Assembly (NCBI RefSeq): GCF_022808865.1
Contig: NZ_JAKZLB010000004.1
Location: 310,001-374,000 of the forward strand
From: Geothrix oryzisoli
GTDB lineage: Bacteria; Acidobacteriota; Holophagae; Holophagales; Holophagaceae
Reading direction: 5' to 3'
DNA length: 64,000 nucleotides
Within the stretch, counting starts at the first letter, position 1. Each line of letters opens with the position of its first letter. The position numbers and the translations under genes were made by a program. Shown here one piece after another: positions 1 through 64,000 of the stretch. The notes under the pieces were generated by a model that saw only the letters and a program-made list of their open reading frames with translations, was not told the DNA's origin and searched no databases.

Positions 1-378
1 GGGAAGATCCTGGTGGACGGCGGCGTGGTGGACAACATCCCCATCTCCGTGGCCCGGGCCAAGGGCGCCGACATCGTCATCGCCGTGGACATCAGCGCCA
101 ATGTGGGAAACACGGACATCACCAACCTGCTGGGCGTGAGCCTCCAGGCGGCCAACATCATGTTCGCCCTCAATGTGGAGCACTCGAAGAAGGATGCGGA
201 CGTCCTCATCTCGCCTGCCATCGGCGATGTCGGCACCCTGGACTTCACCCAGAAGAAGCGCTGCATGGAGGCAGGCATCGTCGCCGCCCAGCAGGCCCTG
301 CCTGCCGTCCGCCAGGCCATCGACCGGTGGGTGGCCGCACACACCTCCGGTGCGGCCCCCGCCAGCCAGCGGCCCTGA
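1..378 (+). CDS. Patatin-like phospholipase, C-terminal end (partial)
   Basis: This is the C-terminal part of a patatin-family serine acyl hydrolase; the gene begins upstream of the window and the frame is open to base 1. The visible residues begin G-K-I-L-V-D-G-G-V-V-D-N-I-P. The DGG motif here, with Asp at visible residue 6, matches the aspartate of the Ser-Asp catalytic dyad; the G-x-S-x-G nucleophile elbow would lie outside the window. The following VARAKGADIVIAVD and the later 'ADVLISPAIGD' are typical of bacterial patatin/RssA-type proteins, which hydrolyse phospholipid acyl chains. It converges on the next gene with 6 bases between stop codons. The family assignment is firm; the substrate is not known. 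Confidence 0.85.
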   Translation, partial: GKILVDGGVVDNIPISVARAKGADIVIAVDISANVGNTDITNLLGVSLQAANIMFALNVEHSKKDADVLISPAIGDVGTLDFTQKKRCMEAGIVAAQQALPAVRQAIDRWVAAHTSGAAPASQRP

Positions 379-384
379 ACGGGC

Positions 385-927
385 CTATTTCACGAACACC
401 ATGTCGCCCATGGGGTTGAGGTAGAAGCGCTCCCCCCGGGCATTCTCCTGGATCACATGGCCCTGGGCGTCGACGCCCGCCACAGAGACGCGCTGCTCGC
501 CCTTGATGCCGTCGAACTTGAGGTAGCCCGCCCGGCCTGTCGCCATGGCCCGGCCCGGGGCGGGCGCGAGCTTGAGGTAGCCCAGGGACTCGGCGCTGTG
601 GTACTGGAGGTCGCCGGTGTTCGGCTCCACCTGGAAGTACTCGCCCTGGGGCGTCTTGAAGACCGGCCGGCCATTCAGCATCCCCGCCACGGACAGGCTG
701 CCCCGCCACTTGATGAAGGTGCCGGCGAACTTGATGGTGAAGGCCGCAGCCTCACGGTGGGTCGGGGGCTGCTGGACGGCCGGCAGCGCCTGGGCCGGCC
801 CGGGAGCCTTGGCGCCTGTGGGCTGGGGCCTGGGGGCCTGGGCCGCAGCCCCGGTGGTCAGGAGCATCCCGGCGGAAAGCATGGCGACCGCCGGAGACTG
901 CGACTTGCTGCTGGGTTTCCGCTTCAT
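385..927 (-). CDS. Exported hypothetical protein with two imperfect GExF repeats
   Basis: I do not recognise a family. The 180-residue product starts with a basic n-region (KRKPSSKSQ), a hydrophobic stretch (about residues 13-28) and an AAA-Q type cleavage site, so it is probably exported. A Pro/Ala/Gln-rich linker follows to about residue 58. The folded part contains two similar segments, GEYFQVEPNTGD and GERFYLNPMGD, suggesting a small repeated beta-rich unit. The gene converges on the patatin gene. A GAGG-like ribosome binding site lies just upstream of the ATG. No catalytic motif is visible. Confidence 0.6.
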   Translation of the reverse strand: MKRKPSSKSQSPAVAMLSAGMLLTTGAAAQAPRPQPTGAKAPGPAQALPAVQQPPTHREAAAFTIKFAGTFIKWRGSLSVAGMLNGRPVFKTPQGEYFQVEPNTGDLQYHSAESLGYLKLAPAPGRAMATGRAGYLKFDGIKGEQRVSVAGVDAQGHVIQENARGERFYLNPMGDMVFVK

Positions 928-954
928 GGGTCCTCCTTCTGGGGTGATGCCGCA

Positions 955-1485
955 TCAATCCTGCGGCGGGGAAAGCTGAGCGGGGGTGGCGCGCCCGGTC
1001 CTGGCGCGCCGCTTGGGCAGGGCCACCAGCGTGCCCCGGCACATCGGGGCTCCGCAGTGGCAGGGGAAGAGCTCGCGGCTCAGGGCACGGGAGATGCGGA
1101 GGGCACCGGCGGACTGCAGCTTGTAGTCGAAGGTCAGTTCCACCCCGGCGGCGATCTCCTGCATGGCGTAGAGGTAGGGCGTCCCGTCGAAGATGTAGAT
1201 CTCGCAGTTCGGCTCGCAGCTGTGGTTGACGAAGCGGGCGTCGTTGCCCTGCTCCGCGCCGTCGATGGCCAGGTCCTCGTCCAGGTTCAGGACATACGTC
1301 AGCTCCCGCTCGCCCCGCGCCGCCGCCTCCAGCAGCTCGACCTTGATCAGGCGCCGGCCCGCGTACTCGATGATCCGGGTCCCCCTCGGGATCGGCCGCT
1401 TGGCGAAGACGCCGGTGCCGTGGATGCCCGAGGGCCGGACCCGGATGAAGTCCCTGTCGCGGCCTGGATCCATGGGGCTCGGCAT
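955..1485 (-). CDS. SET-domain protein-lysine methyltransferase-like protein
   Basis: This 176-residue protein is almost entirely a SET domain, the fold that transfers methyl groups from S-adenosylmethionine to lysine side chains. The motifs are in the expected order: GIHGTGVFA (residues 20-28), the pseudoknot motif RFVNHSCEPNC (84-94), ELTFDY (116-121) carrying the catalytic Tyr, and a post-SET cysteine cluster CHCGAPMCRG (142-151) that with Cys94 would bind zinc. All key residues are intact, so the enzyme is likely active. Bacterial SET proteins are scattered and their targets are mostly unknown. The neighbours give no clue to the substrate. Divergent from the DUF900 lipoprotein gene. Confidence 0.88.
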   Translation of the reverse strand: MPSPMDPGRDRDFIRVRPSGIHGTGVFAKRPIPRGTRIIEYAGRRLIKVELLEAAARGERELTYVLNLDEDLAIDGAEQGNDARFVNHSCEPNCEIYIFDGTPYLYAMQEIAAGVELTFDYKLQSAGALRISRALSRELFPCHCGAPMCRGTLVALPKRRARTGRATPAQLSPPQD

Positions 1486-1728
1486 GCCACCTCCCTGCAG
1501 GCGTGGTGAGGAACGGATGGGCGGGCCGTCAGAACGGCGAAAGGACTGATCGGCCTGGAAGGACCTCCATCATGGCCCCCCTGCACCTGTGTGAACAGGG
1601 ATTTCAGGCCCTCCCGGCGGACCGGACAAACCTGGTCCAAACCAAAGCCCAGGTCGTAGAATCCGGTCATCCCGAGAAAGTCTGGAATTCCCTTCCCTGA
1701 TGCCAGAGCGATCCGCGCCGAGGATGCC
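1486..1728. other. Divergent intergenic region (243 bp)
   Basis: This spacer separates the divergent SET-domain and DUF900 lipoprotein genes and must contain both promoters. I see no convincing -35/-10 pair, repeat or small gene. The only clear element is the ribosome binding site GAGG at 1720-1723 before the ATG at 1729. Confidence 0.4.
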
Positions 1729-3030
1729 ATGCTCCTTCCCCAGCACCGACCGATGTCTTTCCGGGGCTTGTGGCCAGCGGTGTTCGCCGGGCTCCTGGCG
1801 GCCTGCTCCACCCGCCCGCCGGTGGCCCAGCCGGCGCCGCCACCCCCGGCACCGGCGGCATCCGTGCCTCCCGCCCCTGCCCCGCCTCCCCGGCCACCGG
1901 CGGATCTGGAGCCACCCCGGGAGCGCGAGGCTCCCCGGATGGAGGAAAGGGCTGAGATGCCGCGGAGGGAGACCTCATCCCGTCCTCCCCTGGCGCCACG
2001 CCCGACGCCCGTGGGGGCCAATCCCAATGTCGAGCGCGAGGCGGCCTACGCGCGGGTGTCGGTGATGTTCGGCACCGACCGGAAGCTGGACCCCCGCACC
2101 GGAAGCTTCGGGGGCGGCCGGGGGACCGGGATCTCCTACGGCGAGGTCATCGTCAGCGTCCCGCATGGGCACAAGACAGGTGAGATGGAGGCCCCGTCCC
2201 TCTGGAAGCTGGAATTCCGCGAGGATCCCCGCAAGCACATGACCATCCTGGATTGGACCCCGCACACCCGGCTGGGATTCCTGAACCGCGTGAAGGCCAA
2301 GGTCCAGGCGCAGGGTTCCTCCGGTTCCAGCTTCGTGTTCGTCCACGGCTACAACGTGTCCTTCAGCGATGCGGCCCGGCGCACGGCGCAGATCACCTAC
2401 GACCTCGACTACCGCGGCGTGCCCGTGTTCTACAGCTGGCCCTCCCAGGGCACCCTCCAGGGCTACACCACCGACGAGAACAACGTGCAGTGGAGCGAAG
2501 CGAACCTGAAGCGGTTCCTGACGGACTTCGCCCAGAAGAGCGGCGTGAAGGATATCTACCTCATCGCCCACTCCATGGGGAACCGCGCCCTCACCGGCGC
2601 CCTGCGGCAGCTCTTCGCGGAGCGGCCGGGGCTCAAGGGCCGCTTCAAGGAGATCATCCTCACCGCCCCGGACATCGATGCAGAGATCTTCAAGCGGGAC
2701 ATCGCCCCGGCCCTCGCGGCCGGCTGCAACCGCATCACCCTCTATGCCTCGGATGGGGACAACGCCCTCCTGGCCTCCAAGAAGGTCCACGGCTATCCCC
2801 GGGCCGGCGACACCGCCGAGGGCATCGTCGTGGTGCCCGGAATCGAGACCATCGACGCCTCGGGGCTCGACACCAGCTTCCTCGAACACTCGTATTTCGC
2901 CACGGCCCCACCGGTGATCAGCGACATCCGCCGGGTGCTCCTGGACGGCCTCCGGGCGGCCCGCCGCGGCCTGGAGCCGCATGTCGCCGGAACTGGAAGC
3001 TACTGGAAGCTGAAGGCCGCGAGGCCCTGA
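1729..3030 (+). CDS. DUF900-type alpha/beta-hydrolase lipoprotein
   Basis: The N-terminus is a lipoprotein signal with lipobox LLAAC (Cys26), followed by a Pro/Ala-rich tether to about residue 105. The rest is an alpha/beta hydrolase of the DUF900 (PF05990) type: a leading VMFGTDRK motif, FVHGYN (204-209) for the oxyanion region, and the nucleophile elbow AHSMGN with Ser282. The enzyme is therefore likely a membrane-anchored esterase or lipase in the cell envelope; no substrate is known for the family. The ATG at 1729 has a GAGG four bases upstream (1720-1723) with 5-base spacing. An alternative ATG at 1753 would give a shorter signal sequence and the same mature protein. Confidence 0.85.
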   Translation: MLLPQHRPMSFRGLWPAVFAGLLAACSTRPPVAQPAPPPPAPAASVPPAPAPPPRPPADLEPPREREAPRMEERAEMPRRETSSRPPLAPRPTPVGANPNVEREAAYARVSVMFGTDRKLDPRTGSFGGGRGTGISYGEVIVSVPHGHKTGEMEAPSLWKLEFREDPRKHMTILDWTPHTRLGFLNRVKAKVQAQGSSGSSFVFVHGYNVSFSDAARRTAQITYDLDYRGVPVFYSWPSQGTLQGYTTDENNVQWSEANLKRFLTDFAQKSGVKDIYLIAHSMGNRALTGALRQLFAERPGLKGRFKEIILTAPDIDAEIFKRDIAPALAAGCNRITLYASDGDNALLASKKVHGYPRAGDTAEGIVVVPGIETIDASGLDTSFLEHSYFATAPPVISDIRRVLLDGLRAARRGLEPHVAGTGSYWKLKAARP

Positions 3031-3119
3031 CGAAAATAATTCAAGGGATTCCAGGTATTGCGCCCATGCTCGCGACGGATCCCGGCTCGACCTGCCCGGG
3101 ACCCCCGAAACGAGGATGT

Positions 3120-3257
3120 ATGTCCAACGACAAGAAACCCAAGAAGGCCAAGCCTCCCGTCGTGCATGGAGCCACCTCCCGAGGTTCGGAATTGTCCAGC
3201 CGCTTGACCGCGCCCGTGGCGCCGGCGGGTTTCACTCCGGCCAAGAAGAAGAAATAG
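3120..3257 (+). CDS. 45-residue Lys/Pro-rich hypothetical protein
   Basis: A small open frame with GAGG at 3112-3115 just ahead of the ATG encodes a 45-residue protein. It is basic at both ends (DKKPKKAKPP near the start, AKKKK at the end) and rich in Ser, Thr and Pro between, with no hydrophobic segment. It is probably intrinsically disordered and could bind nucleic acid, but nothing proves a function. The composition and the ribosome binding site argue that it is real; conservation in relatives would settle it. Confidence 0.5.
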   Translation: MSNDKKPKKAKPPVVHGATSRGSELSSRLTAPVAPAGFTPAKKKK

Positions 3258-3296
3258 TCTGTCCATCGGCCCAGCCAGGCGGCTCTGCCAACCGCT

Positions 3297-3920
3297 CTAA
3301 GCCTTGTGCGCGTGCGCCCGGGGCAGGAGCGCGGCGTCCGCCTTGGCACCGTGGCACTTCCGGCAGAAGTCGGGGCCGGGCATGACCAGGCCTGCGGCCT
3401 TCGCCGCCGCCAGGTTCTTCATGACGGGCATGGCCTTGTAGTCGGCGCCGTTGCCATGGCAGGCCTCGCAGTCGAGCCCTTTCTTCGCGTGGGCTGAAGC
3501 CGACCATGAGTCGTGCTGGATGCGGTGGCACATCCGGCAGGCTCCGGCCCCCACCGCGGCGTGGCCGTTGTTGGCCAGGGTGGGCATGGGCCCCACGGAT
3601 GGCGCTGGCGCGGGGGCGGGCGCCGGAGTCGCCACCGGCGTGGGCGCAGGCGCAGGCACGGGTAAAGCCGCGGGAGTCGGAGCCGGTGGGGTGACCGTCG
3701 TGGACGGAACGGCCGGCTTGGCGGCCGTGGTCTCAGCAGCCTTGGGCGCCTGGGCGGGGGCCGGGGCAGCGGCGGGCTCTGCCTTGGTCGCAGCCGCGGC
3801 TGGCTGGGCCGCGGGGGTGCCAGCCGCCGGAGCTGTGGCTGGCGCTGGCGCTGGCGTCTCCTTCTCGGCGCAGGCCAGCAGGCAGGCGAGCATCAGGGCA
3901 GGCAGGGCCGATCGACGCAT
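3297..3920 (-). CDS. Trihaem c-type cytochrome lipoprotein
   Basis: The signal sequence ends in the lipobox LLAC (Cys17), so the protein is anchored in a membrane by lipid. Residues 20-110 are a very long Ala/Pro/Thr-rich tether. The C-terminal 90 residues carry three CxxCH haem-c attachment motifs: CRMCH (128-132), CEACH (151-155) and CRKCH (186-190), plus extra histidines suitable as distal ligands. The likely role is periplasmic electron transfer, the tether letting the haem head reach partners. The domain resembles the NapC/c3 type cytochromes of metal-reducing bacteria, but the electron donor and acceptor cannot be named from here. Confidence 0.85.
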   Translation of the reverse strand: MRRSALPALMLACLLACAEKETPAPAPATAPAAGTPAAQPAAAATKAEPAAAPAPAQAPKAAETTAAKPAVPSTTVTPPAPTPAALPVPAPAPTPVATPAPAPAPAPSVGPMPTLANNGHAAVGAGACRMCHRIQHDSWSASAHAKKGLDCEACHGNGADYKAMPVMKNLAAAKAAGLVMPGPDFCRKCHGAKADAALLPRAHAHKA

Positions 3921-3945
3921 GGAGCCTCCGGGAATGGACCTGATG

Positions 3946-6036
3946 CTACTTCCCGGCTGTTCCGAACGCCAGGTTCCGCACCAGGTCCTCGGTCTTCCAG
4001 GGGGCGCCGCCGCCGCCCAGGTATTTCTGGAACCACTCGAGGTGGGCGTTGTAGTAGACGGGCATGGACTTCAGGCCGTCGGGCCAGTGGCCGTCGTTCT
4101 TGAACACGATGAGGCGGCTGGGGACGCCCATCTCCTGCAGCCCCGTGAAGAACTGGAGGCTCTGGGTGTAGGGCACGCGGTAGTCCCGCTCGCCGGTGAT
4201 GACGAGGCAGGGTGTCTTGAAGGCCTTCACGTGGCTGCTGGGGTTCATGCGGTCGTAGGCGGCGGCCTTGTCCCAGGGGGTGCCCGTGAGGTCGTGCTCG
4301 GGGAACCACAGCTCCTCGGTGGCGCCGTGCATGGAACGCAGGTCGTAGACGCCCATCATGGCGGCGATGGCCTTGAAGCGGGTGGTGTGGCCCTCCAGCC
4401 ACATCATGGCGTAGCCGCCCCAGCTCCAGCCCATGGCACCCATGCGGTCCTTGTCCACGTAGGGCAGCGCCGCGAGGTGGTCGGCCACCTTCGCGATGTC
4501 CGTCTGGACCTTGCCGTCCCAGTCGCCGCTGATGGCGTCCGTGAAGGCCTGGCCGTAGCCCGTGGAGCCGTGCGGGTTCGGGAAGGCCACGATGTAGCCC
4601 GCGCCGGGATACACCTGCCAGTCGCCGCGCAGGGTGTCGGACCACATCATCTGGGGGCCGCCGTGGACGTTGAGGATGAGGGGATATTTCTTCGCGGGGT
4701 CGAAGTTGTGCGGCTTCACCAGGAACACGTGGATGTCCCTGCCGTCGGCACCCTTCACCCACTGTTCCTCGGCGGGCCGGATGTCCACCTCGTCGGCCAG
4801 GGCTTGGTTGAAGGCCGTGAGGCGCTTCAACGCCTTCGTCTCGAAGGCGTAGCGCCAGATCTCCACGGGCTCTCCCACGCGGGTCTTGGCCAGGTAGACG
4901 GCCTTCTGGTCGGGACTCACCACGAACTCGCGGATGCTCTGGCCCTCGAGCATGCGGGCCGTCTTCCCGGTGGCCACCTCCACACGGAACAGTGGCCAGC
5001 GGCCCTTCTCCTGCACGGTGAACCAGAGGGCCTTGCCGTCCTCAGACCACTGGAAGCTGTCCACCCAGTTGTCGACGGCCTCGGTCAGCACCTTCCGCGC
5101 CTTCGTCTGGCGATCGTAGACGGCAAGACGGAAGCGGTCGGACTCCACGGCAGGGCGGGTCTGGAACTTGTAGGCGATGTAGCGACCGTCCGGCGAATAC
5201 TTGGGATCGCCATCGTAGGCCGGGTTGTCGGTGATGCGGCGGGGCGTGTGGTCGCCCGCCAGGGAGATCAGGAAGAGGTCCTGGTTGGTCGAGCGGGCCG
5301 GCACGGGATCCGTGTTGGTGACCACGCAGACCTCCTTGCCATCCGGGCTGAGGTCGAAGCTCTGGGAGCTCGGCGTCGTGGCGTCCGCCGGATAGTCCTG
5401 CTTCCCGGAGGTGAGCGCCTCCACCTTGCCTTCGAAGGTGGCGGTGAAGAGGTGGCTGTACTGGAAGTCGCGCCACTCGGTCCAGTGGCGGTAGAGGAGC
5501 GTGTCCGCCAGGTGCGCCTGCACGGGCCCCTTCTCCAGCTTGTCCGCCAGCTCCTTCTGCTTCGCCCCGTCGGCCAGGGCCTCGGGGAAGACCGTCGCCT
5601 GGAACACCACCTGGTTCCCCCCCGGCACCACCTTGGGCGATCCGACGCCCGCCTCGAAGGCGGTCACCTTGCGGGCCTCGCCGCCCGCCAGGTCGAGCGC
5701 CCAGAGCTGGCTGCCCTCGGCACGGCTGGAGAGGAAGTAGAGCGTCTTCCCATCCTTGGACCACTGAGGGGCCGTATCCGATTTGCCCGAGAAGGTGAGC
5801 TGCCGCGTGGCGCCCGTGGCGGTTTCCAGCAGCCAGATCTGCGTGTTGCGCGTCGAGGCCTTCAAGTCCTGGCTGGACACCTCGAAGGCCAGCTTCGATC
5901 CATCCGGACTCAACGCCAGGTGCTGCACGCCCTTGAGACGGTAGAGATCCTCGATGGTGAAGGCGCGCTTCTCAGCGGCCCTCAGGGGCAACGCAAGCAG
6001 CAGGGCGGTGGCTGGGACGAGGCAAAAAAGGCGCAC
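3946..6036 (-). CDS. S9 family prolyl-oligopeptidase-like peptidase
   Basis: This exported serine peptidase has an N-terminal seven-bladed propeller built from WD40-like/PD40 repeats (SPDGSK, SPDGKE, SPDGRY) and a C-terminal alpha/beta-hydrolase domain. The catalytic triad is complete: Ser538 in GWSWGG, Asp618 in GERDYR, His650 in DGHWP (numbered from this start). It should cleave short peptides, acylaminoacyl- or dipeptidyl-peptidase style. I chose the GTG at 6036 because a GGAGG lies four bases upstream and it gives a clean signal peptide, MRLFCLVPATALLLALPLRA. An in-frame ATG at 6063 is the alternative; a longer in-frame extension further upstream overlaps the divergent gene and is unlikely. 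Confidence 0.9.
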   Translation of the reverse strand: MRLFCLVPATALLLALPLRAAEKRAFTIEDLYRLKGVQHLALSPDGSKLAFEVSSQDLKASTRNTQIWLLETATGATRQLTFSGKSDTAPQWSKDGKTLYFLSSRAEGSQLWALDLAGGEARKVTAFEAGVGSPKVVPGGNQVVFQATVFPEALADGAKQKELADKLEKGPVQAHLADTLLYRHWTEWRDFQYSHLFTATFEGKVEALTSGKQDYPADATTPSSQSFDLSPDGKEVCVVTNTDPVPARSTNQDLFLISLAGDHTPRRITDNPAYDGDPKYSPDGRYIAYKFQTRPAVESDRFRLAVYDRQTKARKVLTEAVDNWVDSFQWSEDGKALWFTVQEKGRWPLFRVEVATGKTARMLEGQSIREFVVSPDQKAVYLAKTRVGEPVEIWRYAFETKALKRLTAFNQALADEVDIRPAEEQWVKGADGRDIHVFLVKPHNFDPAKKYPLILNVHGGPQMMWSDTLRGDWQVYPGAGYIVAFPNPHGSTGYGQAFTDAISGDWDGKVQTDIAKVADHLAALPYVDKDRMGAMGWSWGGYAMMWLEGHTTRFKAIAAMMGVYDLRSMHGATEELWFPEHDLTGTPWDKAAAYDRMNPSSHVKAFKTPCLVITGERDYRVPYTQSLQFFTGLQEMGVPSRLIVFKNDGHWPDGLKSMPVYYNAHLEWFQKYLGGGGAPWKTEDLVRNLAFGTAGK

Positions 6037-6167
6037 AAAACCTCCAAAGGAGCCCTTCAGCATCGCATAGAAGAAACTGATGACCTTGTGATCATGTTCG
6101 ATTTGCGCGGGGCTACCATGGGGGCACTCATCTTTCCAGCCGACCCATCCGCCGTGCCGGAGGCACC

Positions 6168-7562
6168 ATGCTGATCGCTGCGCTCTTCCTGGGTCTGCTG
6201 CAGGCCCAACCACCCCCCGCGCAGCCAGTCTCCCGCGGGTACGAGCCCTCCGCGCCGGCCTTGGCGGCCAAGGCGCCGGGCGCTCCGGGTTATGGCCTCC
6301 AGACCACCACCCGCTCGGGCAAGATCCTGCTCACCGGCCTCCGGTTCCATCCCGTCACGCACAAGGTGCAGGCGCAGCTCTACCGGATTCTCGGGCCGGC
6401 GGGCATGGGGCCCTACCGGCTCGGAGTCCAGTTGCAATTCCATCCACAACAACAACCCCCGAACGATGTCCTCCATCCGATCTGGTTCGCCAACTATTTC
6501 GCCATCCTGAACGCCCAGGACGGATTCCCGGCGAAGGAAGCCGGTCTGGAGGGGCGCTGGGTCATTGAAGGCATCGATGGAAGCAACTTCGGATGGGATC
6601 TGGGTGCCCTCATCTTCCATATCTCCAACAACCCCGTCATCAATGTGGACGCCGCGAAGTTGCCGATGTTCGGAGGGCCGTCGCGGAAGACCTTCCGGAT
6701 CACCACGCGCAAGGTGGACAGACCGGCGGATCCTGGCGAGGGGACCCTCGAACCCGTCCAGGCCAACAGTGAGATCCAGGAATGGTTGAACGGCAGGCAG
6801 ACTTGGCGCGACCTCCTCATCCTGCGGTCACGGCAGGCGCGATTCGCGCCGCTTCCCATCGATCTGGCTGGCCACAGGATCTGGGTGGTCCGCAACTCCG
6901 GGCAGCCATCCTCCGGTGCATCCCAGGTGGTCGAATTCTGGCGGGAGGATCCGCTCACCGGCGCTTGGGATACCGGGCTCCTCGACCTCTGGCCTGAGCC
7001 CCCGGATGGCCTCCGACCTGGCAGGGCCATCCGGATCGAGGATCACTGGTATCGGATCCTGGCCAGCGGCCAGGACCCTGCAACCGGACGCCTCGACCGT
7101 CTGGAGCTCCGTTCCTGGGAGCCTGACATCGCTGCGCTGCTGGGTGGCGCCACCCTGGCGAAGGACCTGGGCGGGCTGAACGCCCCTCCCCTCCAGGAAT
7201 CCATCGAGCTCCTGGCCAATGAGTCCCTGGTGGAATGGAAGACGCGCACCCTGCCGGGCCTGCTGGCCGCACAGAACCTCGGACCGGCGGAGGATCTTGT
7301 GATCCGGATCGAAAAGGGCGTCCTCGCACTCGATCTCGAGGCCAAGGGCATCCGCGCCCGCCTGGACGCCGCCGCCCGCGCCGAGGCCGAACGCAAGGCC
7401 CAGGCGGAACTCGCGGCCAAGGGCGGGCAGCCCGCACCCCAGGCGCAGGCAACTCCGGCTGCGGAGAGCGAGCGTCTCGCGGATCTGCTGGAGCAGCGCA
7501 AGGCCATCCTCATGGCCATCCTGGGCAGCGCGAAGCAGTCGCTTGCGACCTTGCGGAGGTGA
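6168..7562 (+). CDS. Exported protein of unknown function (gene 1 of a three-gene cluster)
   Basis: I recognise no family. The 464-residue product begins with a short signal peptide (LIAALFLGLLQA-QPPP). A central region (about residues 110-190, NAQDGFPAKEAGLEGRWVIE) has the look of a PDZ-like ligand-binding domain. The C-terminal third is Ala/Glu-rich and helical, ending SERLADLLEQRKAILMAILG. It shares motifs with the gene two positions downstream: GPAGMGPYRLGVQLQ here against GPAGLGPYEHGLSLE there, and the same LL-x-QRKAI end. The pair are therefore diverged paralogues. GGAGG at 6159-6163 precedes the ATG. Its stop and the next gene's ribosome binding site overlap, so the cluster is co-translated. 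Confidence 0.65.
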   Translation: MLIAALFLGLLQAQPPPAQPVSRGYEPSAPALAAKAPGAPGYGLQTTTRSGKILLTGLRFHPVTHKVQAQLYRILGPAGMGPYRLGVQLQFHPQQQPPNDVLHPIWFANYFAILNAQDGFPAKEAGLEGRWVIEGIDGSNFGWDLGALIFHISNNPVINVDAAKLPMFGGPSRKTFRITTRKVDRPADPGEGTLEPVQANSEIQEWLNGRQTWRDLLILRSRQARFAPLPIDLAGHRIWVVRNSGQPSSGASQVVEFWREDPLTGAWDTGLLDLWPEPPDGLRPGRAIRIEDHWYRILASGQDPATGRLDRLELRSWEPDIAALLGGATLAKDLGGLNAPPLQESIELLANESLVEWKTRTLPGLLAAQNLGPAEDLVIRIEKGVLALDLEAKGIRARLDAAARAEAERKAQAELAAKGGQPAPQAQATPAAESERLADLLEQRKAILMAILGSAKQSLATLRR

Positions 7563-7565
7563 TGC

Positions 7566-8987
7566 ATGCGCCGACCCGCCCTTTCGCTCATCGCCATCTC
7601 CCTCCCGGCCCTGCTCCAGGCCCAGATCGGTCTCCACAATGAGGCCCCTCCCCCCAAACCCCAAAGCAGTCAGGGCGGGGATTCCCTCAGCCTTCTGGAG
7701 TCACTCACCCAAACCAAGGTGGACCGCAGCAAGGTCGGGACCTCCTTCAAGGTCCAGAAGACTGCGATCCCGAAGCTGAAACCAGTTCCGTGGATCAACA
7801 CGACCAGCGGCCAGACCACCACGATGCTGGTGGGCATCTTTGGCAACCTCCTGAGTCAGGCCCTTGCGCCCACGTCGCCCACTGGCCCCAGTCCCGCGGA
7901 GCTCGCCCGCATCGAGGCCGAGCGGCAGGCCGCGCTTCAGCGGGAGCAAGCCGAGCTGCGTGCCTGGACCAACAGTTATGCCACCCGGATGAATGGGCTC
8001 ATCGCGCACCAGCGACAGGAGCGCACGACCCAGAACAAGGAGAGCCTGGAGGGGCTTCGGGCTTCCCTTTCCGACGGCTTCGATTCCGCTGCCGGGGGCG
8101 GCCTGGCTGGGGCCCTCAGCGATCCTGCACCCGCGGTGGACCTGAGCCAGAGCCAGACCTTCACACCCAGCCTCCTCCGAGAGGCCAATGGCACCAAGCG
8201 CACCAAGCCCATTTCGGCGGACGATCTGTTGAAGCGCCGGGAGGCCGCCCAGGCCAGGCTCAAGACCATGATGGCGGAGAACAGGGACCTGCGCGTGCTG
8301 GGCCAGCGGTTCTACGAGCTGGAAGCCCAATTGGAACGGCTGAAGCGGCAGGCCGCCAGCCTTGGCTCCGAGGGCCGCGCCATCCAGCGGGACATGGACT
8401 TCTGGGGCTGGAGAATCGATCAGGCGACCCAGGCCTGCATGGAGCGGGGCACGAGCCTGCTCACCGACATCATCATTCCGGAAGGCAACAGCGCTGGGCT
8501 GGCCCGCCTCAAGAAGAATCCCAAGACCTTCAACCGGCTCATCCAGGCCTGCTCGCACCTCAACGACTACACCGAGTTCACGACCACCCTGGGGGACCGC
8601 TACGATGCCGCAGGGCAGGCCCTGGACTGGCCCAAGGCCAAACACACCCTCATGGAGAATGTCGACTTCATCGCTTCCAATCTTCAGAACGTCTCGCCGG
8701 TCTTCAAGCCCGTGAGCACGACTTGGAATCTGGGCAAGACCATCATCGGCACCAGCGTGGACCTGGCGGCGGAGCTGGATGGCTGGGGCGCCATCCTGGA
8801 ACGCCAGGGCGATGTGTCGCTGATCCTCCAGAAGCAGAAGGCCCTCAAGAGACCCCTCGAGGCCATGATCCGCGACCTCCAGGCCTCCCGCGCCCAGATC
8901 GCCGCCCAGCTGGGCGTGAAACCCGAGGACCTGATCCCCGCCCAGGCCCGGCCCAAGGGGCTGGGTTCCAATGTAACCCCGCTTTGA
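7566..8987 (+). CDS. Exported coiled-coil protein (gene 2 of the three-gene cluster)
   Basis: No family is recognised. The 473-residue product has a signal peptide (RRPALSLIAISLPALLQA-Q) and long charged helical stretches: residues about 115-170 (ELARIEAERQAALQREQAE), 220-280 (RREAAQARLKTMMAENRDL) and the C-terminal 70 residues. This composition predicts coiled coils in the periplasm. The ribosome binding site GGAGGTG overlaps the stop codon of the preceding gene, and the stop lies seven bases before the next ATG, so the three proteins are made together and may form one envelope complex. Nothing in it suggests an enzyme. Confidence 0.65.
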   Translation: MRRPALSLIAISLPALLQAQIGLHNEAPPPKPQSSQGGDSLSLLESLTQTKVDRSKVGTSFKVQKTAIPKLKPVPWINTTSGQTTTMLVGIFGNLLSQALAPTSPTGPSPAELARIEAERQAALQREQAELRAWTNSYATRMNGLIAHQRQERTTQNKESLEGLRASLSDGFDSAAGGGLAGALSDPAPAVDLSQSQTFTPSLLREANGTKRTKPISADDLLKRREAAQARLKTMMAENRDLRVLGQRFYELEAQLERLKRQAASLGSEGRAIQRDMDFWGWRIDQATQACMERGTSLLTDIIIPEGNSAGLARLKKNPKTFNRLIQACSHLNDYTEFTTTLGDRYDAAGQALDWPKAKHTLMENVDFIASNLQNVSPVFKPVSTTWNLGKTIIGTSVDLAAELDGWGAILERQGDVSLILQKQKALKRPLEAMIRDLQASRAQIAAQLGVKPEDLIPAQARPKGLGSNVTPL

Positions 8988-8994
8988 GGCTGAC

Positions 8995-10425
8995 ATGACC
9001 CGCACCTCCGCCTTCCTGCTCGTCGCCAGTCTCTCCCTCCCGCTCCTGGCGGGGTGGAAGCAGCCCATCCCGCGCTACCCCGCTGTGGTGAAAGCGGATG
9101 ACTTCCGTGAGGAACCCATGCCAGCCCACTGGGGATCTCAACTCCCGGAGGCGCCCCTCACCGGGGCCATGCTCACGACCTACCTCGGTCGCTTCGCCAT
9201 CTATCCCACGCGCTTCGATGTCCAGGGACGCCTGCGCTGGCGGGCGCTGCGGGTGGAAGGCCCGGCCGGCCTGGGTCCCTACGAACACGGCCTGTCTCTG
9301 GAGATGGTCTCCGAGCCCGGGGACACCCAGGGCATGGCCCGGATCACGGCCATCCGAGACGACCTGGGCATTGACCGGAGTCATTCCTGGGGTGTCGGGG
9401 ACTTCATCGAGGACCCTGCCAAATACCATTACAATCCCGTCCTCCCCGACCTGTCCCTTGGGGTCTTCATGTTCCATTACCGGATGTCGAATATGGCGGC
9501 CTCCGTGTTCCCTGTGTATGTGCCGAACCGGCTCTTCGAAAAACGAGGTACCGGTGGGGTCCAGAGCGTGGCTCGCACTGAGACGCCAGCCCAGCTGCCA
9601 GCCACCTTCAACCCGGACGGACCGATCCCCATCGAGGCTAGCGCGTGGCTCAAACAAGCCCCCGCGCGCCTCCTCTTCCTCCGCGCAGCCCACCCGGCCT
9701 ACCAGCCCCTCGTTGTCGACTGGGCCGGCCGGAAGTGGGCGGTGGTGGGTCCCTCCCGTTCCGGGCGCCCCCTCCAGCTCGAATTCTGGGCGGAGGCTCT
9801 CAATCCTGATTCCAGGGGTTCGAAACCAGAGGCCACCTGCGATCTTCCAGGGGCTTCCAGCGCCGTCGGCGCGATCCTCTCTCTCGGGGGCCAGACGGCC
9901 CGCATCCGCGAAGCGGCATGGGATCCCGGCGCAGGGCGCCTGACCCGTCTCGAACTGGAGCCCTATGCGCCCGACGCCTTGGCCTTCCTCATGTCGGGGA
10001 AGTCCGAAGCCATGGCGCCGGAGAGTTCCGCGCTGGTCCTCAACGATGCGCTGGTGGACTGGAAGGTGAAGTCCCTCGCCTCGCATGTGCGGAACATCGA
10101 CGAGGCTGCGGCCGGGGACTTCCTGGCCCGGCTGGAGAAGACCCTGCTGAGGATGGACATGGACATTCGGCGCCTGCGGCAGACCCGGGAATCCCAGGAG
10201 CGGGACGCCTTGAGCCGTCAGGCGGCGGATGGCGTCCAGCGGCTGCAGCAGGGCGAATCCCGCCGCCGGTTCCTCCTGCCAGCGGAGCTGAGGGAACTGG
10301 GCGAGGACGATGGCCGTACCGCCACCGCCACCCCGGAGCTGATGGATCTGCTGGACCAGCGCAAGGCCATCGTGTCGGCCATCCTCGCCAACGCCAAGCA
10401 GATTCTGGCGGCCGTACGCCGCTGA
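8995..10425 (+). CDS. Exported protein, paralogue of gene 1 (gene 3 of the three-gene cluster)
   Basis: The 476-residue product has a signal peptide (RTSAFLLVASLSLPLLAG) and the same layout as the first gene of the cluster: a GPAGLGPYEHGL segment near residue 90, a beta-rich middle, an 'ALVDWK' segment matching 'SLVEWK' in gene 1, then a helical tail ending LLDQRKAIVSAILANAKQ. It lacks the clearest part of the PDZ-like segment. The cluster ends here; the next gene starts 28 bases later but is a cytosolic nucleotidase. The function is unknown; duplication with divergence of the two flanking genes is what the sequence shows. Confidence 0.65.
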   Translation: MTRTSAFLLVASLSLPLLAGWKQPIPRYPAVVKADDFREEPMPAHWGSQLPEAPLTGAMLTTYLGRFAIYPTRFDVQGRLRWRALRVEGPAGLGPYEHGLSLEMVSEPGDTQGMARITAIRDDLGIDRSHSWGVGDFIEDPAKYHYNPVLPDLSLGVFMFHYRMSNMAASVFPVYVPNRLFEKRGTGGVQSVARTETPAQLPATFNPDGPIPIEASAWLKQAPARLLFLRAAHPAYQPLVVDWAGRKWAVVGPSRSGRPLQLEFWAEALNPDSRGSKPEATCDLPGASSAVGAILSLGGQTARIREAAWDPGAGRLTRLELEPYAPDALAFLMSGKSEAMAPESSALVLNDALVDWKVKSLASHVRNIDEAAAGDFLARLEKTLLRMDMDIRRLRQTRESQERDALSRQAADGVQRLQQGESRRRFLLPAELRELGEDDGRTATATPELMDLLDQRKAIVSAILANAKQILAAVRR

Positions 10426-10453
10426 CGGCGCGCCTTGGTATCCTGCCCTGGAC

Positions 10454-11917
10454 ATGGAAACCCTGGACAGCCTCCGCATTCCTCCCCCCGGCCGCGGTAT
10501 CTACTGCAACCGGACGCTGAACCTGCGGTCCGTGCGGGCCATCGGCTACGACATGGACTACACCCTGGTGGACTACCGGGTGGCGGCCTTCGAGCAGATG
10601 GTCTACGCCCAGGCCCGGGAGCGGCTCGCCTCGGAGGGCTGGCCCGTGGAGGGCATGGCGTTTGATCCGCGGATGGTGGCCCGGGGCCTGGTGATCGACA
10701 CGGAGCTCGGCAACCTCGTGAAGGCCAACCGCTTCGGCTTCGTGAAGCGGGCCATGCACGGCACGCGGATGCTCGAACACGCCGAGCAGCGGGACGCCTA
10801 CGCCCAGACGCTGGTGGATCTGAGCGACCCTCGCTGGGTGTTCCTCAACACCCTGTTCTCCCTGTCGGAAGGCTGCCTCTTCGCGCAGGCCGTGGACCTG
10901 CTGGATCGCGGCGCCCTGCCCCGCCCCTTCGAATACGTCAGCCTCTACCGCCACGTGCGGGCCCGGGTGGACGCCCAGCACATTGAGGGCCACCTGAAGG
11001 CCGAGATCGCCGCCGCGCCGGAGCGTTACGTCGTGCAGGATCCCGAGGCGGCCCTGGCCCTGCTGGACCAGAAGGCCGCGGGGAAGAAGCTGCTGCTCAT
11101 CACCAATTCGGAGTGGAGTTTCACCGCCAAGATGATGGCCCATGCCTACGACCGGCACCTGCCGGAGGGCATGACCTGGCGCCAGCTCTTCGACCTGGTG
11201 ATCGTGGCCGCCCGCAAGCCGGACTTCTTCACGGAGCGGGGGCCCTTCTTCGAAGTGGTGGACGAGACCGGCCTGCTGCGTCCGCTCATGGGCCCCCTGC
11301 GCCCCGGCGGCCTCTACCTGGGCGGCTGTGCGGCCCAGGTGGAGCGGGATCTGGGCATCGCCGGCGACGAGCTTCTCTACGTGGGCGACCACATGTTCGG
11401 CGACGTGCATGTGAGCAAGCGCTCCCTCAGCTGGCGCACGGCCCTGGTGCTGCGCGAACTGGATGCCGAGGTGGCTGCCCTGGAGGCCTTCCGGGAGACG
11501 GAACTGCGACTCATGGCCAGGATGCGGGAGAAGGAGGCGCTGGAGGCCCGGCTCTCCCAGGCCCGCCTGGGCCTCCAACGCCTCCATGCGGGCTACGGCC
11601 CTGCTCCCGCGGCGGACGCGGCCACCCTGGAGGCGCGCATCCATGACCTCCGGGGCCAGCTGATGGCCCTCGATGCGGAGATCGGCCCTCTCGCCAAAGC
11701 CGGCACCGAACTGGTGAATCCGCGCTGGGGTCTGCTCACCCGCGCCGGCAACGACAAGAGCCACCTCACCCGCCAGATCGAGCGCTATGCGGACATCTAT
11801 ACCAGCCGCGTGTCGAACTTCCTGCACGCCACGCCCTTTGCCTACTTCCGCTCGCCGCGGGGCAACCTGCCCCACGATCCCGGCACCCTGGGCTCCACGG
11901 AGAACCAGGAAGGGTAG
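10454..11917 (+). CDS. HAD-IG family 5'-nucleotidase
   Basis: The protein belongs to the HAD-superfamily cytosolic 5'-nucleotidases (NT5C2-like, TIGR02244), which dephosphorylate purine nucleotides such as IMP and GMP in the eukaryotic members. Motif I is RAIGYDMDYTLVDY, with nucleophile Asp33 and acid/base Asp35. Motif II is LLLITNSEWS and the late motif 'LLYVGDHMFGDVH' holds the Mg-binding acidic residues. The length, 487 residues, is usual for the family. The C-terminal quarter is a charged helical segment. The ribosome binding site is weak, and the start was chosen because the conserved domain begins within the next 25 residues. Confidence 0.87.
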   Translation: METLDSLRIPPPGRGIYCNRTLNLRSVRAIGYDMDYTLVDYRVAAFEQMVYAQARERLASEGWPVEGMAFDPRMVARGLVIDTELGNLVKANRFGFVKRAMHGTRMLEHAEQRDAYAQTLVDLSDPRWVFLNTLFSLSEGCLFAQAVDLLDRGALPRPFEYVSLYRHVRARVDAQHIEGHLKAEIAAAPERYVVQDPEAALALLDQKAAGKKLLLITNSEWSFTAKMMAHAYDRHLPEGMTWRQLFDLVIVAARKPDFFTERGPFFEVVDETGLLRPLMGPLRPGGLYLGGCAAQVERDLGIAGDELLYVGDHMFGDVHVSKRSLSWRTALVLRELDAEVAALEAFRETELRLMARMREKEALEARLSQARLGLQRLHAGYGPAPAADAATLEARIHDLRGQLMALDAEIGPLAKAGTELVNPRWGLLTRAGNDKSHLTRQIERYADIYTSRVSNFLHATPFAYFRSPRGNLPHDPGTLGSTENQEG

Positions 11918-12027
11918 GCCGGAAGGAACGGCGATGGCCCTACCATCAAGTCCGGGGACCCCGCTGCCGAACCGGGAGACACTGGGCCGAGGCCCGTCGG
12001 GTGCGACCTTTTCTGGAAGATGAAGCC

Positions 12028-13104
12028 ATGCCGAGCGAACTCTCCTTCACCCAGTTCCCCTGCGCGCACAGCCACTCCTGTCCATTCTCCAAGGCGCCCT
12101 GCCCGGGGGTCTGTGTCTTCGCCGACGGGATGCAGTCCATGCATCTCGGGATCCTCGTCCTCGACGTGTCGCGCCACATGGTCGTGTTCGAGAACCAGGT
12201 CGCCCGGCAGCTGCTCGATATGGTGGGGGACCACTCCTACCAGGGGTTGGCCTCCCTCCTGATGAAGGGGGGCGGCACCTTCGAAGGCCTGCTGGGCGAT
12301 CACGTGGAGGGGGACTCCGTCCGGGTGGGGTGCCGGCTCTATGGGTACTCGTTCTACCGGTCGGACGGGTTCGTCTGGATCTTCCTGCTCGACATCACGG
12401 AGCGCCAGCGCCTGGAAGCCATCGCCGAATCCGTGGAGCAGATGAACAGCCTGGGCTTCATCTTCTCGGCCGTGCGCCATGAACTCGGCAACCCCATCCA
12501 TTCCATCAAGGCCGCGGTGAGTGTGCTCCGGAACGGCCTCGACCGGTTTCCGAAGGAGACTGTCGCCGACTATCTCGAAAGCATCGAAAGCGAACTGGGA
12601 CGCGCCGAGAACCTCCTGCGCTCCCTGAGGAACTTCTCGCTCTTCGAGCAGCCCGAGATGAAGGCTGTGGATCTGGCCTCGTTCTTCGCGCAGCTGAAGC
12701 CCCTGGTCGAACCGGATCTCCGCACGCGGGGGATCGGGTTCGACATCGAGGTCAGTCTGGGGCTCCCGCTCGTGAGCGCCGATGTGCGCGCGCTGCACCA
12801 GATCCTGATCAACCTGGTGGCGAACGCGGCCGAGGCCCTGGAGGGGGAAGCGGATCCCCGCATCCATGTCCGCGTGGCCTCCAGCGCGGGAGGGGCCACC
12901 GTGACCGTGGAGGACAACGGCCCCGGAGTCCCCCGCCACCTCCTGCCGCGGATCTTCACGCCCTTCTTCACCACCAAGGAACACGGCACGGGGCTGGGCC
13001 TCATCATCGTGAAGAAGATGGTGACGGGGATGAACGGGACGATCTGGATGGAGCCCGTCCGGCCCCGGGGCACCAGCGTGTCCTTTACGCTCGGAGGCGC
13101 GTGA
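12028..13104 (+). CDS. Sensor histidine kinase with Cys-rich N-terminus
   Basis: This soluble kinase, about 358 residues, has no membrane segment. Residues 12-29 hold four cysteines in a short motif (C-x5-C-P-x5-P-C-x3-C) that could bind a metal, an iron-sulfur cluster or act as a redox switch. A PAS-like region (35-125) ends in the DITERQRLE hinge. The HisKA box is VRHELGNP with phospho-acceptor His151, and the HATPase domain has NLVANAAEAL, EDNGPGVP and GTGLGL boxes. The start ATG at 12028 has GGAAG at 8-base spacing; an upstream GTG at 12001 is less likely. Its stop is two bases before the next gene, an NtrC-type regulator, so the two form a two-component pair. Confidence 0.88.
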   Translation: MPSELSFTQFPCAHSHSCPFSKAPCPGVCVFADGMQSMHLGILVLDVSRHMVVFENQVARQLLDMVGDHSYQGLASLLMKGGGTFEGLLGDHVEGDSVRVGCRLYGYSFYRSDGFVWIFLLDITERQRLEAIAESVEQMNSLGFIFSAVRHELGNPIHSIKAAVSVLRNGLDRFPKETVADYLESIESELGRAENLLRSLRNFSLFEQPEMKAVDLASFFAQLKPLVEPDLRTRGIGFDIEVSLGLPLVSADVRALHQILINLVANAAEALEGEADPRIHVRVASSAGGATVTVEDNGPGVPRHLLPRIFTPFFTTKEHGTGLGLIIVKKMVTGMNGTIWMEPVRPRGTSVSFTLGGA

Positions 13105-13105
13105 C

Positions 13106-14455
13106 ATGGAGCCCCGGAAGCAGCTGCTGGTCGTCGATGACAATCCCCTGTTCAGGAAGGTGACCTCCGACTTCTTCGGCGACCGGTTCAAGGTCCTGGA
13201 GGCGGGATCCTGTGCCCAGGGGCAGGCGTTCGTGGGGCAGGAGGCCATCGACCTGGCCATTCTCGACGAGCGCCTGCCGGATGGCAGCGGGCTCGACCTC
13301 TGCCGCCACCTGCTGCAGGCTCATCCCTTCGCCAAGATCATCTACGTCACCGCGTATCCCTCCTTCGAGCATGCGGTCAAGGCGCTGAAGGCCGGGGCCC
13401 ACGACTACTTGTCGAAACCCTTCGAGGTGGCCGCCCTGGGCCATGCCGTCGACCGGCTGATGTCGGTCTCGGTGCTCGAGCGGGCGGGCCGCCTGGAGGC
13501 CTGGCGCACCGAGGCGGACAGCCACAGCGCGATCCTGGTGGGAGCGTCCCCGCGCATGGCGGAGGTCCGGCGGGTCGTCCATCTCGCGGGTGGATCCGAC
13601 GCCTCCGTGCTCATCACCGGGGAGACGGGAACCGGGAAGAACCTGGTGGCGCGGACCATCCACCACGCCAGCCCCAGAGGGCAGGCCCCCTTCGTGACGC
13701 TCAACTGCGCGGCCCTGCCCGAGAACCTCATCGAGGCGGAGCTGTTCGGCTGGACGCGCGGGGCCTTCACGGGGGCCGTGGCCTCCCGGGAAGGCCTCCT
13801 GGAGATGGCCGAGGGCGGCACGCTGTTCCTGGATGAGATCGGGGAGATGCCCCTGCACCTCCAGTCCAAGCTCCTGTCGGTGCTCGAGGACCGCATGGTC
13901 ACCCCCTTGGGCGGCCGAGTGGGGAAGCGGATCGATGTGCGGATCGTGGCGGCGACCAATGCCCAGCTGGAAGAGGCCATCAAGGCCCGCCAGTTCCGCG
14001 CGGACCTCTTCTTCCGCCTCAACGTGCTGCGCATCGGGATGCCGCCGCTCCGCGACCACCTCGAAGATCTGCCCGAGCTCAGCGCCTTCCTCCAGTCCCA
14101 CCTGACCGGCCACGGCGTCCCCCAGCCCCTGGCCCACCCGGAACTGGCGCGGCTGGCGGCCTACGGCTGGCCGGGAAACGTCCGCGAACTGAAGAACGTC
14201 CTGGAGCGGGCCTACCTGCTTGGAACGCCGCCTTCCACCTTCCTGCTGAGCGATGGGGGCGGAGACCCCGGCCCGGAGGCTGGGACGCCGGGGGCGGCCT
14301 CCTTCCCGACCCTGGAGGAAGTGGAGCAGGCCCACCTGCACCGGGCTCTTCGGCTGTACCAGGGCAACTACACCCGGGCGGCCGGGGCCCTCGGGATCTC
14401 CCTGTCCACCTTGAAGCGACGGGTGAAGCGGCCTCCAGTCACCGGTCCAGATTGA
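13106..14455 (+). CDS. NtrC-family sigma-54-dependent response regulator
   Basis: The domain order is receiver (1-120, phospho-acceptor Asp54 in AILDERLPDG), AAA+ sigma-54 activator and a Fis-type helix-turn-helix at the end (NYTRAAGALGISLSTLKRR). The AAA+ domain has Walker A GETGTGKN (172-179), the sigma-54 contact loop GAFTGA (219-224) and Walker B TLFLDE. All parts needed to open sigma-54 promoters are intact. It is cotranscribed with the histidine kinase just upstream. A sigma-54 promoter with two palindromes upstream follows directly after this gene, so its likely target is the adjacent receiver/roadblock gene. Confidence 0.92.
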   Translation: MEPRKQLLVVDDNPLFRKVTSDFFGDRFKVLEAGSCAQGQAFVGQEAIDLAILDERLPDGSGLDLCRHLLQAHPFAKIIYVTAYPSFEHAVKALKAGAHDYLSKPFEVAALGHAVDRLMSVSVLERAGRLEAWRTEADSHSAILVGASPRMAEVRRVVHLAGGSDASVLITGETGTGKNLVARTIHHASPRGQAPFVTLNCAALPENLIEAELFGWTRGAFTGAVASREGLLEMAEGGTLFLDEIGEMPLHLQSKLLSVLEDRMVTPLGGRVGKRIDVRIVAATNAQLEEAIKARQFRADLFFRLNVLRIGMPPLRDHLEDLPELSAFLQSHLTGHGVPQPLAHPELARLAAYGWPGNVRELKNVLERAYLLGTPPSTFLLSDGGGDPGPEAGTPGAASFPTLEEVEQAHLHRALRLYQGNYTRAAGALGISLSTLKRRVKRPPVTGPD

Positions 14456-14491
14456 CCCGATCGGGTCGAATCGACTGGTTCATTTTGAACC
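14454..14491. promoter_or_regulatory. Two palindromes, candidate enhancer sites for the NtrC-type regulator
   Basis: Two perfect inverted repeats stand directly after the regulator gene: GACCCGATCGGGTC at 14454-14467, overlapping the stop codon, and GGTTCATTTTGAACC at 14477-14491. Their centres lie about 118 and 95 bases before the predicted sigma-54 start, the usual distance for enhancers bound by NtrC-type activators. The first could instead be a weak terminator stem, though no T-run follows. That these are the activator's sites is inference. Confidence 0.5.
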
Positions 14492-14551
14492 GGCGTTTTC
14501 CCGTACGTCATTTTGCGTATTGACATTAATAAACTTATATCAAAAAGCACC

Positions 14552-14569
14552 TTGGCATCACCCATGCAT
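14552..14569 (+). promoter_or_regulatory. Sigma-54 promoter (-24/-12)
   Basis: The sequence TTGGCATCACCCATGCAT has GG and GC doublets exactly ten bases apart (14554-14555 and 14566-14567), matching the sigma-54 consensus TTGGCAC-N5-TTGCA with few mismatches. Transcription would start near 14579, about 15 bases before the ATG at 14594. The region upstream is A+T-rich, unlike the surrounding genes. The neighbouring gene encodes a sigma-54 activator, which strengthens the call. Confidence 0.65.
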
Positions 14570-14593
14570 TGAGAGGGGCATGGATGGATTGCG

Positions 14594-15784
14594 ATGACCC
14601 CCCCTCCCACCGTACTGGTCGTGGATGACGAAGAGCTGTTCCTGCGGACGGCCCTGGACGGCTTTGCAGACTCGACCTCCGACATGACGGTGCTCACGGC
14701 CAAGAACGGCCGGCTGGCGGCCCAGATCCTCGATACCCGCCACGTGGACCTGGTGGTGACCGATCTGAAGATGCCCGAGATGGACGGCTACGGGCTCCTT
14801 TCGCACATGAGCCGGCACCACCCGGGCGTTCCCGCCATCGTCATGACCGCCTTCGGAACGCCGGAGATCGAAAGCCGCCTGCGCGAGCAGGGGGTCACCA
14901 GTGTGCTCGACAAGCCCTTCGATTTCCCCCGGCTCCGGAAGGCGATCACCGACAGCCTCTCGGCCATGGCCAGCGGCCACCTCACCGGCATCAGCCTGGC
15001 CACCTTCCTCCAGATGATCCAGATCGAGCGGAAGACCTGCGCGGTCCGCGTGGGTTCCCGGGAAGGCCAGGGGCTCCTCCACTTCAGGGATGGCCAGTTG
15101 ATCCAGGCCGAGACCGGCGAAACCTCCGGGGACGCCGCGGCCCTGGCCATCCTCGCCTGGGGCGAGCCCGTCATCGAGTTCCTGAAAGTCCGCACCACCG
15201 TGCCCGGACAGGCCATGCAGCCCCTGCAGGCCCTGCTCATGGAGGCCTACCGGCTCAAGGACGAGTCCCACAGGCCTCACGGCACCAGCCATCCGACTTC
15301 GGGAGCGGTCCCCCTCTCCCCCGAGGATCTGGAAGATTCCCCGTCCCCTCAACCACCTCCACCCACCCTCACTTCCCACAAGGAGCCCACCATGGCTGCT
15401 GCTGACAAACTGAAAGAACTGGCCCAGATCGACGGGTTCGCGGGCTGCGGCCTGTTCACCCCCACCGGCGAGGCGCTCGCCATGCTCGGTGCCGAAGGCG
15501 TCAACCTCAAGGACATCGGGGTTCTGGCCAACAACGTGCTGATGAACGCCCAGAAGGCCTCCCTGGACATGGGCACCGGCCGGGGCCAGCAGGTGCACGT
15601 GGAAGCGGAACACGCCCACATCCTCGTGCGCTGCCTCAACGAAGGCACGGATCCCCTCCGCTCCCAGCCCGGCAAGGCCCACATCCACCTGGTCCTCATC
15701 CTGAAGAGCGACTCCTCCATCGGCATGGCCAAGCTCAAGATCAACTCCGTGATCGCCAAGCTGGCCGACGATTTCCGCGCCTAG
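14594..15784 (+). CDS. Receiver-DUF4388-roadblock/LC7 protein
   Basis: The 396-residue frame joins three modules. Residues 5-125 are a receiver domain (VLVVDDEE, phospho-acceptor Asp57 in VTDLKMPEMDG). Residues 130-225 match the DUF4388/PATAN type found in bacterial signalling proteins (LTGISLATFLQMIQIE, LLHFRDGQLIQAE). After a Pro/Ser-rich linker, residues 267-396 form a roadblock/LC7 domain, a fold that regulates small GTPases such as MglA. An internal ATG at 15392 with a strong AAGGAG at 15380-15385 could also produce the roadblock domain alone. A five-codon mini-frame at 14580 ends in the ATGA overlap of this start. The gene is probably driven by the sigma-54 promoter. Confidence 0.8.
   Translation: MTPPPTVLVVDDEELFLRTALDGFADSTSDMTVLTAKNGRLAAQILDTRHVDLVVTDLKMPEMDGYGLLSHMSRHHPGVPAIVMTAFGTPEIESRLREQGVTSVLDKPFDFPRLRKAITDSLSAMASGHLTGISLATFLQMIQIERKTCAVRVGSREGQGLLHFRDGQLIQAETGETSGDAAALAILAWGEPVIEFLKVRTTVPGQAMQPLQALLMEAYRLKDESHRPHGTSHPTSGAVPLSPEDLEDSPSPQPPPPTLTSHKEPTMAAADKLKELAQIDGFAGCGLFTPTGEALAMLGAEGVNLKDIGVLANNVLMNAQKASLDMGTGRGQQVHVEAEHAHILVRCLNEGTDPLRSQPGKAHIHLVLILKSDSSIGMAKLKINSVIAKLADDFRA
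15380..15394 (+). promoter_or_regulatory. Internal ribosome binding site and start for a free roadblock protein
   Basis: AAGGAG at 15380-15385 lies six bases before an in-frame ATG at 15392, exactly at the junction between the Pro-rich linker and the roadblock/LC7 domain. This is a better ribosome binding site than the one for the full-length frame. Translation from here would give a 130-residue stand-alone roadblock protein, MAAADKLKELAQIDGF and onward. Whether both forms are made, or the upstream part is a separate readthrough fusion, cannot be decided from sequence. Confidence 0.6.
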
Positions 15785-15797
15785 ACCTTCCCGCGCA

Positions 15798-15843
15798 CCG
15801 AGGCGGCAGGGAACCCGGTCCCGACCGGTCCCTGCCGCCTCGG
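15798..15843. terminator. Bidirectional hairpin terminator
   Basis: A perfect 15-bp inverted repeat (CCGAGGCGGCAGGGA at 15798-15812, its complement at 15829-15843) encloses a second inner stem, CCGGTC/GACCGG. It sits between the stops of two convergent genes (15784 and 15845). It has no long T-run on either strand, so it may act as a strong stem that blocks readthrough and protects 3' ends rather than a classical intrinsic terminator. Confidence 0.7.
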
Positions 15844-15844
15844 C

Positions 15845-17257
15845 TCAGTTCAGCCGGTACACCGTCACGCCATAGTGCTCGGGGTCCCAGGGCGCATCGC
15901 TGTTCCAATGGCCGTAGGCGTGGCTGTCGTCGGTCCTGAACCGCAGGGTGTAGGCACCCTTGGGCAGGCTGACCACCTCGTCGGCCAGGCGGTTCTTGGC
16001 GGCCCCGCCGGCAGGCTGCGTGCGGCCATGCTCCATGGTCCACACGCGCTTCCCGGCCGCGTCTTCGATCCAGGCCTCATCGGCCATGCCTTCGCCGCTC
16101 CCCTCGGCGATCGCATAGACCCGCACCGCATGGGCCGCGGCGAGGGTGAAGGGCGCGCTGCGATCCTGGTCGTTCCCGACCCGCACCAGCTCGGCGAGCA
16201 CCGACCAGGCCAGCGGCTTCGTCAGGGAGACCGCGGCCAGGTCGGCATCCGACGGCACGGCGAGCGTCAGGCCGTACAGTCCCGGATCGCAGGGCGGCGC
16301 AGCGTTCCAGTCCGCCGGGTCATGGGAATCATCCGTGACAAAGACCGCCTCATAGTCACCCGCCGGCAGCTGGATCGTCTCCACCTGGCGGCGGTTCTTC
16401 TGTGCCCCCCCGGCGAACCGGGCCTTGTCCATGGTCATCTCCCACACCCGGGTGCGGGTGCGGGCGTCCGTGATCCAGCCATAGTCGTGCATGCGCCGGC
16501 CGCTGCCCTCGCCCTCCGCGTAGATGTGGAGCGCCACGGGCTTCCGGACATGGAAGGCCTGCACCCAGTGGCCGTTGTCGGTGGTGGCGGCCAGGGACAC
16601 GGCGATGTTCCTCCAGCGCAGCGGGGCCTCGAAGGTCGCCACCTCCGCGGGGTCGCCGCCCGGCAGGTAGATCTCCAGGCCGTAGTTCCCCACCTGCTCC
16701 CGCCAGTGGCGCAGCAGGCTGGCCCGGTCCGCGCCGAAGGCCGCCAGGAAGCCCCGGGGCCGTTCGGTCTGCTCCGCCTGGAGGGAGCGCCGGTCGATGT
16801 TGCGGGCCCACTGCGCGAAGAGCAGGCTCTGGCCGAAGCCGTGGTTGGCGAAGTAGGCTTCGTAGCTGCCGGCGGGGAGGTCGAGGTACTGGTCGGCCAC
16901 CCGGTAGTCCCAGTCGCGCCGGGTGTTGGCTCCGTCCATCTGCCAGACCACCTCCCGAGTGGCGGCGTTGAGGATCCAGCCGTACGCGAAGAGCGGGCTG
17001 TCGCCCTGGGCGTGCAGCACGCGCCGGAGCCCCCCGCCCCGGGCATAGACGTGGACTTTCATGGCCCTCGGCAGGGTGAAGCCCTGCTGACGGACCTCCG
17101 CGGCCTCGAAGCCCTTGAGGGAGACGATGCGGGGTTCCGGCTTTGCCTGGCCCCCGCGCAGAGCCAGGGGTGCGAAGAGCGAGAAGAGGATGAAGGCCAC
17201 CACCGCCTGGATCGTGCGGACCAGCGCGATCGATTCGGACATCAGGAAGGACGACAT
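15845..17257 (-). CDS. Exported/anchored protein with three tandem repeats, function unknown
   Basis: I recognise no named family. The 470-residue product has an N-terminal hydrophobic segment (about residues 12-35) acting as signal or anchor. Three repeats of about 140-150 residues follow. Each has a core such as YGWILNAATREVVWQMD, YGWITDARTRTRVWEMT or EAWIEDAAGKRVWTME, then an LPAGSYEAYF-type strand and, in the last two, a DDSHxxxxWNxxxPxDPxxYG signature. The units look like beta-sandwich domains. The frame stays open far upstream inside mfd on the same strand, but the sequence there is the shadow of mfd, so the ATG at 17257 is used. Confidence 0.7.
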   Translation of the reverse strand: MSSFLMSESIALVRTIQAVVAFILFSLFAPLALRGGQAKPEPRIVSLKGFEAAEVRQQGFTLPRAMKVHVYARGGGLRRVLHAQGDSPLFAYGWILNAATREVVWQMDGANTRRDWDYRVADQYLDLPAGSYEAYFANHGFGQSLLFAQWARNIDRRSLQAEQTERPRGFLAAFGADRASLLRHWREQVGNYGLEIYLPGGDPAEVATFEAPLRWRNIAVSLAATTDNGHWVQAFHVRKPVALHIYAEGEGSGRRMHDYGWITDARTRTRVWEMTMDKARFAGGAQKNRRQVETIQLPAGDYEAVFVTDDSHDPADWNAAPPCDPGLYGLTLAVPSDADLAAVSLTKPLAWSVLAELVRVGNDQDRSAPFTLAAAHAVRVYAIAEGSGEGMADEAWIEDAAGKRVWTMEHGRTQPAGGAAKNRLADEVVSLPKGAYTLRFRTDDSHAYGHWNSDAPWDPEHYGVTVYRLN

Positions 17258-17358
17258 GGGGACCCCCGGGCGGCACCCCACCAAGGTAGGGCGCCGGGTA
17301 CCGGAAGTCCCGGGGAACCGGCCAACGGACGCGATGCGCCGGTGGACGGCCCGCCCAT

Positions 17359-20300
17359 CTAGCCGAGCGAAGCCCACTCCGCCAGCACCCGCTGGGCCTG
17401 GAGCACCGGGCCGTCCTGGGCGCCCAGCAGGGGCAGGCGCACCGCGCCGTCGGGGCTGAGGGAGGCGCCCTTCTGGGCGCCCACCCAGGCCAGGAGCTTC
17501 GCGGGGTCCACGGAAGTCTGGGGGCTGAGGCGCAGCTTGAGCTGGCCCTTGTCCACGGCCACTTCGGAGACCGCCAAAGCCTGGGCCCGCAGCTTCACCT
17601 TGAGCACCTCGAAGAAGCGCTGGGTGTCCGCGTCGTCTTCGGGCACATGGCCGAAGCGATCCTCCAAGTCCAGGCGGTACAGTTCCAGGTCCTTCTCCTC
17701 GCGCAGCCGCGAGAGGCGCTTGTAGGCCACCAGCCGCTCGGCGGCCTGGTCGATCCAGCGGCGGCTGAGCTGGGCGCCCGGCGCCAGGCCGTCCACCTTG
17801 ACTTCGAAGGCGGTGCTGGGCTGGCCCTGCAGCTCCTGGAGCGTCTCCTCCAGCAGCTTCACGTAGAGTTCGAAGCCGATGTCGTGGATGTGGCCGGACT
17901 GCTCGCCGCCCAGCAGGTTGCCTGCGCCGCGCAGCTCCAGGTCCATGGCCGCCACGCGGAAGCCGGAGCCCAGTTCCGAGAAATCCTCGAGGGCCTGGAG
18001 GCGCTTGCGGGCGTCTTCGCTGATCTCGTGCTTGGGCGGGATCATCAGGTAGGCGTAGGCCGGCACGTCGCTGCGGCCCACACGCCCCCGCAGCTGGTAG
18101 AGCTGACTCAGACCGAAGGCGTCGGCCCGGTGGACGATGAGCGTGTTGGCATTGGGCACGTCGAGCCCGTTCTCCACGATGGTGGTCGCCACCAGCACGT
18201 CGATGCGGCCCTCCATGAAGCCGAGCATCACCTGCTCCAGCCCCTCGTCCGTCAGCTGGCCGTGGCCCACGCCCACCCGGGCGTCCGGCACCAGCTCCCG
18301 CACCCGGGCAGCGATGGAGACGATGGACTCCACCCGGTTGTGCACCAGATAGACCTGGCCGCCGCGGCGCAGCTCGAACTGGATGGCCGTCTGCACCAGC
18401 TCGTCGCTCCAGGGAGCCACCACGGTCTCGATGGCCAGGCGGTCCTTGGGGGGCGTCTCGATGAGGCTGATTTCGCGGAGCCCGGTGAGGCTCATGTGCA
18501 GCGTGCGGGGAATGGGTGTGGCGGAAAGCGCCAGCTGGTCCACGTTGAGGCGGAGCTTCTTCAGCTTCTCCTTGTGGCCCACGCCGAAGCGTTGCTCCTC
18601 GTCGATCACCACCAGGCCCAGGTCCGCGAACTTCACGCGGGCACCCAGCAGCTGGTGGGTGCCGATGACGATCTCCACCTTGCCGTCGGCCACCTCCTGG
18701 AGGATGCGCTTCTGCTCGGCGGGATCGACGAAGCGGTTCAGCATCTCGATGCGGATGGGGAAGCCCGCGAAGCGCTCCTGGAAGGTCCGGAAATGCTGGA
18801 AGCAGAGCACGGTCGTGGGGCAGAGCACGGCCACCTGGCGGCCTTCCAGCGCCACCTTGGCGGCGGCGCGCATGGCCACCTCCGTCTTGCCGAAGCCCAC
18901 GTCGCCCACCAGCAGCCGGTCCATGGGGCGCGGCGACTCCAGGTCCGCCTTCACGGCCTCGATGGCCTCGATCTGGTCCGGTGTGGGGGTGAAGGGGAAG
19001 CTGGCATCGAAGGCGGCCATGTCCGGCCCGTCCGGCGGGTAGGCATGGCCCTTCTCCAGCTTGCGCTGGGCGTAGAGCTTCAGCAGCTCGTCGGCCATGT
19101 CCCGGATGGCCTTCTTGGCCTTGCGCTTGACCTTGGCCCAGGAGGCGCCGCCCAGCTTGTCCAGGGGCGGCAGGTGACCCTCCGCACCGGTGTAGCGCTG
19201 GACGAGGTCCGCCCGCTCCAGGCTCACGTTGAGCTGGCCGCCGTCGGCGTAGCGCAGCTGGAGCACCTCCTGCTCCTCGCCGCCCACGGTGAGGGTGGCG
19301 AAGCCCACGAACTCGCCGATGCCGTGGTCCAGGTGCACCACGCGGTCGCCGGGCTTCAGGTCCCGCAGGTCCGACAGGAAGGCTGCGCTGCGGGATTTCT
19401 TGGGCGCCGCCTGGATGGCCTTGCGGCCGAAGATCTCGCGCTCGGTGAAGACGACGAGGCCCGGCTCCTTGAGATGGACGCCGGCGCTCAGGGACAGCTG
19501 GATGGCGCGGCAGCCCGTTTCCGTGCCATAGGCCTGGGGCAGGTCGTAGTCGCGGAGGAACTCCGCGAAGCGGCCCTTCATGCCGGGGGTTGAGCCTGCG
19601 AGGAACACCCGGTGACCCGTGAGCGCCAGCTCCTGCACGTGCGTGGCGAGGTCGAGGAGCCGGCCCTGGAATTCCCGCAGGGGCAGGGCCGCCAGGGGGA
19701 CCGTGGCCTCGCTCTGCCATTCCGTGAGGTGGAGGGTGGGGCGGCTGGGGTCCGTGGGCAGGAAGCGATCCTCGAAGTCGGGACACACCACCCCGCCGCG
19801 GCGGAGGGTCGCCAGGCCCTCCTCGATGCGGGCCCGCTCGGCCTCTCGCAGCGCCTCCTCCCAGGCCCCGTCCAGGCGCACCCGCAGGCAGGGGGGCACC
19901 CAGTGGATCAGCTGGCCCTTCGGCTGGGCCAGCAGGGGATGGAACAGCTCCTCACCGGGGAAGTGCCCGTGCGTGGCCAGCCGGGCCCGGCGGAAGGCCT
20001 GGTCGTCCTCCGGCTCCAGGGTGCGGTCGGCGCGGGAAGCCACCGCATCCAGCAGGGCCTGGCCATCGCCCCGCTCGCCCTCGAAGCGGGGATAGAGCGT
20101 GAGCGATTCCAGGGCCTCGCCCGTGCGGCGCTGGGTGTCGGGATCGAAGGGCGACAGGCGCTCCAGCTCGTCGCCGAAGGTCTCCAGGCGCAGGGGCTGG
20201 TCCAGGTGGTCGGGCCAGAGATCCACCACCATGCCGCGGGAGCTGAACTCCCCCGGCGCCGCGGCCATCTCCGTGCGCCGGTAGCCCAGGGCCACCAGGG

Positions 20301-20769
20301 TCTCCAGCAGCAGCTCCCGGGGCACCTCGGCACCCACGCGCAGCTCCAGCTTCTGCTTCTGGAACCAGGTGGGATGGGGCAGCCGCTCGCAGGCGGCCAG
20401 GGGCCCCGTCACCAGCACCTGGACGCGGCGTTCCAGCAGCCCCACCAGGGTGGAGAGCCGGTCCCGCAGCACCATGCCCGGCGGGCTGCTCTCGCCTCCG
20501 GCGTAGGCCGCGAAGCCGGGGAAATGAGCCACGCCCGCCCCGGGGAGCAGGGCCTGGAGATCCTGGGCCAGGGTGCGGGCCTCGGCCTCCGAGGGGGCGT
20601 CCACCCAAAGCGACTGGACGCGGCCTTCGCGCGTGATCCAGCGGGCCAGCACCAGCGCCAGCGCCGGCGGGGAGGTCCAGCGGAGGCGCGCTCCGGAGGC
20701 GATGAGGACCTCGGCGGGGGCCTCGGCGAGGCGCAGCAGATCCTTCAGGTCGGGGCTGACAACATTCAT
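17359..20769 (-). CDS. mfd: Transcription-repair coupling factor
   Basis: Mfd is the ATP-driven translocase that removes RNA polymerase stalled at DNA damage and recruits UvrA. The 1136-residue product has the UvrB-like N-terminal region, the RNA-polymerase-interacting CarD-like domain (GDRVVHLDHGIGEFVGF), then the RecG-like motor with Walker A GDVGFGKTEVA, the DEEQRFG box, SATPIPRTLHMSL and the helicase motif QLRGRVGRSD, and finally the TRCF C-terminal domain. Length and order are as in typical Mfd. Nothing looks damaged. The ribosome binding site is weak. It lies downstream of the nitroreductase on the same strand, with 43 bases between. Confidence 0.96.
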   Translation of the reverse strand: MNVVSPDLKDLLRLAEAPAEVLIASGARLRWTSPPALALVLARWITREGRVQSLWVDAPSEAEARTLAQDLQALLPGAGVAHFPGFAAYAGGESSPPGMVLRDRLSTLVGLLERRVQVLVTGPLAACERLPHPTWFQKQKLELRVGAEVPRELLLETLVALGYRRTEMAAAPGEFSSRGMVVDLWPDHLDQPLRLETFGDELERLSPFDPDTQRRTGEALESLTLYPRFEGERGDGQALLDAVASRADRTLEPEDDQAFRRARLATHGHFPGEELFHPLLAQPKGQLIHWVPPCLRVRLDGAWEEALREAERARIEEGLATLRRGGVVCPDFEDRFLPTDPSRPTLHLTEWQSEATVPLAALPLREFQGRLLDLATHVQELALTGHRVFLAGSTPGMKGRFAEFLRDYDLPQAYGTETGCRAIQLSLSAGVHLKEPGLVVFTEREIFGRKAIQAAPKKSRSAAFLSDLRDLKPGDRVVHLDHGIGEFVGFATLTVGGEEQEVLQLRYADGGQLNVSLERADLVQRYTGAEGHLPPLDKLGGASWAKVKRKAKKAIRDMADELLKLYAQRKLEKGHAYPPDGPDMAAFDASFPFTPTPDQIEAIEAVKADLESPRPMDRLLVGDVGFGKTEVAMRAAAKVALEGRQVAVLCPTTVLCFQHFRTFQERFAGFPIRIEMLNRFVDPAEQKRILQEVADGKVEIVIGTHQLLGARVKFADLGLVVIDEEQRFGVGHKEKLKKLRLNVDQLALSATPIPRTLHMSLTGLREISLIETPPKDRLAIETVVAPWSDELVQTAIQFELRRGGQVYLVHNRVESIVSIAARVRELVPDARVGVGHGQLTDEGLEQVMLGFMEGRIDVLVATTIVENGLDVPNANTLIVHRADAFGLSQLYQLRGRVGRSDVPAYAYLMIPPKHEISEDARKRLQALEDFSELGSGFRVAAMDLELRGAGNLLGGEQSGHIHDIGFELYVKLLEETLQELQGQPSTAFEVKVDGLAPGAQLSRRWIDQAAERLVAYKRLSRLREEKDLELYRLDLEDRFGHVPEDDADTQRFFEVLKVKLRAQALAVSEVAVDKGQLKLRLSPQTSVDPAKLLAWVGAQKGASLSPDGAVRLPLLGAQDGPVLQAQRVLAEWASLG

Positions 20770-20812
20770 GGCGTTCTTCAGAGTGCCTGAAGCGGGGCCC
20801 GGAGACGAGCGC

Positions 20813-21517
20813 TCAGATTTCCCGGATCATCCAGTCCCGCGGCATGAGCACCCGGTCCCACCACACGCCCTTCTCGCTGCGCTTCCCCACGGCCAGGAAC
20901 ATGTTCACCTCGGCGCCCCGGGGCAGGCCCAGCAGGGCCTTGGCCCGCCAGGGGTCGAAGCCCTCCATGGGGCAGCTGTCGAAGCCTTCGGCCCGGAGGG
21001 CCAGCATGAAGGTGGCGGCGGCCAGGGCCGTGCTCTTGTGGGCCATGATGCGGACATCCTCCCGCGCCATGAGGTTCGGCGTGGGCTTGAACAGGGAGGT
21101 GATCCGGCTGAAGGCCCGCTTCAGCGGCCCCAGCACGCCGAAGGGCCCGGCGGTGTAGATCACGGGGATGATGCGCCGGTAGTAGGACACCTGGCTTGGG
21201 CGGAGAGGCCCCCGGCTGGCAAAGACGCGCAAAATTTCGTCCCGATTCCGCCGCCAGGTGTCGCGGTGGGTGACCAGGGCGATGAGCACGGGCGCGGTCT
21301 TGGCCGGCAGCTGGTCCAGGCAGGCGGCGTTGGCCGCCTGCCGGACCCGAGGATCCCGGATGATCACGAACTCCCAGGGCTGGAGGTTGCTGGAGCTGGG
21401 CGCGAGCCGGGCGGCGTCGAGGCAGCGGTCCAGCACCTCCTGGGGCACCGGGTCGGGAAGAAAATCCCGCACCGTGCGCCGGGCCTCCACCGCCGCGTAG
21501 AACGGCGGCTCAGGCAT
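20813..21517 (-). CDS. Nitroreductase family protein
   Basis: This 234-residue flavin enzyme of the nitroreductase family uses FMN and NAD(P)H to reduce nitro or quinone compounds. The FMN-phosphate motif ARRTVRDF (residues 11-18) and the APSSSNLQPWEFVII stretch (about 39-53) are both clear, and the C-terminal GLPRGAEVNMFLAVG region closes the fold. An insertion around residues 95-130 makes it slightly longer than minimal members. The ATG at 21517 lies inside the end of the RND permease gene (8-base overlap), so translation is coupled to the efflux operon; detoxification alongside efflux is plausible. Confidence 0.87.
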   Translation of the reverse strand: MPEPPFYAAVEARRTVRDFLPDPVPQEVLDRCLDAARLAPSSSNLQPWEFVIIRDPRVRQAANAACLDQLPAKTAPVLIALVTHRDTWRRNRDEILRVFASRGPLRPSQVSYYRRIIPVIYTAGPFGVLGPLKRAFSRITSLFKPTPNLMAREDVRIMAHKSTALAAATFMLALRAEGFDSCPMEGFDPWRAKALLGLPRGAEVNMFLAVGKRSEKGVWWDRVLMPRDWMIREI

Positions 21518-24500
21518 CGGGCGCCTCCGCCAGCGGGCGGATGGCCTCGGGCTCCGATTCCGTGCGCCCCAGTCGCCGCCGGATCCAGGCCCAGACTTTG
21601 GCCAGGGTGAAGTCTTCGATGATCTCGAAGAACACCGGCACCACGATGAGCGTGAGCAGGGTCGAGGTGATGAGGCCGCCCACCACGGCGCGGGCCATGG
21701 GAGCGCGCATCTCGGCCCCGGCACCCAGCGCCAGGAAGAGCGGGAGCATGCCCCCGATCATGGCGAAGCTGGTCATGAGGATGGGCCGCAGCCGCACGGT
21801 GCCCGCCCGGATGATGGCCTGCCGGCGGGAAATGCCCTCCTCGCGCTCCAGGTGCAGGGCGTGGTCCACCAGCAGGATGGCGTTCTTCGTCACCAGGCCC
21901 ATCAGCAGGATCATGCCGATGCTCGTCATCATGGACATGGAATCGCCGGTCACCAGCAGCATCAGCACCATGCCCACCATGGACAGCGGCAGGCTGGCCA
22001 TGATGGCGACGGGCAGCTTGAAGCTCTCGAACTGGCTGGCGAGCACGAAGTAGATGAAGAAGACGGCCAGCAGGAGCGAGGTGCCCATGTAGCCCGCCGT
22101 CTCCTTGCTGTCCCGGGTCTGCCCCAGGAACTCCACGCGGACGCCTTCGGGCAGCTGGCCGCCGGCCTTCAGCTCGGCCACCTTCTTCGCCGCACCCGCG
22201 CTGACCTCGCCCAAGGTGGAGCCGTCGAAGTTGGCGTCCACCTCCACCTCCTCCATCAGGTCGTGGCGCTGGAGCTTGGCGGGGGCGATGCCCTCCTCGA
22301 AGCGCACCACCTGATTGAGGCGGACCAGCGGATGCTTGCCCCCGCCGAGATCCTTGGTGCTCTGCACGGTCATGTTGGCCAGCTGCGCCGTGAAGCGGCG
22401 CTCCTGGTCGGCGAGCCGGACGCGCACATCGCGCTGCTCGCCCTTCTCGTCCTCGTACTTCGCGACCTTCTCGCCGTCCACCAGGGGGCGGACCATCTGG
22501 GAGACCAGGGCCGGGCTCACACCCAGGTCCGAGGCGGCCTTGCGATCCACCACGAGGCGCAGCTCGGGCTTCCCGCTGTCCAGGCTGGTGGTGACGTCCA
22601 CGGCGCCGGGCACGCTGCGCAGAGCTTCCTTCACGAGGGGCACCGCCTGGATGACCGCATCCCGGTCCGGGGCCTGCACGGCCACCATGATGGGGAAGGT
22701 GGTGCCCCAGTCGTTGGCGGTGCCGATGGCCGCGTCCACACCGGGCACTGAGCGGAAGGCCTCCCGGATCTGCCGGCGGATCACCACATGGTTCGGCCGG
22801 TGGCCATTCTTCAGCTTCACGTAGATCCCGCCGGAATCCACGGTGCCGTTCAGGCCCGTGCCGATGGTGGTGTAGGCAAAGTCCACGCCGGGCACGGCCT
22901 GGATGGCCTTCTCCAGGGCCAGGGCCTTCTCGCGGGTGGCCGCGAGGCTGGAGCCGGGTTCCGCCTTGAAGGTGGCCTGGAGATCGCCGCGGTCGTAGTC
23001 GGGCATAAAGTTATTGCCCAGAAGGCCCGAGAGCATCATGGCCAGCACGAAGCTGCCGCCCCCCGCGAGCATCACCGTCCAGCGATGGCGCATGGCCCAT
23101 TCGATGGCCGACTTGTAGAGGAGCTCCCATCGGTCCAGCATGCGGCCGAAGGCTTCCACCGCCCGCATGATGGGATTCCGGCCCTGGTAGTGCACATGTC
23201 CGTCGGCGCTCTTCTCGTGCTCGGGATCCGGCCAGACGGCGCTGAGCATGGGATCCAGCGTGAAGCTCACGAACAGCGACACGGCCACGGCGAAGGCCAC
23301 GACGATGCCGAAGGGGAAGAAGAACTTGCCCACGATGCCGCCCATGAAGGCCACGGGCACGAACACCGCCAGGATGGACATGGTGGTGGCGATGACGGCG
23401 GGGCCGATCTCCGCCGTGCCCTCCCGGGCGGCGGTGACGTGATCCTTGCCCATCTCCGCGTGCCGCGTGATGTTCTCGCGGACCACGATGGCATCGTCGA
23501 TGAGGATGCCGATGGCCAGGCTGAGGCCCATGAGCGTCATGGTGTTCAGCGTGAAGTCCAGCGCCCGCATGATGATGAACGTGGAGATCACGGACACGGG
23601 CAGGGTGAGGCTGGTGATGAGCGTGGACCGCCAGCTCTTGAGGAAGAAGAACACGATGATCACCGTGAGCAGGCCGCCCACGTAGATGGAGGTATTCACG
23701 TCGTCCACGTTGTCGATGATGAAGCGGGCGTTGTCCTTGGCGGTGGCCACCTCGACACCCTGCTGGGCCAGCTCGGGTTTCAGCTCCTCCAGGGCCTTCT
23801 CCACGGCTGTGACCATGGCCACGGTGTTGCCGCCGGTCTGCCGCTGGATCTCCAGGGCCACCACATCCTTGCCACCCAGGCGGGCCAGGCTGCGTTTCTC
23901 CTTGATGCCGTCCACCACCGTGGCCACTTCCCGCAGCTCGATGGGGCGGCCTTCCTTGTTGCCCACGACCACATGGTCGAAGTCGGCCACGGACTTGGCC
24001 TTGGCGTCCACCTTCACGGACATCTCGCGGCTGCCCTGGAGCAGGTTGCCGCTGGGGATGGCCATGGTGTCGCCGCCCAGGGCGTTCTTCACGGCCTGGA
24101 GGGCGAGTCCCTGGGACTCCAGCTTCTGCGGATCGACCTGGATGAGGATCTCGCGGGTGCTGCCGCCCACAGGATCCACCTTGCCCACGCCAGGGATGTT
24201 CTCGATGCGGCGCTTGAGGAAGTCCTCGGCGATGCGGGTCAGCTCCCGGTCGTCCATGCCCGGATGCTTGGCGTCCGGCTTCACCACCAGGGAGAGCACC
24301 GGCAGCTGGGCCGGATCGAACTTGGAGATGACGGGCTCCTCGATGTTGCTGGGCAGGTCGCGCCGGATCTGGCCGATCTTGGTCCGCACATCGTTGAGGG
24401 CGTTGTCCACGTTGCGGCCCAGGTGGAACTGGATCACCAGCGTGCCCAGGCCCTCCTGGCTGGTGGAGCTGATCTCCTTGATCTTCTCGATGGGGTTGAC

Positions 24501-24710
24501 GGCCTCCTCGATCTTCCGGACGACGTCCTGCTTGACCGACTCAGGGCTGGCGCCGGGATAGACGACGGAGACGGTGACCGTGGGGATGTCGGTGTTGGGG
24601 TACTGGTCGATGCCCAGCGTCTTCACGGAGAAGAGGCCCAGCACCACCAGCGCCAGCATGATGCAGACCGTGAAGACGGGCCTGCGGATGGAGAAATCGG
24701 ACAGGAACAT
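21510..24710 (-). CDS. RND efflux transporter permease (HAE1/AcrB type)
   Basis: The 1066-residue inner-membrane pump is driven by the proton gradient and exports drugs or other hydrophobic compounds. It begins [24 protein letters not shown], the typical first helix. The periplasmic porter domains follow, and the second half has the conserved [14 protein letters not shown] motif near the C-terminus. Length and twofold repeat are complete. It forms an operon with the adaptor protein 3 bases upstream, a TolC-type channel and a TetR regulator, and overlaps the nitroreductase gene downstream. The substrate is unknown. Confidence 0.94.
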
Positions 24711-24713
24711 GGG

Positions 24714-25859
24714 TCACTTCCCTCCTGCGGCGGAGCCGCCATTCGCGCTGGTCGGGGCGGCGCCGCTGATCACGCGCAGGCGGCTGCCTTCGCTCAAGAG
24801 GTCCTTGCCGCTATCGACGACCTGGGCGCCGAGGCCCAGCCCGCTCACCGGGCGGTAGCCGTCCTGTTCCGGCCCCAGCACCACCTTGTGGCGCCGGGCA
24901 ATGTCCTGCTCAGCGACATAGACCTCCGCATCGCGATCCTGAGCCTTCACCAGGGTGGCCGGCAGGGCCGGCGCCTTGGTCTCCCCTTCACCGAGGATGA
25001 CGCCTTCCACGAAGAGGCCGCCCTTCAGCATCCCGTCCGGGTTCGGAACCTCCACGCGGACCCGCAGGGTGCGGCCGTCCTGGGAGAGGCTGGGGCTCAC
25101 CTGGGCCACGCGGCCCTCCACGAGCCTGTCCACGCCGATGCTCCGGAAGGTGGCCCGCTGGCCGACCTTCACCTGGGCCATGGCCTCGGCGGGCAGGTCC
25201 GCGCGGATCTCCAGCTTGCGGTTGTCCACGATCTCGAAGGCCGTCTGGCCGGGGTTCAGCATCTCGCCGGGCTGCACCGCGCGGCGGGCCACCTGGCCCG
25301 CGAAGGGCGCCACGAGGCGGGCCTTCCGGAGGCGCAGGCGGGCCAGGCCCAGGTTGCTCTCGGCGGCCTGGGCCGCGGCTTTGGCGGCGTTGTAGACGGT
25401 CTCGGCCTGCTGGGCGGCCTGGCGCGTGATGCTGCGCTTCTCCAGTAGGGTCACGGAGCGGTCGTTGTCGCGCTGGGCCTGGAGGGCCTGGGCCCGGGCC
25501 TGGGCCAGCTGAGCCTCGGCCGCCTGGACACCCAGTGCGTAGTCGTCCTCGTCCTGGGCGCCCAGCAGGGCGCCGGCGGCGACGGTATCCCCTTCCTGCA
25601 CGGCCACGCGCGTCACCCGGCCGGTGACCTCGGCCTTCAGCTCGGCGCGGTTCACGGCCAGCAGCGTGCCCGTGAAGGCCACGGCGGGACGGAAGCTCCG
25701 CTCCTGGACCGGCACCAGGGTGACGGCCACGGACCCTTCGGCCTTCACGGCGGCCTGGTGGTCCAGCTCGGCGTTGCGCTTGCCGCGGTGGAAGGTGGCG
25801 GCCCCGGCGATGATGGCGGCCGCGAGTCCGGTGGTGATGATGAGGGTTTTGCGGTTCAT
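24714..25859 (-). CDS. RND periplasmic adaptor (membrane fusion protein)
   Basis: The 381-residue protein starts with a signal-anchor helix (RKTLIITTGLAAAIIAGAA) and shows the MFP pattern: beta-barrel and lipoyl half-motifs (AELKAEVTGRVTRVAVQEGDTVAAGALLG, then VAPFAGQVARRAVQPGEMLNPGQ) around a long helical hairpin rich in Ala, Gln and Arg. It bridges the RND pump to the outer-membrane channel. The stop is three bases from the pump's ATG, so the two are translated together. Confidence 0.92.
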   Translation of the reverse strand: MNRKTLIITTGLAAAIIAGAATFHRGKRNAELDHQAAVKAEGSVAVTLVPVQERSFRPAVAFTGTLLAVNRAELKAEVTGRVTRVAVQEGDTVAAGALLGAQDEDDYALGVQAAEAQLAQARAQALQAQRDNDRSVTLLEKRSITRQAAQQAETVYNAAKAAAQAAESNLGLARLRLRKARLVAPFAGQVARRAVQPGEMLNPGQTAFEIVDNRKLEIRADLPAEAMAQVKVGQRATFRSIGVDRLVEGRVAQVSPSLSQDGRTLRVRVEVPNPDGMLKGGLFVEGVILGEGETKAPALPATLVKAQDRDAEVYVAEQDIARRHKVVLGPEQDGYRPVSGLGLGAQVVDSGKDLLSEGSRLRVISGAAPTSANGGSAAGGK

Positions 25860-25886
25860 GGTCGACTCCAGGAATCGTCGGGTTCG

Positions 25887-27194
25887 TTACAAAGGAGGGA
25901 GGCCCAGGGCGCGGCGCTGGTCGAAGCGGGCGGACCAGAGGCCCAGTTCCGCGCGGCGGCGCTGGCTCTCGGCCTGGCGCTCGGCGCGTTCCGCCTGGAG
26001 GAGGTCGAGGGAGGTGATGAGCCCCTGGTCGAAGGACTCGCGGCTCATGCGCAAGGCCTCCATCGTGGCGTCGTGTGCCTTGCGGGCAGCCTCGTCCAGG
26101 GCGATGGCCTTCTCGAGTTCGCGATCCGCTGTGCTCTGTTCGATGGCGATGGATCGCTCACGGTCGATGCGGGCCTGCTTCACCTGCTCGAGCTGGGCCG
26201 TGTTCTGGGCCCGCTTGCCCGAGCTGCGCAGCCCATCGAAGATGGGGAACTTCATCGTGACGCTCACCTTCCAGGTGTCGTAGGGCTCTTTCCAGAGGTT
26301 CTCGGTCTTGCCCGCCTGGTAGCCGTAGCTGGCGCTGAGGTCGAACTTCGGACGCAGGTCCGAGGTGATGATCTTCTCGTTGGCGCGGTACATGGCCTCC
26401 TGCTGCTTCAGCTGGGCCAGCTCGCTGCGCTCGGCGCCCGCGGGCCGGGCCGACGGCTCGGGACGGCTCAGGTCTGCCAGCGCCAGGGGCGTCTTCGGAT
26501 CCAGGCCCAGCTGGCCGTTCAGCACTTCCTGGGCCCGCTTCACATTGGCGTCGGCCTGGAGGGCCTCGGGAATCACCGCCAGCAGCTCGCTCTCCGCCCG
26601 CAGGCGATCCAGTTCCGTGGCCGACTGGGCTTCCAGCTTGGCCTTCACGTCCGAGACGAACTGCTCGGCGGTCTTGCGCCGGGTCTCCACGACCTCCTGC
26701 TCCGCCTGGGCCCCCAGCACCGCCAGGTAGGCCTTGGCCACCCCGTGGAGGGTGTCCAGCTCGGCCGTGCTGAAGCCGTAACCGGCCTCCTTCTCGCCCA
26801 TCTTGGCGATGTCGATGGCCGTGCCCAGCTTGCCCCAGTAGAAGAGGGGCTGGGTGAGGTTGGCCTGGCTGGTGTAGATGCTGCGGGCGCCCACCAGGGA
26901 GCTGGGCGACAGGCCGAACTGGGCCGCGCTGTCCGCGAAGCCGCTGTTGAGGATGGAGACGTCCCGCGCGCGGGTGAAGTCGCCGATGAGCGTCAGCTGC
27001 GGCAGGGCGTCGGCGCGGGTGCTGGTGATCAGCCCGCGGCGCTCATCCACGCGGGCCTTCGCCGCGCGGAGCATGGGGTTCTCATTCCGGGCCCGGGCCA
27101 GGGCGCCGGCCAGGTCCAGCGTCAGCGGGGCCTGAGGGGCGGGTGGCATGGCCGGGGCCGGGGCCTGGAGGGCGGGTGGGGCGAACAGGAGCAT
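25887..27194 (-). CDS. TolC-family outer-membrane efflux channel
   Basis: This 435-residue outer-membrane efflux protein has the twofold-repeated TolC arrangement: helical stretches starting LDLAGALARARNENPMLRAAKARVDERRG and a second copy near residues 240-290, with the closing 'FDQGLITSLDLLQAERAERQAES' motif typical of the family. A Pro/Ala-rich N-terminal segment follows a short hydrophobic leader. The start is one base after the stop of the TetR gene. It provides the exit duct for the RND pump in the same operon. Confidence 0.9.
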   Translation of the reverse strand: MLLFAPPALQAPAPAMPPAPQAPLTLDLAGALARARNENPMLRAAKARVDERRGLITSTRADALPQLTLIGDFTRARDVSILNSGFADSAAQFGLSPSSLVGARSIYTSQANLTQPLFYWGKLGTAIDIAKMGEKEAGYGFSTAELDTLHGVAKAYLAVLGAQAEQEVVETRRKTAEQFVSDVKAKLEAQSATELDRLRAESELLAVIPEALQADANVKRAQEVLNGQLGLDPKTPLALADLSRPEPSARPAGAERSELAQLKQQEAMYRANEKIITSDLRPKFDLSASYGYQAGKTENLWKEPYDTWKVSVTMKFPIFDGLRSSGKRAQNTAQLEQVKQARIDRERSIAIEQSTADRELEKAIALDEAARKAHDATMEALRMSRESFDQGLITSLDLLQAERAERQAESQRRRAELGLWSARFDQRRALGLPPL

Positions 27195-27195
27195 G

Positions 27196-27885
27196 TCAGT
27201 TCCTCGGCTCGGGAAAGGCTTCGGGGACGCCGAGTCCCCGCAGGCTGAAGTCGGTGAAGTGCCGGATGACCTCCTCGAGGTCCTCCGGGTAGTTCGGGTT
27301 CCTCCGGATGAGCCGGGCGATGCCCAGGGAGTTGCGGAAATACAGCAGCTGGCCCTGGATGCTCATGCCCATGTTCAGGAGGTCGCCCCAGGAGAGGTCG
27401 GGGCGCAGCACCTGGAGGCACTGCATCAGGTGGTCCACATGGGGCCGGATCTGCTCCATGAGCAGGCCCGAGGAGGCCGCCCGTGGCGCCTGCATCTCCC
27501 GCGCCATGAGCGCCATGGCCGCCTCCCCCAGCGGATCCTGGGGATCGAGGGGATCGCAGGCCATCAGGTCCTGCATGAAGGCCCGGATGTGGTCCTTGAG
27601 CCGCTGGATCGCATCCTTCCGGGCCTCCGGCCCTTCGAGGGGGGGGGCCGTGGCCAGCTCGGCCACGCGGCAGGCCTTGCGGGCGAAGATGTACCGGAGG
27701 GCCTCCAGGTAGAGCCCCTCCTTGCCGCTGAAGTGGTAGGTCACGAGGGCCGAGTTGGCCTTGGCCCGCAGGGCGATCTCGCGGATGCCGGCGCCGTCGA
27801 AGCCCTTCTCGGCGAAGGTCAGGATCGCGGCCTCGATCAGGCGCTGGCGCGTATCAAGAGATGCGTCGGTCGGCTGTGCGTTCAT
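27196..27885 (-). CDS. TetR-family regulator of the RND efflux operon
   Basis: The N-terminal helix-turn-helix (TRQRLIEAAILTFAEKGFDGAGIREIALRAKANSALVTYHF, residues about 10-50) is a standard TetR DNA-binding domain. The C-terminal ligand domain resembles the CecR/DUF1956 group. I use the ATG at 27885, which has GAGG four bases upstream, rather than the one at 27909. It is the first gene of its own operon (tetR, tolC, adaptor, pump, nitroreductase). Two copies of TCAAACGRTTGA in the region just upstream are the likely operators, giving autorepression. Confidence 0.9.
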   Translation of the reverse strand: MNAQPTDASLDTRQRLIEAAILTFAEKGFDGAGIREIALRAKANSALVTYHFSGKEGLYLEALRYIFARKACRVAELATAPPLEGPEARKDAIQRLKDHIRAFMQDLMACDPLDPQDPLGEAAMALMAREMQAPRAASSGLLMEQIRPHVDHLMQCLQVLRPDLSWGDLLNMGMSIQGQLLYFRNSLGIARLIRRNPNYPEDLEEVIRHFTDFSLRGLGVPEAFPEPRN

Positions 27886-27909
27886 GACCCCTCGTTTCCA
27901 AGCAACCAA

Positions 27910-27954
27910 TCAAACGGTTGAACAACAGACTTCAAGGTTTAATCAATCGTTTGA
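27910..27954. promoter_or_regulatory. Paired operator for the RND-operon TetR regulator
   Basis: Two near-palindromic 12-mers face each other: TCAAACGGTTGA at 27910-27921 and TCAATCGTTTGA at 27943-27954 (the complement of TCAAACGATTGA). Their centres are 33 bases apart, about three helical turns, so two repressor dimers could bind one face of the DNA. A possible -35 element TTGACT on the minus strand (27963-27958) overlaps this area. The position right before the TetR gene supports autoregulation; the binding itself is inferred. Confidence 0.6.
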
Positions 27955-27999
27955 GTCAGTCAAGGGGAAAATCACCCCTGAGGTGCATTGATTCATGAC

Positions 28000-28029
28000 T
28001 TGACGATCGTAATTAGAATTCTAAATTCG
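28000..28029 (+). promoter_or_regulatory. Promoter with overlapping operator for the MFS-operon TetR gene
   Basis: TTGACG at 28000-28005 and TAAATT at 28022-28027 form a plausible -35/-10 pair with a 16-base spacer. A 22-bp imperfect palindrome (28008-28029), with the perfect core TTAGAATTCTAA at 28013-28024, covers the spacer and -10. A repressor bound there would block RNA polymerase. The palindrome differs from the pair upstream, so the two TetR proteins probably recognise distinct sites. Confidence 0.55.
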
Positions 28030-28050
28030 GAATGTGGATTCGGAGGCCCC

Positions 28051-28665
28051 ATGGTCCTGGATCGGAAACATCTCGAAAAGCAGCAGAGGAAAGACCTGCT
28101 GCTCGAAGCGGCGGCCCATGTGTTCGGCCGGAAGCCCTTCGACGAGGCCACCATGCAGGAGATCGCCGCGGAGGCCCAGATCGGGATGCAGGGGCTCTAC
28201 GAGCACTTCCCCTCCAAGCGGGAGCTCTACGAGCAGGTGCTGACCCGGCGGGCGGAGCACTTCTCCGCCCGGGCGGAGGCGGTCCTGCGGGAGGCCCGCC
28301 CGCCCCTGGAGCAGCTCCGGGCCATGTTCCAGGCCTACGCGGACCAGTTCAAGGACCGGGTCCTCTGGCTCCCCCTCTTCATCCACCACCGGTTCTACTT
28401 CGACTGGGGCTTCGAGTCCCGGTTCCTCCCCCGGCAGAAGGAGATCTACGAGACCGAGCGGGGTCGCCTGAAAGGCATCCTCCGACAGGCCGTGGAAGCC
28501 GGCCTGCTCCAGGACCTGGACACGGAGTTCCTCACCCAGCTCTGCTTCGGGGTGCTGGAGGCCTCCCTCTACCGCAGCCACCGGAACGGCATCAAGGAGG
28601 ATCCCCAGGTCTGCGTAGACCGCGCCATGGCCTGCTTCCTCCAGGGGGCGGGGGCCCGGCCATGA
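28051..28665 (+). CDS. TetR-family regulator of the MFS efflux operon
   Basis: The 204-residue product has a TetR helix-turn-helix (RKDLLLEAAAHVFGRKPFDEATMQEIAAEAQIGMQGLYEHF, about residues 10-51) and an unrelated C-terminal ligand-binding half. CGGAGG at 28041-28046 supports the ATG at 28051 rather than the longer frame from 27988. Its stop overlaps the start of the next gene (ATGA), so it leads a four-gene operon: tetR, tolC-like, emrA-like, emrB-like. It likely represses that operon through the palindrome on its promoter. Confidence 0.88.
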   Translation: MVLDRKHLEKQQRKDLLLEAAAHVFGRKPFDEATMQEIAAEAQIGMQGLYEHFPSKRELYEQVLTRRAEHFSARAEAVLREARPPLEQLRAMFQAYADQFKDRVLWLPLFIHHRFYFDWGFESRFLPRQKEIYETERGRLKGILRQAVEAGLLQDLDTEFLTQLCFGVLEASLYRSHRNGIKEDPQVCVDRAMACFLQGAGARP

Positions 28666-30002
28666 GGACGCCCCCACTGCTCCTCACCCTCGCCCTGGCG
28701 GGGTTCCTGCCCGGCGCCGAGCCCCTGGGCCTCCCCCGGGCCCTGCGCCTGGCCGGCGAGCACTCCCAGGCGGCCGAAGCGGCCCGCGCCAGCTTGGCCG
28801 GAGCCCACGAGGAGACCGCCCAGGTGCGGGGCCTCTACTGGCCCGAGGTCCAGATCCAGGGCGGCTACTGGACCACGGACCACCGCCCGGAGCTGGTGAG
28901 CCAGCCCATGCGGATCGGCCCCCTCACGGTGCCGCCGCAGGTGTTCCCCACGTCGGACAGCCAGGCCTGGCGCTACCGGGCCTCCGTCCAGTATCTGCTC
29001 TGGGATTTCGGCCGGCGGGGCGAGGCCCTCTCAGCCTCCCGTGCCCGCGAAGAGGCGGTGGCGCGGTCCGGCGGCGCCGACCTCCTGAAGGCGCAGAGCG
29101 AGGTGGCCGCCCGCTACTTCGCCCTTTTGAACCTGAAGGCCCAGATGCGGGTCCTGGTCCAGCGCCGGGAGGCCCTGGAGCTCCACCTGGGCCACGCCCG
29201 GGCCCTCTTCGAGCAGGGGGTCGTGGCGCGCAACGACCTCCTGCGCACCGAAGTGGCGCTGCGGGCGGTGGGGGATGCGGAGCAGGCCCTCGGCCAAGCC
29301 TATGCCTCGACCCTGGAGGGCCTGAACGTGGCCATGGGCCTGCGCCCCGACACGGCCCAGGACCTGCCGGAGACCCTGGCCGGTCCGCCGGAGCTGCCCT
29401 GGAACGAACCCGCCTGCCGCGCCCGCGCACGGCAGCGGAACGAGGCTGTGCAGGCGGCCCGCGCGCGGGCCCGGGCCCTGGCGGACCAGGCGACGTACCG
29501 GCGGAAGGACCTCCTTCCCACGCTGGCCGCGGAAGCCAGCCACACCTATGGCCAGAACTCCTTCCTGACCCATGAGCACGAGACGAGCCTGTTCGTCGGC
29601 CTCTCCTGGAAGCTCTTCGACGGGGGCATCCGCACAGCCCGAGTCCGGCAGGCCGACGCGGAGACCGGCCGCGCCCGCCGGGACCTGCAGGAGGCGGAGC
29701 GCCAGGCCGAGACCGCGGCCGCTGCGGCCCTGCGGGCCTTCCGCCAGTCCCTGCGCGAGGTAGACACCGCCCGCCTCAACGTGGCCTCCGCGGAAGAGAA
29801 CCTCCGCATGGTGGGCGACCAGTACCAGGAAGGGTTGGTGCGCAACACGGATGTGCTGGACGCGGAATCGGTGTTGGCCGAGAGCCGCAGTGCCCTGGAG
29901 GACCGGCGCTACCGGGCCTACGCCCAGCAGACCGCCCTGCTCGCTGTGCTGGGCGAGGACCTGCCGGCCTTCTTCGAGGCGCACGCGCCCCGGGAGCGAT
30001 GA
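28662..30002 (+). CDS. TolC-family outer-membrane efflux protein (MFS system)
   Basis: The 446-residue protein has a signal peptide (RTPPLLLTLALAGFLPGA) and two TolC-type repeats of paired long helices, e.g. LPRALRLAGEHSQAAEAARASLAGA and, near the end, ENLRMVGDQYQEGLVRNTDVLDAESVLAESRSAL, a family signature. It would be the outer-membrane duct of the EmrAB-like pump encoded next. ATGA overlap with the regulator and one-base spacing to the adaptor gene show tight translational coupling. It is a distinct paralogue of the channel in the divergent RND operon. Confidence 0.9.
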   Translation: MRTPPLLLTLALAGFLPGAEPLGLPRALRLAGEHSQAAEAARASLAGAHEETAQVRGLYWPEVQIQGGYWTTDHRPELVSQPMRIGPLTVPPQVFPTSDSQAWRYRASVQYLLWDFGRRGEALSASRAREEAVARSGGADLLKAQSEVAARYFALLNLKAQMRVLVQRREALELHLGHARALFEQGVVARNDLLRTEVALRAVGDAEQALGQAYASTLEGLNVAMGLRPDTAQDLPETLAGPPELPWNEPACRARARQRNEAVQAARARARALADQATYRRKDLLPTLAAEASHTYGQNSFLTHEHETSLFVGLSWKLFDGGIRTARVRQADAETGRARRDLQEAERQAETAAAAALRAFRQSLREVDTARLNVASAEENLRMVGDQYQEGLVRNTDVLDAESVLAESRSALEDRRYRAYAQQTALLAVLGEDLPAFFEAHAPRER

Positions 30003-30003
30003 G

Positions 30004-31002
30004 ATGGATGCGAAGACGAAGAAGTGGATCTCCCTGGCGATCATCCTCGCCCTGGCCGCCGTGGGCACCGTCTGGGCCCTGGTCCGCTGGCGCCACGGCC
30101 AGGTGTTCGTGGCCACGGACAATGCCTACGTGAAGGGGCATGTGGTGGCGGTGTCGAGCCACATCCCCGGGCCGCTGCTCCAGGTGGCGGTGCAGGAGAA
30201 CCAGGCGGTCCGGATGGGCCAGGCGCTGGCCATTCTGGATCCCCGCGACTATGACGCCGCCATTGCGCGGGCCGAGGCTTCCCTGGCGGAGGCCCGGAGC
30301 GCCCTCGCCCTGAACGGGGCCCAGATCGCCCAGGCCCGGGCCCAGGTCCAGGCCGCCGAGAGCCAGCGGACCCTGGCGGGCCTCGAGAAGCGGCGCATGG
30401 ACGCCCTCCTGGCGCGGCAGTCCATCCCCCGCCAGAAGCACGACCAGGCCACCACCGCCGAGGAGGTGGCCACGGCCCAGGTGGCGGCGGCCCGGAAGCA
30501 GGTGGCCGCGGCCCAGGGGCTGCTGGGCGTGAGCCGGAGCAAGGTCCAGGTGGCCCAGGCGGCCCTGGACCAGGCCCGGCTCCAGCGCTCCTACTGCGCG
30601 ATCACGGCGCCCTGCGACGGCACCGTGAGCCGCAAGCTGGCGGAGCCGGGGATGGTGGTGGCCGCGGGCCAGCCCCTGCTGGCGGTGGTGCCCCTGGGCC
30701 AGGAGGCCCTCTGGGTGGAGGCCAACTTCAAGGAGACCCAGCTCCGGCGGGTGCGCCCCGGCCAGCGCGTGCGGATGACGACGGACCTCGACGGCCGGAC
30801 CTTCATGGGCACCGTGGAGAGCCTCTCCGCGGGCACCGGCGCCGCCTTCAGCCTGCTGCCCGCGGAGAACGCCACGGGCAACTGGGTGAAGGTGGTCCAG
30901 CGGCTCCCCGTGAAGATCGCCCTCGATCCCGGCGCCGATCCCGAGCACCGGCTCCGGCTGGGCCTCAGCGTGGCGGCCGAGATCGACACCCGGAGCCGCT
31001 GA
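30004..31002 (+). CDS. EmrA/HlyD-family secretion adaptor
   Basis: This 332-residue adaptor has one N-terminal membrane helix (ISLAIILALAAVGTVWALV), the TDNAYVKGHVVAVSSHIPG motif typical of EmrA-type adaptors, a long Ala/Gln/Arg coiled hairpin, then the second lipoyl half (ITAPCDGTVSRKLAEPGMVVAAGQPLLAVVP). It connects the MFS pump in the inner membrane to the TolC-like channel. It begins two bases after the channel gene and ends seven bases before the pump gene. Confidence 0.92.
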   Translation: MDAKTKKWISLAIILALAAVGTVWALVRWRHGQVFVATDNAYVKGHVVAVSSHIPGPLLQVAVQENQAVRMGQALAILDPRDYDAAIARAEASLAEARSALALNGAQIAQARAQVQAAESQRTLAGLEKRRMDALLARQSIPRQKHDQATTAEEVATAQVAAARKQVAAAQGLLGVSRSKVQVAQAALDQARLQRSYCAITAPCDGTVSRKLAEPGMVVAAGQPLLAVVPLGQEALWVEANFKETQLRRVRPGQRVRMTTDLDGRTFMGTVESLSAGTGAAFSLLPAENATGNWVKVVQRLPVKIALDPGADPEHRLRLGLSVAAEIDTRSR

Positions 31003-31009
31003 GGCCGCC

Positions 31010-32560
31010 ATGGATGTGCCGCGGGGAACTGCCCACAAGTGGATCGTCGCCCTGACGACCATGCTGGGGACCTTCATGGAGGTGCTGGACACCTCCGTGG
31101 CCAACGTGGCGCTCCCCCACATGAAGGGCACCTTCGCCGCGGGCACGGACGAGATCACCTGGGTCATCACCAGCTACCTCGTGGCCAACGCCATCATCCT
31201 GCCCATCACCGGCTGGCTGGGCGCCACCTTCGGCCGCAAGCGCCTCTACCTGCTCTGCCTGGCGATCTTCACCCTGGCGAGCTTCGGTGCCGGGGCGGCG
31301 CCCAGCCTGATGTGGCTGATCCTCATGCGGGTGGTCCAGGGGCTGGCCGGGGGCGCCATGGTGCCCATGTCCCAGGCCATCACCCTGGAGGCCTTCCCGC
31401 AGGAGGAGCACGGCCTGGCCTCGGCCATCTTCGGCATCGGCGTGATCTTCGGCCCCATCCTCGGGCCCCTGGTGGGCGGCTGGATCACGGACAACTGGAC
31501 CTGGCCCTGGATCTTCTGGATCAACCTCCCCGTGGGCGTGGTGGCGTACTACCTGGCCTTCACTTTCGTGGAGGATCCGGACTACCTCCGGCGGCCCGAA
31601 GGCGCGGTGGACTACTGGAGCCTGATCTTCGTGGCCGTGGGCCTGGGCTGCCTGGAGCTCTTCCTCAGCCGCGGCGAGCGCCTGGACTGGTTCGCCTCCA
31701 ACGCCATGAAGGTCTGCGCCGGGCTCGCGGCCCTGGGGATCACCCTCTTCATCTGGCGCTCCCTCACCGCGGAGAACCCGCTGGTGGACCTGCGGATGTT
31801 CCGCCTGCCGGAGTTCGCGGGCGGCATGGCCATCATCTTCATCATCAGCGTCGGCCTCTATGCGGCGTTCATCCTGCTGCCGCTGTTCGTCCAGAACCTG
31901 CTGGGGTTCACCCCCACCTGGGCAGGGCTCATCCTGAGTCCGGGCGGCGTGGCCTCCGTGGTGGCCATGATCGCGGTGGGCTTGGCCATGGGCAAGGTGG
32001 ACGTGCGCCTCATCGTGGCGGCGGGGGCCGCCTCCATGGCCTACTCGGCCTGGCTCCTGACCCATGTGAACCTCCAGACGGGCATGGCCTACCTCGTCAC
32101 CGCCTGGATCTTCCACGGCCTGGGCCTGGGCTTCGTGTTCGTCCCCATCGCCACGGCCGCGGTCCAGCGCATCCCGCCCGCGCTCGTGGGCACGGCCTCG
32201 GGCATGTTCAACCTCATGCGGAACGAGGGCGGCAGCGTCGGGATCGCCCTCGCCAGCACCCTCCTGGCGCAGCGCGCCCAGTTCCACCACGCCCGCCTCG
32301 CCGAGCAGGTGACCCCTTTCAGCGGGGCCTATCAGACCGGCTTCGCGAACCTCAGCCAGGGGCTGTTCCCCCGGGCGGGCCTGGATCCGGTCTCCGTGCG
32401 GGCCCTCGCCCAGGGTTTCATCGGCGTGGAGGTGACGCGCCAGTCCTTCCTCATGAGCTTCGTGGATGTCCTCGGCTTCCTGGTCGTGGTCTTCCTCCTG
32501 GCCCTGCCCTTCGTCTTGACCCTTCGGAATCCCCAAGGAGGCGGCCTCTCCTTCCACTGA
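31010..32560 (+). CDS. DHA2-family MFS multidrug transporter (EmrB/QacA type)
   Basis: The 516-residue permease has about 14 membrane helices and starts with the diagnostic first-helix motif LGTFMEVLDTSVANVALPHM. Later come the motif A region GWLGATFGRKRLY and motif C GIGVIFGPILGPLVGGW. Drug export is powered by proton antiport. It completes a tripartite system with the adaptor and outer-membrane channel upstream. Conserved features are all present; the substrate cannot be told from sequence. Confidence 0.94.
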   Translation: MDVPRGTAHKWIVALTTMLGTFMEVLDTSVANVALPHMKGTFAAGTDEITWVITSYLVANAIILPITGWLGATFGRKRLYLLCLAIFTLASFGAGAAPSLMWLILMRVVQGLAGGAMVPMSQAITLEAFPQEEHGLASAIFGIGVIFGPILGPLVGGWITDNWTWPWIFWINLPVGVVAYYLAFTFVEDPDYLRRPEGAVDYWSLIFVAVGLGCLELFLSRGERLDWFASNAMKVCAGLAALGITLFIWRSLTAENPLVDLRMFRLPEFAGGMAIIFIISVGLYAAFILLPLFVQNLLGFTPTWAGLILSPGGVASVVAMIAVGLAMGKVDVRLIVAAGAASMAYSAWLLTHVNLQTGMAYLVTAWIFHGLGLGFVFVPIATAAVQRIPPALVGTASGMFNLMRNEGGSVGIALASTLLAQRAQFHHARLAEQVTPFSGAYQTGFANLSQGLFPRAGLDPVSVRALAQGFIGVEVTRQSFLMSFVDVLGFLVVVFLLALPFVLTLRNPQGGGLSFH

Positions 32561-32596
32561 GGCCGGCCCCCGTTTCTCCAGGAAAGGAGCCCCACC

Positions 32597-33019
32597 ATGA
32601 CCATCCGGAGCCGGACCGCGAGGCTGGACGACGCCTCGGGAGAACTCGCCCTCTCCCTGGCCAAACTCGAGCTGGAGGCGGTGCACGGAACCCCGAACGC
32701 GGACGAGCAGCTGGACTTCGTCCGGGACCTCTCCCGAGTCGCCGTGGCCAAACAGATCCGCCCCTGGCGCCTCCGGGCCGCCCAGACCGCGATCCTCGGT
32801 CTGGCCTGCCTGGCCGGGGCCGCCGGCCTCCCCACCCTCTGGCCCCAGGCCCCGAAGGAGACCGCACCCACCCTCGTGGGCCTGACCGTCCTCTGCCTCC
32901 TCCTGGCCGGGGCCTGCCTGACCGTCTACCTCCAGCGGAACCACCGGGAACACCAGTGGCTGAGCCGGAAGGAAGCGGTCATCCGGGCCGGCCGGACCAT
33001 CCTGGACGAGGGTGCCTGA
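32597..33019 (+). CDS. Small two-helix membrane protein, unknown function
   Basis: The 140-residue product has a soluble charged N-terminal part and two membrane helices (about residues 63-82 and 91-112), then a short basic tail. A GGAAAGGAG ribosome binding site precedes the ATG. It lies 36 bases after the MFS pump gene, so it may belong to the same transcript. No family is recognised and no functional residue stands out. Confidence 0.6.
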   Translation: MTIRSRTARLDDASGELALSLAKLELEAVHGTPNADEQLDFVRDLSRVAVAKQIRPWRLRAAQTAILGLACLAGAAGLPTLWPQAPKETAPTLVGLTVLCLLLAGACLTVYLQRNHREHQWLSRKEAVIRAGRTILDEGA

Positions 33020-33107
33020 CCCCCTGTCCGGGGGCCCCGCAGGTTGTGACCCATGCACCGAATTCCGCCCAGGGGCGGGGAAATCGTGATAGGAAGAAAG
33101 GCGAGGT

Positions 33108-33458
33108 ATGCCCATGCTCTTCCTGGTCTTCTATTTCATCCTCTTCTTTATCCTGATCTTCCAGGGCACCCATGTGGCCGGCGAGGTGAAGAATCCCCTG
33201 GGCACCCTTCCCGAAGAAGTGGGACAGAACCCCCTGGCCTCGGCCCGCTGGGGCCTCCTGCTCATCGGCACCGGCTTCCTGGGCCTCATCATCGGTCTGC
33301 TGGGCTTCCACTGGACCGGCCTGGCGGCGCTCCGGCATGCCCTCCTGACCCTGGGCGTCGTCGTGCTGGCCCTCTACGGCCTGTGGGTGATCTTCTTCGG
33401 CCGCAAGGCGGAGTTCATCGGCAAGCCCACGGTCACCGACGGCCACGGGCACCACTGA
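33108..33458 (+). CDS. Small three-helix membrane protein, unknown function
   Basis: The 116-residue product has a very hydrophobic first helix (LFLVFYFILFFILIF), two more helices and a His-rich end (DGHGHH). I recognise no family. Two starts are possible: ATG at 33108 with AAAGG six bases before it, or ATG at 33114 with GAGG seven bases before it; the difference is two residues. A strong hairpin terminator follows. Confidence 0.6.
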   Translation: MPMLFLVFYFILFFILIFQGTHVAGEVKNPLGTLPEEVGQNPLASARWGLLLIGTGFLGLIIGLLGFHWTGLAALRHALLTLGVVVLALYGLWVIFFGRKAEFIGKPTVTDGHGHH

Positions 33459-33482
33459 GGTCATCGGTCGGACGGCACCTAT

Positions 33483-33511
33483 GAAAAGGCGGCCCGATGG
33501 GCCGCCTTTTC
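33483..33511. terminator. Bidirectional intrinsic terminator
   Basis: GAAAAGGCGGCCC (33483-33495), a GAT loop and the exact complement GGGCCGCCTTTTC (33499-33511) form a 13-bp stem flanked by A and T runs on both sides. It therefore works for the plus-strand membrane gene and for cspA on the minus strand, which converge here. Confidence 0.9.
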
Positions 33512-33531
33512 TGTTGAACGATAAGTGAAGA

Positions 33532-33735
33532 CTAGAGCTTCTGAACGTTGGTCGCCTGGGGGCCCTTCTGGCCCTGGGCGACTTCGAAGCTGACGCGCTG
33601 ATTCTCGTCCAGCGTGCGGAAGCCGCCGCCCTGGATGGCGGTGTGGTGGACGAAGAGGTCGGCGCCGCCCTCATCGGGGGTGATGAAGCCGAAGCCCTTC
33701 TCAGCGTTGAACCACTTGACGGTGCCTTGTGCCAT
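33532..33735 (-). CDS. Cold-shock protein, CspA family
   Basis: This 67-residue protein is a single cold-shock domain. RNP1 is [10 protein letters not shown] (residues 14-23) and RNP2 is LFVHHTAI (about 27-34). It binds single-stranded RNA and DNA and melts structures in mRNA. It starts [17 protein letters not shown], as in most bacterial members. AGGA eight bases before the ATG is the ribosome binding site. CspA genes often have long regulatory leaders; the gap to about 33830 could hold one, but no element is evident. Confidence 0.95.
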
Positions 33736-33920
33736 GACTGTTTCCTGCAGAATGTCTGGTGATGATGTAGCGATGACTTTCCCCAGACAAGGCCGTCATG
33801 CGTTGATGTGAATTCCGCCCCTGGCGGGTCACGCCAAACAGCATGACAGGATTGCCGCCGTCCACCGCTTTTTTCTGCGGGCAGTCTTTTCCGGGAAGCC
33901 GCCGGAGCGCCCGCCGGCCT

Positions 33921-34712
33921 TCAGAACCGGATCACCAGGCCCAGCCCCGTGATCCGCCGGTCGGCCCGGACCTCCAGGTCTCCCTCCACGGACCCGCGGG
34001 GGACGCGCACGCGACCGTCCTCGAAGAACGCCCGCAGTCCGAACTTCGGATAGAGGTAGGCCCTGGCGTCCACGCCGTAGCGGAAGGACGTGGCCCCCCG
34101 GTAGGTCATGTACCGGGCATAGACCCTCGATTCCAGGAGGCCATCCACCCCCGAGGACCAACCCGTGAGGCCCACCTGGGGCAGCACCCCGGTGGGACGG
34201 GCCGCCTGGGTGCTGGGGATCGCCGTGGCCGCAAGCGCCTTGAGATCCATGCGGAGGAGCTGGACGCCCAGGTCGAAGCCCAGCCAGGCATCGGGGCGCC
34301 GGACGAACTTGTAGGTCCAGAGCCCTTCCAGGACCTCCACCTTCGCCTGAGTCTGGAGCGGCGTCCCCGCCGCGTAGGGGGTCCCATCCAGGAAGATGGC
34401 GCGAGGCAGATCCCGGTTTCCGCGGTAGCGCGCGGAATCGTAGGTGAACTGGAAGCCATGGGCCGCGCCCTGGTACTCCAGGAGGACTCCGAGGGGGTTG
34501 CCGTCCCGCGCCAGTCCGAGGTCGGCGTCCGTATCCACCAGGGAGGCCTTCCCATCGCGGCTTCCCTCGAGGCTGGCGGACAGCGAGGGCTGGACCCTCT
34601 GGAGCCCGAGGGTCCAGCCGGACAGAGGCACGGGTCCGCCGTCCGAGGAGCGCCCCAGCTGGGCGAAGGCCGGAATGCTCGCGAGCAGGAACAGCATGGG
34701 AGCCAAGCGCAT
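33921..34712 (-). CDS. Outer-membrane beta-barrel protein, unknown function
   Basis: The 263-residue product has a signal peptide (RLAPMLFLLASIPAFA-Q), alternating hydrophobic strands with many Tyr, Gly and Arg, and a C-terminal Phe (GLVIRF) as used by the barrel assembly machinery. It is probably an 8- to 12-strand outer-membrane barrel. The ATG at 34712 is favoured by GGAGG just upstream; one at 34727 also exists. No transport family can be named. Confidence 0.7.
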   Translation of the reverse strand: MRLAPMLFLLASIPAFAQLGRSSDGGPVPLSGWTLGLQRVQPSLSASLEGSRDGKASLVDTDADLGLARDGNPLGVLLEYQGAAHGFQFTYDSARYRGNRDLPRAIFLDGTPYAAGTPLQTQAKVEVLEGLWTYKFVRRPDAWLGFDLGVQLLRMDLKALAATAIPSTQAARPTGVLPQVGLTGWSSGVDGLLESRVYARYMTYRGATSFRYGVDARAYLYPKFGLRAFFEDGRVRVPRGSVEGDLEVRADRRITGLGLVIRF

Positions 34713-34779
34713 GGACCCTCCGGTCATGGCTCATCCTATCGGTCTCTCGCGAGGTGTGGGGGCTCTAAGACCGGGAGCC

Positions 34780-36957
34780 CTAGACGGCCGCGAGCTTCCG
34801 GTAGGCTTCGAGGAAGTCCTTGGGCTGGGGCAGGATCTCGTCCTCCAGCGCCGGATAGTAGGCCACCCAGGTGTCCTTGGCCGCCACGCGGCGCACGGGG
34901 GCGTCCAGGTGGAAGAACAGCTCGTCGGCGATGCGGGCCGCGATCTCGGCGCCATAGCCCCAGCTGAGCGTGTCCTCGTGGGCCACGATCACGCGGTGGG
35001 TCTTCTTCACCGTGCGCTCGATGGCCGCCCAGTCGTAGGGGTTCAGCGAGCGCAGGTCGATGATCTCGACGGAGAGGCCCTCCTTCTCGGCCTCCCGCGC
35101 GGCCTGCACGGCGCGGTGCACGGTGTTGCCGAAGGTGATGACCGAGAGATCGGCCCCCTCGCGCGCCACCCGGGCCTTGCCGAAGGGGATCATGAAGTCG
35201 GGGCCTGGATCGTTGCCCTTGTTGTGGGTCTGCCGGTAGAGGTGCTTGGGCTCGAGGAACAGCACCGGATCGTCACAGCGGATGGCCGTGCGGAGCAGCC
35301 CGGCAGCGTCCAGGGCGTTGCTGGGGCAGATCACCCGCAGGCCCGGGAGGTGGGTGAAGGTGCTCTCGCCGCACTGGCTGTGGTAGGTGGCGCCGCCCAT
35401 GAGGTAGCCGGCGATGGGCACGCGCACCACCACAGGCGCCTTGAAGGCCCCATTCGAGCGCCAGCGGATCGTGGCCAGCTCGTCGCGGAGCTGCTGCATG
35501 GCGGGCCAGATGTAGTCGAAGAACTGGATCTCCACCACGGGCTTGAAGCCCCGGGCCGCCAGGCCGATGGCCCGGCCGATGATGGTGGCCTCCGCCAGGG
35601 GCGTGTTGAACACGCGGTGCGCGCCGAACTGCTTCTGGAGGCCGTGCGTGGTCTTGAAGACGCCACCCTTGCCCTTGACCTCGCCGAGGATCTCCTCGCG
35701 GCTGGCGTCGGCCACGTCCTCGCCGAACAGGAGGATGCGCGGATCCCGGGCCATCTCGTGCTTCAGGGTCGTGTTGATGAGATCCAGCATCGTCTTGGCG
35801 CCGGTGGCCTGGTCGCCTGCGGCCTGCTCGGTGTCGAAGGCAGCCGAGGTGGGGTCGACCTCTTCGCTGTACAGGTGCTGGTAGAAGCTGCCCGGCTCGG
35901 GCCGGGGGGCGGCCTCGGCCTCGTCCCAGGCGGCGTCGATCTCGGCCTGGACCTCCTCCTTCAACATCTGCAGCTGCTCAGGGCTCAGGTCGCCCCAGGC
36001 CACGAGCTGGTTCGCGTAGGTCGTCACCGGGTCCCGCCGGGCCTCGGTCTCGCGCTGGGTCTTGGACTTGTAGAGCTGTTCGTCATCCGACAGAGAGTGG
36101 CTGTAGGGCCGGATCACCTTGGCGCGCACCAGGGCCGGCCCTTTGCGGGCGCGGGCATGGTCGGCGGCGGCCTTCATCGCCTCGTAGCTGGCCAGGGGGT
36201 CGCAGCCGTCCACCTCGTCCAGGATCAGGAGACCGTGGGCGGCGTAGCCCTGCAGCAGGGCCGCGATGTTGGCACCGGGGTACTGCACCTCGCTGGGGGT
36301 ACTGATGGCATAGCCGTTGTCCTCCACCAGGAAGACCACCGGGACCTTCAGGTTCACGGCGTTGCTGATGGCCTCCCAGAACTCGCCCTGGCTGCAGGTG
36401 CCATCACCGGTGGTGACCAGCGCCACCTGGTCGGCGGCCGTGCCCAGCACCTCCTGGAGCCCGCCCTGCTCGGCGCGGAGCACCGCCTCCGCCGCGCCCA
36501 CGGCCTGCAGGAACTGGCTGCCCGTGGGGCTGGAGGTCGTGAAGATGTTCAGGCCCTGGTGGCCCCAGTGGCTGGGCATCTGGCGGCCACCGCTGGCCGG
36601 GTCGTCCACGGAGCCCACGGAGCCCAGGAACATCTCCTTCGTGGAGTAGCCCAGGCCGTAGGCCAGGGCCCGGTCGCGGTAGTAGAAGAAGAACCAGTCG
36701 TGGCCGGGCCGGAAGCACATCGCCGCCGCGGCCTGGATGGCCTCGTGACCCACACCGTTGATCTGGAAGAAGACCTTGTTCTGGCGCTTGCCCGTGATCT
36801 CTTTGTCGTCGATGCGGCGAGCCGCATAGATCGTGCGGAAGAGCCGGACCCGCTGCTCGCGGGTCAGGGTCGTGGCGGGCGCTGACAGGTCGGAACGAGC
36901 GGCCAAAGGCACTCCTGGCTTGGGGTGGGCTTCCAGATCCATCCCGAAATCTAGCAT
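34780..36957 (-). CDS. Fused alpha/beta E1 component of a 2-oxoacid dehydrogenase
   Basis: One 725-residue chain holds both E1 subunits of a thiamine-diphosphate-dependent 2-oxoacid dehydrogenase, most like the branched-chain (2-oxoisovalerate) enzyme. Residues about 30-345 are the alpha part, with the ThDP/Mg motif [17 protein letters not shown] and the [14 protein letters not shown] loop typical of branched-chain E1-alpha. Residues about 385-725 are the transketolase-like beta part ([25 protein letters not shown]). It decarboxylates the oxoacid and passes the acyl group to E2. No E2 or E3 gene is near, so these must be elsewhere. A second in-frame ATG lies five codons in. Confidence 0.9.
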
Positions 36958-37068
36958 GGGCCCGGGTGAGCCCGATTTATCCGCTTATTTTCCACAGACC
37001 TTCCCTTTTCCCGAACCATTTCGTACATGCGACACAGACCGCCGCAGATCAATTCATGACGAAAGGGT

Positions 37069-38232
37069 CTAGAAACTCGCCCCCAGGCTTACGGTGCCGG
37101 ATACGCCGTCCCGGAAGGCTGCCCCCTGGGCGTCCTTCAGATCCCGGTTGAGGCGATCCCTCCGGAGTTCGAGGCGGGCGAAGGCCGGCCCGTGCTTCTT
37201 TTCCATGCCGAGGCTGAGGGACTGGGCACGGAGCCCGGCACCGAGGCGACCCGCATAGCCCGTGCCTCCGAGCCCGAGGCTCGCCCGGATCGAAGGGTCC
37301 GCGGACAAGCGCACGCCCGCGTCATCGGTCAACCATTCCGACCGGGCGAAGAGGCTGACGGAGGGCGTCACCTGATGCCTGTAGATGAGCCCATACCCCC
37401 GGAAGGCGGCCGTGACTGGGGCCGTGGCGCCGAGAATGCTGCCCTCCGCGAAGGCCTCCCGTCCAAGGGAGACCTCCCATTGAAGGGTGGAGGGGCCGCC
37501 GACCCACTGGCCCATGAGGCAGACCCGCTCGCGCTTCCGCCCTTCGGCACCGCTATTGGCGCTGGATCCGAGACCATCCTGCTCCGGTCCGGAGTAGACA
37601 TGAAGCGACAGGTACTTCTCCTGCGCTCCCCGGTGGTTGTAGGTGATCCCAAGTCCCACGGTCTTGCCGTGGTTGTTGTCCTTGAGGCGATCCTCTCCGT
37701 TGAACGCCCAGAGATCCGAACTCCAGATCGGACTGAAGGCGTGGTGCCAGTGGATCCCCACCTGGCCGAAGGGATCCGCGAAGCTGAAGAGCAGGCCCCG
37801 GCTGGTGGTCACATTCTGCGAGCCATCGAGGAATTCCATGCCGATGAAGGTGATCATCCGCCCGGCGCGAAAAGTATCCCGCCCGCCGGTCCACACCAGC
37901 ATGGCCTCCACGGCGGCGATGCTGCCCGTCTCTCCCGTGGCGGTCTGGACGGCCCGGCCCGCCTGCCCCGCGAGCAGGGTGGCCTTGGCGGACCAGCCCT
38001 CGGCGAAGGTCGCATCCGCCCCGAGCATGAGACCATCGAGAGAAAATTGACTTTGCCCCGCTTCAAGGGGCCGGAAGAGCAGGGAGCCATCCGGCGTCTC
38101 GCGGTTCTGGGTCACCGCAGAGGCCCAGAGAGAACCCCGCCAAGTGAGGGCCGGTGGCGGAACCGGCGGGGCCTGGGCCGTAAGGGTGGCCCCCAGGGCC
38201 GGGAGCAGCCACATCAGGGAAAGGGCGCGCAT
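37069..38232 (-). CDS. Porin-like outer-membrane beta-barrel protein
   Basis: The 387-residue product has a signal peptide (RALSLMWLLPALGATLTA-Q), many short amphipathic strands, aromatic girdle residues and a C-terminal Phe (SLGASF). The order of motifs (FIGMEFLDGSQNVTTSRGLLFSFADPFGQVGIHW) recalls the bbp2/DUF1597-type porins. It lies 95 bases downstream of the ammonium transporter on the same strand, with a hairpin in between, so it may let the same or related small solutes cross the outer membrane. The ATG at 38232 with GGAG six bases upstream is preferred over the longer frame. Confidence 0.75.
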   Translation of the reverse strand: MRALSLMWLLPALGATLTAQAPPVPPPALTWRGSLWASAVTQNRETPDGSLLFRPLEAGQSQFSLDGLMLGADATFAEGWSAKATLLAGQAGRAVQTATGETGSIAAVEAMLVWTGGRDTFRAGRMITFIGMEFLDGSQNVTTSRGLLFSFADPFGQVGIHWHHAFSPIWSSDLWAFNGEDRLKDNNHGKTVGLGITYNHRGAQEKYLSLHVYSGPEQDGLGSSANSGAEGRKRERVCLMGQWVGGPSTLQWEVSLGREAFAEGSILGATAPVTAAFRGYGLIYRHQVTPSVSLFARSEWLTDDAGVRLSADPSIRASLGLGGTGYAGRLGAGLRAQSLSLGMEKKHGPAFARLELRRDRLNRDLKDAQGAAFRDGVSGTVSLGASF

Positions 38233-38252
38233 GCCTGTCTCCGTGAAACCAA

Positions 38253-38282
38253 GGCCAGGCGGCTCCGGAGAGCCGCCCGGCC
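38253..38282. promoter_or_regulatory. Strong hairpin between the ammonium transporter and porin genes
   Basis: A near-perfect 30-base stem-loop (GGCC-GGCGGCTC arms around CGGA) sits in the spacer between amt and the porin. On the minus strand it is followed by a T-rich but interrupted stretch, so it may be a partial terminator that lowers porin expression, or a processing site that stabilises the upstream message. Confidence 0.5.
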
Positions 38283-38327
38283 CGCGATACTCGACAACCG
38301 GCCCTCCACTCGGGAAGGTCGCGGCAC

Positions 38328-39566
38328 TCAAAGCCCCTGGGGATAGGCCTCTTCACCGTGCAGCTCGGAATCGAGCCCATGTTCCTCCGCCGTGGCCCCC
38401 ACGCGGACGGGCGTGATGCGATCGATGATCCAGAGCATCCCGTAGGTGAAGCCGAACGCCCATATGGAGGATATCGCCACCGCGGCGCACTGCTTGCCGA
38501 AGAAGGCCACGTTGCCCAGCAGCAGACCGTCGGATCCCGCCGGGTTCCACGCCTTGGAGGCGAAGATGCCCAGGAAGATCACCCCCATGAACCCGCCGAC
38601 GCCGTGCACGCCCCAGACATCCAGCGCGTCATCCCAGCCCAGCTTGTTCTTCAAGGCCACGGCGTAGTAGCAGATCACGCCCGCCAGGATGCCGATGAGG
38701 GCGGCCGTGCTGAGGGAGACATAGCCCGCCGCGGGCGTGATCGTGGCCAGACCCGCCACGGCGCCGGTGAGCAGACCCACGAATTTGGGTTGTTTGGCGT
38801 TCATCCACTCCACGAAAAGCCAGGCCGCGGCAGCGAAGGAGGCCGCGATATCGGTGTTCAGGAAGGCGCTGGCGGTGACACTGTCCACCCTCAGCTCCGA
38901 GCCTGCATTGAAGCCGTACCAGCCGAACCACAGCAGGCCGGTGCCCAGCGCGATCAAGGGGATGTTGTGCGGCACGTTCTCCACCACCTTGCGGCGGCCG
39001 ACGTAGAGGATCGACGCCAGGGCGGCAAGGCCCGCGGTGTTGTGCACCACGATGCCACCGGCGAAGTCGAGGACGCCCCACTTCGCCAGGATGCCCTCCG
39101 GGCTCCAGACCATGTGGACGAAGGGGAAGTAGACGAAGACCAGCCAGCCCGTCAGGAAGAGGAAGTAGGCCTTGAAGGTCACGCGGTTCGCGAAGGCCCC
39201 CGTGATGAGCGCCGGCGTGATGATGGCGAACATCATCTGGTAGGCCACGTGGACGATCAGGGGGATGCCCGCGTCGTTGCCCGTGAACATGGTGGTCAGG
39301 GTGATGCCCTTCAGGAAGGCGTAGTGGGTGGGATCGCCCACGATGCCGTGCCAGGTCGGGCCGAAGCACATCGAATAGCCGAAGGCGAACCACAGCACCG
39401 TGGTCCAGCCCAGGGAGACGAAGCTCTGGGTCATGATCGTCAGCACGTTCTTGCGGCCCACCAGCCCGCCGTAGAAGAAGGCCAAACCCGGCGTCATGAG
39501 CATGACGAGGCTCGCGCAGAGAAGCATGAATGCTGTATTTCCGACATTCAGTGGCATGGGCGCCAT
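38328..39566 (-). CDS. amt: Ammonium transporter (Amt/MEP family)
   Basis: The 412-residue channel has about 11 membrane helices and conducts ammonium or ammonia into the cell. Family signatures are present: MTPGLAFFYGGLVGRKNVL near the start, FAGGIVVHNTAGLAALASILYVGRR in the middle with a conserved pore region, and WDDALDVWGVHGVGGFMGVI with the twin-His area. AGGAGG eight bases before the ATG at 39566 fixes the start. No glnK gene is adjacent, unlike the common glnK-amt arrangement, and I see no sigma-54 site upstream. Confidence 0.94.
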   Translation of the reverse strand: MAPMPLNVGNTAFMLLCASLVMLMTPGLAFFYGGLVGRKNVLTIMTQSFVSLGWTTVLWFAFGYSMCFGPTWHGIVGDPTHYAFLKGITLTTMFTGNDAGIPLIVHVAYQMMFAIITPALITGAFANRVTFKAYFLFLTGWLVFVYFPFVHMVWSPEGILAKWGVLDFAGGIVVHNTAGLAALASILYVGRRKVVENVPHNIPLIALGTGLLWFGWYGFNAGSELRVDSVTASAFLNTDIAASFAAAAWLFVEWMNAKQPKFVGLLTGAVAGLATITPAAGYVSLSTAALIGILAGVICYYAVALKNKLGWDDALDVWGVHGVGGFMGVIFLGIFASKAWNPAGSDGLLLGNVAFFGKQCAAVAISSIWAFGFTYGMLWIIDRITPVRVGATAEEHGLDSELHGEEAYPQGL

Positions 39567-39694
39567 AAAAGGAACCTCCTCATCCGGATTCGCCAGATGC
39601 CGGAAGTATGCAGAGGAGGGCCTGTGACGCGGGTCCACCGGTCCGACTTTTTACGCGCTTTTTATGCGACCCCACCGTTTACCCTGGACCTTCC

Positions 39695-41602
39695 ATGGAA
39701 ACCGCGCCCCGCCCCATCCTGGTGGCCCTCGGAGCTGAGGCGCGCGCCCTCCGCCTCATCCAGGCCGGGTTCCGCCTAGCCCGGAAACGATCCGCCCCGT
39801 GGATCGCGGTCCATGTGGAAACCGGGGGCGCCCAGCTGGCGGAGGATGGCGAACAGGTCCAGGTGTGGCTCCAGGAGGCCCAGCGCCTGGGCGCCGAAGT
39901 CCGGGTCATCCAGGCACCCACCCTGGCCCAGGGACTGTCGGAAGCGACCCGCAGCTCCCACGCGCAGGCCCTGCTGCTGGGACGCTCGCGGGACCGGTGG
40001 CCCTGGGCCCGGGTGGGCCATTCCACCGCCGACGAACTCCAGCGCCGTGGCCTCGACACGTACATCGAGGTCCTGGATGACCGGAGCGATTCCGCGGGAC
40101 CAGAACACCGGGGCACCGGCTTCGGGGCCATGGTGGGGACCCTCAGTGTCCTGGCGGCCTGCTCGGGGCTGGCCTGGCTGGTGCCGCGGGAGGGGAACAT
40201 CGCCCTGGTGCTGCCGGTCTACCTGGCCGCGGTGGCCTTCATCGCCCATCGATGGGGCCAGGGGCTCGCCGTGCTGGCCGCGGTCCTGGCCACGCTGCTC
40301 TATAACTTCCTGCTGGAGACGCCACGCTTCAGCGACGCCGCGGCTCACTGGCCCAACCTGCTCTTCTTCCTGGCCATGCTGCTCGCTGCGCAGGCCGTGG
40401 TCGGGCTCCTCCACCGACTGCGGGACCAGGCCCGGGAGGTGCAGCGCCGGGAGGTGCATACGGCCTCGCTGTACCTGCTGGGCCGGGAGCTGGCACGCAG
40501 CCTCACCCCGAGGCAAGTGGCTGACTCCGCCGCGGAACACATCCGGCGCGTATTCAAGGTGGAGGCCTGCCTGCTGTTTCCCGAAGGCTCTGGATGGCGG
40601 GCCCTGCCTCCCCCCTCTCTGGATCCGGGCCTGCCCCCGCCGGAAGACCTGCTGCCGCGGCTGGATGTCGGTGAGCGCCTCGGGGATCCGCTGGAACCGC
40701 TCTCCCTCGGCCGCACCTACTGCCTTTCGCTCACCGGGACCGATCGCAGCGAAGGCGTCCTCCAGGTCCTTCCGCGCGAGACACTCGGCCTTCCGCCCGG
40801 AACCTGGGAGCTGCTGAAGGCCTTCGCCGTCCAGATCGCCCTGGCCCTCGAACGCCTGCGTTGGCTGGAGGAAGCACGCAGGGCCCAGGTGGAGAGCGAG
40901 ACGGAGCGCATGCGGAGCACCCTGCTGGGGGCCATCGGGCATGATCTCCGGACGCCCCTCGCCGCCATTCACGGCGCGGCCGGCAGCCTCCTGCTGCCCG
41001 GCCAGGTTCCAGAATCCACCCGGCGCGACCTGCTCACCATGATCCAGGACGAAAGCGAACGGCTCGCCCATCTGCTGGGGAACCTCCTCGACCTCACGCG
41101 GCTGGAGAGCGGGAGCATCCAGGTCCAGAAGGAATGGCAGCCCCTTGAAGAGGTCGTCGGCTCGGCCCTGGGCCGGATGGAGCGCCGCCAAGGGGCGCTG
41201 CCCGTGCATGTGGACCTGCCGCAGGGCCTGACCTTGGCCCCTTTCGATGCGGTCCTCATCGAGCAGGTGCTGGTCAACCTCCTGACGAACGCCCAGCGTC
41301 ACGCACCGGGACAGGACACGGATCTGAGGGCCTGGGACGAGCCCGGCTGGGTCCATCTCGAGGTGGCCGATCGGGGGCCGGGCATCCCGAACGGCTTCGA
41401 GGATCGGATCTTCGACAAGTTCTTCCGCCTGCCGGAGGCGCCTGAAGGCAGCGTGGGCCTGGGCCTCGCCATCTGCCGGGCCATCGTCCAGGCCCATGGG
41501 GGAAGGATCCACGTGGAGGGGCGACCCGGCGGCGGTTCGAGCTTCCGCTTCGCCCTGCCCCTCGATGGCACCCCGCCCCAGCCCCCGGAAGGTGCCCTGT
41601 GA
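39695..41602 (+). CDS. KdpD-like sensor histidine kinase lacking the N-terminal KdpD domain
   Basis: This 635-residue kinase resembles the C-terminal two-thirds of KdpD. Residues 5-125 are a universal-stress-protein-like domain (PRPILVALGAEARALRLIQAGF, LLLGRSRD), 145-240 a four-helix DUF4118 membrane unit, then a GAF-like region, the HisKA box AIGHDLRTPL with His416, and HATPase motifs NLLTNAQRHA and DRGPGIP. The roughly 210-residue cytoplasmic ATP-binding domain that starts true KdpD is missing. The partner response regulator overlaps its end. No kdpFABC genes are in the window, and amt is divergent, so the signal may not be potassium. Confidence 0.85.
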   Translation: METAPRPILVALGAEARALRLIQAGFRLARKRSAPWIAVHVETGGAQLAEDGEQVQVWLQEAQRLGAEVRVIQAPTLAQGLSEATRSSHAQALLLGRSRDRWPWARVGHSTADELQRRGLDTYIEVLDDRSDSAGPEHRGTGFGAMVGTLSVLAACSGLAWLVPREGNIALVLPVYLAAVAFIAHRWGQGLAVLAAVLATLLYNFLLETPRFSDAAAHWPNLLFFLAMLLAAQAVVGLLHRLRDQAREVQRREVHTASLYLLGRELARSLTPRQVADSAAEHIRRVFKVEACLLFPEGSGWRALPPPSLDPGLPPPEDLLPRLDVGERLGDPLEPLSLGRTYCLSLTGTDRSEGVLQVLPRETLGLPPGTWELLKAFAVQIALALERLRWLEEARRAQVESETERMRSTLLGAIGHDLRTPLAAIHGAAGSLLLPGQVPESTRRDLLTMIQDESERLAHLLGNLLDLTRLESGSIQVQKEWQPLEEVVGSALGRMERRQGALPVHVDLPQGLTLAPFDAVLIEQVLVNLLTNAQRHAPGQDTDLRAWDEPGWVHLEVADRGPGIPNGFEDRIFDKFFRLPEAPEGSVGLGLAICRAIVQAHGGRIHVEGRPGGGSSFRFALPLDGTPPQPPEGAL

Positions 41603-42297
41603 GCCAGCCGCTGATTCTCATCATCGAGGATGAGGAGGCCCTCCGCCGTTTCCTGATCCCCACCCTCTCCGGCCAGAAGTACCAGGTGCTGAGCGCGGCC
41701 ACCGCTGCCGAGGGCTTGGCCATGGCGCGCAGCCACAACCCGGATCTGGTACTGCTGGACCTCGGGTTGCCCGACATGGATGGCATGGCCGTGTTGAAGG
41801 GGATCCGGAGCTGGAGCCGCAAGCCGGTGGTGATCCTCAGCGCCCGCAACCAGGAACGCGACAAGGTGCGGGCCCTCGACCAGGGCGCCGACGACTACCT
41901 CGCCAAGCCCTTCGGCGCCGCGGAACTGCTGGCCCGGATCCGCGTGGCCCTGCGTCACACCATCCCGGCCGACGTGGCCGAGCCCGTGGTCTTCAGCGGC
42001 GGCTTCCGGATCGACCTCGAGCGGCGGGAGGTCAGCTTGGGGGGCCGGATCGTGAAACTGACCGCCCTGGAATACCGCCTGCTGGAGGCGCTGGTGCGCC
42101 GCAACGGAAAGGTGGCCACCCACAGCCAGCTGCTGGCGGAAGTCTGGGGTCCCGGGGGTGAGGGCAACACCCACTACCTCCGCATCTACATGGCCATGCT
42201 CCGCCGCAAGCTCGAGGCTGACCCCACCCGCCCCCGGCATTTCATCACCGAGCCGAACGTAGGCTACCGCTTGAATCTGGATGCCCCCACGCCGTGA
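41599..42297 (+). CDS. OmpR/KdpE-type response regulator
   Basis: The 232-residue product has a receiver domain (IIEDEEALRRFL, phospho-acceptor Asp54 in LLDLGLPDMDG, Lys in LAKPFG) and a winged-helix OmpR/PhoB DNA-binding domain (LTALEYRLLEALVRRNGKVATHSQLL, ending FITEPNVGYRL). The GTG start overlaps the kinase stop (GTGA), so the two are made together. The overall sequence is KdpE-like. Its target genes are not identifiable here. Confidence 0.92.
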   Translation: MSQPLILIIEDEEALRRFLIPTLSGQKYQVLSAATAAEGLAMARSHNPDLVLLDLGLPDMDGMAVLKGIRSWSRKPVVILSARNQERDKVRALDQGADDYLAKPFGAAELLARIRVALRHTIPADVAEPVVFSGGFRIDLERREVSLGGRIVKLTALEYRLLEALVRRNGKVATHSQLLAEVWGPGGEGNTHYLRIYMAMLRRKLEADPTRPRHFITEPNVGYRLNLDAPTP

Positions 42298-42356
42298 TCC
42301 AGGATCCAGGCATTGATCCAGAATTCCGGTACAATCGCCTCTTTGCGAGCCCGCCG

Positions 42357-43307
42357 ATGTCTTTGTCCCCTACTGAGATCCGCGCCATCCACGACCTGCC
42401 CGTGCCCGAGCTGCTCTACCGGGCGGCCACGGCCCACCGGGCCCACTGGAACGCGGAGGAGATCCAGTTCTGCACGCTGGATTCCATCAAGACCGGCGCC
42501 TGTCCGGAGGACTGCGCCTACTGCCCCCAGAGCGCCCGCTACCAGACCGCACTCAAGGTCGAGCCCCTCAAGGAAGTGGAGAAGGTGCTGGCCGGCGCCG
42601 CGGAAGCGAAGGCCAACGGCAGCACCCGCTACTGCATGGGCGCCGCCTGGCGCGAGGTGAAGGACGACGCCAACTTCGACGCCGTGCTCGAGATGGTGCA
42701 GGGCGTCTCGGGCATGGGCATGGAGGTCTGCGTCACCCTCGGCATGCTCAACGAGGCCCAGGCCAAGCGGCTGAAGGGCGCCGGTTGCCAGGTCTACAAC
42801 CACAACATCGACAGCAGCCGCGACTTCTACGAGACCATCATCCACACCCGCAAGTTCGACGAGCGCCTGGAGACCATCGCCGCCGTGCGCGCCGCGGGCC
42901 TGGAGGTCTGCTCCGGCGGCATCGTGGGCATGGGCGAGACGGTGGACCAGCGCATCCACTTCCTCCAGGAACTGACCGAGCTGGAGCCCGCTCCCGAAAG
43001 CATCCCCATCAACCAGTTCGTGGCCGTGGACGGCACGCCCCTGGCGAACGTGGATCCCCTGCCCCCGCTCGAGCTCGTGCGCATGATCGCCACGGCCCGC
43101 ATCCTGTTCCCCAAGAGCCGCATCCGCCTCAGCGCCGGCCGCACGCGGATGAGCGACGAACTGCAGGCCCTCTGCTTCTTCGCGGGCGCCAACAGCATCT
43201 TCACGGGCGAGAAGCTCCTCACCACCCCCAACCCCGGCGGCAACCACGACCACTGGTTGCTGAACGCCCTCGGCATGCGGGTGGAGGGCGCTCCCGTTAA
43301 GCTGTAG
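42357..43307 (+). CDS. bioB: Biotin synthase
   Basis: BioB is a radical-SAM enzyme that inserts sulfur into dethiobiotin to make biotin. The 316-residue product has the cluster motif GACPEDCAYCPQS with Cys49, Cys53 and Cys56 for the 4Fe-4S cluster, and downstream YCMGAAWRE, VCSGGIVGMGE and IRLSAGR motifs that build the 2Fe-2S site and bind substrate. The ATG at 42357 matches the usual N-terminus; a longer GTG frame from 42294 overlapping the regulator gene is less likely. Other bio genes are not nearby. Confidence 0.96.
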   Translation: MSLSPTEIRAIHDLPVPELLYRAATAHRAHWNAEEIQFCTLDSIKTGACPEDCAYCPQSARYQTALKVEPLKEVEKVLAGAAEAKANGSTRYCMGAAWREVKDDANFDAVLEMVQGVSGMGMEVCVTLGMLNEAQAKRLKGAGCQVYNHNIDSSRDFYETIIHTRKFDERLETIAAVRAAGLEVCSGGIVGMGETVDQRIHFLQELTELEPAPESIPINQFVAVDGTPLANVDPLPPLELVRMIATARILFPKSRIRLSAGRTRMSDELQALCFFAGANSIFTGEKLLTTPNPGGNHDHWLLNALGMRVEGAPVKL

Positions 43308-43312
43308 GCATC

Positions 43313-43972
43313 ATGCAGCTCATCGACGACCTCCGCGCCGAACACGACCTCATCGAGCAGGTGCTCGGTTCCCTGCGGACCTTCGTGAAGGCCCGGCTGG
43401 AGGGCCGGGGCGATCCGGCCGACGGCGCCCGCTTCATGGCCTTTTTCCGGCGCTATGCCGGCGACTTCCACCACCACAAGGAGGAGGATGTCCTGTTCAG
43501 GGCTCTGGCGGAGCGGGCCGAGCTCCCCGCCCACCGCGGTCCCATCGCGGCCCTCACGGGCGAGCACCGCCGCATGGCGGGCCTGCTGGACGGGTTGGAA
43601 GGCCTGCTGGGCTCCGCCCTGGCTGCGGACGAGGACCGCCGCCAGGTGGAGGCGCTGGCCGTGGACTACAGCCGGTCCCTGTGGCGGCACATCGACGCCG
43701 AGAACTCGGTGCTCTACCCCCAGGGCGAGGAGCGGCTGCGCCGCTTCCATGTGCGGGGACTGCCCTCCCGCCCCATGACCCGGGCCGAGGCCGCGGCGCG
43801 GGATGGCGCCCTCCCCCTGCTCAAGGCCTACCCGCCCCTGCACGATGCCGAGGTCCATCGCGGCGACGGCTGCGTCGCCTGCCCCTCCTTCGGCATCACC
43901 TGCGAGGGGCTCGAATACGAGTGGTGGACCGAGCTGGAGTGGGAGGAGGCGGAGGAGCGCCGGGACGATTGA
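43313..43972 (+). CDS. Hemerythrin-domain protein
   Basis: The 219-residue product has a hemerythrin-like four-helix bundle. Candidate di-iron ligands are His11 (AEHD), the HHHKEED segment (His53-55, Glu58), His85 (GEHRR), His126 and Glu130 (RHIDAEN). Such proteins bind oxygen or sense oxygen, nitric oxide or iron. A C-terminal extension has two cysteine pairs-like positions (CVACPSFGITC) and an acidic, Trp-rich end, not typical of the domain. The start follows bioB by five bases. The stop codon touches the left end of the 408-bp element. Confidence 0.85.
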   Translation: MQLIDDLRAEHDLIEQVLGSLRTFVKARLEGRGDPADGARFMAFFRRYAGDFHHHKEEDVLFRALAERAELPAHRGPIAALTGEHRRMAGLLDGLEGLLGSALAADEDRRQVEALAVDYSRSLWRHIDAENSVLYPQGEERLRRFHVRGLPSRPMTRAEAAARDGALPLLKAYPPLHDAEVHRGDGCVACPSFGITCEGLEYEWWTELEWEEAEERRDD

Positions 43973-44379
43973 GAGTGCCTAACCAAACCCCCACGGGGCC
44001 GCGCGAGGGTCGCCGGGCGAGCGAGGCGAGGAACGCGAGGGAGGCTCCGGTTCCACGAGCCGCAGGTGAGTGGGAGGCACGCAAAGTGTGCCGTCAGACG
44101 GAGGGCGTAGCCGCATCGCCCTCCACCTGATGGGCCCTGCCCCGCAGGGCCCTCCCGCTCGCAAGCTCGCGGAGGTGGAGCCTCCCCGCCGGCCCTCGCC
44201 CGGAGGGAGAAAGCCAGGTGGGCGCTCCGCGGCGTCACGGCCCTTGAACGATGTCCCGCATCGCCCTGCGGGCCCTTCCTTCTCGGTATCGCCTTCGGCG
44301 ATACGCGAGACAAACTGATATCTGCGGTGCATCCCACCTGACTTTCTCGCGGCCTCGTCGGGATTTTGTTAGGCACTCT
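43972..44379. mobile_element. MITE-like 408-bp structured element with 40-bp terminal inverted repeats
   Basis: The ends are inverted copies: AGAGTGCCTAAC is perfect over 12 bases at both ends (43972-43983, 44368-44379), and the match extends over about 40 bases with 34 identities and no gaps. No convincing gene lies inside. The interior is full of hairpins, for example GTATCGCC/GGCGATAC, GGGCCCTGC/GCAGGGCCC and GAGGGCG/CGCCCTC. No target-site duplication is obvious. It looks like a non-autonomous transposable element (MITE) or a structured repeat. It fills the whole gap between the hemerythrin and CDGSH genes. Confidence 0.65.
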
Positions 44380-44448
44380 AAGCCCCCCTCCTCGACGGTA
44401 GGGCTATAGTGGACTCCCATCCACAGGCACCCCGACAGGAGGCACGCC

Positions 44449-44694
44449 ATGACGGATCCCACGCCCCACATCGCCCAGAAGGGCCCGTACCAGGTGGAGG
44501 TCGAAGCGGGCAAGACCTACCACTGGTGCGCCTGCGGCAACAGCAAGAAGCAGCCGTTCTGCGACGGTTCCCACAAGGGCGGCCCGTTCGTGCCCCTGGC
44601 CTATACCGCCGACATCACCGGCACCAAGTGGTTCTGCGGCTGCAAGCACAGCGGCACCAAGCCCATGTGCGACGGCACCCACAAGAAGCTCTGA
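44449..44694 (+). CDS. Double CDGSH iron-sulfur protein
   Basis: The 81-residue protein carries two CDGSH (mitoNEET-type) 2Fe-2S sites. The first uses Cys27, Cys29, Cys38 and His42 (WCACGNSKKQPFCDGSH) and the second Cys63, Cys65, Cys74 and His78 (FCGCKHSGTKPMCDGTH). The 3Cys:1His ligation gives redox-active, pH-sensitive, transferable clusters; physiological roles in bacteria are poorly known. AGGAGG at 44435-44440 precedes the ATG by 8 bases. It converges on a cytochrome gene, so electron transfer is a reasonable general role. Confidence 0.93.
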   Translation: MTDPTPHIAQKGPYQVEVEAGKTYHWCACGNSKKQPFCDGSHKGGPFVPLAYTADITGTKWFCGCKHSGTKPMCDGTHKKL

Positions 44695-44710
44695 GCGGGG
44701 ACCCGCGCCT

Positions 44711-45070
44711 TCACTTGATCTTGAAGGTGAGTTTCCCTTCGTGGCACTCCAGGCACTTCACCACCGGCGCCTTGTGCTGGCGGTGGCAGTCTGTGCAGGG
44801 GTAGGGCTCGTGGGGCGAGGCCTGGGGCGGGGCATGGGGATTGGGCTTGGCGTCCTTCGTCAGCGCCTTCATGGCCGGGTAGTCCCCGTGGCAGACCATG
44901 CAGGCCTCGTCCGGCACCGCCGCCGTGGAGGGCTTCTCCTTCTGGTGGCAGTCGTGGCAGATCAGCTTCGCCTTGACGTGGGGCGCCGGCAGCGGGCGCT
45001 CCTGGGCCAGGCCGATCCCGGCGGCCAGCAGCCCCGACAGACCCAGAGTCCCCATCCGCAGAAGACGCAT
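44711..45070 (-). CDS. Tetrahaem c-type cytochrome, periplasmic
   Basis: The 119-residue precursor has a signal peptide (RLLRMGTLGLSGLLAAGIGLA-Q) and four CxxCH motifs: CHDCH (38-42), CMVCH (57-61), CTDCH (92-96) and CLECH (106-110). The spacing fits the small tetrahaem cytochromes related to the haem domain of flavocytochrome c fumarate reductase. It is a likely periplasmic electron shuttle, in keeping with metal-respiring relatives. GGGAGG five bases before the ATG at 45070 supports this start over 45109. Confidence 0.88.
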   Translation of the reverse strand: MRLLRMGTLGLSGLLAAGIGLAQERPLPAPHVKAKLICHDCHQKEKPSTAAVPDEACMVCHGDYPAMKALTKDAKPNPHAPPQASPHEPYPCTDCHRQHKAPVVKCLECHEGKLTFKIK

Positions 45071-45273
45071 GTGCCCTCCCATCCTTGCCGCAAAAGTAAT
45101 GATGACCATGATATCGCATTACTTTCAAGATGCTCCGCCTGGAAGCCCCTGCCTGGAAGGCCAGTCCTCCCACGGGTAAACTGATTCATTGGGCTGGCCG
45201 CTCCAGATGCAGTTCCGTTCACATCCCTCCAAATCGGCAGAGTCGATTTGGAGCCGGGAAAGGCAAGAAAAAG

Positions 45274-47892
45274 ATGGCAATGCGAGAGATGGACAAGGCT
45301 TTCGATTTCAGGACGGCGCAGACGCGCTGGTACTCGGTCTGGGAGGAGTCCAAGGCCTTCGAGGCCGCTCCCGCCAGCGGCAAGGAGCCCTGGTCCATCG
45401 TCATCCCGCCGCCGAACATCACCGGCAACCTGCACATGGGCCACGCGCTGGTGAACACGCTGCACGACGTGCTCACGCGCTTCAAGCGGGCCCAGGGCTA
45501 TGACGCGCTGTGGGTGCCCGGCACCGACCACGCCGGCATCGCCACGCAGATGATGGTGGAGCGCCAACTCAAGGCCGAGGGCACGGACCGCCACCAGCTG
45601 GGCCGCGACGCCTTCGAGCGGCGCATCTGGGACTGGAAGGAGAAGAACCAGGGCGCCATCGAGCACCAGCTCAAGCGCCTGGGCTGCTCCGTGGACTGGA
45701 CCCGCAACCGCTTCACCCTGGATCCCGCGCTGAACAAGGCCGTCCGGAAGGTCTTCGTGGAGAGCTACAAGGCGGGCCGCATCTACCGCGGCCCCCGCAT
45801 GATCCAGTGGGATCCCGCCCTCCAGACCGCGCTGAGCGACCTGGAAGTGAAATACGAGGAGCGCAAGGGCAAGCTCTGGTACCTGCGCTACCCCCTGGCG
45901 GACGGCAGCGGCGAGGTGGTGGTCGCCACCACGCGGCCCGAGACCATGCTGGGTGATACGGCCGTGGCCGTGCACCCCGACGACGAGCGCTACCAGGGCA
46001 TGGTCGGCAAGCTCATGAACCACCCCCTGACGGGCCGACAGATCCCCGTGGTGGCCGACAGCTTCGTGGATCCGGCCTTCGGCACCGGCTGCGTGAAGGT
46101 GACGCCGGCCCACGATCCCAACGACTTCGCCGCGGGCCAGCGCCTGAAGCTGGACTCCATCACCATCATCGGCTTCGACGCGAAGATGACCGCCGCCGCC
46201 GGCGCCTATGCGGGCCTGGACCGCTTCGAGGCCCGCAAGCGCGTGGTGGCGGACCTGGAGGCGCAGGGCTTCCTCGTGAAGGTGGAGGACTACACGAACA
46301 AGATCAGCCTCAGCGACCGCAGCGGCGCCGTGCTCGAGCCGCTCGTCAGCGAGCAGTGGTTCATGGACGTGAAGGAGGCCGCGGCCATGGCCCTGGAGGC
46401 CGTCCGCGACGGCCGCATCCAGTTCACCCCCTCGCACCATGCCGCCGTCTGGGAGCACTGGCTCACCAACATCCAGGACTGGTGCATCAGCCGCCAGCTG
46501 GTCTGGGGCCACCGCATCCCGGCCTGGACCTGCGCGAAGTGTGGCGAACTGCATGTGGAGATGGAGGCTCCCTCTGCATGCTGCGCATGCGGAGCAGGTG
46601 AACTGATTCAGGACCCCGACACATTGGACACCTGGTTCTCATCGGCTCTGTGGCCGTTCAGCGTGTTCGGCTGGCCCGAGGAAACCGAGGAGCTGAAGCG
46701 CTACTACCCCACCAGCGTGCTCATCACGGGCTACGACATCCTGTTCTTCTGGGTGGCGCGCATGGCCATGGCGGGCCTCACCTGGATGGGCGAGGTGCCC
46801 TTCCGCAAGGTCTACTTCAACAGCCTCGTGCGCGATGCCAGCGGCCAGAAGATGTCGAAGACCAAGGGCAACGTCATCGATCCCCTCGAGGTGATGGAGG
46901 AGTTCGGCACCGACGCCCTCCGCTTCGCGCTCGCCATCATGGCCGCCCCCGGCACGGACATCGCCATGAGCCCCGCGCGGCTGGAGGCCTCCAGGAACTT
47001 CTGCAACAAGCTCTGGAACGCCTCGCGGTTCGTGCAGATGAATCTCGACGAGTCCATCACGCTTTCGACAGAACCGGAATTCGGCGAAGCCGAGTTCTGG
47101 CTGTGTGAACGGCTGAGAACCGAACTCGGCGCCGTCACCGAGGCCATCGAGGCCTTCCGGTTCCACGATGCCGCCGAGCGCCTGTACCACCTCGTCTACG
47201 ACGACTTCTGCGCGACCTACATCGAGCTGGCCAAGGTGCAACTCCAGAGCGGGACGAAGGCCCAGAAGGCGACCATCCTGCACTTCCTGGACATCCTGCT
47301 GCGCGCCCTGCATCCGTTCGTGCCCTTCCTGACCGAAGAAATCCATGAGGCCGTCATCGCGCCCCGCCTGCCGGAATCGGAGCCGGCGCTGCTGGCGCTG
47401 AGAAGCTGGCCCCTCGGCGAAGCGGTTCTCCAGACGAAGGGCGGCGACCGCACGATCATCCCCCGCTTCCAGGAGGTGCTCTCCGCTTTCCTCCGCCTCA
47501 AGGCCGAGCAGGGCGTGGATCCCGCCAAGCGGGTGCCCGCCTTCTGCGCCATCTCCGAACTGGAGCCGTTCACCGAGGCCCTGAAGTCCATCGCCCGCCT
47601 GGAGTCCGTCACCTTCACCAAGGACGACCTCGCCTCATCCACCCGCGCCGTGGCGGTGGTGGCGGGGGGCGCGGTGGCGCTGGAGCTGGCCGGCCTCAAG
47701 GATCCCGCCGCGGAGAAGGCCAAGCTGGAGAAGGAACTGGCCAAGCTGGAAAAGGAGCTGGAGCCCCTGCGCGCCCGCCTCGCCGATGACAGCTTCGTCA
47801 CCAAGGCCCCAGAGGCCGCCGTGGCCAAGCTGCGCGGCCAGGCCGAGGAGAGGGAGCACCGCCTGGTCCAGGTAAGGGCCCTGCTGGGCTGA
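45274..47892 (+). CDS. valS: Valyl-tRNA synthetase
   Basis: ValRS attaches valine to its tRNA and edits mischarged threonine. The 872-residue class I synthetase has HMGH (54-57, the HIGH motif), the CP1 editing domain (TTRPETMLGDTAVAVHPDD), a zinc-knuckle-like insert (CAKCGELH, later CCACG), KMSKT (526-530), the anticodon-binding domain and the C-terminal coiled-coil arm (KAKLEKELAKLEKELEPL). All are intact. The frame runs further upstream, but the conserved start fits the ATG at 45274. A tRNA-Val gene lies about 9 kb downstream, not linked in transcription. Confidence 0.96.
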   Translation: MAMREMDKAFDFRTAQTRWYSVWEESKAFEAAPASGKEPWSIVIPPPNITGNLHMGHALVNTLHDVLTRFKRAQGYDALWVPGTDHAGIATQMMVERQLKAEGTDRHQLGRDAFERRIWDWKEKNQGAIEHQLKRLGCSVDWTRNRFTLDPALNKAVRKVFVESYKAGRIYRGPRMIQWDPALQTALSDLEVKYEERKGKLWYLRYPLADGSGEVVVATTRPETMLGDTAVAVHPDDERYQGMVGKLMNHPLTGRQIPVVADSFVDPAFGTGCVKVTPAHDPNDFAAGQRLKLDSITIIGFDAKMTAAAGAYAGLDRFEARKRVVADLEAQGFLVKVEDYTNKISLSDRSGAVLEPLVSEQWFMDVKEAAAMALEAVRDGRIQFTPSHHAAVWEHWLTNIQDWCISRQLVWGHRIPAWTCAKCGELHVEMEAPSACCACGAGELIQDPDTLDTWFSSALWPFSVFGWPEETEELKRYYPTSVLITGYDILFFWVARMAMAGLTWMGEVPFRKVYFNSLVRDASGQKMSKTKGNVIDPLEVMEEFGTDALRFALAIMAAPGTDIAMSPARLEASRNFCNKLWNASRFVQMNLDESITLSTEPEFGEAEFWLCERLRTELGAVTEAIEAFRFHDAAERLYHLVYDDFCATYIELAKVQLQSGTKAQKATILHFLDILLRALHPFVPFLTEEIHEAVIAPRLPESEPALLALRSWPLGEAVLQTKGGDRTIIPRFQEVLSAFLRLKAEQGVDPAKRVPAFCAISELEPFTEALKSIARLESVTFTKDDLASSTRAVAVVAGGAVALELAGLKDPAAEKAKLEKELAKLEKELEPLRARLADDSFVTKAPEAAVAKLRGQAEEREHRLVQVRALLG

Positions 47893-47893
47893 C

Positions 47894-49261
47894 ATGACCC
47901 ACAAAGCCCTGCCCCTCCTGCTGCTGGCCCTGGCCGTCGGAGGGGTGTGGGCCATCCGCCGCCAGCAGACGCACCCCCCGGCCCAGCCGCCCCTGGTCAT
48001 GGCCGCCACCCTGGCCGATGCCGCCGCCCATCCGGAGCCGCCGGGGACGGGGCCTCTGCTGGAGGCGCTGCGCTCCGACCTCCAGGTTCATCGCCAGCTG
48101 ATCGTGCTCTTCGCCGACGAGTCCGCCCTCAAGGGTGCGGAACGGGAGCGGGCCCTGGCCGTGGGCCATCGCCTCCACCATGAGCGCCGGGACCTGGTCC
48201 ACCAGCTGAACGGGGCCCTCACGCGGCTCGCGGCCCTCCCGGCGGCCCAGCGGGACCCGGTGGTCGGCGCGCTCCTGGACTGGATGGAGGCCGACCCCGA
48301 GCTGCTGGAGCTGGACCGACTGGCCTTCCGGGATTCCCTGCGGGTGCTCCAGAAGTCGCTGCGCCAGGACACCACGCCCGAAGGCGTGCGGCTCAACCGG
48401 CGCTTGGCCAGGGACCTAGCCGAGGCGGATCGCGTGGAGGCCCTGGTCGAAGCCGAATACCAGCGCGTCTTCGGGGGCCCGGGGCACCCGGCCCAGGGCG
48501 GACAGCGGGAGCGCTGGAACGCCTATGTGGCGGACCTCCAGCACCGCCTGCCCCTGGACACCCTGCTGAAGGGTGCCGCCATCCCCAGCCCGGCCGCCGG
48601 ATTGGCCGGCAGCGGCGAGATCGACGGCACCGGGCTGCCCGCAAAGGTGCTCGTCCTCAGCTTCGATGACGGACCGCACCGGGTCTACACCGAGGAGATC
48701 AAGGCCATCCTGGAGAAGGAACATGTGCCCGCCCTGTTCTTCGAGGTGGGACGGAACCTGGGGGCCCAGGATGCCTCCGGTCGGATCAAGCTGGGCCCCC
48801 TGGCGGCGTTCACCGAGGATCTGGTGAAGGGCGGCTTCGTCGTGGGCAACCACAGCTACACCCATGCCCAGCTGAGCAAGGAGACCGGCGCTCCGCTGGA
48901 CCTGGAGATCCGCGAGACCGACCAGCTCCTGCGGGCCATCCCCGGAGCCCACAGCCAGCTCTTCCGGTTCCCCTACGGCGCCCGCACGCCCCTCCAGCTG
49001 CAGGCCCTGGAGGCCTACCACCTGCGCTCGGTGCTCTGGAACATCGACAGCCTCGACTGGGCCGATCCCGTGCCCAGCTCCGTGGCGGACCGCGTGCTGA
49101 AGGCCATCGCCCACGAGCAGCGCGGGATCATCCTCTTCCACGACATCCATGACCGGGCGGGCAAGGTGCTGCCGGTCCTCATCCCGAAGCTCCGGGCCGA
49201 GGGCTACACCTTCGCGGGACTGGACACAGAGGGGAAGCTCCGGCTGGCCGACCGGCCCTGA
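47894..49261 (+). CDS. Polysaccharide deacetylase (NodB domain), membrane-anchored
   Basis: After an N-terminal signal-anchor helix (ALPLLLLALAVGGVWAI) comes a helical stalk of about 210 residues, then a NodB-type carbohydrate esterase 4 domain. Motif 1 SFDDGPH carries the catalytic and metal-binding Asp pair, motif 2 GNHSYTH the metal-binding His pair, motif 3 RFPYGAR the active-site groove, and a late FHDIHDR the catalytic His. It likely removes acetyl groups from peptidoglycan or another envelope glycan. The ATG is one base after the valS stop. Confidence 0.9.
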   Translation: MTHKALPLLLLALAVGGVWAIRRQQTHPPAQPPLVMAATLADAAAHPEPPGTGPLLEALRSDLQVHRQLIVLFADESALKGAERERALAVGHRLHHERRDLVHQLNGALTRLAALPAAQRDPVVGALLDWMEADPELLELDRLAFRDSLRVLQKSLRQDTTPEGVRLNRRLARDLAEADRVEALVEAEYQRVFGGPGHPAQGGQRERWNAYVADLQHRLPLDTLLKGAAIPSPAAGLAGSGEIDGTGLPAKVLVLSFDDGPHRVYTEEIKAILEKEHVPALFFEVGRNLGAQDASGRIKLGPLAAFTEDLVKGGFVVGNHSYTHAQLSKETGAPLDLEIRETDQLLRAIPGAHSQLFRFPYGARTPLQLQALEAYHLRSVLWNIDSLDWADPVPSSVADRVLKAIAHEQRGIILFHDIHDRAGKVLPVLIPKLRAEGYTFAGLDTEGKLRLADRP

Positions 49262-49337
49262 GGCGGGGCCCCGGGGAATCCAGGGCTGCAGCCATCCTCC
49301 GCCGCGGGCGGATGCCGGCGATGCTAACCTGGATGAC

Positions 49338-49760
49338 ATGACGAAGATCTACTATGCCGGCCAGGATGTGGACGCGCCCTGCGGGCGCTGTGGCGGCGAG
49401 ACGCGCCATCAGATCCTGACCGTGACCAATGGCGTGCCCGACCGGCTCATCTGCGGGAACTGCCGCTCCGTGCACAAATTCCGCGCGGCCAAGCCGGAGC
49501 CCCTGCCCCGCTCGCCGCGGATCCCGGCGGCGGCGAAGGCCGGCGGCCCCCGGCCGGGCTCGCTGGTCGCCCAGTTCCAGGACGTGGTCGCCCGGGAGCA
49601 GGGCGGCGCCCAGGCCCGGCCCTACTCGGTGGCCGACCGCTGGGAGGAGGGCGCCTGGATGGACCATCCCTCCTTCGGCCTGGGCCGCGTGCAGCGGCGC
49701 ATGGGCCGCAAGGTGGACGTGCTCTTCAAGGACGGCCTGAAGACTCTGGTCAGCGCATGA
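49338..49760 (+). CDS. Zinc-ribbon protein, unknown function
   Basis: The 140-residue product begins with a four-cysteine ribbon (CGRCGGETRHQ and ICGNCRSVHKF, two CxxC pairs), which likely binds zinc. A basic Pro/Ala-rich linker follows. The C-terminal WMDHPSFGLGRVQRRMGRKVDVLFKDGLKTL segment is a small Tudor/SH3-like beta fold resembling the C-terminal element of UvrD/PcrA helicases and CarD-like proteins. A link to DNA or RNA polymerase is a guess from that. The gene overlaps the DEDDh exonuclease start (ATGA), suggesting joint function in DNA metabolism. Confidence 0.7.
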   Translation: MTKIYYAGQDVDAPCGRCGGETRHQILTVTNGVPDRLICGNCRSVHKFRAAKPEPLPRSPRIPAAAKAGGPRPGSLVAQFQDVVAREQGGAQARPYSVADRWEEGAWMDHPSFGLGRVQRRMGRKVDVLFKDGLKTLVSA

Positions 49761-50395
49761 CCCAGGAGCCGCTCCTCGAAACCGGATCGCCCGCGCTGCG
49801 GGAGCTGCGGTTCGCGGTGCTGGACCTGGAGACCACCGGCGGAAGCCCCAAGGCCCGCTGGGGCAAGGATGGGCGGTTCATCCAGCCTTCCGAGATCACC
49901 GAGGTGGGGATGGTGCGCCTCTCGGGCCCGGTGGTGGAGGACCGCTGGTCCAGCCTGGCGGCCATCCAGGGCTTTCTGCCCGAAGAGATCCAGCGCCTCA
50001 CGGGCATCAGCCTGCCCATGCTGGCGGGCGCGCCCCCCTGGGAGCAGGTCGCCCTGAAGCTCATGCCGAAGCTGGAGGGCCGCGTCTGGGTGGCCCACCA
50101 CGCCCCCTATGACGGCAGCTTCCTCAAAGCCTGGCTGCCGGAGGGCGTCTGGCGCCGCCACCGCCTCGTCTGCACGCGCCTGCTGGCCAAGAAGCTCATT
50201 CCCGAACTGCCGCGCCGCAGCCTGGCCGAGCTCTGCGAGTTCCTCGGCATCACCAACACCCGCGCCCACCGCGCCCTGCAGGACGCCGAAGCCACCGCCG
50301 AGGTCCTCCAGCACCTCATGAAGCGCGCGGAGGAGAAGGGCCTGGATGGCGAGGCCTTCCTGGCCGCCGGCGAGGTGCCGTGGAACAAGGTGTAG
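49757..50395 (+). CDS. DEDDh 3'-5' exonuclease (DNA polymerase III epsilon-like)
   Basis: The 212-residue exonuclease has the DEDDh motifs: ExoI LDLETTG (Asp23, Glu25), ExoII AHHAPYDGSFL, and ExoIII HRALQDAEAT with the catalytic His and last Asp. A loop of about 14 residues (SPKARWGKDGRFIQ) inserted after ExoI is longer than in most epsilon subunits. It may trim DNA or RNA 3' ends in repair or proofreading. Translationally coupled to the zinc-ribbon gene before it. Confidence 0.9.
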   Translation: MTQEPLLETGSPALRELRFAVLDLETTGGSPKARWGKDGRFIQPSEITEVGMVRLSGPVVEDRWSSLAAIQGFLPEEIQRLTGISLPMLAGAPPWEQVALKLMPKLEGRVWVAHHAPYDGSFLKAWLPEGVWRRHRLVCTRLLAKKLIPELPRRSLAELCEFLGITNTRAHRALQDAEATAEVLQHLMKRAEEKGLDGEAFLAAGEVPWNKV

Positions 50396-50399
50396 CGGG

Positions 50400-50570
50400 C
50401 TACTTGATGGCCTTCTTGGCCTTTTCCGCGGAGGCCTTGGCGTAGTAGGCGCAGACGCCCTTCTTCGCGTCCGGCTCGATGCCGGCAGCCTTGAAGGCGT
50501 CCTTCAATTTCTTCTCGGGCAGGCCCAGATCCTTCGCCCAGGCCGCCGCCGTCTTCAGGTCCTCCGCCAC
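50400..50570 (-). CDS. 56-residue basic protein, unknown function
   Basis: The frame reads from a GTG at 50570 to a TAG at 50400 and gives a Lys/Ala-rich helical protein (starting MAEDLKTAAAWAKDLGLPEK, with a single Cys in KKGVCAYYAKAS). A GAGG ribosome binding site stands five to seven bases upstream of the GTG. The pattern of a helix, 'LGLPEKKLKDAFKAAGI' turn and second helix suggests a compact helical or SAP-like nucleic-acid binding protein, but I do not recognise a family. It is too short for routine gene calls. Confidence 0.6.
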   Translation of the reverse strand: MAEDLKTAAAWAKDLGLPEKKLKDAFKAAGIEPDAKKGVCAYYAKASAEKAKKAIK

Positions 50571-50626
50571 GGGAGCCTCCCTCCGGCGTCATGCCGGCCC
50601 TGGAAGGATAGCGGTACACTCCCCGC

Positions 50627-51196
50627 ATGGATCTCACCCGCTTCCTCGATCTCGTCCGCACCCAGGGCTGGCAGGGCTGGTCCCTGTGGGCCGTGCTGCT
50701 GGCCCAGGCCCTGCTGTGGGTGGGGCTGGTGCGCCTGCACCTCTCCCTGCACCGGGAGGAGGCCCCCTGGGAGGAATGCATCGGGAAGATCCGCAGCGCC
50801 TTCCTGCGCAAGGTGAACGGGGACGAGGAGATCCAGGAACTGAAAGTGCATCGCTACGCGCCCCTGGTGGACCAGCTGCTGGCCCTGCACTTCGCCGAGG
50901 AGAAGAGCGACCGGTTCGACCGCTGGCTGCTGCTGCGCTGGAAGGTGAAGGAGGGCCTGCGTCCCTACTGGATCCGCTGGGGCTACCTGATCATCGCCTT
51001 CGGGGCCGTGACCTGGTACCTCCAGGGCCTCCGCCTCGACCTGGGCACGGAGGTCCTCAAGCGCACTCCCGTGGACCCCCGCATCCTCTGGGTCTGGCTG
51101 GGCTACGCCATGATCCTGGCCTGGAAGATCGTCCGCATCCACGGCAACCTCGAGCGCGTCCAGCGCAGCCTGCTGTTGCCGAGGCGGGACGAGTAG
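50627..51196 (+). CDS. Integral membrane protein, unknown function
   Basis: The 189-residue protein has three membrane helices: residues about 15-37, a second in YWIRWGYLIIAFGAVTWYL, and a third in RILWVWLGYAMILAWKIV, with a cytosolic loop of some 80 charged residues between the first two. I recognise no family. It begins a run of closely spaced plus-strand genes leading to a GNAT acetyltransferase four bases downstream. Confidence 0.65.
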   Translation: MDLTRFLDLVRTQGWQGWSLWAVLLAQALLWVGLVRLHLSLHREEAPWEECIGKIRSAFLRKVNGDEEIQELKVHRYAPLVDQLLALHFAEEKSDRFDRWLLLRWKVKEGLRPYWIRWGYLIIAFGAVTWYLQGLRLDLGTEVLKRTPVDPRILWVWLGYAMILAWKIVRIHGNLERVQRSLLLPRRDE

Positions 51197-51200
51197 GACC

Positions 51201-51707
51201 ATGGCCTTCCTGATCCAGCCGTTCCGGCCCGGCCTCGAAAGCCAGGTGCTCGACCTGATCCTCCCGATCCAGCAGATCGAGTTCGGGGTTCCCATCACCG
51301 CCCGGGACCAGCCGGATCTGGCGCGGATCCCCGAGGTCTACCAGACCGGCCGGGGCGGGTTCTGGGTGGGCCTTGCGGAAGGTCGCCTGGTCGGCACCAT
51401 CGGGCTCATTGATTTCGGCTGTCCCCCCGCAGGTGGAGCGGCCCTGAGAAAGATGTTCCTCCACCAGGATCTGCGCGGCAGCGGCCTGGCCCAGGCCCTG
51501 CTGGACACCCTGCTCGACCATGCCCGGAGCCAGGCCCTCCCGGGGATCTGGCTCGGCACCCTGCCCCACATGCGCGCGGCCCACCGGTTCTACGAGCGCA
51601 ACGGATTCCAGCGCGTGGCGCCGGAGGGGTTGCCCACGGACTTCCCCCGCATGGCGGTGGACACAGTGTTCTATGCCCTTGAGTTCGCCCATGCCGCGCC
51701 GCGGTGA
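51201..51707 (+). CDS. GNAT-family N-acetyltransferase
   Basis: This 168-residue acetyltransferase has the acetyl-CoA binding motif A LRKMFLHQDLRGSGLAQALLDTLLDHA (R-G-S-G-L-A pyrophosphate loop) and the following AHRFYERNGFQRV segment of the GNAT fold. The acceptor is unknown. It overlaps the UPF0102 gene by 17 bases. Confidence 0.9.
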   Translation: MAFLIQPFRPGLESQVLDLILPIQQIEFGVPITARDQPDLARIPEVYQTGRGGFWVGLAEGRLVGTIGLIDFGCPPAGGAALRKMFLHQDLRGSGLAQALLDTLLDHARSQALPGIWLGTLPHMRAAHRFYERNGFQRVAPEGLPTDFPRMAVDTVFYALEFAHAAPR

Positions 51708-52095
51708 GGCGGCCCGCCGGCTGGGGCTCCGGGCCGAGCGGCTGACCCTCTGGCTGCTCTGGGCCCGGGGCTGGGACCTGGTGGCCTGGCGGCTGAAGCT
51801 GGGCCGCTACGAACTGGACCTGCTCCTGAGCCGGGGTTCCGAACTCCGCCTCCTGGAGGTGAAGGCCCGCCGCCCCGGAGCCTGGGTCGGCGCCGACACC
51901 GCCCTGGAGCCCGAGCAGCGGCTCCGCCTCCAACGGGCCCTCCGCACCTGGCTGGATCGCCTCCCCTGGCCGGGGCAGGTCAGCTTCCAGCGGGTGAGCT
52001 GGGCCGGCTGGCGCTGGAAATTCCATCCCCCCGAGCGCTGGGAGGGACTCAAGGCCAGGCGATCGTCGGAGATCGGTGCCTCGGACATCGGATGA
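51691..52095 (+). CDS. UPF0102 (YraN) family protein, putative nuclease-like
   Basis: The 134-residue product matches UPF0102/YraN: RAERLTLWLLWARGWDLVAWRLKLGRYELDLLLSRGSELRLLEVKARR, with the conserved E-LD-EVK pattern of a PD-(D/E)xK nuclease-like fold. Family members are thought to act on branched or recombination DNA; activity is not proved for most. The start ATG lies within the end of the acetyltransferase gene, which implies coupling. Confidence 0.8.
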   Translation: MPRRGEAARRLGLRAERLTLWLLWARGWDLVAWRLKLGRYELDLLLSRGSELRLLEVKARRPGAWVGADTALEPEQRLRLQRALRTWLDRLPWPGQVSFQRVSWAGWRWKFHPPERWEGLKARRSSEIGASDIG

Positions 52096-52189
52096 CCGCG
52101 CGGGCGATCGTCGGTTTTTTGGGGTGGCCCCCGTGTCCCCGCAGGGCCAATCCACGGCCCTCCGATGATCCGAGTCCCTGACGGTCGCC

Positions 52190-52205
52190 TTGGCACAAGC
52201 CTCGC
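52190..52205 (+). promoter_or_regulatory. Sigma-54 promoter upstream of flhG-fliA
   Basis: TTGGCACAAGCCTCGC has a perfect TTGGCAC -24 element with GG (52192-52193) and GC (52204-52205) exactly ten bases apart, one mismatch at the -12 element. Transcription would start near 52217, giving a 115-base leader to flhG. Flagellar regulators are under sigma-54 control in many bacteria, which supports the call. This is the only structured feature I see in the 236-base gap before flhG. Confidence 0.6.
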
Positions 52206-52331
52206 CCCGCACCCGGCGGGTGTCGGTATGTTGACCTTCCAGGACTGTCTGTTTCCATCCCGGGCTCGCCAGGCATGGCGGGAAGGCCCGGCTGTCCCCG
52301 ATCCCCAGGCCGGGCCGGCGGAAGGTCTGGC

Positions 52332-53201
52332 ATGAACGACCACCCCAACCCCCGCCTCCGGACCTTGCCCCTGGGCCAGGGAGCTGAGGCCCCCCTCTTC
52401 GCCGCCCGGGTCGTGGCCATCACCTCGGGCAAGGGCGGCGTGGGCAAGACCAATGTCACGGCGGGCCTAGCGCTGGCCCTGGCCGCGCAGGGTCAGCGAG
52501 TGGTGGTCCTGGATGCGAATTTCGGGCTGTCCAACCTGGACATCCTGCTGGGCCTGTCCCCGAAGTACACCCTCGAACAGGCCCTGCACGGCGAGAAGGT
52601 GCTGGAGGAAATCCTCCTGGAGGGGCCCATGGGCGTGCAGGTCCTGCCCACCAGCAGCGGCCTTCAGGAACTGACCCGGCTCGACACCATGAGCGAACTG
52701 CGCCTGGTCCAGGGCCTCCAGCGCGTGGCGGAGACGGTGGATTGGCTGCTGATCGACACGGCCGCCGGCATCCACGACTCCGTCCTCAAGCTGCTCCTGG
52801 CCGCCCAGGAGGTCATCCTCGTGGCCACCCCCGAGCCCACGAGCCTGGTGGACGCGTACGCCATGGTGAAGGTCCTGCACCTGCGCGAGCCTTCGAAACC
52901 CCTGTGGCTGCTGGTGAACAACGGCCAGAGCGCGGAGGAGGCCCGCGAGACCGTCGAGCAGCTCCAGGAGGCCACCGGGCGGTTCCTCGGCAAGCAGCTG
53001 AAGGTGCTGGGCATGGTTCCCCACGATCCCCACGTCCTCCAGGCTGTGCGCCAGCAACGGGGCGTGGTGGAACTCTTCCCCGACAGCCCGGCCTCCCGGG
53101 CCTTCGGAGCCATCGTCAGGCAATTGCTGGGCCAGGTATCCTTGCAGCCGGATGACTTTGCGGCATTCTGGAGCGTGCCCGCCCCCGGTGACACCCCCTA
53201 G
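52332..53201 (+). CDS. flhG: FlhG/YlxH-type MinD-like ATPase (flagellar number control)
   Basis: FlhG is a MinD-family ATPase that limits flagellar number and position with FlhF. The 289-residue product has the deviant Walker A GKGGVGKT (33-40), the VLDANFGLSNLDILLG switch region and the hydrophobic IDTAAGIHDSV Walker B. The order with fliA just downstream (8 bases) is the usual flagellar arrangement and separates it from septum MinD. GGAAGG supports the ATG at 52332; the frame extends further upstream but without support. Confidence 0.88.
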   Translation: MNDHPNPRLRTLPLGQGAEAPLFAARVVAITSGKGGVGKTNVTAGLALALAAQGQRVVVLDANFGLSNLDILLGLSPKYTLEQALHGEKVLEEILLEGPMGVQVLPTSSGLQELTRLDTMSELRLVQGLQRVAETVDWLLIDTAAGIHDSVLKLLLAAQEVILVATPEPTSLVDAYAMVKVLHLREPSKPLWLLVNNGQSAEEARETVEQLQEATGRFLGKQLKVLGMVPHDPHVLQAVRQQRGVVELFPDSPASRAFGAIVRQLLGQVSLQPDDFAAFWSVPAPGDTP

Positions 53202-53209
53202 GAACCCGA

Positions 53210-54103
53210 ATGGTCGCGACCCCAGACCAGCCTGCCGATTCCGGCCCGTCCCTCGAGGACGAACTGGCCCTTGCCGTGGCCTCCGCGCCGGCAGCGCTCA
53301 GGCCCTGGGCCGCCCTGCAGGCAGCCAGCATCCGGGCCAGGCAGCTGGCCGCCTCCCCCGGGGAAGCAGACCAGGAACTTCCCGAAGCCTTCGATCGGGA
53401 CAACCGCGAGCAGATCATCAAGGACTACGTGCCCCTGGTGAAGTTCGTGGCCCACCGCATCGCCTCCCGCCTGCCCTCGCACGTGGAGCTGGATGACCTC
53501 ATCAACAGCGGCATCCTGGGCCTGATGGACGCCATCGAGAAGTTCGAGCCCACCCGCAACATCAAGTTCAAAACTTATGCCGAGCTGCGGATCAAGGGTG
53601 CCATTCTCGACGGCCTGAGGGACCTGGACTGGGTGCCCCGCAGCCTCCGGCGCAAGAAGAAGGACATCGAGAACGCCTACCGGCTCATCGAACAGCAGAA
53701 GGGGCGGGCGGCCACGGATGAGGAGGTCGCACACCACCTGGGCATCCCCCTCGATGACCTGCACAAGAGCCTGGACGACCTGAAGGGCGTCACCCTCGGC
53801 ACCTTCGTCGAGGTCGGCGAGGACGGCGAAGGCGAAAGCCTCATCAGCTTCGTGCCCGATCCGGACGCCGAGGATCCCCATCAGATCTTCCAGACCGCGG
53901 AGATCAAGGACATCCTCCGGTCCGCCATCGAAAAGCGGCCGAAGAAGGAGAAGTTCGTGGTCCAGCTCTACTACTTCGACGAGCTGACCATGAAGGAGAT
54001 CGGGATCCTGCTGAACATCACGGAATCCCGCGTGTCCCAGCTGCACACCAAGGCCATGCTGCAGCTGCGGAGCAAGCTGCTGGAGAAGCAGATCCGGGGC
54101 TGA
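53210..54103 (+). CDS. fliA: Flagellar sigma factor sigma-28 (FliA/WhiG type)
   Basis: FliA directs RNA polymerase to late flagellar and chemotaxis genes. Region 2 is clear (VPLVKFVAHRIASRLPSHVELDDLINSGILGLMDAIEKFEP, then FKTYAELRIKGAILDGLRDLDWVPRSLRRK), region 3 follows, and region 4 (LTMKEIGILLNITESRVSQLHTKAMLQLR) is the -35 binding helix-turn-helix. An N-terminal extension of about 65 Ala-rich residues is longer than usual. Cotranscribed with flhG. Confidence 0.92.
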   Translation: MVATPDQPADSGPSLEDELALAVASAPAALRPWAALQAASIRARQLAASPGEADQELPEAFDRDNREQIIKDYVPLVKFVAHRIASRLPSHVELDDLINSGILGLMDAIEKFEPTRNIKFKTYAELRIKGAILDGLRDLDWVPRSLRRKKKDIENAYRLIEQQKGRAATDEEVAHHLGIPLDDLHKSLDDLKGVTLGTFVEVGEDGEGESLISFVPDPDAEDPHQIFQTAEIKDILRSAIEKRPKKEKFVVQLYYFDELTMKEIGILLNITESRVSQLHTKAMLQLRSKLLEKQIRG

Positions 54104-54242
54104 CGCGCCCCCGGGCCACGGCCAGCCGCGGTCCGCGCGCCACACCTGTGGTTTCCCGGTGACCTCAGGGCGTGTGTCCCCCGCCACATTGGAACCTCGG
54201 CCCGGCCCGGCTAAGGTCGGAAAGATCAGATCGGAGTCCCCC

Positions 54243-56075
<1,833 letters not shown>

Positions 56076-56165
56076 CCCGACCCGAAGTTCCAGGAAAGTC
56101 ACAGCGCCCACCGGGGCCCGAACCGATCTTCAACGCGGACGGGTGTCCCCTGGATGGAGGCTGCC

Positions 56166-56288
56166 ATGGCCGCCCACTTCCTCCGCCGCCACGATTTCGC
56201 GCACGACCCCTCGATCGACTGGCTGCTGATCCTGGCCGGGGCCCTGTTCGCCTGGCTCTTGTGGCCGGCCACCTCCATCCACCATTGA
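56166..56288 (+). CDS. 40-residue single-helix membrane microprotein
   Basis: A GGAGG five bases before the ATG leads a 40-residue frame: a His/Arg-rich, polar N-terminal part (AAHFLRRHDFAHDPSIDW) and one membrane helix (LLILAGALFAWLLWP), ending SIHH. Function unknown. A second microprotein with the same layout follows 85 bases downstream, so they may be a functional pair. Confidence 0.6.
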   Translation: MAAHFLRRHDFAHDPSIDWLLILAGALFAWLLWPATSIHH

Positions 56289-56373
56289 CCCTTTCAGGAG
56301 GGTTGTGATGGCGCCGGGCAGGTTCGCGACCCATGTTGGGTATGGACCGTGGTCCTCAGGATTGGAGGTCCCC

Positions 56374-56532
56374 ATGACCGCCCATGCCCATCCCCACCCC
56401 CATGGCCATCCCCACTTGCATCCCCAGGTGCCCCTGACCCGGTTCGCCTTGGATCACCCCTACGCCGGCGAATGGGCCCTGGTGACCCTCGGCACCCTGG
56501 CCGCCCTGCTGCTCTGGTACTGGAACCGCTGA
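56374..56532 (+). CDS. 52-residue His-rich membrane microprotein
   Basis: This microprotein starts with eight histidines in alternation with Pro, Ala and Gly (TAHAHPHPHGHPHLHPQ), a likely metal-binding tail, and ends with one membrane helix (ALVTLGTLAALLLWYW). GGAGG lies five bases before the ATG at 56374; a longer frame from 56305 is less likely. Together with the 40-residue neighbour it resembles small accessory subunits of membrane complexes, but nothing identifies the complex. Confidence 0.6.
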   Translation: MTAHAHPHPHGHPHLHPQVPLTRFALDHPYAGEWALVTLGTLAALLLWYWNR

Positions 56533-56599
56533 AACGACCCGCCACCCCCGCCTGGAGGCTCGACAGCCGCCCCCGTTCCGCTAGAATGGAACTTCGCGC

Positions 56600-56674
<75 letters not shown>

Positions 56675-56684
56675 CAAACCCAAG

Positions 56685-56716
56685 AAGAGCCAGGATTTAC
56701 GGATCCTGGCTCTTTT
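56685..56716 (+). terminator. Intrinsic terminator after tRNA-Val
   Basis: AAGAGCCAGGAT and ATCCTGGCTCTT form a 12-bp stem with loop TTACGG and end in a T run (56713-56716), a classical intrinsic terminator for the tRNA transcript. Confidence 0.9.
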
Positions 56717-56955
56717 GCGTACCCCCTCCGCGTCAAAATGGCGTCAAAAACTCCTCCAAGGATTCCGGCGGTCCAGGATGCATGTAGAGGGACGCCAAGC
56801 CGGATCCAAGTCCCTCTTCTCCTCTAAGGGATGAGCTCTTTGCCCAACGGCAGTCTGAATCGTGATCCTTGGTTCGTCCGGATCGGCATGCTCTTCTGCG
56901 CACCATACTGGACGCTTCTTTCTTGAATGAATGAGAAGGCCCTGGAGTACGTGGC
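56717..56955. other. Spacer between tRNA terminator and island genes
   Basis: This 239-base stretch contains GCGTCAAAA twice within 20 bases (56731-56739 and 56743-56751) but no gene I can support. It may hold the remains of an integration event next to the tRNA; no copy of the tRNA 3' end is found downstream within the window. Confidence 0.35.
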
Positions 56956-57762
56956 ATGCCCAAGCTCAGATTCCAAACTGAAACGAGTGAAGCCCGACCT
57001 ATTCCGCCTCAAGGCCTTTTCTCCGTGATGTGTTGGCCTCAAGAACCAGAGAAGATGAAGGGCTTCCTCGGAGTGGAATTCTTCAGGCTCATGGAACAGG
57101 CGGATGCCCAACCTCAATTGAGAGACAATCCCGACTTCATCCAGGGGCTCGAATTCATTCGGAAACAACTCGGGGGCTGGACTTCTATCTCAAACATGCC
57201 TAAATCGCACGAGGTCTTTGCAGATATGAAGAACCGCATGATGCGCGGTAATTGGGTCGGTGGAACCCTCTGCATGGCCTATATCCTCCGGAAGAACCAC
57301 TCCGGGCAGATCGAGGGGGAGATTTCCTTGAGAAGGCTCTGGACGTTCCTCTTCCAAACGAGAAATCAGTACTTCCCAAAACCCCCCAAGAAGGAGGCCC
57401 TGAGAGAAGCCTGGGATGAATTCAAATCTGTAGCCCACCTCTGGGCAGCGAACTTTTTTATCAACCAATGGATGGCAGAAACCCTCGCTGATCGTACGAA
57501 AGAGAGCCTCGTTCATTTGGAGATCCAGTCTCCCACCCAAGAGACCGTTACTGAGATTATCCTCTCTCATCACGTCCCATTAGTGCTGGCGCTGGCGAAG
57601 GACTTTGAAGAATTTGGACTGAACTTCAAACCGTCACATTCACGGAAGCCACTGCTCGATCCAGAACGTCTGTGGACCTTGGAGGATGTTCCAAACAGGA
57701 GTTTTCCATTTCCCAAAATCATCCTGAGTGACCAAATTCTAGAAATATTCAACGACGCCTAG
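56956..57762 (+). CDS. Hypothetical protein of the accessory region
   Basis: I recognise no family. The 268-residue protein is soluble, mixed alpha/beta and rich in Phe and Trp (GTLCMAYILRKNHSGQIEGEISLRRLWTFLFQ, FKSVAHLWAANFFINQWMAETL). No catalytic motif, signal or membrane helix is visible. Codon use and base composition are clearly more A+T-rich than the genes before the tRNA, which suggests horizontal transfer. It is followed by an excisionase-like gene and a rolling-circle Rep gene, so it may be cargo or a partner of that element. Confidence 0.6.
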   Translation: MPKLRFQTETSEARPIPPQGLFSVMCWPQEPEKMKGFLGVEFFRLMEQADAQPQLRDNPDFIQGLEFIRKQLGGWTSISNMPKSHEVFADMKNRMMRGNWVGGTLCMAYILRKNHSGQIEGEISLRRLWTFLFQTRNQYFPKPPKKEALREAWDEFKSVAHLWAANFFINQWMAETLADRTKESLVHLEIQSPTQETVTEIILSHHVPLVLALAKDFEEFGLNFKPSHSRKPLLDPERLWTLEDVPNRSFPFPKIILSDQILEIFNDA

Positions 57763-57784
57763 ACCGGCAAATATGATCGTTTCC

Positions 57785-57840
57785 ACTGTGGGGATGACTC
57801 CCCCCACAGTCATCACTGTTCGCCTCTCTTCCCCCACAGT
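57785..57840. repeat. Inverted/direct CCCCACAGT repeats upstream of the excisionase-like gene
   Basis: Three copies of CCCCACAGT occur within 56 bases: an inverted one at 57785-57793 (ACTGTGGGG), one at 57802-57810 and one at 57832-57840. The first two form a stem of nine pairs with an eight-base loop. They sit 60-115 bases before the start of the AlpA-like gene and could be its operator, or iterons of the element's origin. Confidence 0.5.
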
Positions 57841-57901
57841 TGTGAAATCCTGATGCTTCCTCATGACGCTCGAATGCATCCGAGCCCTTGAGGAGATCCA
57901 C

Positions 57902-58108
57902 ATGGACAACAAAGAAACATCCCCTGCAAAAGCCGCCTACAGCATCGCGGAATTCTGCGGACTCGTGAGCCTGGGCCGGTCGCGGGTCTTTGAAGAGATT
58001 CGCGAGAAGCGCCTTCGCATTGTGAAGGTCGGGCGCAGGACTTTGATTCCTGCGACGGAGGTAAGCGCCTGGCTTGAACGCTTGGCCGGTGAACCGGTTC
58101 GAGCCTAG
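57902..58108 (+). CDS. AlpA/excisionase-like helix-turn-helix protein
   Basis: The 68-residue protein is one MerR-like winged helix of the HTH_17/AlpA type (YSIAEFCGLVSLGRSRVFEEIREKRLRIVKVGRRTLIPATEVSAWLERL). Such proteins act as excisionases or as transcription regulators of mobile elements. GAGGAG six bases before the ATG at 57902 fixes this start; an upstream ATG at 57863 lacks one. It stands directly before the Rep gene and after repeats it may bind. Confidence 0.8.
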   Translation: MDNKETSPAKAAYSIAEFCGLVSLGRSRVFEEIREKRLRIVKVGRRTLIPATEVSAWLERLAGEPVRA

Positions 58109-58126
58109 AACATCGTCGATGAACCT

Positions 58127-58180
58127 GGGGGGCCGCGAGGCCCCCCTAGTCTTGACTAGGGCGCAACATTTTTCGCGCCC
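58127..58180. other. Three consecutive hairpins, candidate rolling-circle nick site
   Basis: Directly before the Rep gene, three hairpins are packed in 54 bases: GGGGGGCC/GGCCCCCC (58127-58146), CCTAGT-CTTG-ACTAGG (58145-58160) and GGGCGC/GCGCCC with a ten-base A/T loop (58159-58180). The loop of the middle hairpin shows CTTG followed by A, the same core as the nick site of pC194-type plasmids. This placement fits a double-strand origin for the HUH protein encoded next. The role is inferred. Confidence 0.55.
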
Positions 58181-58203
58181 GGTCCCTAGGTTTGGGGCAA
58201 CAG

Positions 58204-60123
58204 ATGACTTGGCAATTCAGGAATCAATCCACAGGAAGTCGGCCTCATCCGCTAGAGGTTGCTGAAGCTCTGAGCCTCAGCATTGAACAGGATCTCCAGA
58301 AGCGGGTGCTTGATCCCAACAGCGCGGTTGATCTCCTCGCCTTGGCCCGCATGGGGAGGCGATGGGGGTACTTCGAGGCCGCTGCGGGGGCCGAGAAGAG
58401 TTCTGGTCCTCACCATCGCCTTCCTCTGGAGGAAGTGGCGCGTTGGATTCGGGATCAAGTGAGCCCCTATCCAGACCTCTTCAAAGAGGTGGTTGAGGCC
58501 TGTAAAGCACTCGAAAAAAGATTTCTACTGGCTGATGTCAAGCGCCTGGAGAGCTGTGGGACAGTCTGGTGGTCGCAGCATATCGTGCGGGTTTTCTGGA
58601 AAGACCGGCATGGGCACGAGCGCCTCCGGCGGCAGATCGGAATTCATCGCTGTAAACATGCCTGGTGCCCCACTTGTGGGCGCTCACGCCAGGCCCAACT
58701 CACAGCAGAGATCGAACGGATGCTCATTCTGTCGCGAGACTTTGGACTTCATGAAGGGCATGGGCGATTGGTTACGTTGACTGTTCCGAATGGGCGTTGC
58801 ATCTACACCTTGAGAGAACAGGCACACAAAGCCTTTGCAAAACTTCAGCGAACAAGATGGTGGAACCGGTTCGCCTTTGGTTGGGTGCGTGGATCGGAAG
58901 TGGTGACAGGACAGGATGGAGACTGGAACCTGCATGTGCACCTGCTTGTTATTTTTTGGGCACCAAAGGTGAGCTATCAACAGCTCGGGAGAGTGTGGAC
59001 CCAGGAGCTTGGAGGTACCCGCGAGAATGGCCGGAGGTTCGTTGTTGATTGTGAAAGTCTCGAATCCAAACGCTGGGGCCGGAAGGATGGTCGACCCGGG
59101 GATTTGAAAAGACGGGGCGGCCTCGTCAGGGCCGCCCGATATATCTTCAAATACCTAACCAAGGCCGAGGACCTCAAGAACCTTCGTGGAGGGCCAGGGG
59201 GATTGGCCCATCTGGTTGGAGCTACGAAAGGCCTGCGCAAATTCTCCGTTGGAGGAGGTTGCTCTGTGCTTCGGAGGGCGGCCAATACACTTCTTCCATC
59301 ACGAATGTTCCAGGCTGAAGAAGCTCTCGCAGGTACCTACCTGAACCAGGGCCGGCCGCCATGGCGTGTCGAGGTGGTCAACCCGGAAACCGGGGAAATT
59401 CGAGATGGACCTCCGGAACGCCTGAAGGACCCTCGTCAGGGGGCTCTGGAGCGGTGGGGGGAGATCTTGGAGACCAATCCCATACCGACCCAAGGGCAGG
59501 CTCTCCCGGGTCGTGTGGTGGGGGTTCCCTGTGGACCCCGGGGAAGGTACCGACGCGCTGGCGTAATGCCTCTTGCAGGCCTTGGTCCCACAGTCGTGGA
59601 ATTTGAACGAAGGGGGAATGCATCAATCTGCGGTGTCCGCGCACTCTTGGGAGAATGGAAGGTGAAACGTTGGCAAGAGCAAAGCCAGAAGAGCGCAAGG
59701 ACCCTCAAATTTGCCGCTGTCCTGCCATCAAAGCGCTACAGCTGGGGGAGGGCCCAAGCAGCCATTAAGGCGGCCCTGGCGCATGGGGCAGATGGCTGGA
59801 CCAACATGCGCCTAGCAGCGAATAGGGAAGCCAGCTCTATTCTCTTGGACCCCCTTGCGCGTTTGGATGCCCATCGTGCCCTGATGGCGAACCTTCCCAA
59901 CACCGAGGATCAAGCAAAAGTAGAGGTTAAGAATGCATGCGATTTGGCCAAGGAGCGAATCCAGGACCTAGCCTATGAACAATTCGCGGATGGCCATGCG
60001 AATGCGCACCTTGAAAACCTCCTGCATCTCGTAAGACACCCCAATACTTGCTGGAAGGCCCTTGCACTCGATCAGCACCCCCTCCCTCCACTGGCAATCA
60101 CGGGAGTTGACGTATCTCGTTAA
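58204..60123 (+). CDS. HUH-endonuclease rolling-circle Rep protein
   Basis: The 639-residue protein has the hallmarks of a Rep_1-type replication initiator: a zinc-finger-like RCKHAWCPTCGRSRQAQ (Cys150, Cys155, Cys158), motif 1 RLVTLTVPNG (188-197), the HUH motif WNLHVHLLV (His244, His246) and motif 3 ARYIFKYLTK (313-320) with candidate catalytic tyrosines Tyr313 and Tyr317. Such enzymes nick one DNA strand, stay covalently bound through Tyr and start rolling-circle replication or transposition. It is much longer than plasmid Reps (250-330 residues). The C-terminal half (about 330-639) has no helicase motif I can see. It is preceded by packed hairpins. Confidence 0.82.
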   Translation: MTWQFRNQSTGSRPHPLEVAEALSLSIEQDLQKRVLDPNSAVDLLALARMGRRWGYFEAAAGAEKSSGPHHRLPLEEVARWIRDQVSPYPDLFKEVVEACKALEKRFLLADVKRLESCGTVWWSQHIVRVFWKDRHGHERLRRQIGIHRCKHAWCPTCGRSRQAQLTAEIERMLILSRDFGLHEGHGRLVTLTVPNGRCIYTLREQAHKAFAKLQRTRWWNRFAFGWVRGSEVVTGQDGDWNLHVHLLVIFWAPKVSYQQLGRVWTQELGGTRENGRRFVVDCESLESKRWGRKDGRPGDLKRRGGLVRAARYIFKYLTKAEDLKNLRGGPGGLAHLVGATKGLRKFSVGGGCSVLRRAANTLLPSRMFQAEEALAGTYLNQGRPPWRVEVVNPETGEIRDGPPERLKDPRQGALERWGEILETNPIPTQGQALPGRVVGVPCGPRGRYRRAGVMPLAGLGPTVVEFERRGNASICGVRALLGEWKVKRWQEQSQKSARTLKFAAVLPSKRYSWGRAQAAIKAALAHGADGWTNMRLAANREASSILLDPLARLDAHRALMANLPNTEDQAKVEVKNACDLAKERIQDLAYEQFADGHANAHLENLLHLVRHPNTCWKALALDQHPLPPLAITGVDVSR

Positions 60124-60241
60124 GTGGCACGCATGCTCCATGGAAGTCCCCCCGCGATGTGGTCGTCGTGCGGAGCGTGCCTCAGCGATTTACCTAGTCT
60201 GATACTTGGTCCCTCCGGGGATTCACATGGTTTTCATGCGA
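60124..60241. other. Spacer between Rep gene and repeat array
   Basis: I see no gene, promoter or strong hairpin in this stretch. Its last part (from about 60220) already resembles two very degenerate units of the 11-bp repeat that follows. Confidence 0.35.
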
Positions 60242-60421
60242 CTCCAACACGGTTCCAACACAGCTCCAACACGGTTCGAACCTGGTTCCAACGCGGTTCG
60301 AACACGACCCGAACACGATCGGCTCATACACCGCTCGCACATGGCTCGCATACGGCCCGTGCATAGCTCGCACACGGCCCGTGCACAGCTCGCACACGAC
60401 TCACGTACCGCTCGTACACGG
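60242..60421. repeat. Degenerate 11-bp direct repeat array in two blocks
   Basis: Seven units of 11 bp (consensus YTCSAACACGG) run from 60242 to 60318. After a 15-base interruption, eight more units (consensus CTCGCACACGG, alternating with CCCGTGCACAG) run from 60334 to 60421. Because the period is 11 bases, all three frames stay open and give false reading frames. The spacing is close to one DNA turn, as in plasmid centromeres such as R1 parC (11-bp repeats in two blocks). No parM/parR-like genes are next to it. Confidence 0.8.
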
Positions 60422-60423
60422 CT

Positions 60424-60829
60424 CTACACCACTGGCAGTATTAACTCAGGCCCATCATTCCTGGGGTTCCCCACGGCCTTCCCCACTGGATGGGCTGCCA
60501 TCAGATCCGGGGGGATAAGGGACAAGCATGGGCTGGACCTCTTTAACCTGAGCTGCTTGGTCGAGCCAGGGGCCCACGCGTCCTTGGGCAGGATTGCGGG
60601 CATCCGGTTATGGATTCCGGCCATTAGTTCGTTCGTTTCCCTGGTGACGATGCAGGCGCTAATCATGACCTCGCCATTCAGCCCCTGCCAATCCTCCAAC
60701 AAGCTCACGAACGCGAAGAGCTCTCCATCGATGGGGTGGATATTGAACGGCTGTTTCTCCTTAGGGGACCAGCCCGAAGGCTTCCGTCAGGCTCTCGGCG
60801 CTAAAGGTGAAGGTGTAGCGGCCGCACAT
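60424..60829 (-). pseudogene. SRAP-domain (YedK/HMCES-like) pseudogene with central deletion
   Basis: SRAP proteins crosslink to abasic sites in single-stranded DNA through Cys2. The minus strand begins MCGRYTFTFSAESLTEAFGLVP (60829-60764), a typical start with the catalytic Cys, then hits a stop. In another frame, the C-terminal half continues (EKQPFNIHPIDGELFAF, TRETNELMAGIHNRMPAILP, GNPRNDGPELI). Around 70 central residues are missing and the two parts are out of frame, so the gene is dead. Intact homologues are about 220 residues. It marks decay in the accessory region. Confidence 0.8.
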
Positions 60830-61160
60830 AGGATGGACGATGCCCGGAATCCACATTCATGGTTCAGAACTGCTTTGCCAACATGCCGCATTCGAGGAGC
60901 TACCTGGGCTTTCTCATCTGTCACGTATCGAGTGCAAGACTGGGCAAGCAAGTTCGAGGCCCCCTCGATTTGTTAGCCCCTGCCTTTTATTCATACCCTC
61001 CGTCTACCGGAGATGTCCGCATGCGCTTTCCAACCCCGGGACAGACGAGACCCCGGCATGGGCGGCTCGTCAAGACTGATGCCGTTTCAACCGGAAAATT
61101 TAGGATTGCCCTAAATGTTTAAGTGATGTTCGGGTTTGATATGATGAATCCTGTGTCCCC
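60830..61160. other. Gene-poor accessory spacer
   Basis: No supportable gene lies here on either strand. Short frames on the plus strand run antisense to or beyond the pseudogene and show no family features. The base composition drifts toward A+T at the right-hand side, approaching the integron cassettes. Confidence 0.35.
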
Positions 61161-61231
61161 TAGGCCCATCCTATTATTCGTTTAGGCGAACCTGCCGGGT
61201 CTTAGGCCTATCCCCTTATTCAAAGTTAGGC
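61161..61231 (+). repeat. Two direct repeats ending in the integron core (attI-like or old attC remnant)
   Basis: Two similar 27-29-base segments start TAGGCC(C/T)ATCC and continue with TTATTC; the first (61161-61187) ends TTTAGGC and the second (61203-61231) ends GTTAGGC, the integron crossover core. The second core sits 20 bases before the first cassette gene, the usual position. The segment could be attI, which often has direct repeats, or a degenerate attC. No integrase is seen within the window. Confidence 0.5.
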
Positions 61232-61251
61232 ATCCCCTCATCAGGTGAAAC

Positions 61252-62541
61252 ATGTCCTCGCCTCTTACGGACCTAGACGAATTGGTACTTTCTTGTCGGG
61301 ACGAAAGGGCTAAGGCATACCTCTTTGAAGCTGTCTCAAGCTATCGTGCTGGGGCATTTAGGTCTGCGATTGTTGGGACCTGGATCGCCGTGTGTTTCGA
61401 CATCATCGACAAAATTCGCGAACTCTCAATAGCAGGTGACACCGAAGCAGAAAAACAGGCTGAAGAGCTTGAAAAAATTAGAAAAGAAGGCGACATCTCT
61501 AGGGCACTCAGGTTTGAGAAGGATCTACTGGTGCTCGCACGAGATCGTTTTGAGCTACTATCGCCTATCGAATTTATCGATTTAGAAAGGCTTCAAACAG
61601 ATAGAAATAGATGCGCGCATCCATCCTTGGTTGCGGAAGACCAGGCGTATGCGCCTTCAGCAGAGCTTGCAAGAGCTCACATACATTCTGCAGTTACACA
61701 TCTCCTCCAACACCCACCGGCGCAAGGGAAATATGCTTTGCAGCGCCTTACAAACGAAGTTGATTCCGAATATTTTCCTACGAAAGAATCACAGGCCATC
61801 ATTGCATTCTCTTCTGGCCCGCTCCGGAAGCCAAGAGAATCACTCGTTCGCAACTTTACAATCGTACTCATTAAAAAAATGGTTAAAGAAGACCTCGACT
61901 ATAAGCAACGATACAAAATCACTGCTGCGTTATCAGCAATATCTAAAATGCATCCAGGTCACTATCACAATACCATCGCATCTAAGCTATCCCATCTGAT
62001 TCGCGCATTAGATGACACTGAATTAATTCGTGCGATTCATCTCCTAACTTTTGGTGTTCCAGATTGTTGGGGAAATCTTGAATTGGATATTCAACAACGA
62101 CTACAAAACTACGTAAAAATGCTTCCGTCAGATACTTTTGAAGAGATCGAAGGCATCCTATCTTTCGAACCATTGCGGGCCATTGCCGAAGAACGGGTGA
62201 ATCGAGCAACACGTGATGACTTCAAGAATACCTATTTCTTTGAACTCCCGGGGCAAATTGCAGATCGCTTGATTGACCTGTATCTATCCTCTCGGTCCTT
62301 CGATCAGGCCAATGCGCTTGGCAAACAACTCATGATGAATGCCAGTGATTTAACCCCTGTCCATATACATCGCATCCTCGAAGGTGTTCAAAACAATAGC
62401 GAAGTACGATACAGTTTTGAACTTAATCCTCTGATTACTTCGATTCGTGCTCGAAAACAAATTCCAGAATCCGAACTCGACGATCTTCTTGCCAGCAATG
62501 GGCTATCAGAGTTTGTCTCTGTAGGGTCCCAGGATGCCTAA
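61252..62541 (+). CDS. HEPN-domain-like protein encoded by an integron cassette
   Basis: The 429-residue protein starts with a HEPN-like helical region (KAYLFEAVSSYRAGAFRSAIVGTWIAVCFDIIDKIREL) and has the R-x4-H motif RNRCAH at residues 118-123 (Arg118, His123), the active-site signature of HEPN ribonucleases. The C-terminal 280 residues are helical and not recognised. Many HEPN proteins are toxins or antiviral RNases. The gene lies inside an integron cassette: the core GTTAGGC is 20 bases upstream, and the stop codon overlaps the attC start. Base composition is strikingly A+T-rich versus the chromosome. The fold is inferred from pattern, not alignment. Confidence 0.7.
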   Translation: MSSPLTDLDELVLSCRDERAKAYLFEAVSSYRAGAFRSAIVGTWIAVCFDIIDKIRELSIAGDTEAEKQAEELEKIRKEGDISRALRFEKDLLVLARDRFELLSPIEFIDLERLQTDRNRCAHPSLVAEDQAYAPSAELARAHIHSAVTHLLQHPPAQGKYALQRLTNEVDSEYFPTKESQAIIAFSSGPLRKPRESLVRNFTIVLIKKMVKEDLDYKQRYKITAALSAISKMHPGHYHNTIASKLSHLIRALDDTELIRAIHLLTFGVPDCWGNLELDIQQRLQNYVKMLPSDTFEEIEGILSFEPLRAIAEERVNRATRDDFKNTYFFELPGQIADRLIDLYLSSRSFDQANALGKQLMMNASDLTPVHIHRILEGVQNNSEVRYSFELNPLITSIRARKQIPESELDDLLASNGLSEFVSVGSQDA

Positions 62542-62658
62542 CCCTCCGCTTAACTCGGACCCCGCCTGCATTGCATCCCCTCCCTCTCAAACTCCCGCTT
62601 CCTCGGCTCCGCTCAGCGCCTCGGTGCAGGCGGGGCCGGTTAGCTTCATTCGTTAGGC
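62536..62658 (+). other. Integron attC recombination site (complete)
   Basis: The 123-base site runs from GCCTAAC (R'', 62536-62542, overlapping the stop of the HEPN gene) to GTTAGGC (R', 62652-62658). Internal arms pair perfectly over CCCCGCCTGCA/TGCAGGCGGGG, with outer TTAACTCGG and CCGGTTAGC as the L boxes. This fits the imperfect hairpin recognised by the integron integrase in single-stranded form. The terminal loop is long and pyrimidine-rich, as in large chromosomal-integron attC sites. Confidence 0.88.
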
Positions 62659-62685
62659 AGCTTCATCAACCAAACAGGAGTAGTC

Positions 62686-63018
62686 ATGGCGCGATTGACC
62701 AGATTTCTTCTTGTTGTTGTTCTCGCCGCTTTCACGGCCACCCAAGCTCACGCTTGCGATAAGGCTGCTGCGAAAAAGGCCTTGGCCAAGATGCGCCCGT
62801 ATATCGTCGCCAGTGTCGCAGTAGAAGACGGGTGGGTGGTAGTCACCCTTGGACAGGACTACTTCTCCTGGTCCGACCGGCAAACGGAAGGGATCGTCAC
62901 CACGTATGCAAACGCTGATGCCTGCGTAACAGGCCAAGCTCGAAGTTTAGAATTCCGTTCTCCATCGGGGAAATTGGTGGCTCGTGCCGACCGGCTTCGC
63001 GGTATTCAAATGAAATAG
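62686..63018 (+). CDS. Small secreted protein in the second integron cassette
   Basis: The 110-residue precursor has a signal peptide (RLTRFLLVVVLAAFTATQAHA) and an 86-residue mature part with two Cys (CDKAAAKKALAKM and ADACVTGQ) that could form a disulfide. No family is recognised. AGGAG six bases before the ATG. The gene starts 28 bases after the crossover core and ends 17 bases before a truncated attC, so it is a bona fide cassette cargo gene. Confidence 0.75.
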   Translation: MARLTRFLLVVVLAAFTATQAHACDKAAAKKALAKMRPYIVASVAVEDGWVVVTLGQDYFSWSDRQTEGIVTTYANADACVTGQARSLEFRSPSGKLVARADRLRGIQMK

Positions 63019-63034
63019 CATTGTGGCCCAAGTT

Positions 63035-63115
63035 GCCTAACCCTCCGCTCAACTCGGACCCCGCCTACATTGCCTTCCGCTCTTTCTCTTCGTTTCGCTT
63101 CCTCGGCTCTGCTCA
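63035..63115 (+). other. Truncated integron attC site
   Basis: The left part, from GCCTAAC at 63035, is nearly identical to the complete attC over the first 30 bases (GCCTAACCCTCCGCT, AACTCGGACCCCGCCT) and again near GCTTCCTCGGCTC. After about 63115 the similarity stops: the L' and R' boxes, ending GTTAGGC, are absent. The array was cut here and joined to unrelated sequence carrying a gene on the other strand. Confidence 0.75.
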
Positions 63116-63186
63116 AGTCAGGCACTAATACCGTTGAGATACGGATTGCCTTTCATTTTGCGCGGGAAAAACTTTCCATACATGAA

Positions 63187-64000
63187 TCACTCATGCATAG
63201 TTTGGACTCTTTCTGCTTCTCGAAGATAGGATTCGGAAAGCTCCCGCATCGTAGCAGCGAGTCGAACATACCCGGCGAGGTCGGCTGCTCTTCCCCTCTC
63301 TTGATACCGGGCTGCGAGATCTCTTTCAGGCTTGCCCTCCGGGTCAACCCAGTGGACCCCCCGCGAATTGAATTCACCCATTCTAAATCCGGACCTAATC
63401 AGCTCCGCATCCTTTGCATCAAGAACCTTGGCGACCGCTCGATTAATCCAAAAGCCATCGAGATCCGCAGGGGCGTGAATCAACACCTCGCCAAGAGTCA
63501 GCAAAGCAGGCCTAAGACGTCCGTTCGAAGCACAGGTGTCACGAACCACCGAGATCCATTTTTCAAGGGCGGCTTCATTGAAAGTCCCGTCTGGATTCAT
63601 CCCCGGTGGGATGGCCCAGCCTCTTAATAGATGATAGGCATTGGATGCGTTTGCCTTCTCTCGGTCAGTGAGCTCTGACTGCGCTTTTTCTTGGTCCTCC
63701 GGGCGGTAGAGGATCTCTATCATTTCGATATATCTTGCTGGGTCTCTTGACAGTGATTCCCATAGGCCTCTGGGGGTAATCCCGAAGTGGTGTTCGAAGA
63801 ATGGCAAGTATGTCCATTCAATTGCAATAAGGTCGTCAATAGAGGTTTGGGGTGATTCCTGGAGGTGCTTGATCACTTCTCCAACGCTGTAGAAATCTAT
63901 AGCGAGAAGCTGATCTTCACGGGTAGCAACTTCCAACAGGGATTTCACTGCAATCTGTTCATCAAACGGCAGGCGTTCATGCACCATTCGTTTAATGCAT
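63187..64000 (-). CDS. Hypothetical protein, C-terminal part (runs off the window)
   Basis: The frame is open to the right edge without a stop, so at least 266 and probably more residues are encoded; the ATG at 63987 may be internal. The product is helical and soluble, with a notable IRSGFRMGEFNSRGVHWVD segment and a closing YVRLAATMRELSESYLREAERV helix. From memory, similar C-termini occur in large multidomain proteins of defence islands, but I cannot confirm this. It lies opposite to the cassette array and directly after its truncated attC. Confidence 0.55.
   Translation of the reverse strand, partial: CIKRMVHERLPFDEQIAVKSLLEVATREDQLLAIDFYSVGEVIKHLQESPQTSIDDLIAIEWTYLPFFEHHFGITPRGLWESLSRDPARYIEMIEILYRPEDQEKAQSELTDREKANASNAYHLLRGWAIPPGMNPDGTFNEAALEKWISVVRDTCASNGRLRPALLTLGEVLIHAPADLDGFWINRAVAKVLDAKDAELIRSGFRMGEFNSRGVHWVDPEGKPERDLAARYQERGRAADLAGYVRLAATMRELSESYLREAERVQTMHE

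Follow-up and report, generated by a model that had tools for sequence, protein, structure and literature searches.

A candidate rolling-circle replicon of provirus type in a tRNA-Val-integrated element of Geothrix oryzisoli

The AlpA-like and Rep genes beside a tRNA-Val gene of Geothrix oryzisoli very likely belong to an integrative mobile element of 12,075 bp, of which they occupy the left side: a defence island that would live by excising and replicating itself, with a Rep, an origin and a repeat array of the type found in certain proviruses. Because its integrase and AlpA are those of a family of Geothrix islands and its Rep and origin are common to proviruses, the element would join a defence-island chassis to a virus-type rolling-circle replicon. 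The window, that is, the whole stretch of 64,000 nucleotides analysed (G000:C4:310001-374000), covers this left part, and the right end and the integrase lie outside it (Table 1). As an integrative island the element is of a known kind; its replicon appears to be new, and neither the replicon nor the element was found described in the literature searched, of which our coverage was partial.

Integration site, architecture and cargo

The element runs from 56630 past the end of the window, up to G000:C4 378750, and is delimited by 46-bp perfect repeats of the tRNA-Val 3' end, with a 481-aa tyrosine integrase adjoining attR (Pfam E 3.6e-24). Directly after tRNA-Val the GC content drops to 47-59%, against 63-74% elsewhere in the window. 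The element is present as a single copy in the genome, and its integrase and Rep frames are intact. When the BamA locus was compared across 47 genomes, seven had glmS, tRNA-Val and BamA in one short locus without the element, and the flanks of the window genome, once joined, can be aligned with G014 straight across the junction (89% identity, 643 columns); the tRNA-Val site is therefore variable. Other islands occupy it elsewhere, integrase relatives adjoining BamA in G024, G025, G002 and G010. Integrase, att direct repeats and empty sites in relatives, the hallmarks of an integrative element at a tRNA gene, are thus all present, in agreement with a sequence-only reading of this DNA, which had suggested that the locus may be an integrative element. 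That reading had also placed an AlpA-like gene near the tRNA, correctly; the segment it singled out (57763-60123) does hold AlpA and Rep but is only part of the whole. Nor are Rep homologues stable core genes beside an unvarying tRNA: they are rare (three of 396 genomes of the phylum, the window genome included) and linked to integration.

Table 1. Features of the element and its integration site, in window coordinates unless another contig or locus is named
Feature	Position	Strand	Basis
tRNA-Val (gac), integration target	56600..56674	+	ARAGORN
attL, 46-bp perfect direct repeat	56630..56675	+	repeat comparison; empty sites in relatives
26-bp repeat with tandem GCGTCAAAA	56728..56753	.	second copy just inside right end
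268-aa protein	56956..57762	+	ORF
Two CCCCCACAGT and one inverted ACTGTGGGG, candidate operator of alpA-rep unit	57785..57840	.	inference
AlpA-like HTH protein, candidate excisionase/regulator	57863..58108	+	Pfam HTH_17 (PF12728); PHROG excisionase; sister-island homologues
Candidate double-strand origin	58127..58180	+	blastn block, pairing, folding, pattern search
HUH (Rep_1) rolling-circle initiator, 639 aa, Y-x3-Y type	58204..60123	+	Pfam, homologues, motifs, fold model
About 16 degenerate 11-bp repeats, iteron-like	60243..60424	.	
Decayed gene, presumably SRAP/YedK-type	60424..60708	-	ORF lists compared by eye
PD-T7-3 anti-phage defence protein, 429 aa	61252..62541	+	PADLOC
attC-like site (GCCTAAC ... 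GTTAGGC) after PD-T7-3 gene	62536..62658	+	inference
110-aa small protein between attC-like repeats	62686..63018	+	ORF; repeats
1267-aa protein, C-terminal part in window	63187..64000	-	whole ORF L004 8188-11991; PHROG 18693-like
attR, second 46-bp copy (beyond window)	G000:C4 378705-378750 (L004 13706-13751)		

The tandem GCGTCAAAA repeats inside both ends are candidate arm-type integrase sites, a reading suggested by the analogous tandem repeats that sister islands hold just inside both of their own ends (e.g., TCATACGGAAAATATACGGAAA in L032). Several element-free genomes carry a duplicate of the tRNA-Val 3' end about 171 bp downstream (L092, at 700 and 871; also L093, L103 and L107), possibly the scar of earlier integrations.

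The gene order is the 268-aa protein, AlpA, origin, Rep, 11-bp array, decayed SRAP-type gene, PD-T7-3, 110-aa protein, 1267-aa protein and integrase. The 268-aa protein has no significant match in Pfam, PHROG or PADLOC; the AlpA-like ORF matches Pfam HTH_17 at E 4e-6, barely above the cut-off, and a PHROG excisionase at E 5e-4. Among the larger ORFs of the element none was recognised by Pfam, PHROG or PADLOC as a primase, relaxase, FtsK-type translocase, terminase or capsid. What we take to be an SRAP/YedK-type gene is decayed, so the element may be partly defective; an apparently intact homologue is present in sister island L078 (12384-13052).

Two genes would represent cargo that protects the host. 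One matches the PADLOC model for PD-T7-3 (E 2.6e-31, residues 8-385), a system discovered through functional selection in E. coli (PMC9519451), and this similarity suggests a defensive role; the 1267-aa gene probably has a similar one. The latter protein is matched at 23% by a 6.6-kb phage record, itself an unverified, unannotated linear scaffold, and has a distant paralogue (24% identity) on the same contig (G000:C4:246431-250072), relatives of which are absent from the 59 other genomes searched. The PD-T7-3 and 110-aa genes resemble integron gene cassettes (61225-63116), with GTTAGGC at 61225, 5' of PD-T7-3, and, at 63027-63115, a further attC-like copy that is partly decayed; we saw no integron integrase within the element.

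The Rep protein and its candidate origin

The catalytic part of Rep matches Rep_1 (PF01446) at E 1.1e-15, with 58.3 bits against a curated cut-off of 33.2, which excludes a chance match. Every feature expected of the family is present: motif 1, LVTLTVPNG (189), the HUH motif as HVH (244-246) and the catalytic tyrosines as Y313-x3-Y317, along with a zinc-like C150-x4-C155-x2-C158; the cysteines, two histidines and two tyrosines are invariant in two homologues. The first reading of this sequence had recognised the 639-residue protein with its zinc finger, HVH and Y-x3-Y, and all of these motifs were recovered. The ATG at 58204 yields the 639 residues; a longer frame of 643, whose TTG lies right where the origin-like region ends, is the less likely alternative.

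Over about 560 residues, Rep shares 42-43% identity with the Reps of two Geothrix proviruses (G008 and G024). The match spans query residues 19-568 and so most of the C-terminus is conserved; the earlier statement that the C-terminal 300 residues match nothing holds in that they hit no Pfam family, but not with respect to these two relatives. Similarly, Rep was rightly called long, being about twice the size of Rep_1 plasmid Reps, but it is less unusual than supposed, as Geothrix repeatedly has Rep_1 proteins of 508-661 aa, three being provirus-encoded. BLAST matched Rep to none of the remaining eight Rep_1 loci in the genus, and no relatives were found in viral contigs, phages or plasmids at E 1e-3 to 1e-5 in single-sequence and profile searches. 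When E values as high as 1 are admitted, the provirus Rep has marginal hits to Reps of inoviruses and of Propionibacterium phage B5 (22-30%, over a third of the query or less).

Structure prediction agrees with an HUH fold without amounting to proof by itself, and the sequence family and motifs carry most of the weight. A model of the whole Rep built from three sequences was poor (mean pLDDT 38), and that of the catalytic part reached a mean pLDDT of 56 (core 62-78), with the predicted order strand-helices-strand-strand(HVH)-helix-strand-helix(Tyr). The top PDB alignment (VIA) of this low-confidence HUH-domain model was 2x3g, SIRV1 ORF119 (Z 8.2, 116 residues, rmsd 4.4), which we take to be an HUH Rep, so that the model does not point to the absence of the fold, which would have told against the original proposal. 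The low-confidence model also aligned with TYLCV Rep 7vg8 (Z 6.1) and pKM101 TraI 8a1b (Z 6.0), tied with unrelated folds; Foldseek alone returned no significant match.

Just upstream of rep lies a block of 43-44 nt, 88% identical, that is common to the element and both proviruses and is the only DNA similarity that blastn reports between them. This hairpin-flanked block contains TAGTCTTGACT, a candidate nick site, and the candidate Rep target sequence at the origin is CCCTAGTCTTGACT. Its parts are a GC hairpin, the nick-type sequence TAGTCTTGACTA (58147-58158) and a second hairpin with a T-rich loop; an invariant CCCCTAGTCTTGACT is followed by GGCGCnACATTTTTCGCGCC, and in the GC hairpin upstream of the invariant sequence the arms differ between elements with pairing retained. 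Each origin segment folds better than 200 of 200 shuffles (z -2.8 to -3.8; the G024 segment taken without the upstream hairpin). Allowing up to three mismatches, the origin pattern occurs in three of 47 Geothrix genomes, exactly those with the Rep, and a reversed control occurs in none, a conservation that rests on three sequences, there being three Rep homologues in all. CTTG^A is the nick type of initiators of the pC194/phiX174 class, and the nick would be expected at TAGTCTTG^ACT, its exact position being a prediction. Taken with the Rep_1 initiator, this conserved origin-like sequence is consistent with a module of rolling-circle type, as originally suggested.

In five elements, whose replication proteins fall into three families, the replication gene is closely followed by a noncoding array with an 11-bp period: in the window (Table 1), in the G008 provirus (L007 12463-12527), in the G024 provirus, and in two islands (L079 3827-3893; L084 9862-9928). 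No other period-11 signal in the window or in either provirus is as strong, and the repeat unit of the G008 provirus (ATGGCGGGGGA) resembles that of island L079 (ATGGCCGGGGG). Elsewhere in the genus the motif common to these two, ATGGCSGGGGR, was met at five other places, all chance matches without arrays.

Proviruses and islands with shared components

Both relatives of Rep sit in proviruses, of 21.3 and 23.3 kb, integrated in tRNA-Arg with att repeats of 45 and 48 bp. Like the element, these have the Rep, the origin block and the 11-bp array downstream of rep; unlike it, they are 21-23 kb long, carry candidate virion genes and another integrase, and target tRNA-Arg. Their genes include one for an SLT transglycosylase that has a membrane segment, one for a transglutaminase-like protein and several for membrane proteins with a single span, and conserved proteins of 213/232 and 141 aa are candidate capsid components; the conserved genes include no Walker A ATPase. 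Neither the candidate capsid nor the transglutaminase-like proteins found a match in viral contigs. The combination of a transglycosylase and a rolling-circle Rep without a packaging ATPase recalls FLiP (PMC7654751), a superficial likeness drawn from gene content. None of the provirus structural gene block is found in the element, and only Rep and a weak integrase similarity are common to both.

The two proviruses, G008:C8 (L007+L009, 6714-28018 joined) and G024:C1 (L008+L010), form with a third, G020:C226 (L031), an undescribed group of temperate, apparently tailless Geothrix proviruses characterised by the SLT transglycosylase, the transglutaminase-like protein and the single-span membrane proteins; relatives of the group were not found in viral_contigs. 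The G020 provirus has a 508-aa Rep that is not detectably similar to those of G008 and G024, and the group therefore seems to swap its Rep.

By sequence comparison, the integrase and AlpA of the element belong to a widespread family of Geothrix islands that appears to exchange its replication module. Integrase relatives (E < 1e-40) occur in 32 of 100 related genomes and AlpA relatives in 26; integrases of the family are 43-57% identical to that of the element and AlpA proteins 38-64%, and the islands inserted in tRNA-Glu and tRNA-Ala are bounded by att repeats derived from those tRNAs. Seven islands were delimited complete with att repeats of this kind: L032 (12.6 kb, tRNA-Glu), with type III restriction (methylase confirmed by Pfam) and a small Rep_1; L078 (11.4 kb), with DUF927; L079 (19.2 kb), with DUF927 and a type I restriction system read from sequence; L083 (6.4 kb, tRNA-Ala); L084 (11.0 kb), with AAA_25; L086 (11.0 kb), with type I restriction, again read from sequence; and L030 (6.9 kb, tRNA-Thr), with AlpA, a small Rep_1 and a more distant integrase. 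An eighth, L085, whose ends were not found, has a TrwC-like relaxase. Restriction systems are frequent in the family. Since different replication genes occur on a common integrase/AlpA chassis, the island of the window would be one member of a modular family.

There is also a second Rep_1 lineage (269-304 aa), whose conserved surroundings include proteins of 122 aa and 360 aa (L035, L036 and L033). It adjoins type III restriction genes in L035 (G010:C65) and L036 (G000:C2:42000-61999), the two genomes being 79-94% identical there, and the L036 copy belongs to the window's own genome.

Proposed life style and its alternatives

In its integrase, directionality and replication logic the element works like an AICE or a PICMI and lacks one defining feature of each: it has no Tra, and it has no primase and does not sit at fis. 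With PICMI and other small AlpA phage satellites (P4-like, PICI) it shares small size and the set of integrase, AlpA (PF12728 or PF05930) and replication gene, together with protection against other phages, which for the element is predicted, and the lack of virion genes (PMC10803314). It differs from PICMI in having an HUH Rep_1 for the primase, tRNA-Val for fis and no known helper phage; among the ORFs tested none encodes a DUF3987/DUF5906 primase. AICEs of the pSAM2 type likewise have a tRNA att site, a tyrosine integrase, a directionality factor and a rolling-circle Rep whose nick site is of the pC194 type (PMC3218068), but they belong to another phylum and use an FtsK/SpoIIIE-type Tra, for which there is no match among the element's larger ORFs; the element, for its part, carries defence genes and a Rep related to provirus Reps. 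Plasmids such as pC194 and pUB110 have the same Rep_1 catalytic domain and an origin upstream of rep, but the element integrates by recombinase and its Rep is about twice as long and has the two tyrosines of Y-x3-Y, where pC194 RepA uses Tyr214 and Glu210 (PMC5703833).

We propose a life style of four steps, in which excision, replication and transfer are conjectural. First, the tyrosine integrase would recombine the 46-bp att core in the tRNA-Val 3' end, for which the anatomy is in place. Second, the AlpA-type protein, once induced, would assist the integrase in excision, releasing the element in circular form; the precedent is PICMI, in which alpA, int and prim are required, AlpA for both excision and replication, and expressing AlpA is enough for activation in the absence of phage (PMC10803314). 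Third, Rep would nick the circle in the hairpin-flanked origin 5' of rep and start rolling-circle replication, an activity suggested by its motifs and the conserved origin. Finally, as the element has no recognised gene for a capsid, for packaging or for conjugation, the amplified DNA would have to leave the cell with the help of another element, either by virus packaging or by conjugation with Rep as relaxase. We regard the whole as a small tRNA-integrated, satellite- or AICE-like island with a possible satellite tie to the virus group.

The conjugative route would make it an integrative mobilisable element: after excision and amplification by means of Rep, that protein would act as relaxase for export by the conjugation machine of another element. 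We consider this less likely than not. Actinobacterial AICEs bring together an integrase, Xis and a rolling-circle Rep at tRNA genes (PMC3218068), an interaction with the coupling protein of ICEBs1 is on record for the Rep_1 proteins of pC194, pUB110 and pTA1060 (PMC5714925), and in sister island L085 a TrwC-type relaxase takes the place of such a Rep; however, no FtsK/Tra, relaxase or type IV secretion gene was found in the larger ORFs, and no oriT was identified.

Slightly less likely still is the view that the element is a satellite of the G008/G024 virus group, its virus-type Rep and origin allowing its DNA, in single-stranded or circular form, to be replicated and packaged in virus particles. 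The 43% identity of Rep, the near identity of the origin and the position of the 11-bp array downstream of rep in all three would fit such a dependence, as would the contrast between proviruses with candidate virion genes and an element with none recognised; moreover, G024 holds both such a provirus and an island of the same integrase family at tRNA-Val. Yet this type of provirus, including its candidate capsid gene, is absent from the window's own genome, which consequently has no resident helper of the Rep-sharing kind; two other AlpA islands with Rep_1 have Reps not detectably similar to that of the element; no packaging signal is known; and module exchange explains the common replicon equally well. 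We consider unlikely the fuller version, in which the element has captured the origin and initiator of a tailless, probably membrane-containing, possibly ssDNA Acidobacteriota virus and is packaged by that virus; if true, it would define a satellite class built on HUH replication and not on a primase.

The common Rep, origin and array and the one decayed gene might also be what remains of a G008/G024-type provirus that has lost its structural genes. This is highly improbable, in that the integrase and AlpA group with the island family (at 43-57% and 38-64% identity) and resemble those of the proviruses at only about 26% or not detectably, the target tRNA is another one, and remnants of other viral genes are lacking. 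Kinship with single-strand transposons (IS91/ISCR/IS200-type), an alternative raised at the outset, in favour of which stand the HUH with two tyrosines and a weak zinc-binding match to Zn_Tnp_IS91 (E 0.035), can be dismissed almost entirely, being contradicted by the ends and empty sites: the element is a single copy bounded by tRNA att repeats beside a phage-type tyrosine integrase, in place of terminal oriIS/terIS without such an enzyme, and its origin-like block lies beside rep, inside the element and not at its ends.

A defence island with excision and rolling-circle replication of its own, the reading we prefer, would add a replication mode to the small AlpA-type defence islands, in which one and the same chassis is combined with modules of DUF927, AAA_25, TrwC-like and rolling-circle type. 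As its replication module is common to proviruses, the element offers a concrete system in which to probe whether such islands travel as satellites of HUH-replicating viruses, and it does so in the Acidobacteriota, a bacterial phylum with few described mobile elements.
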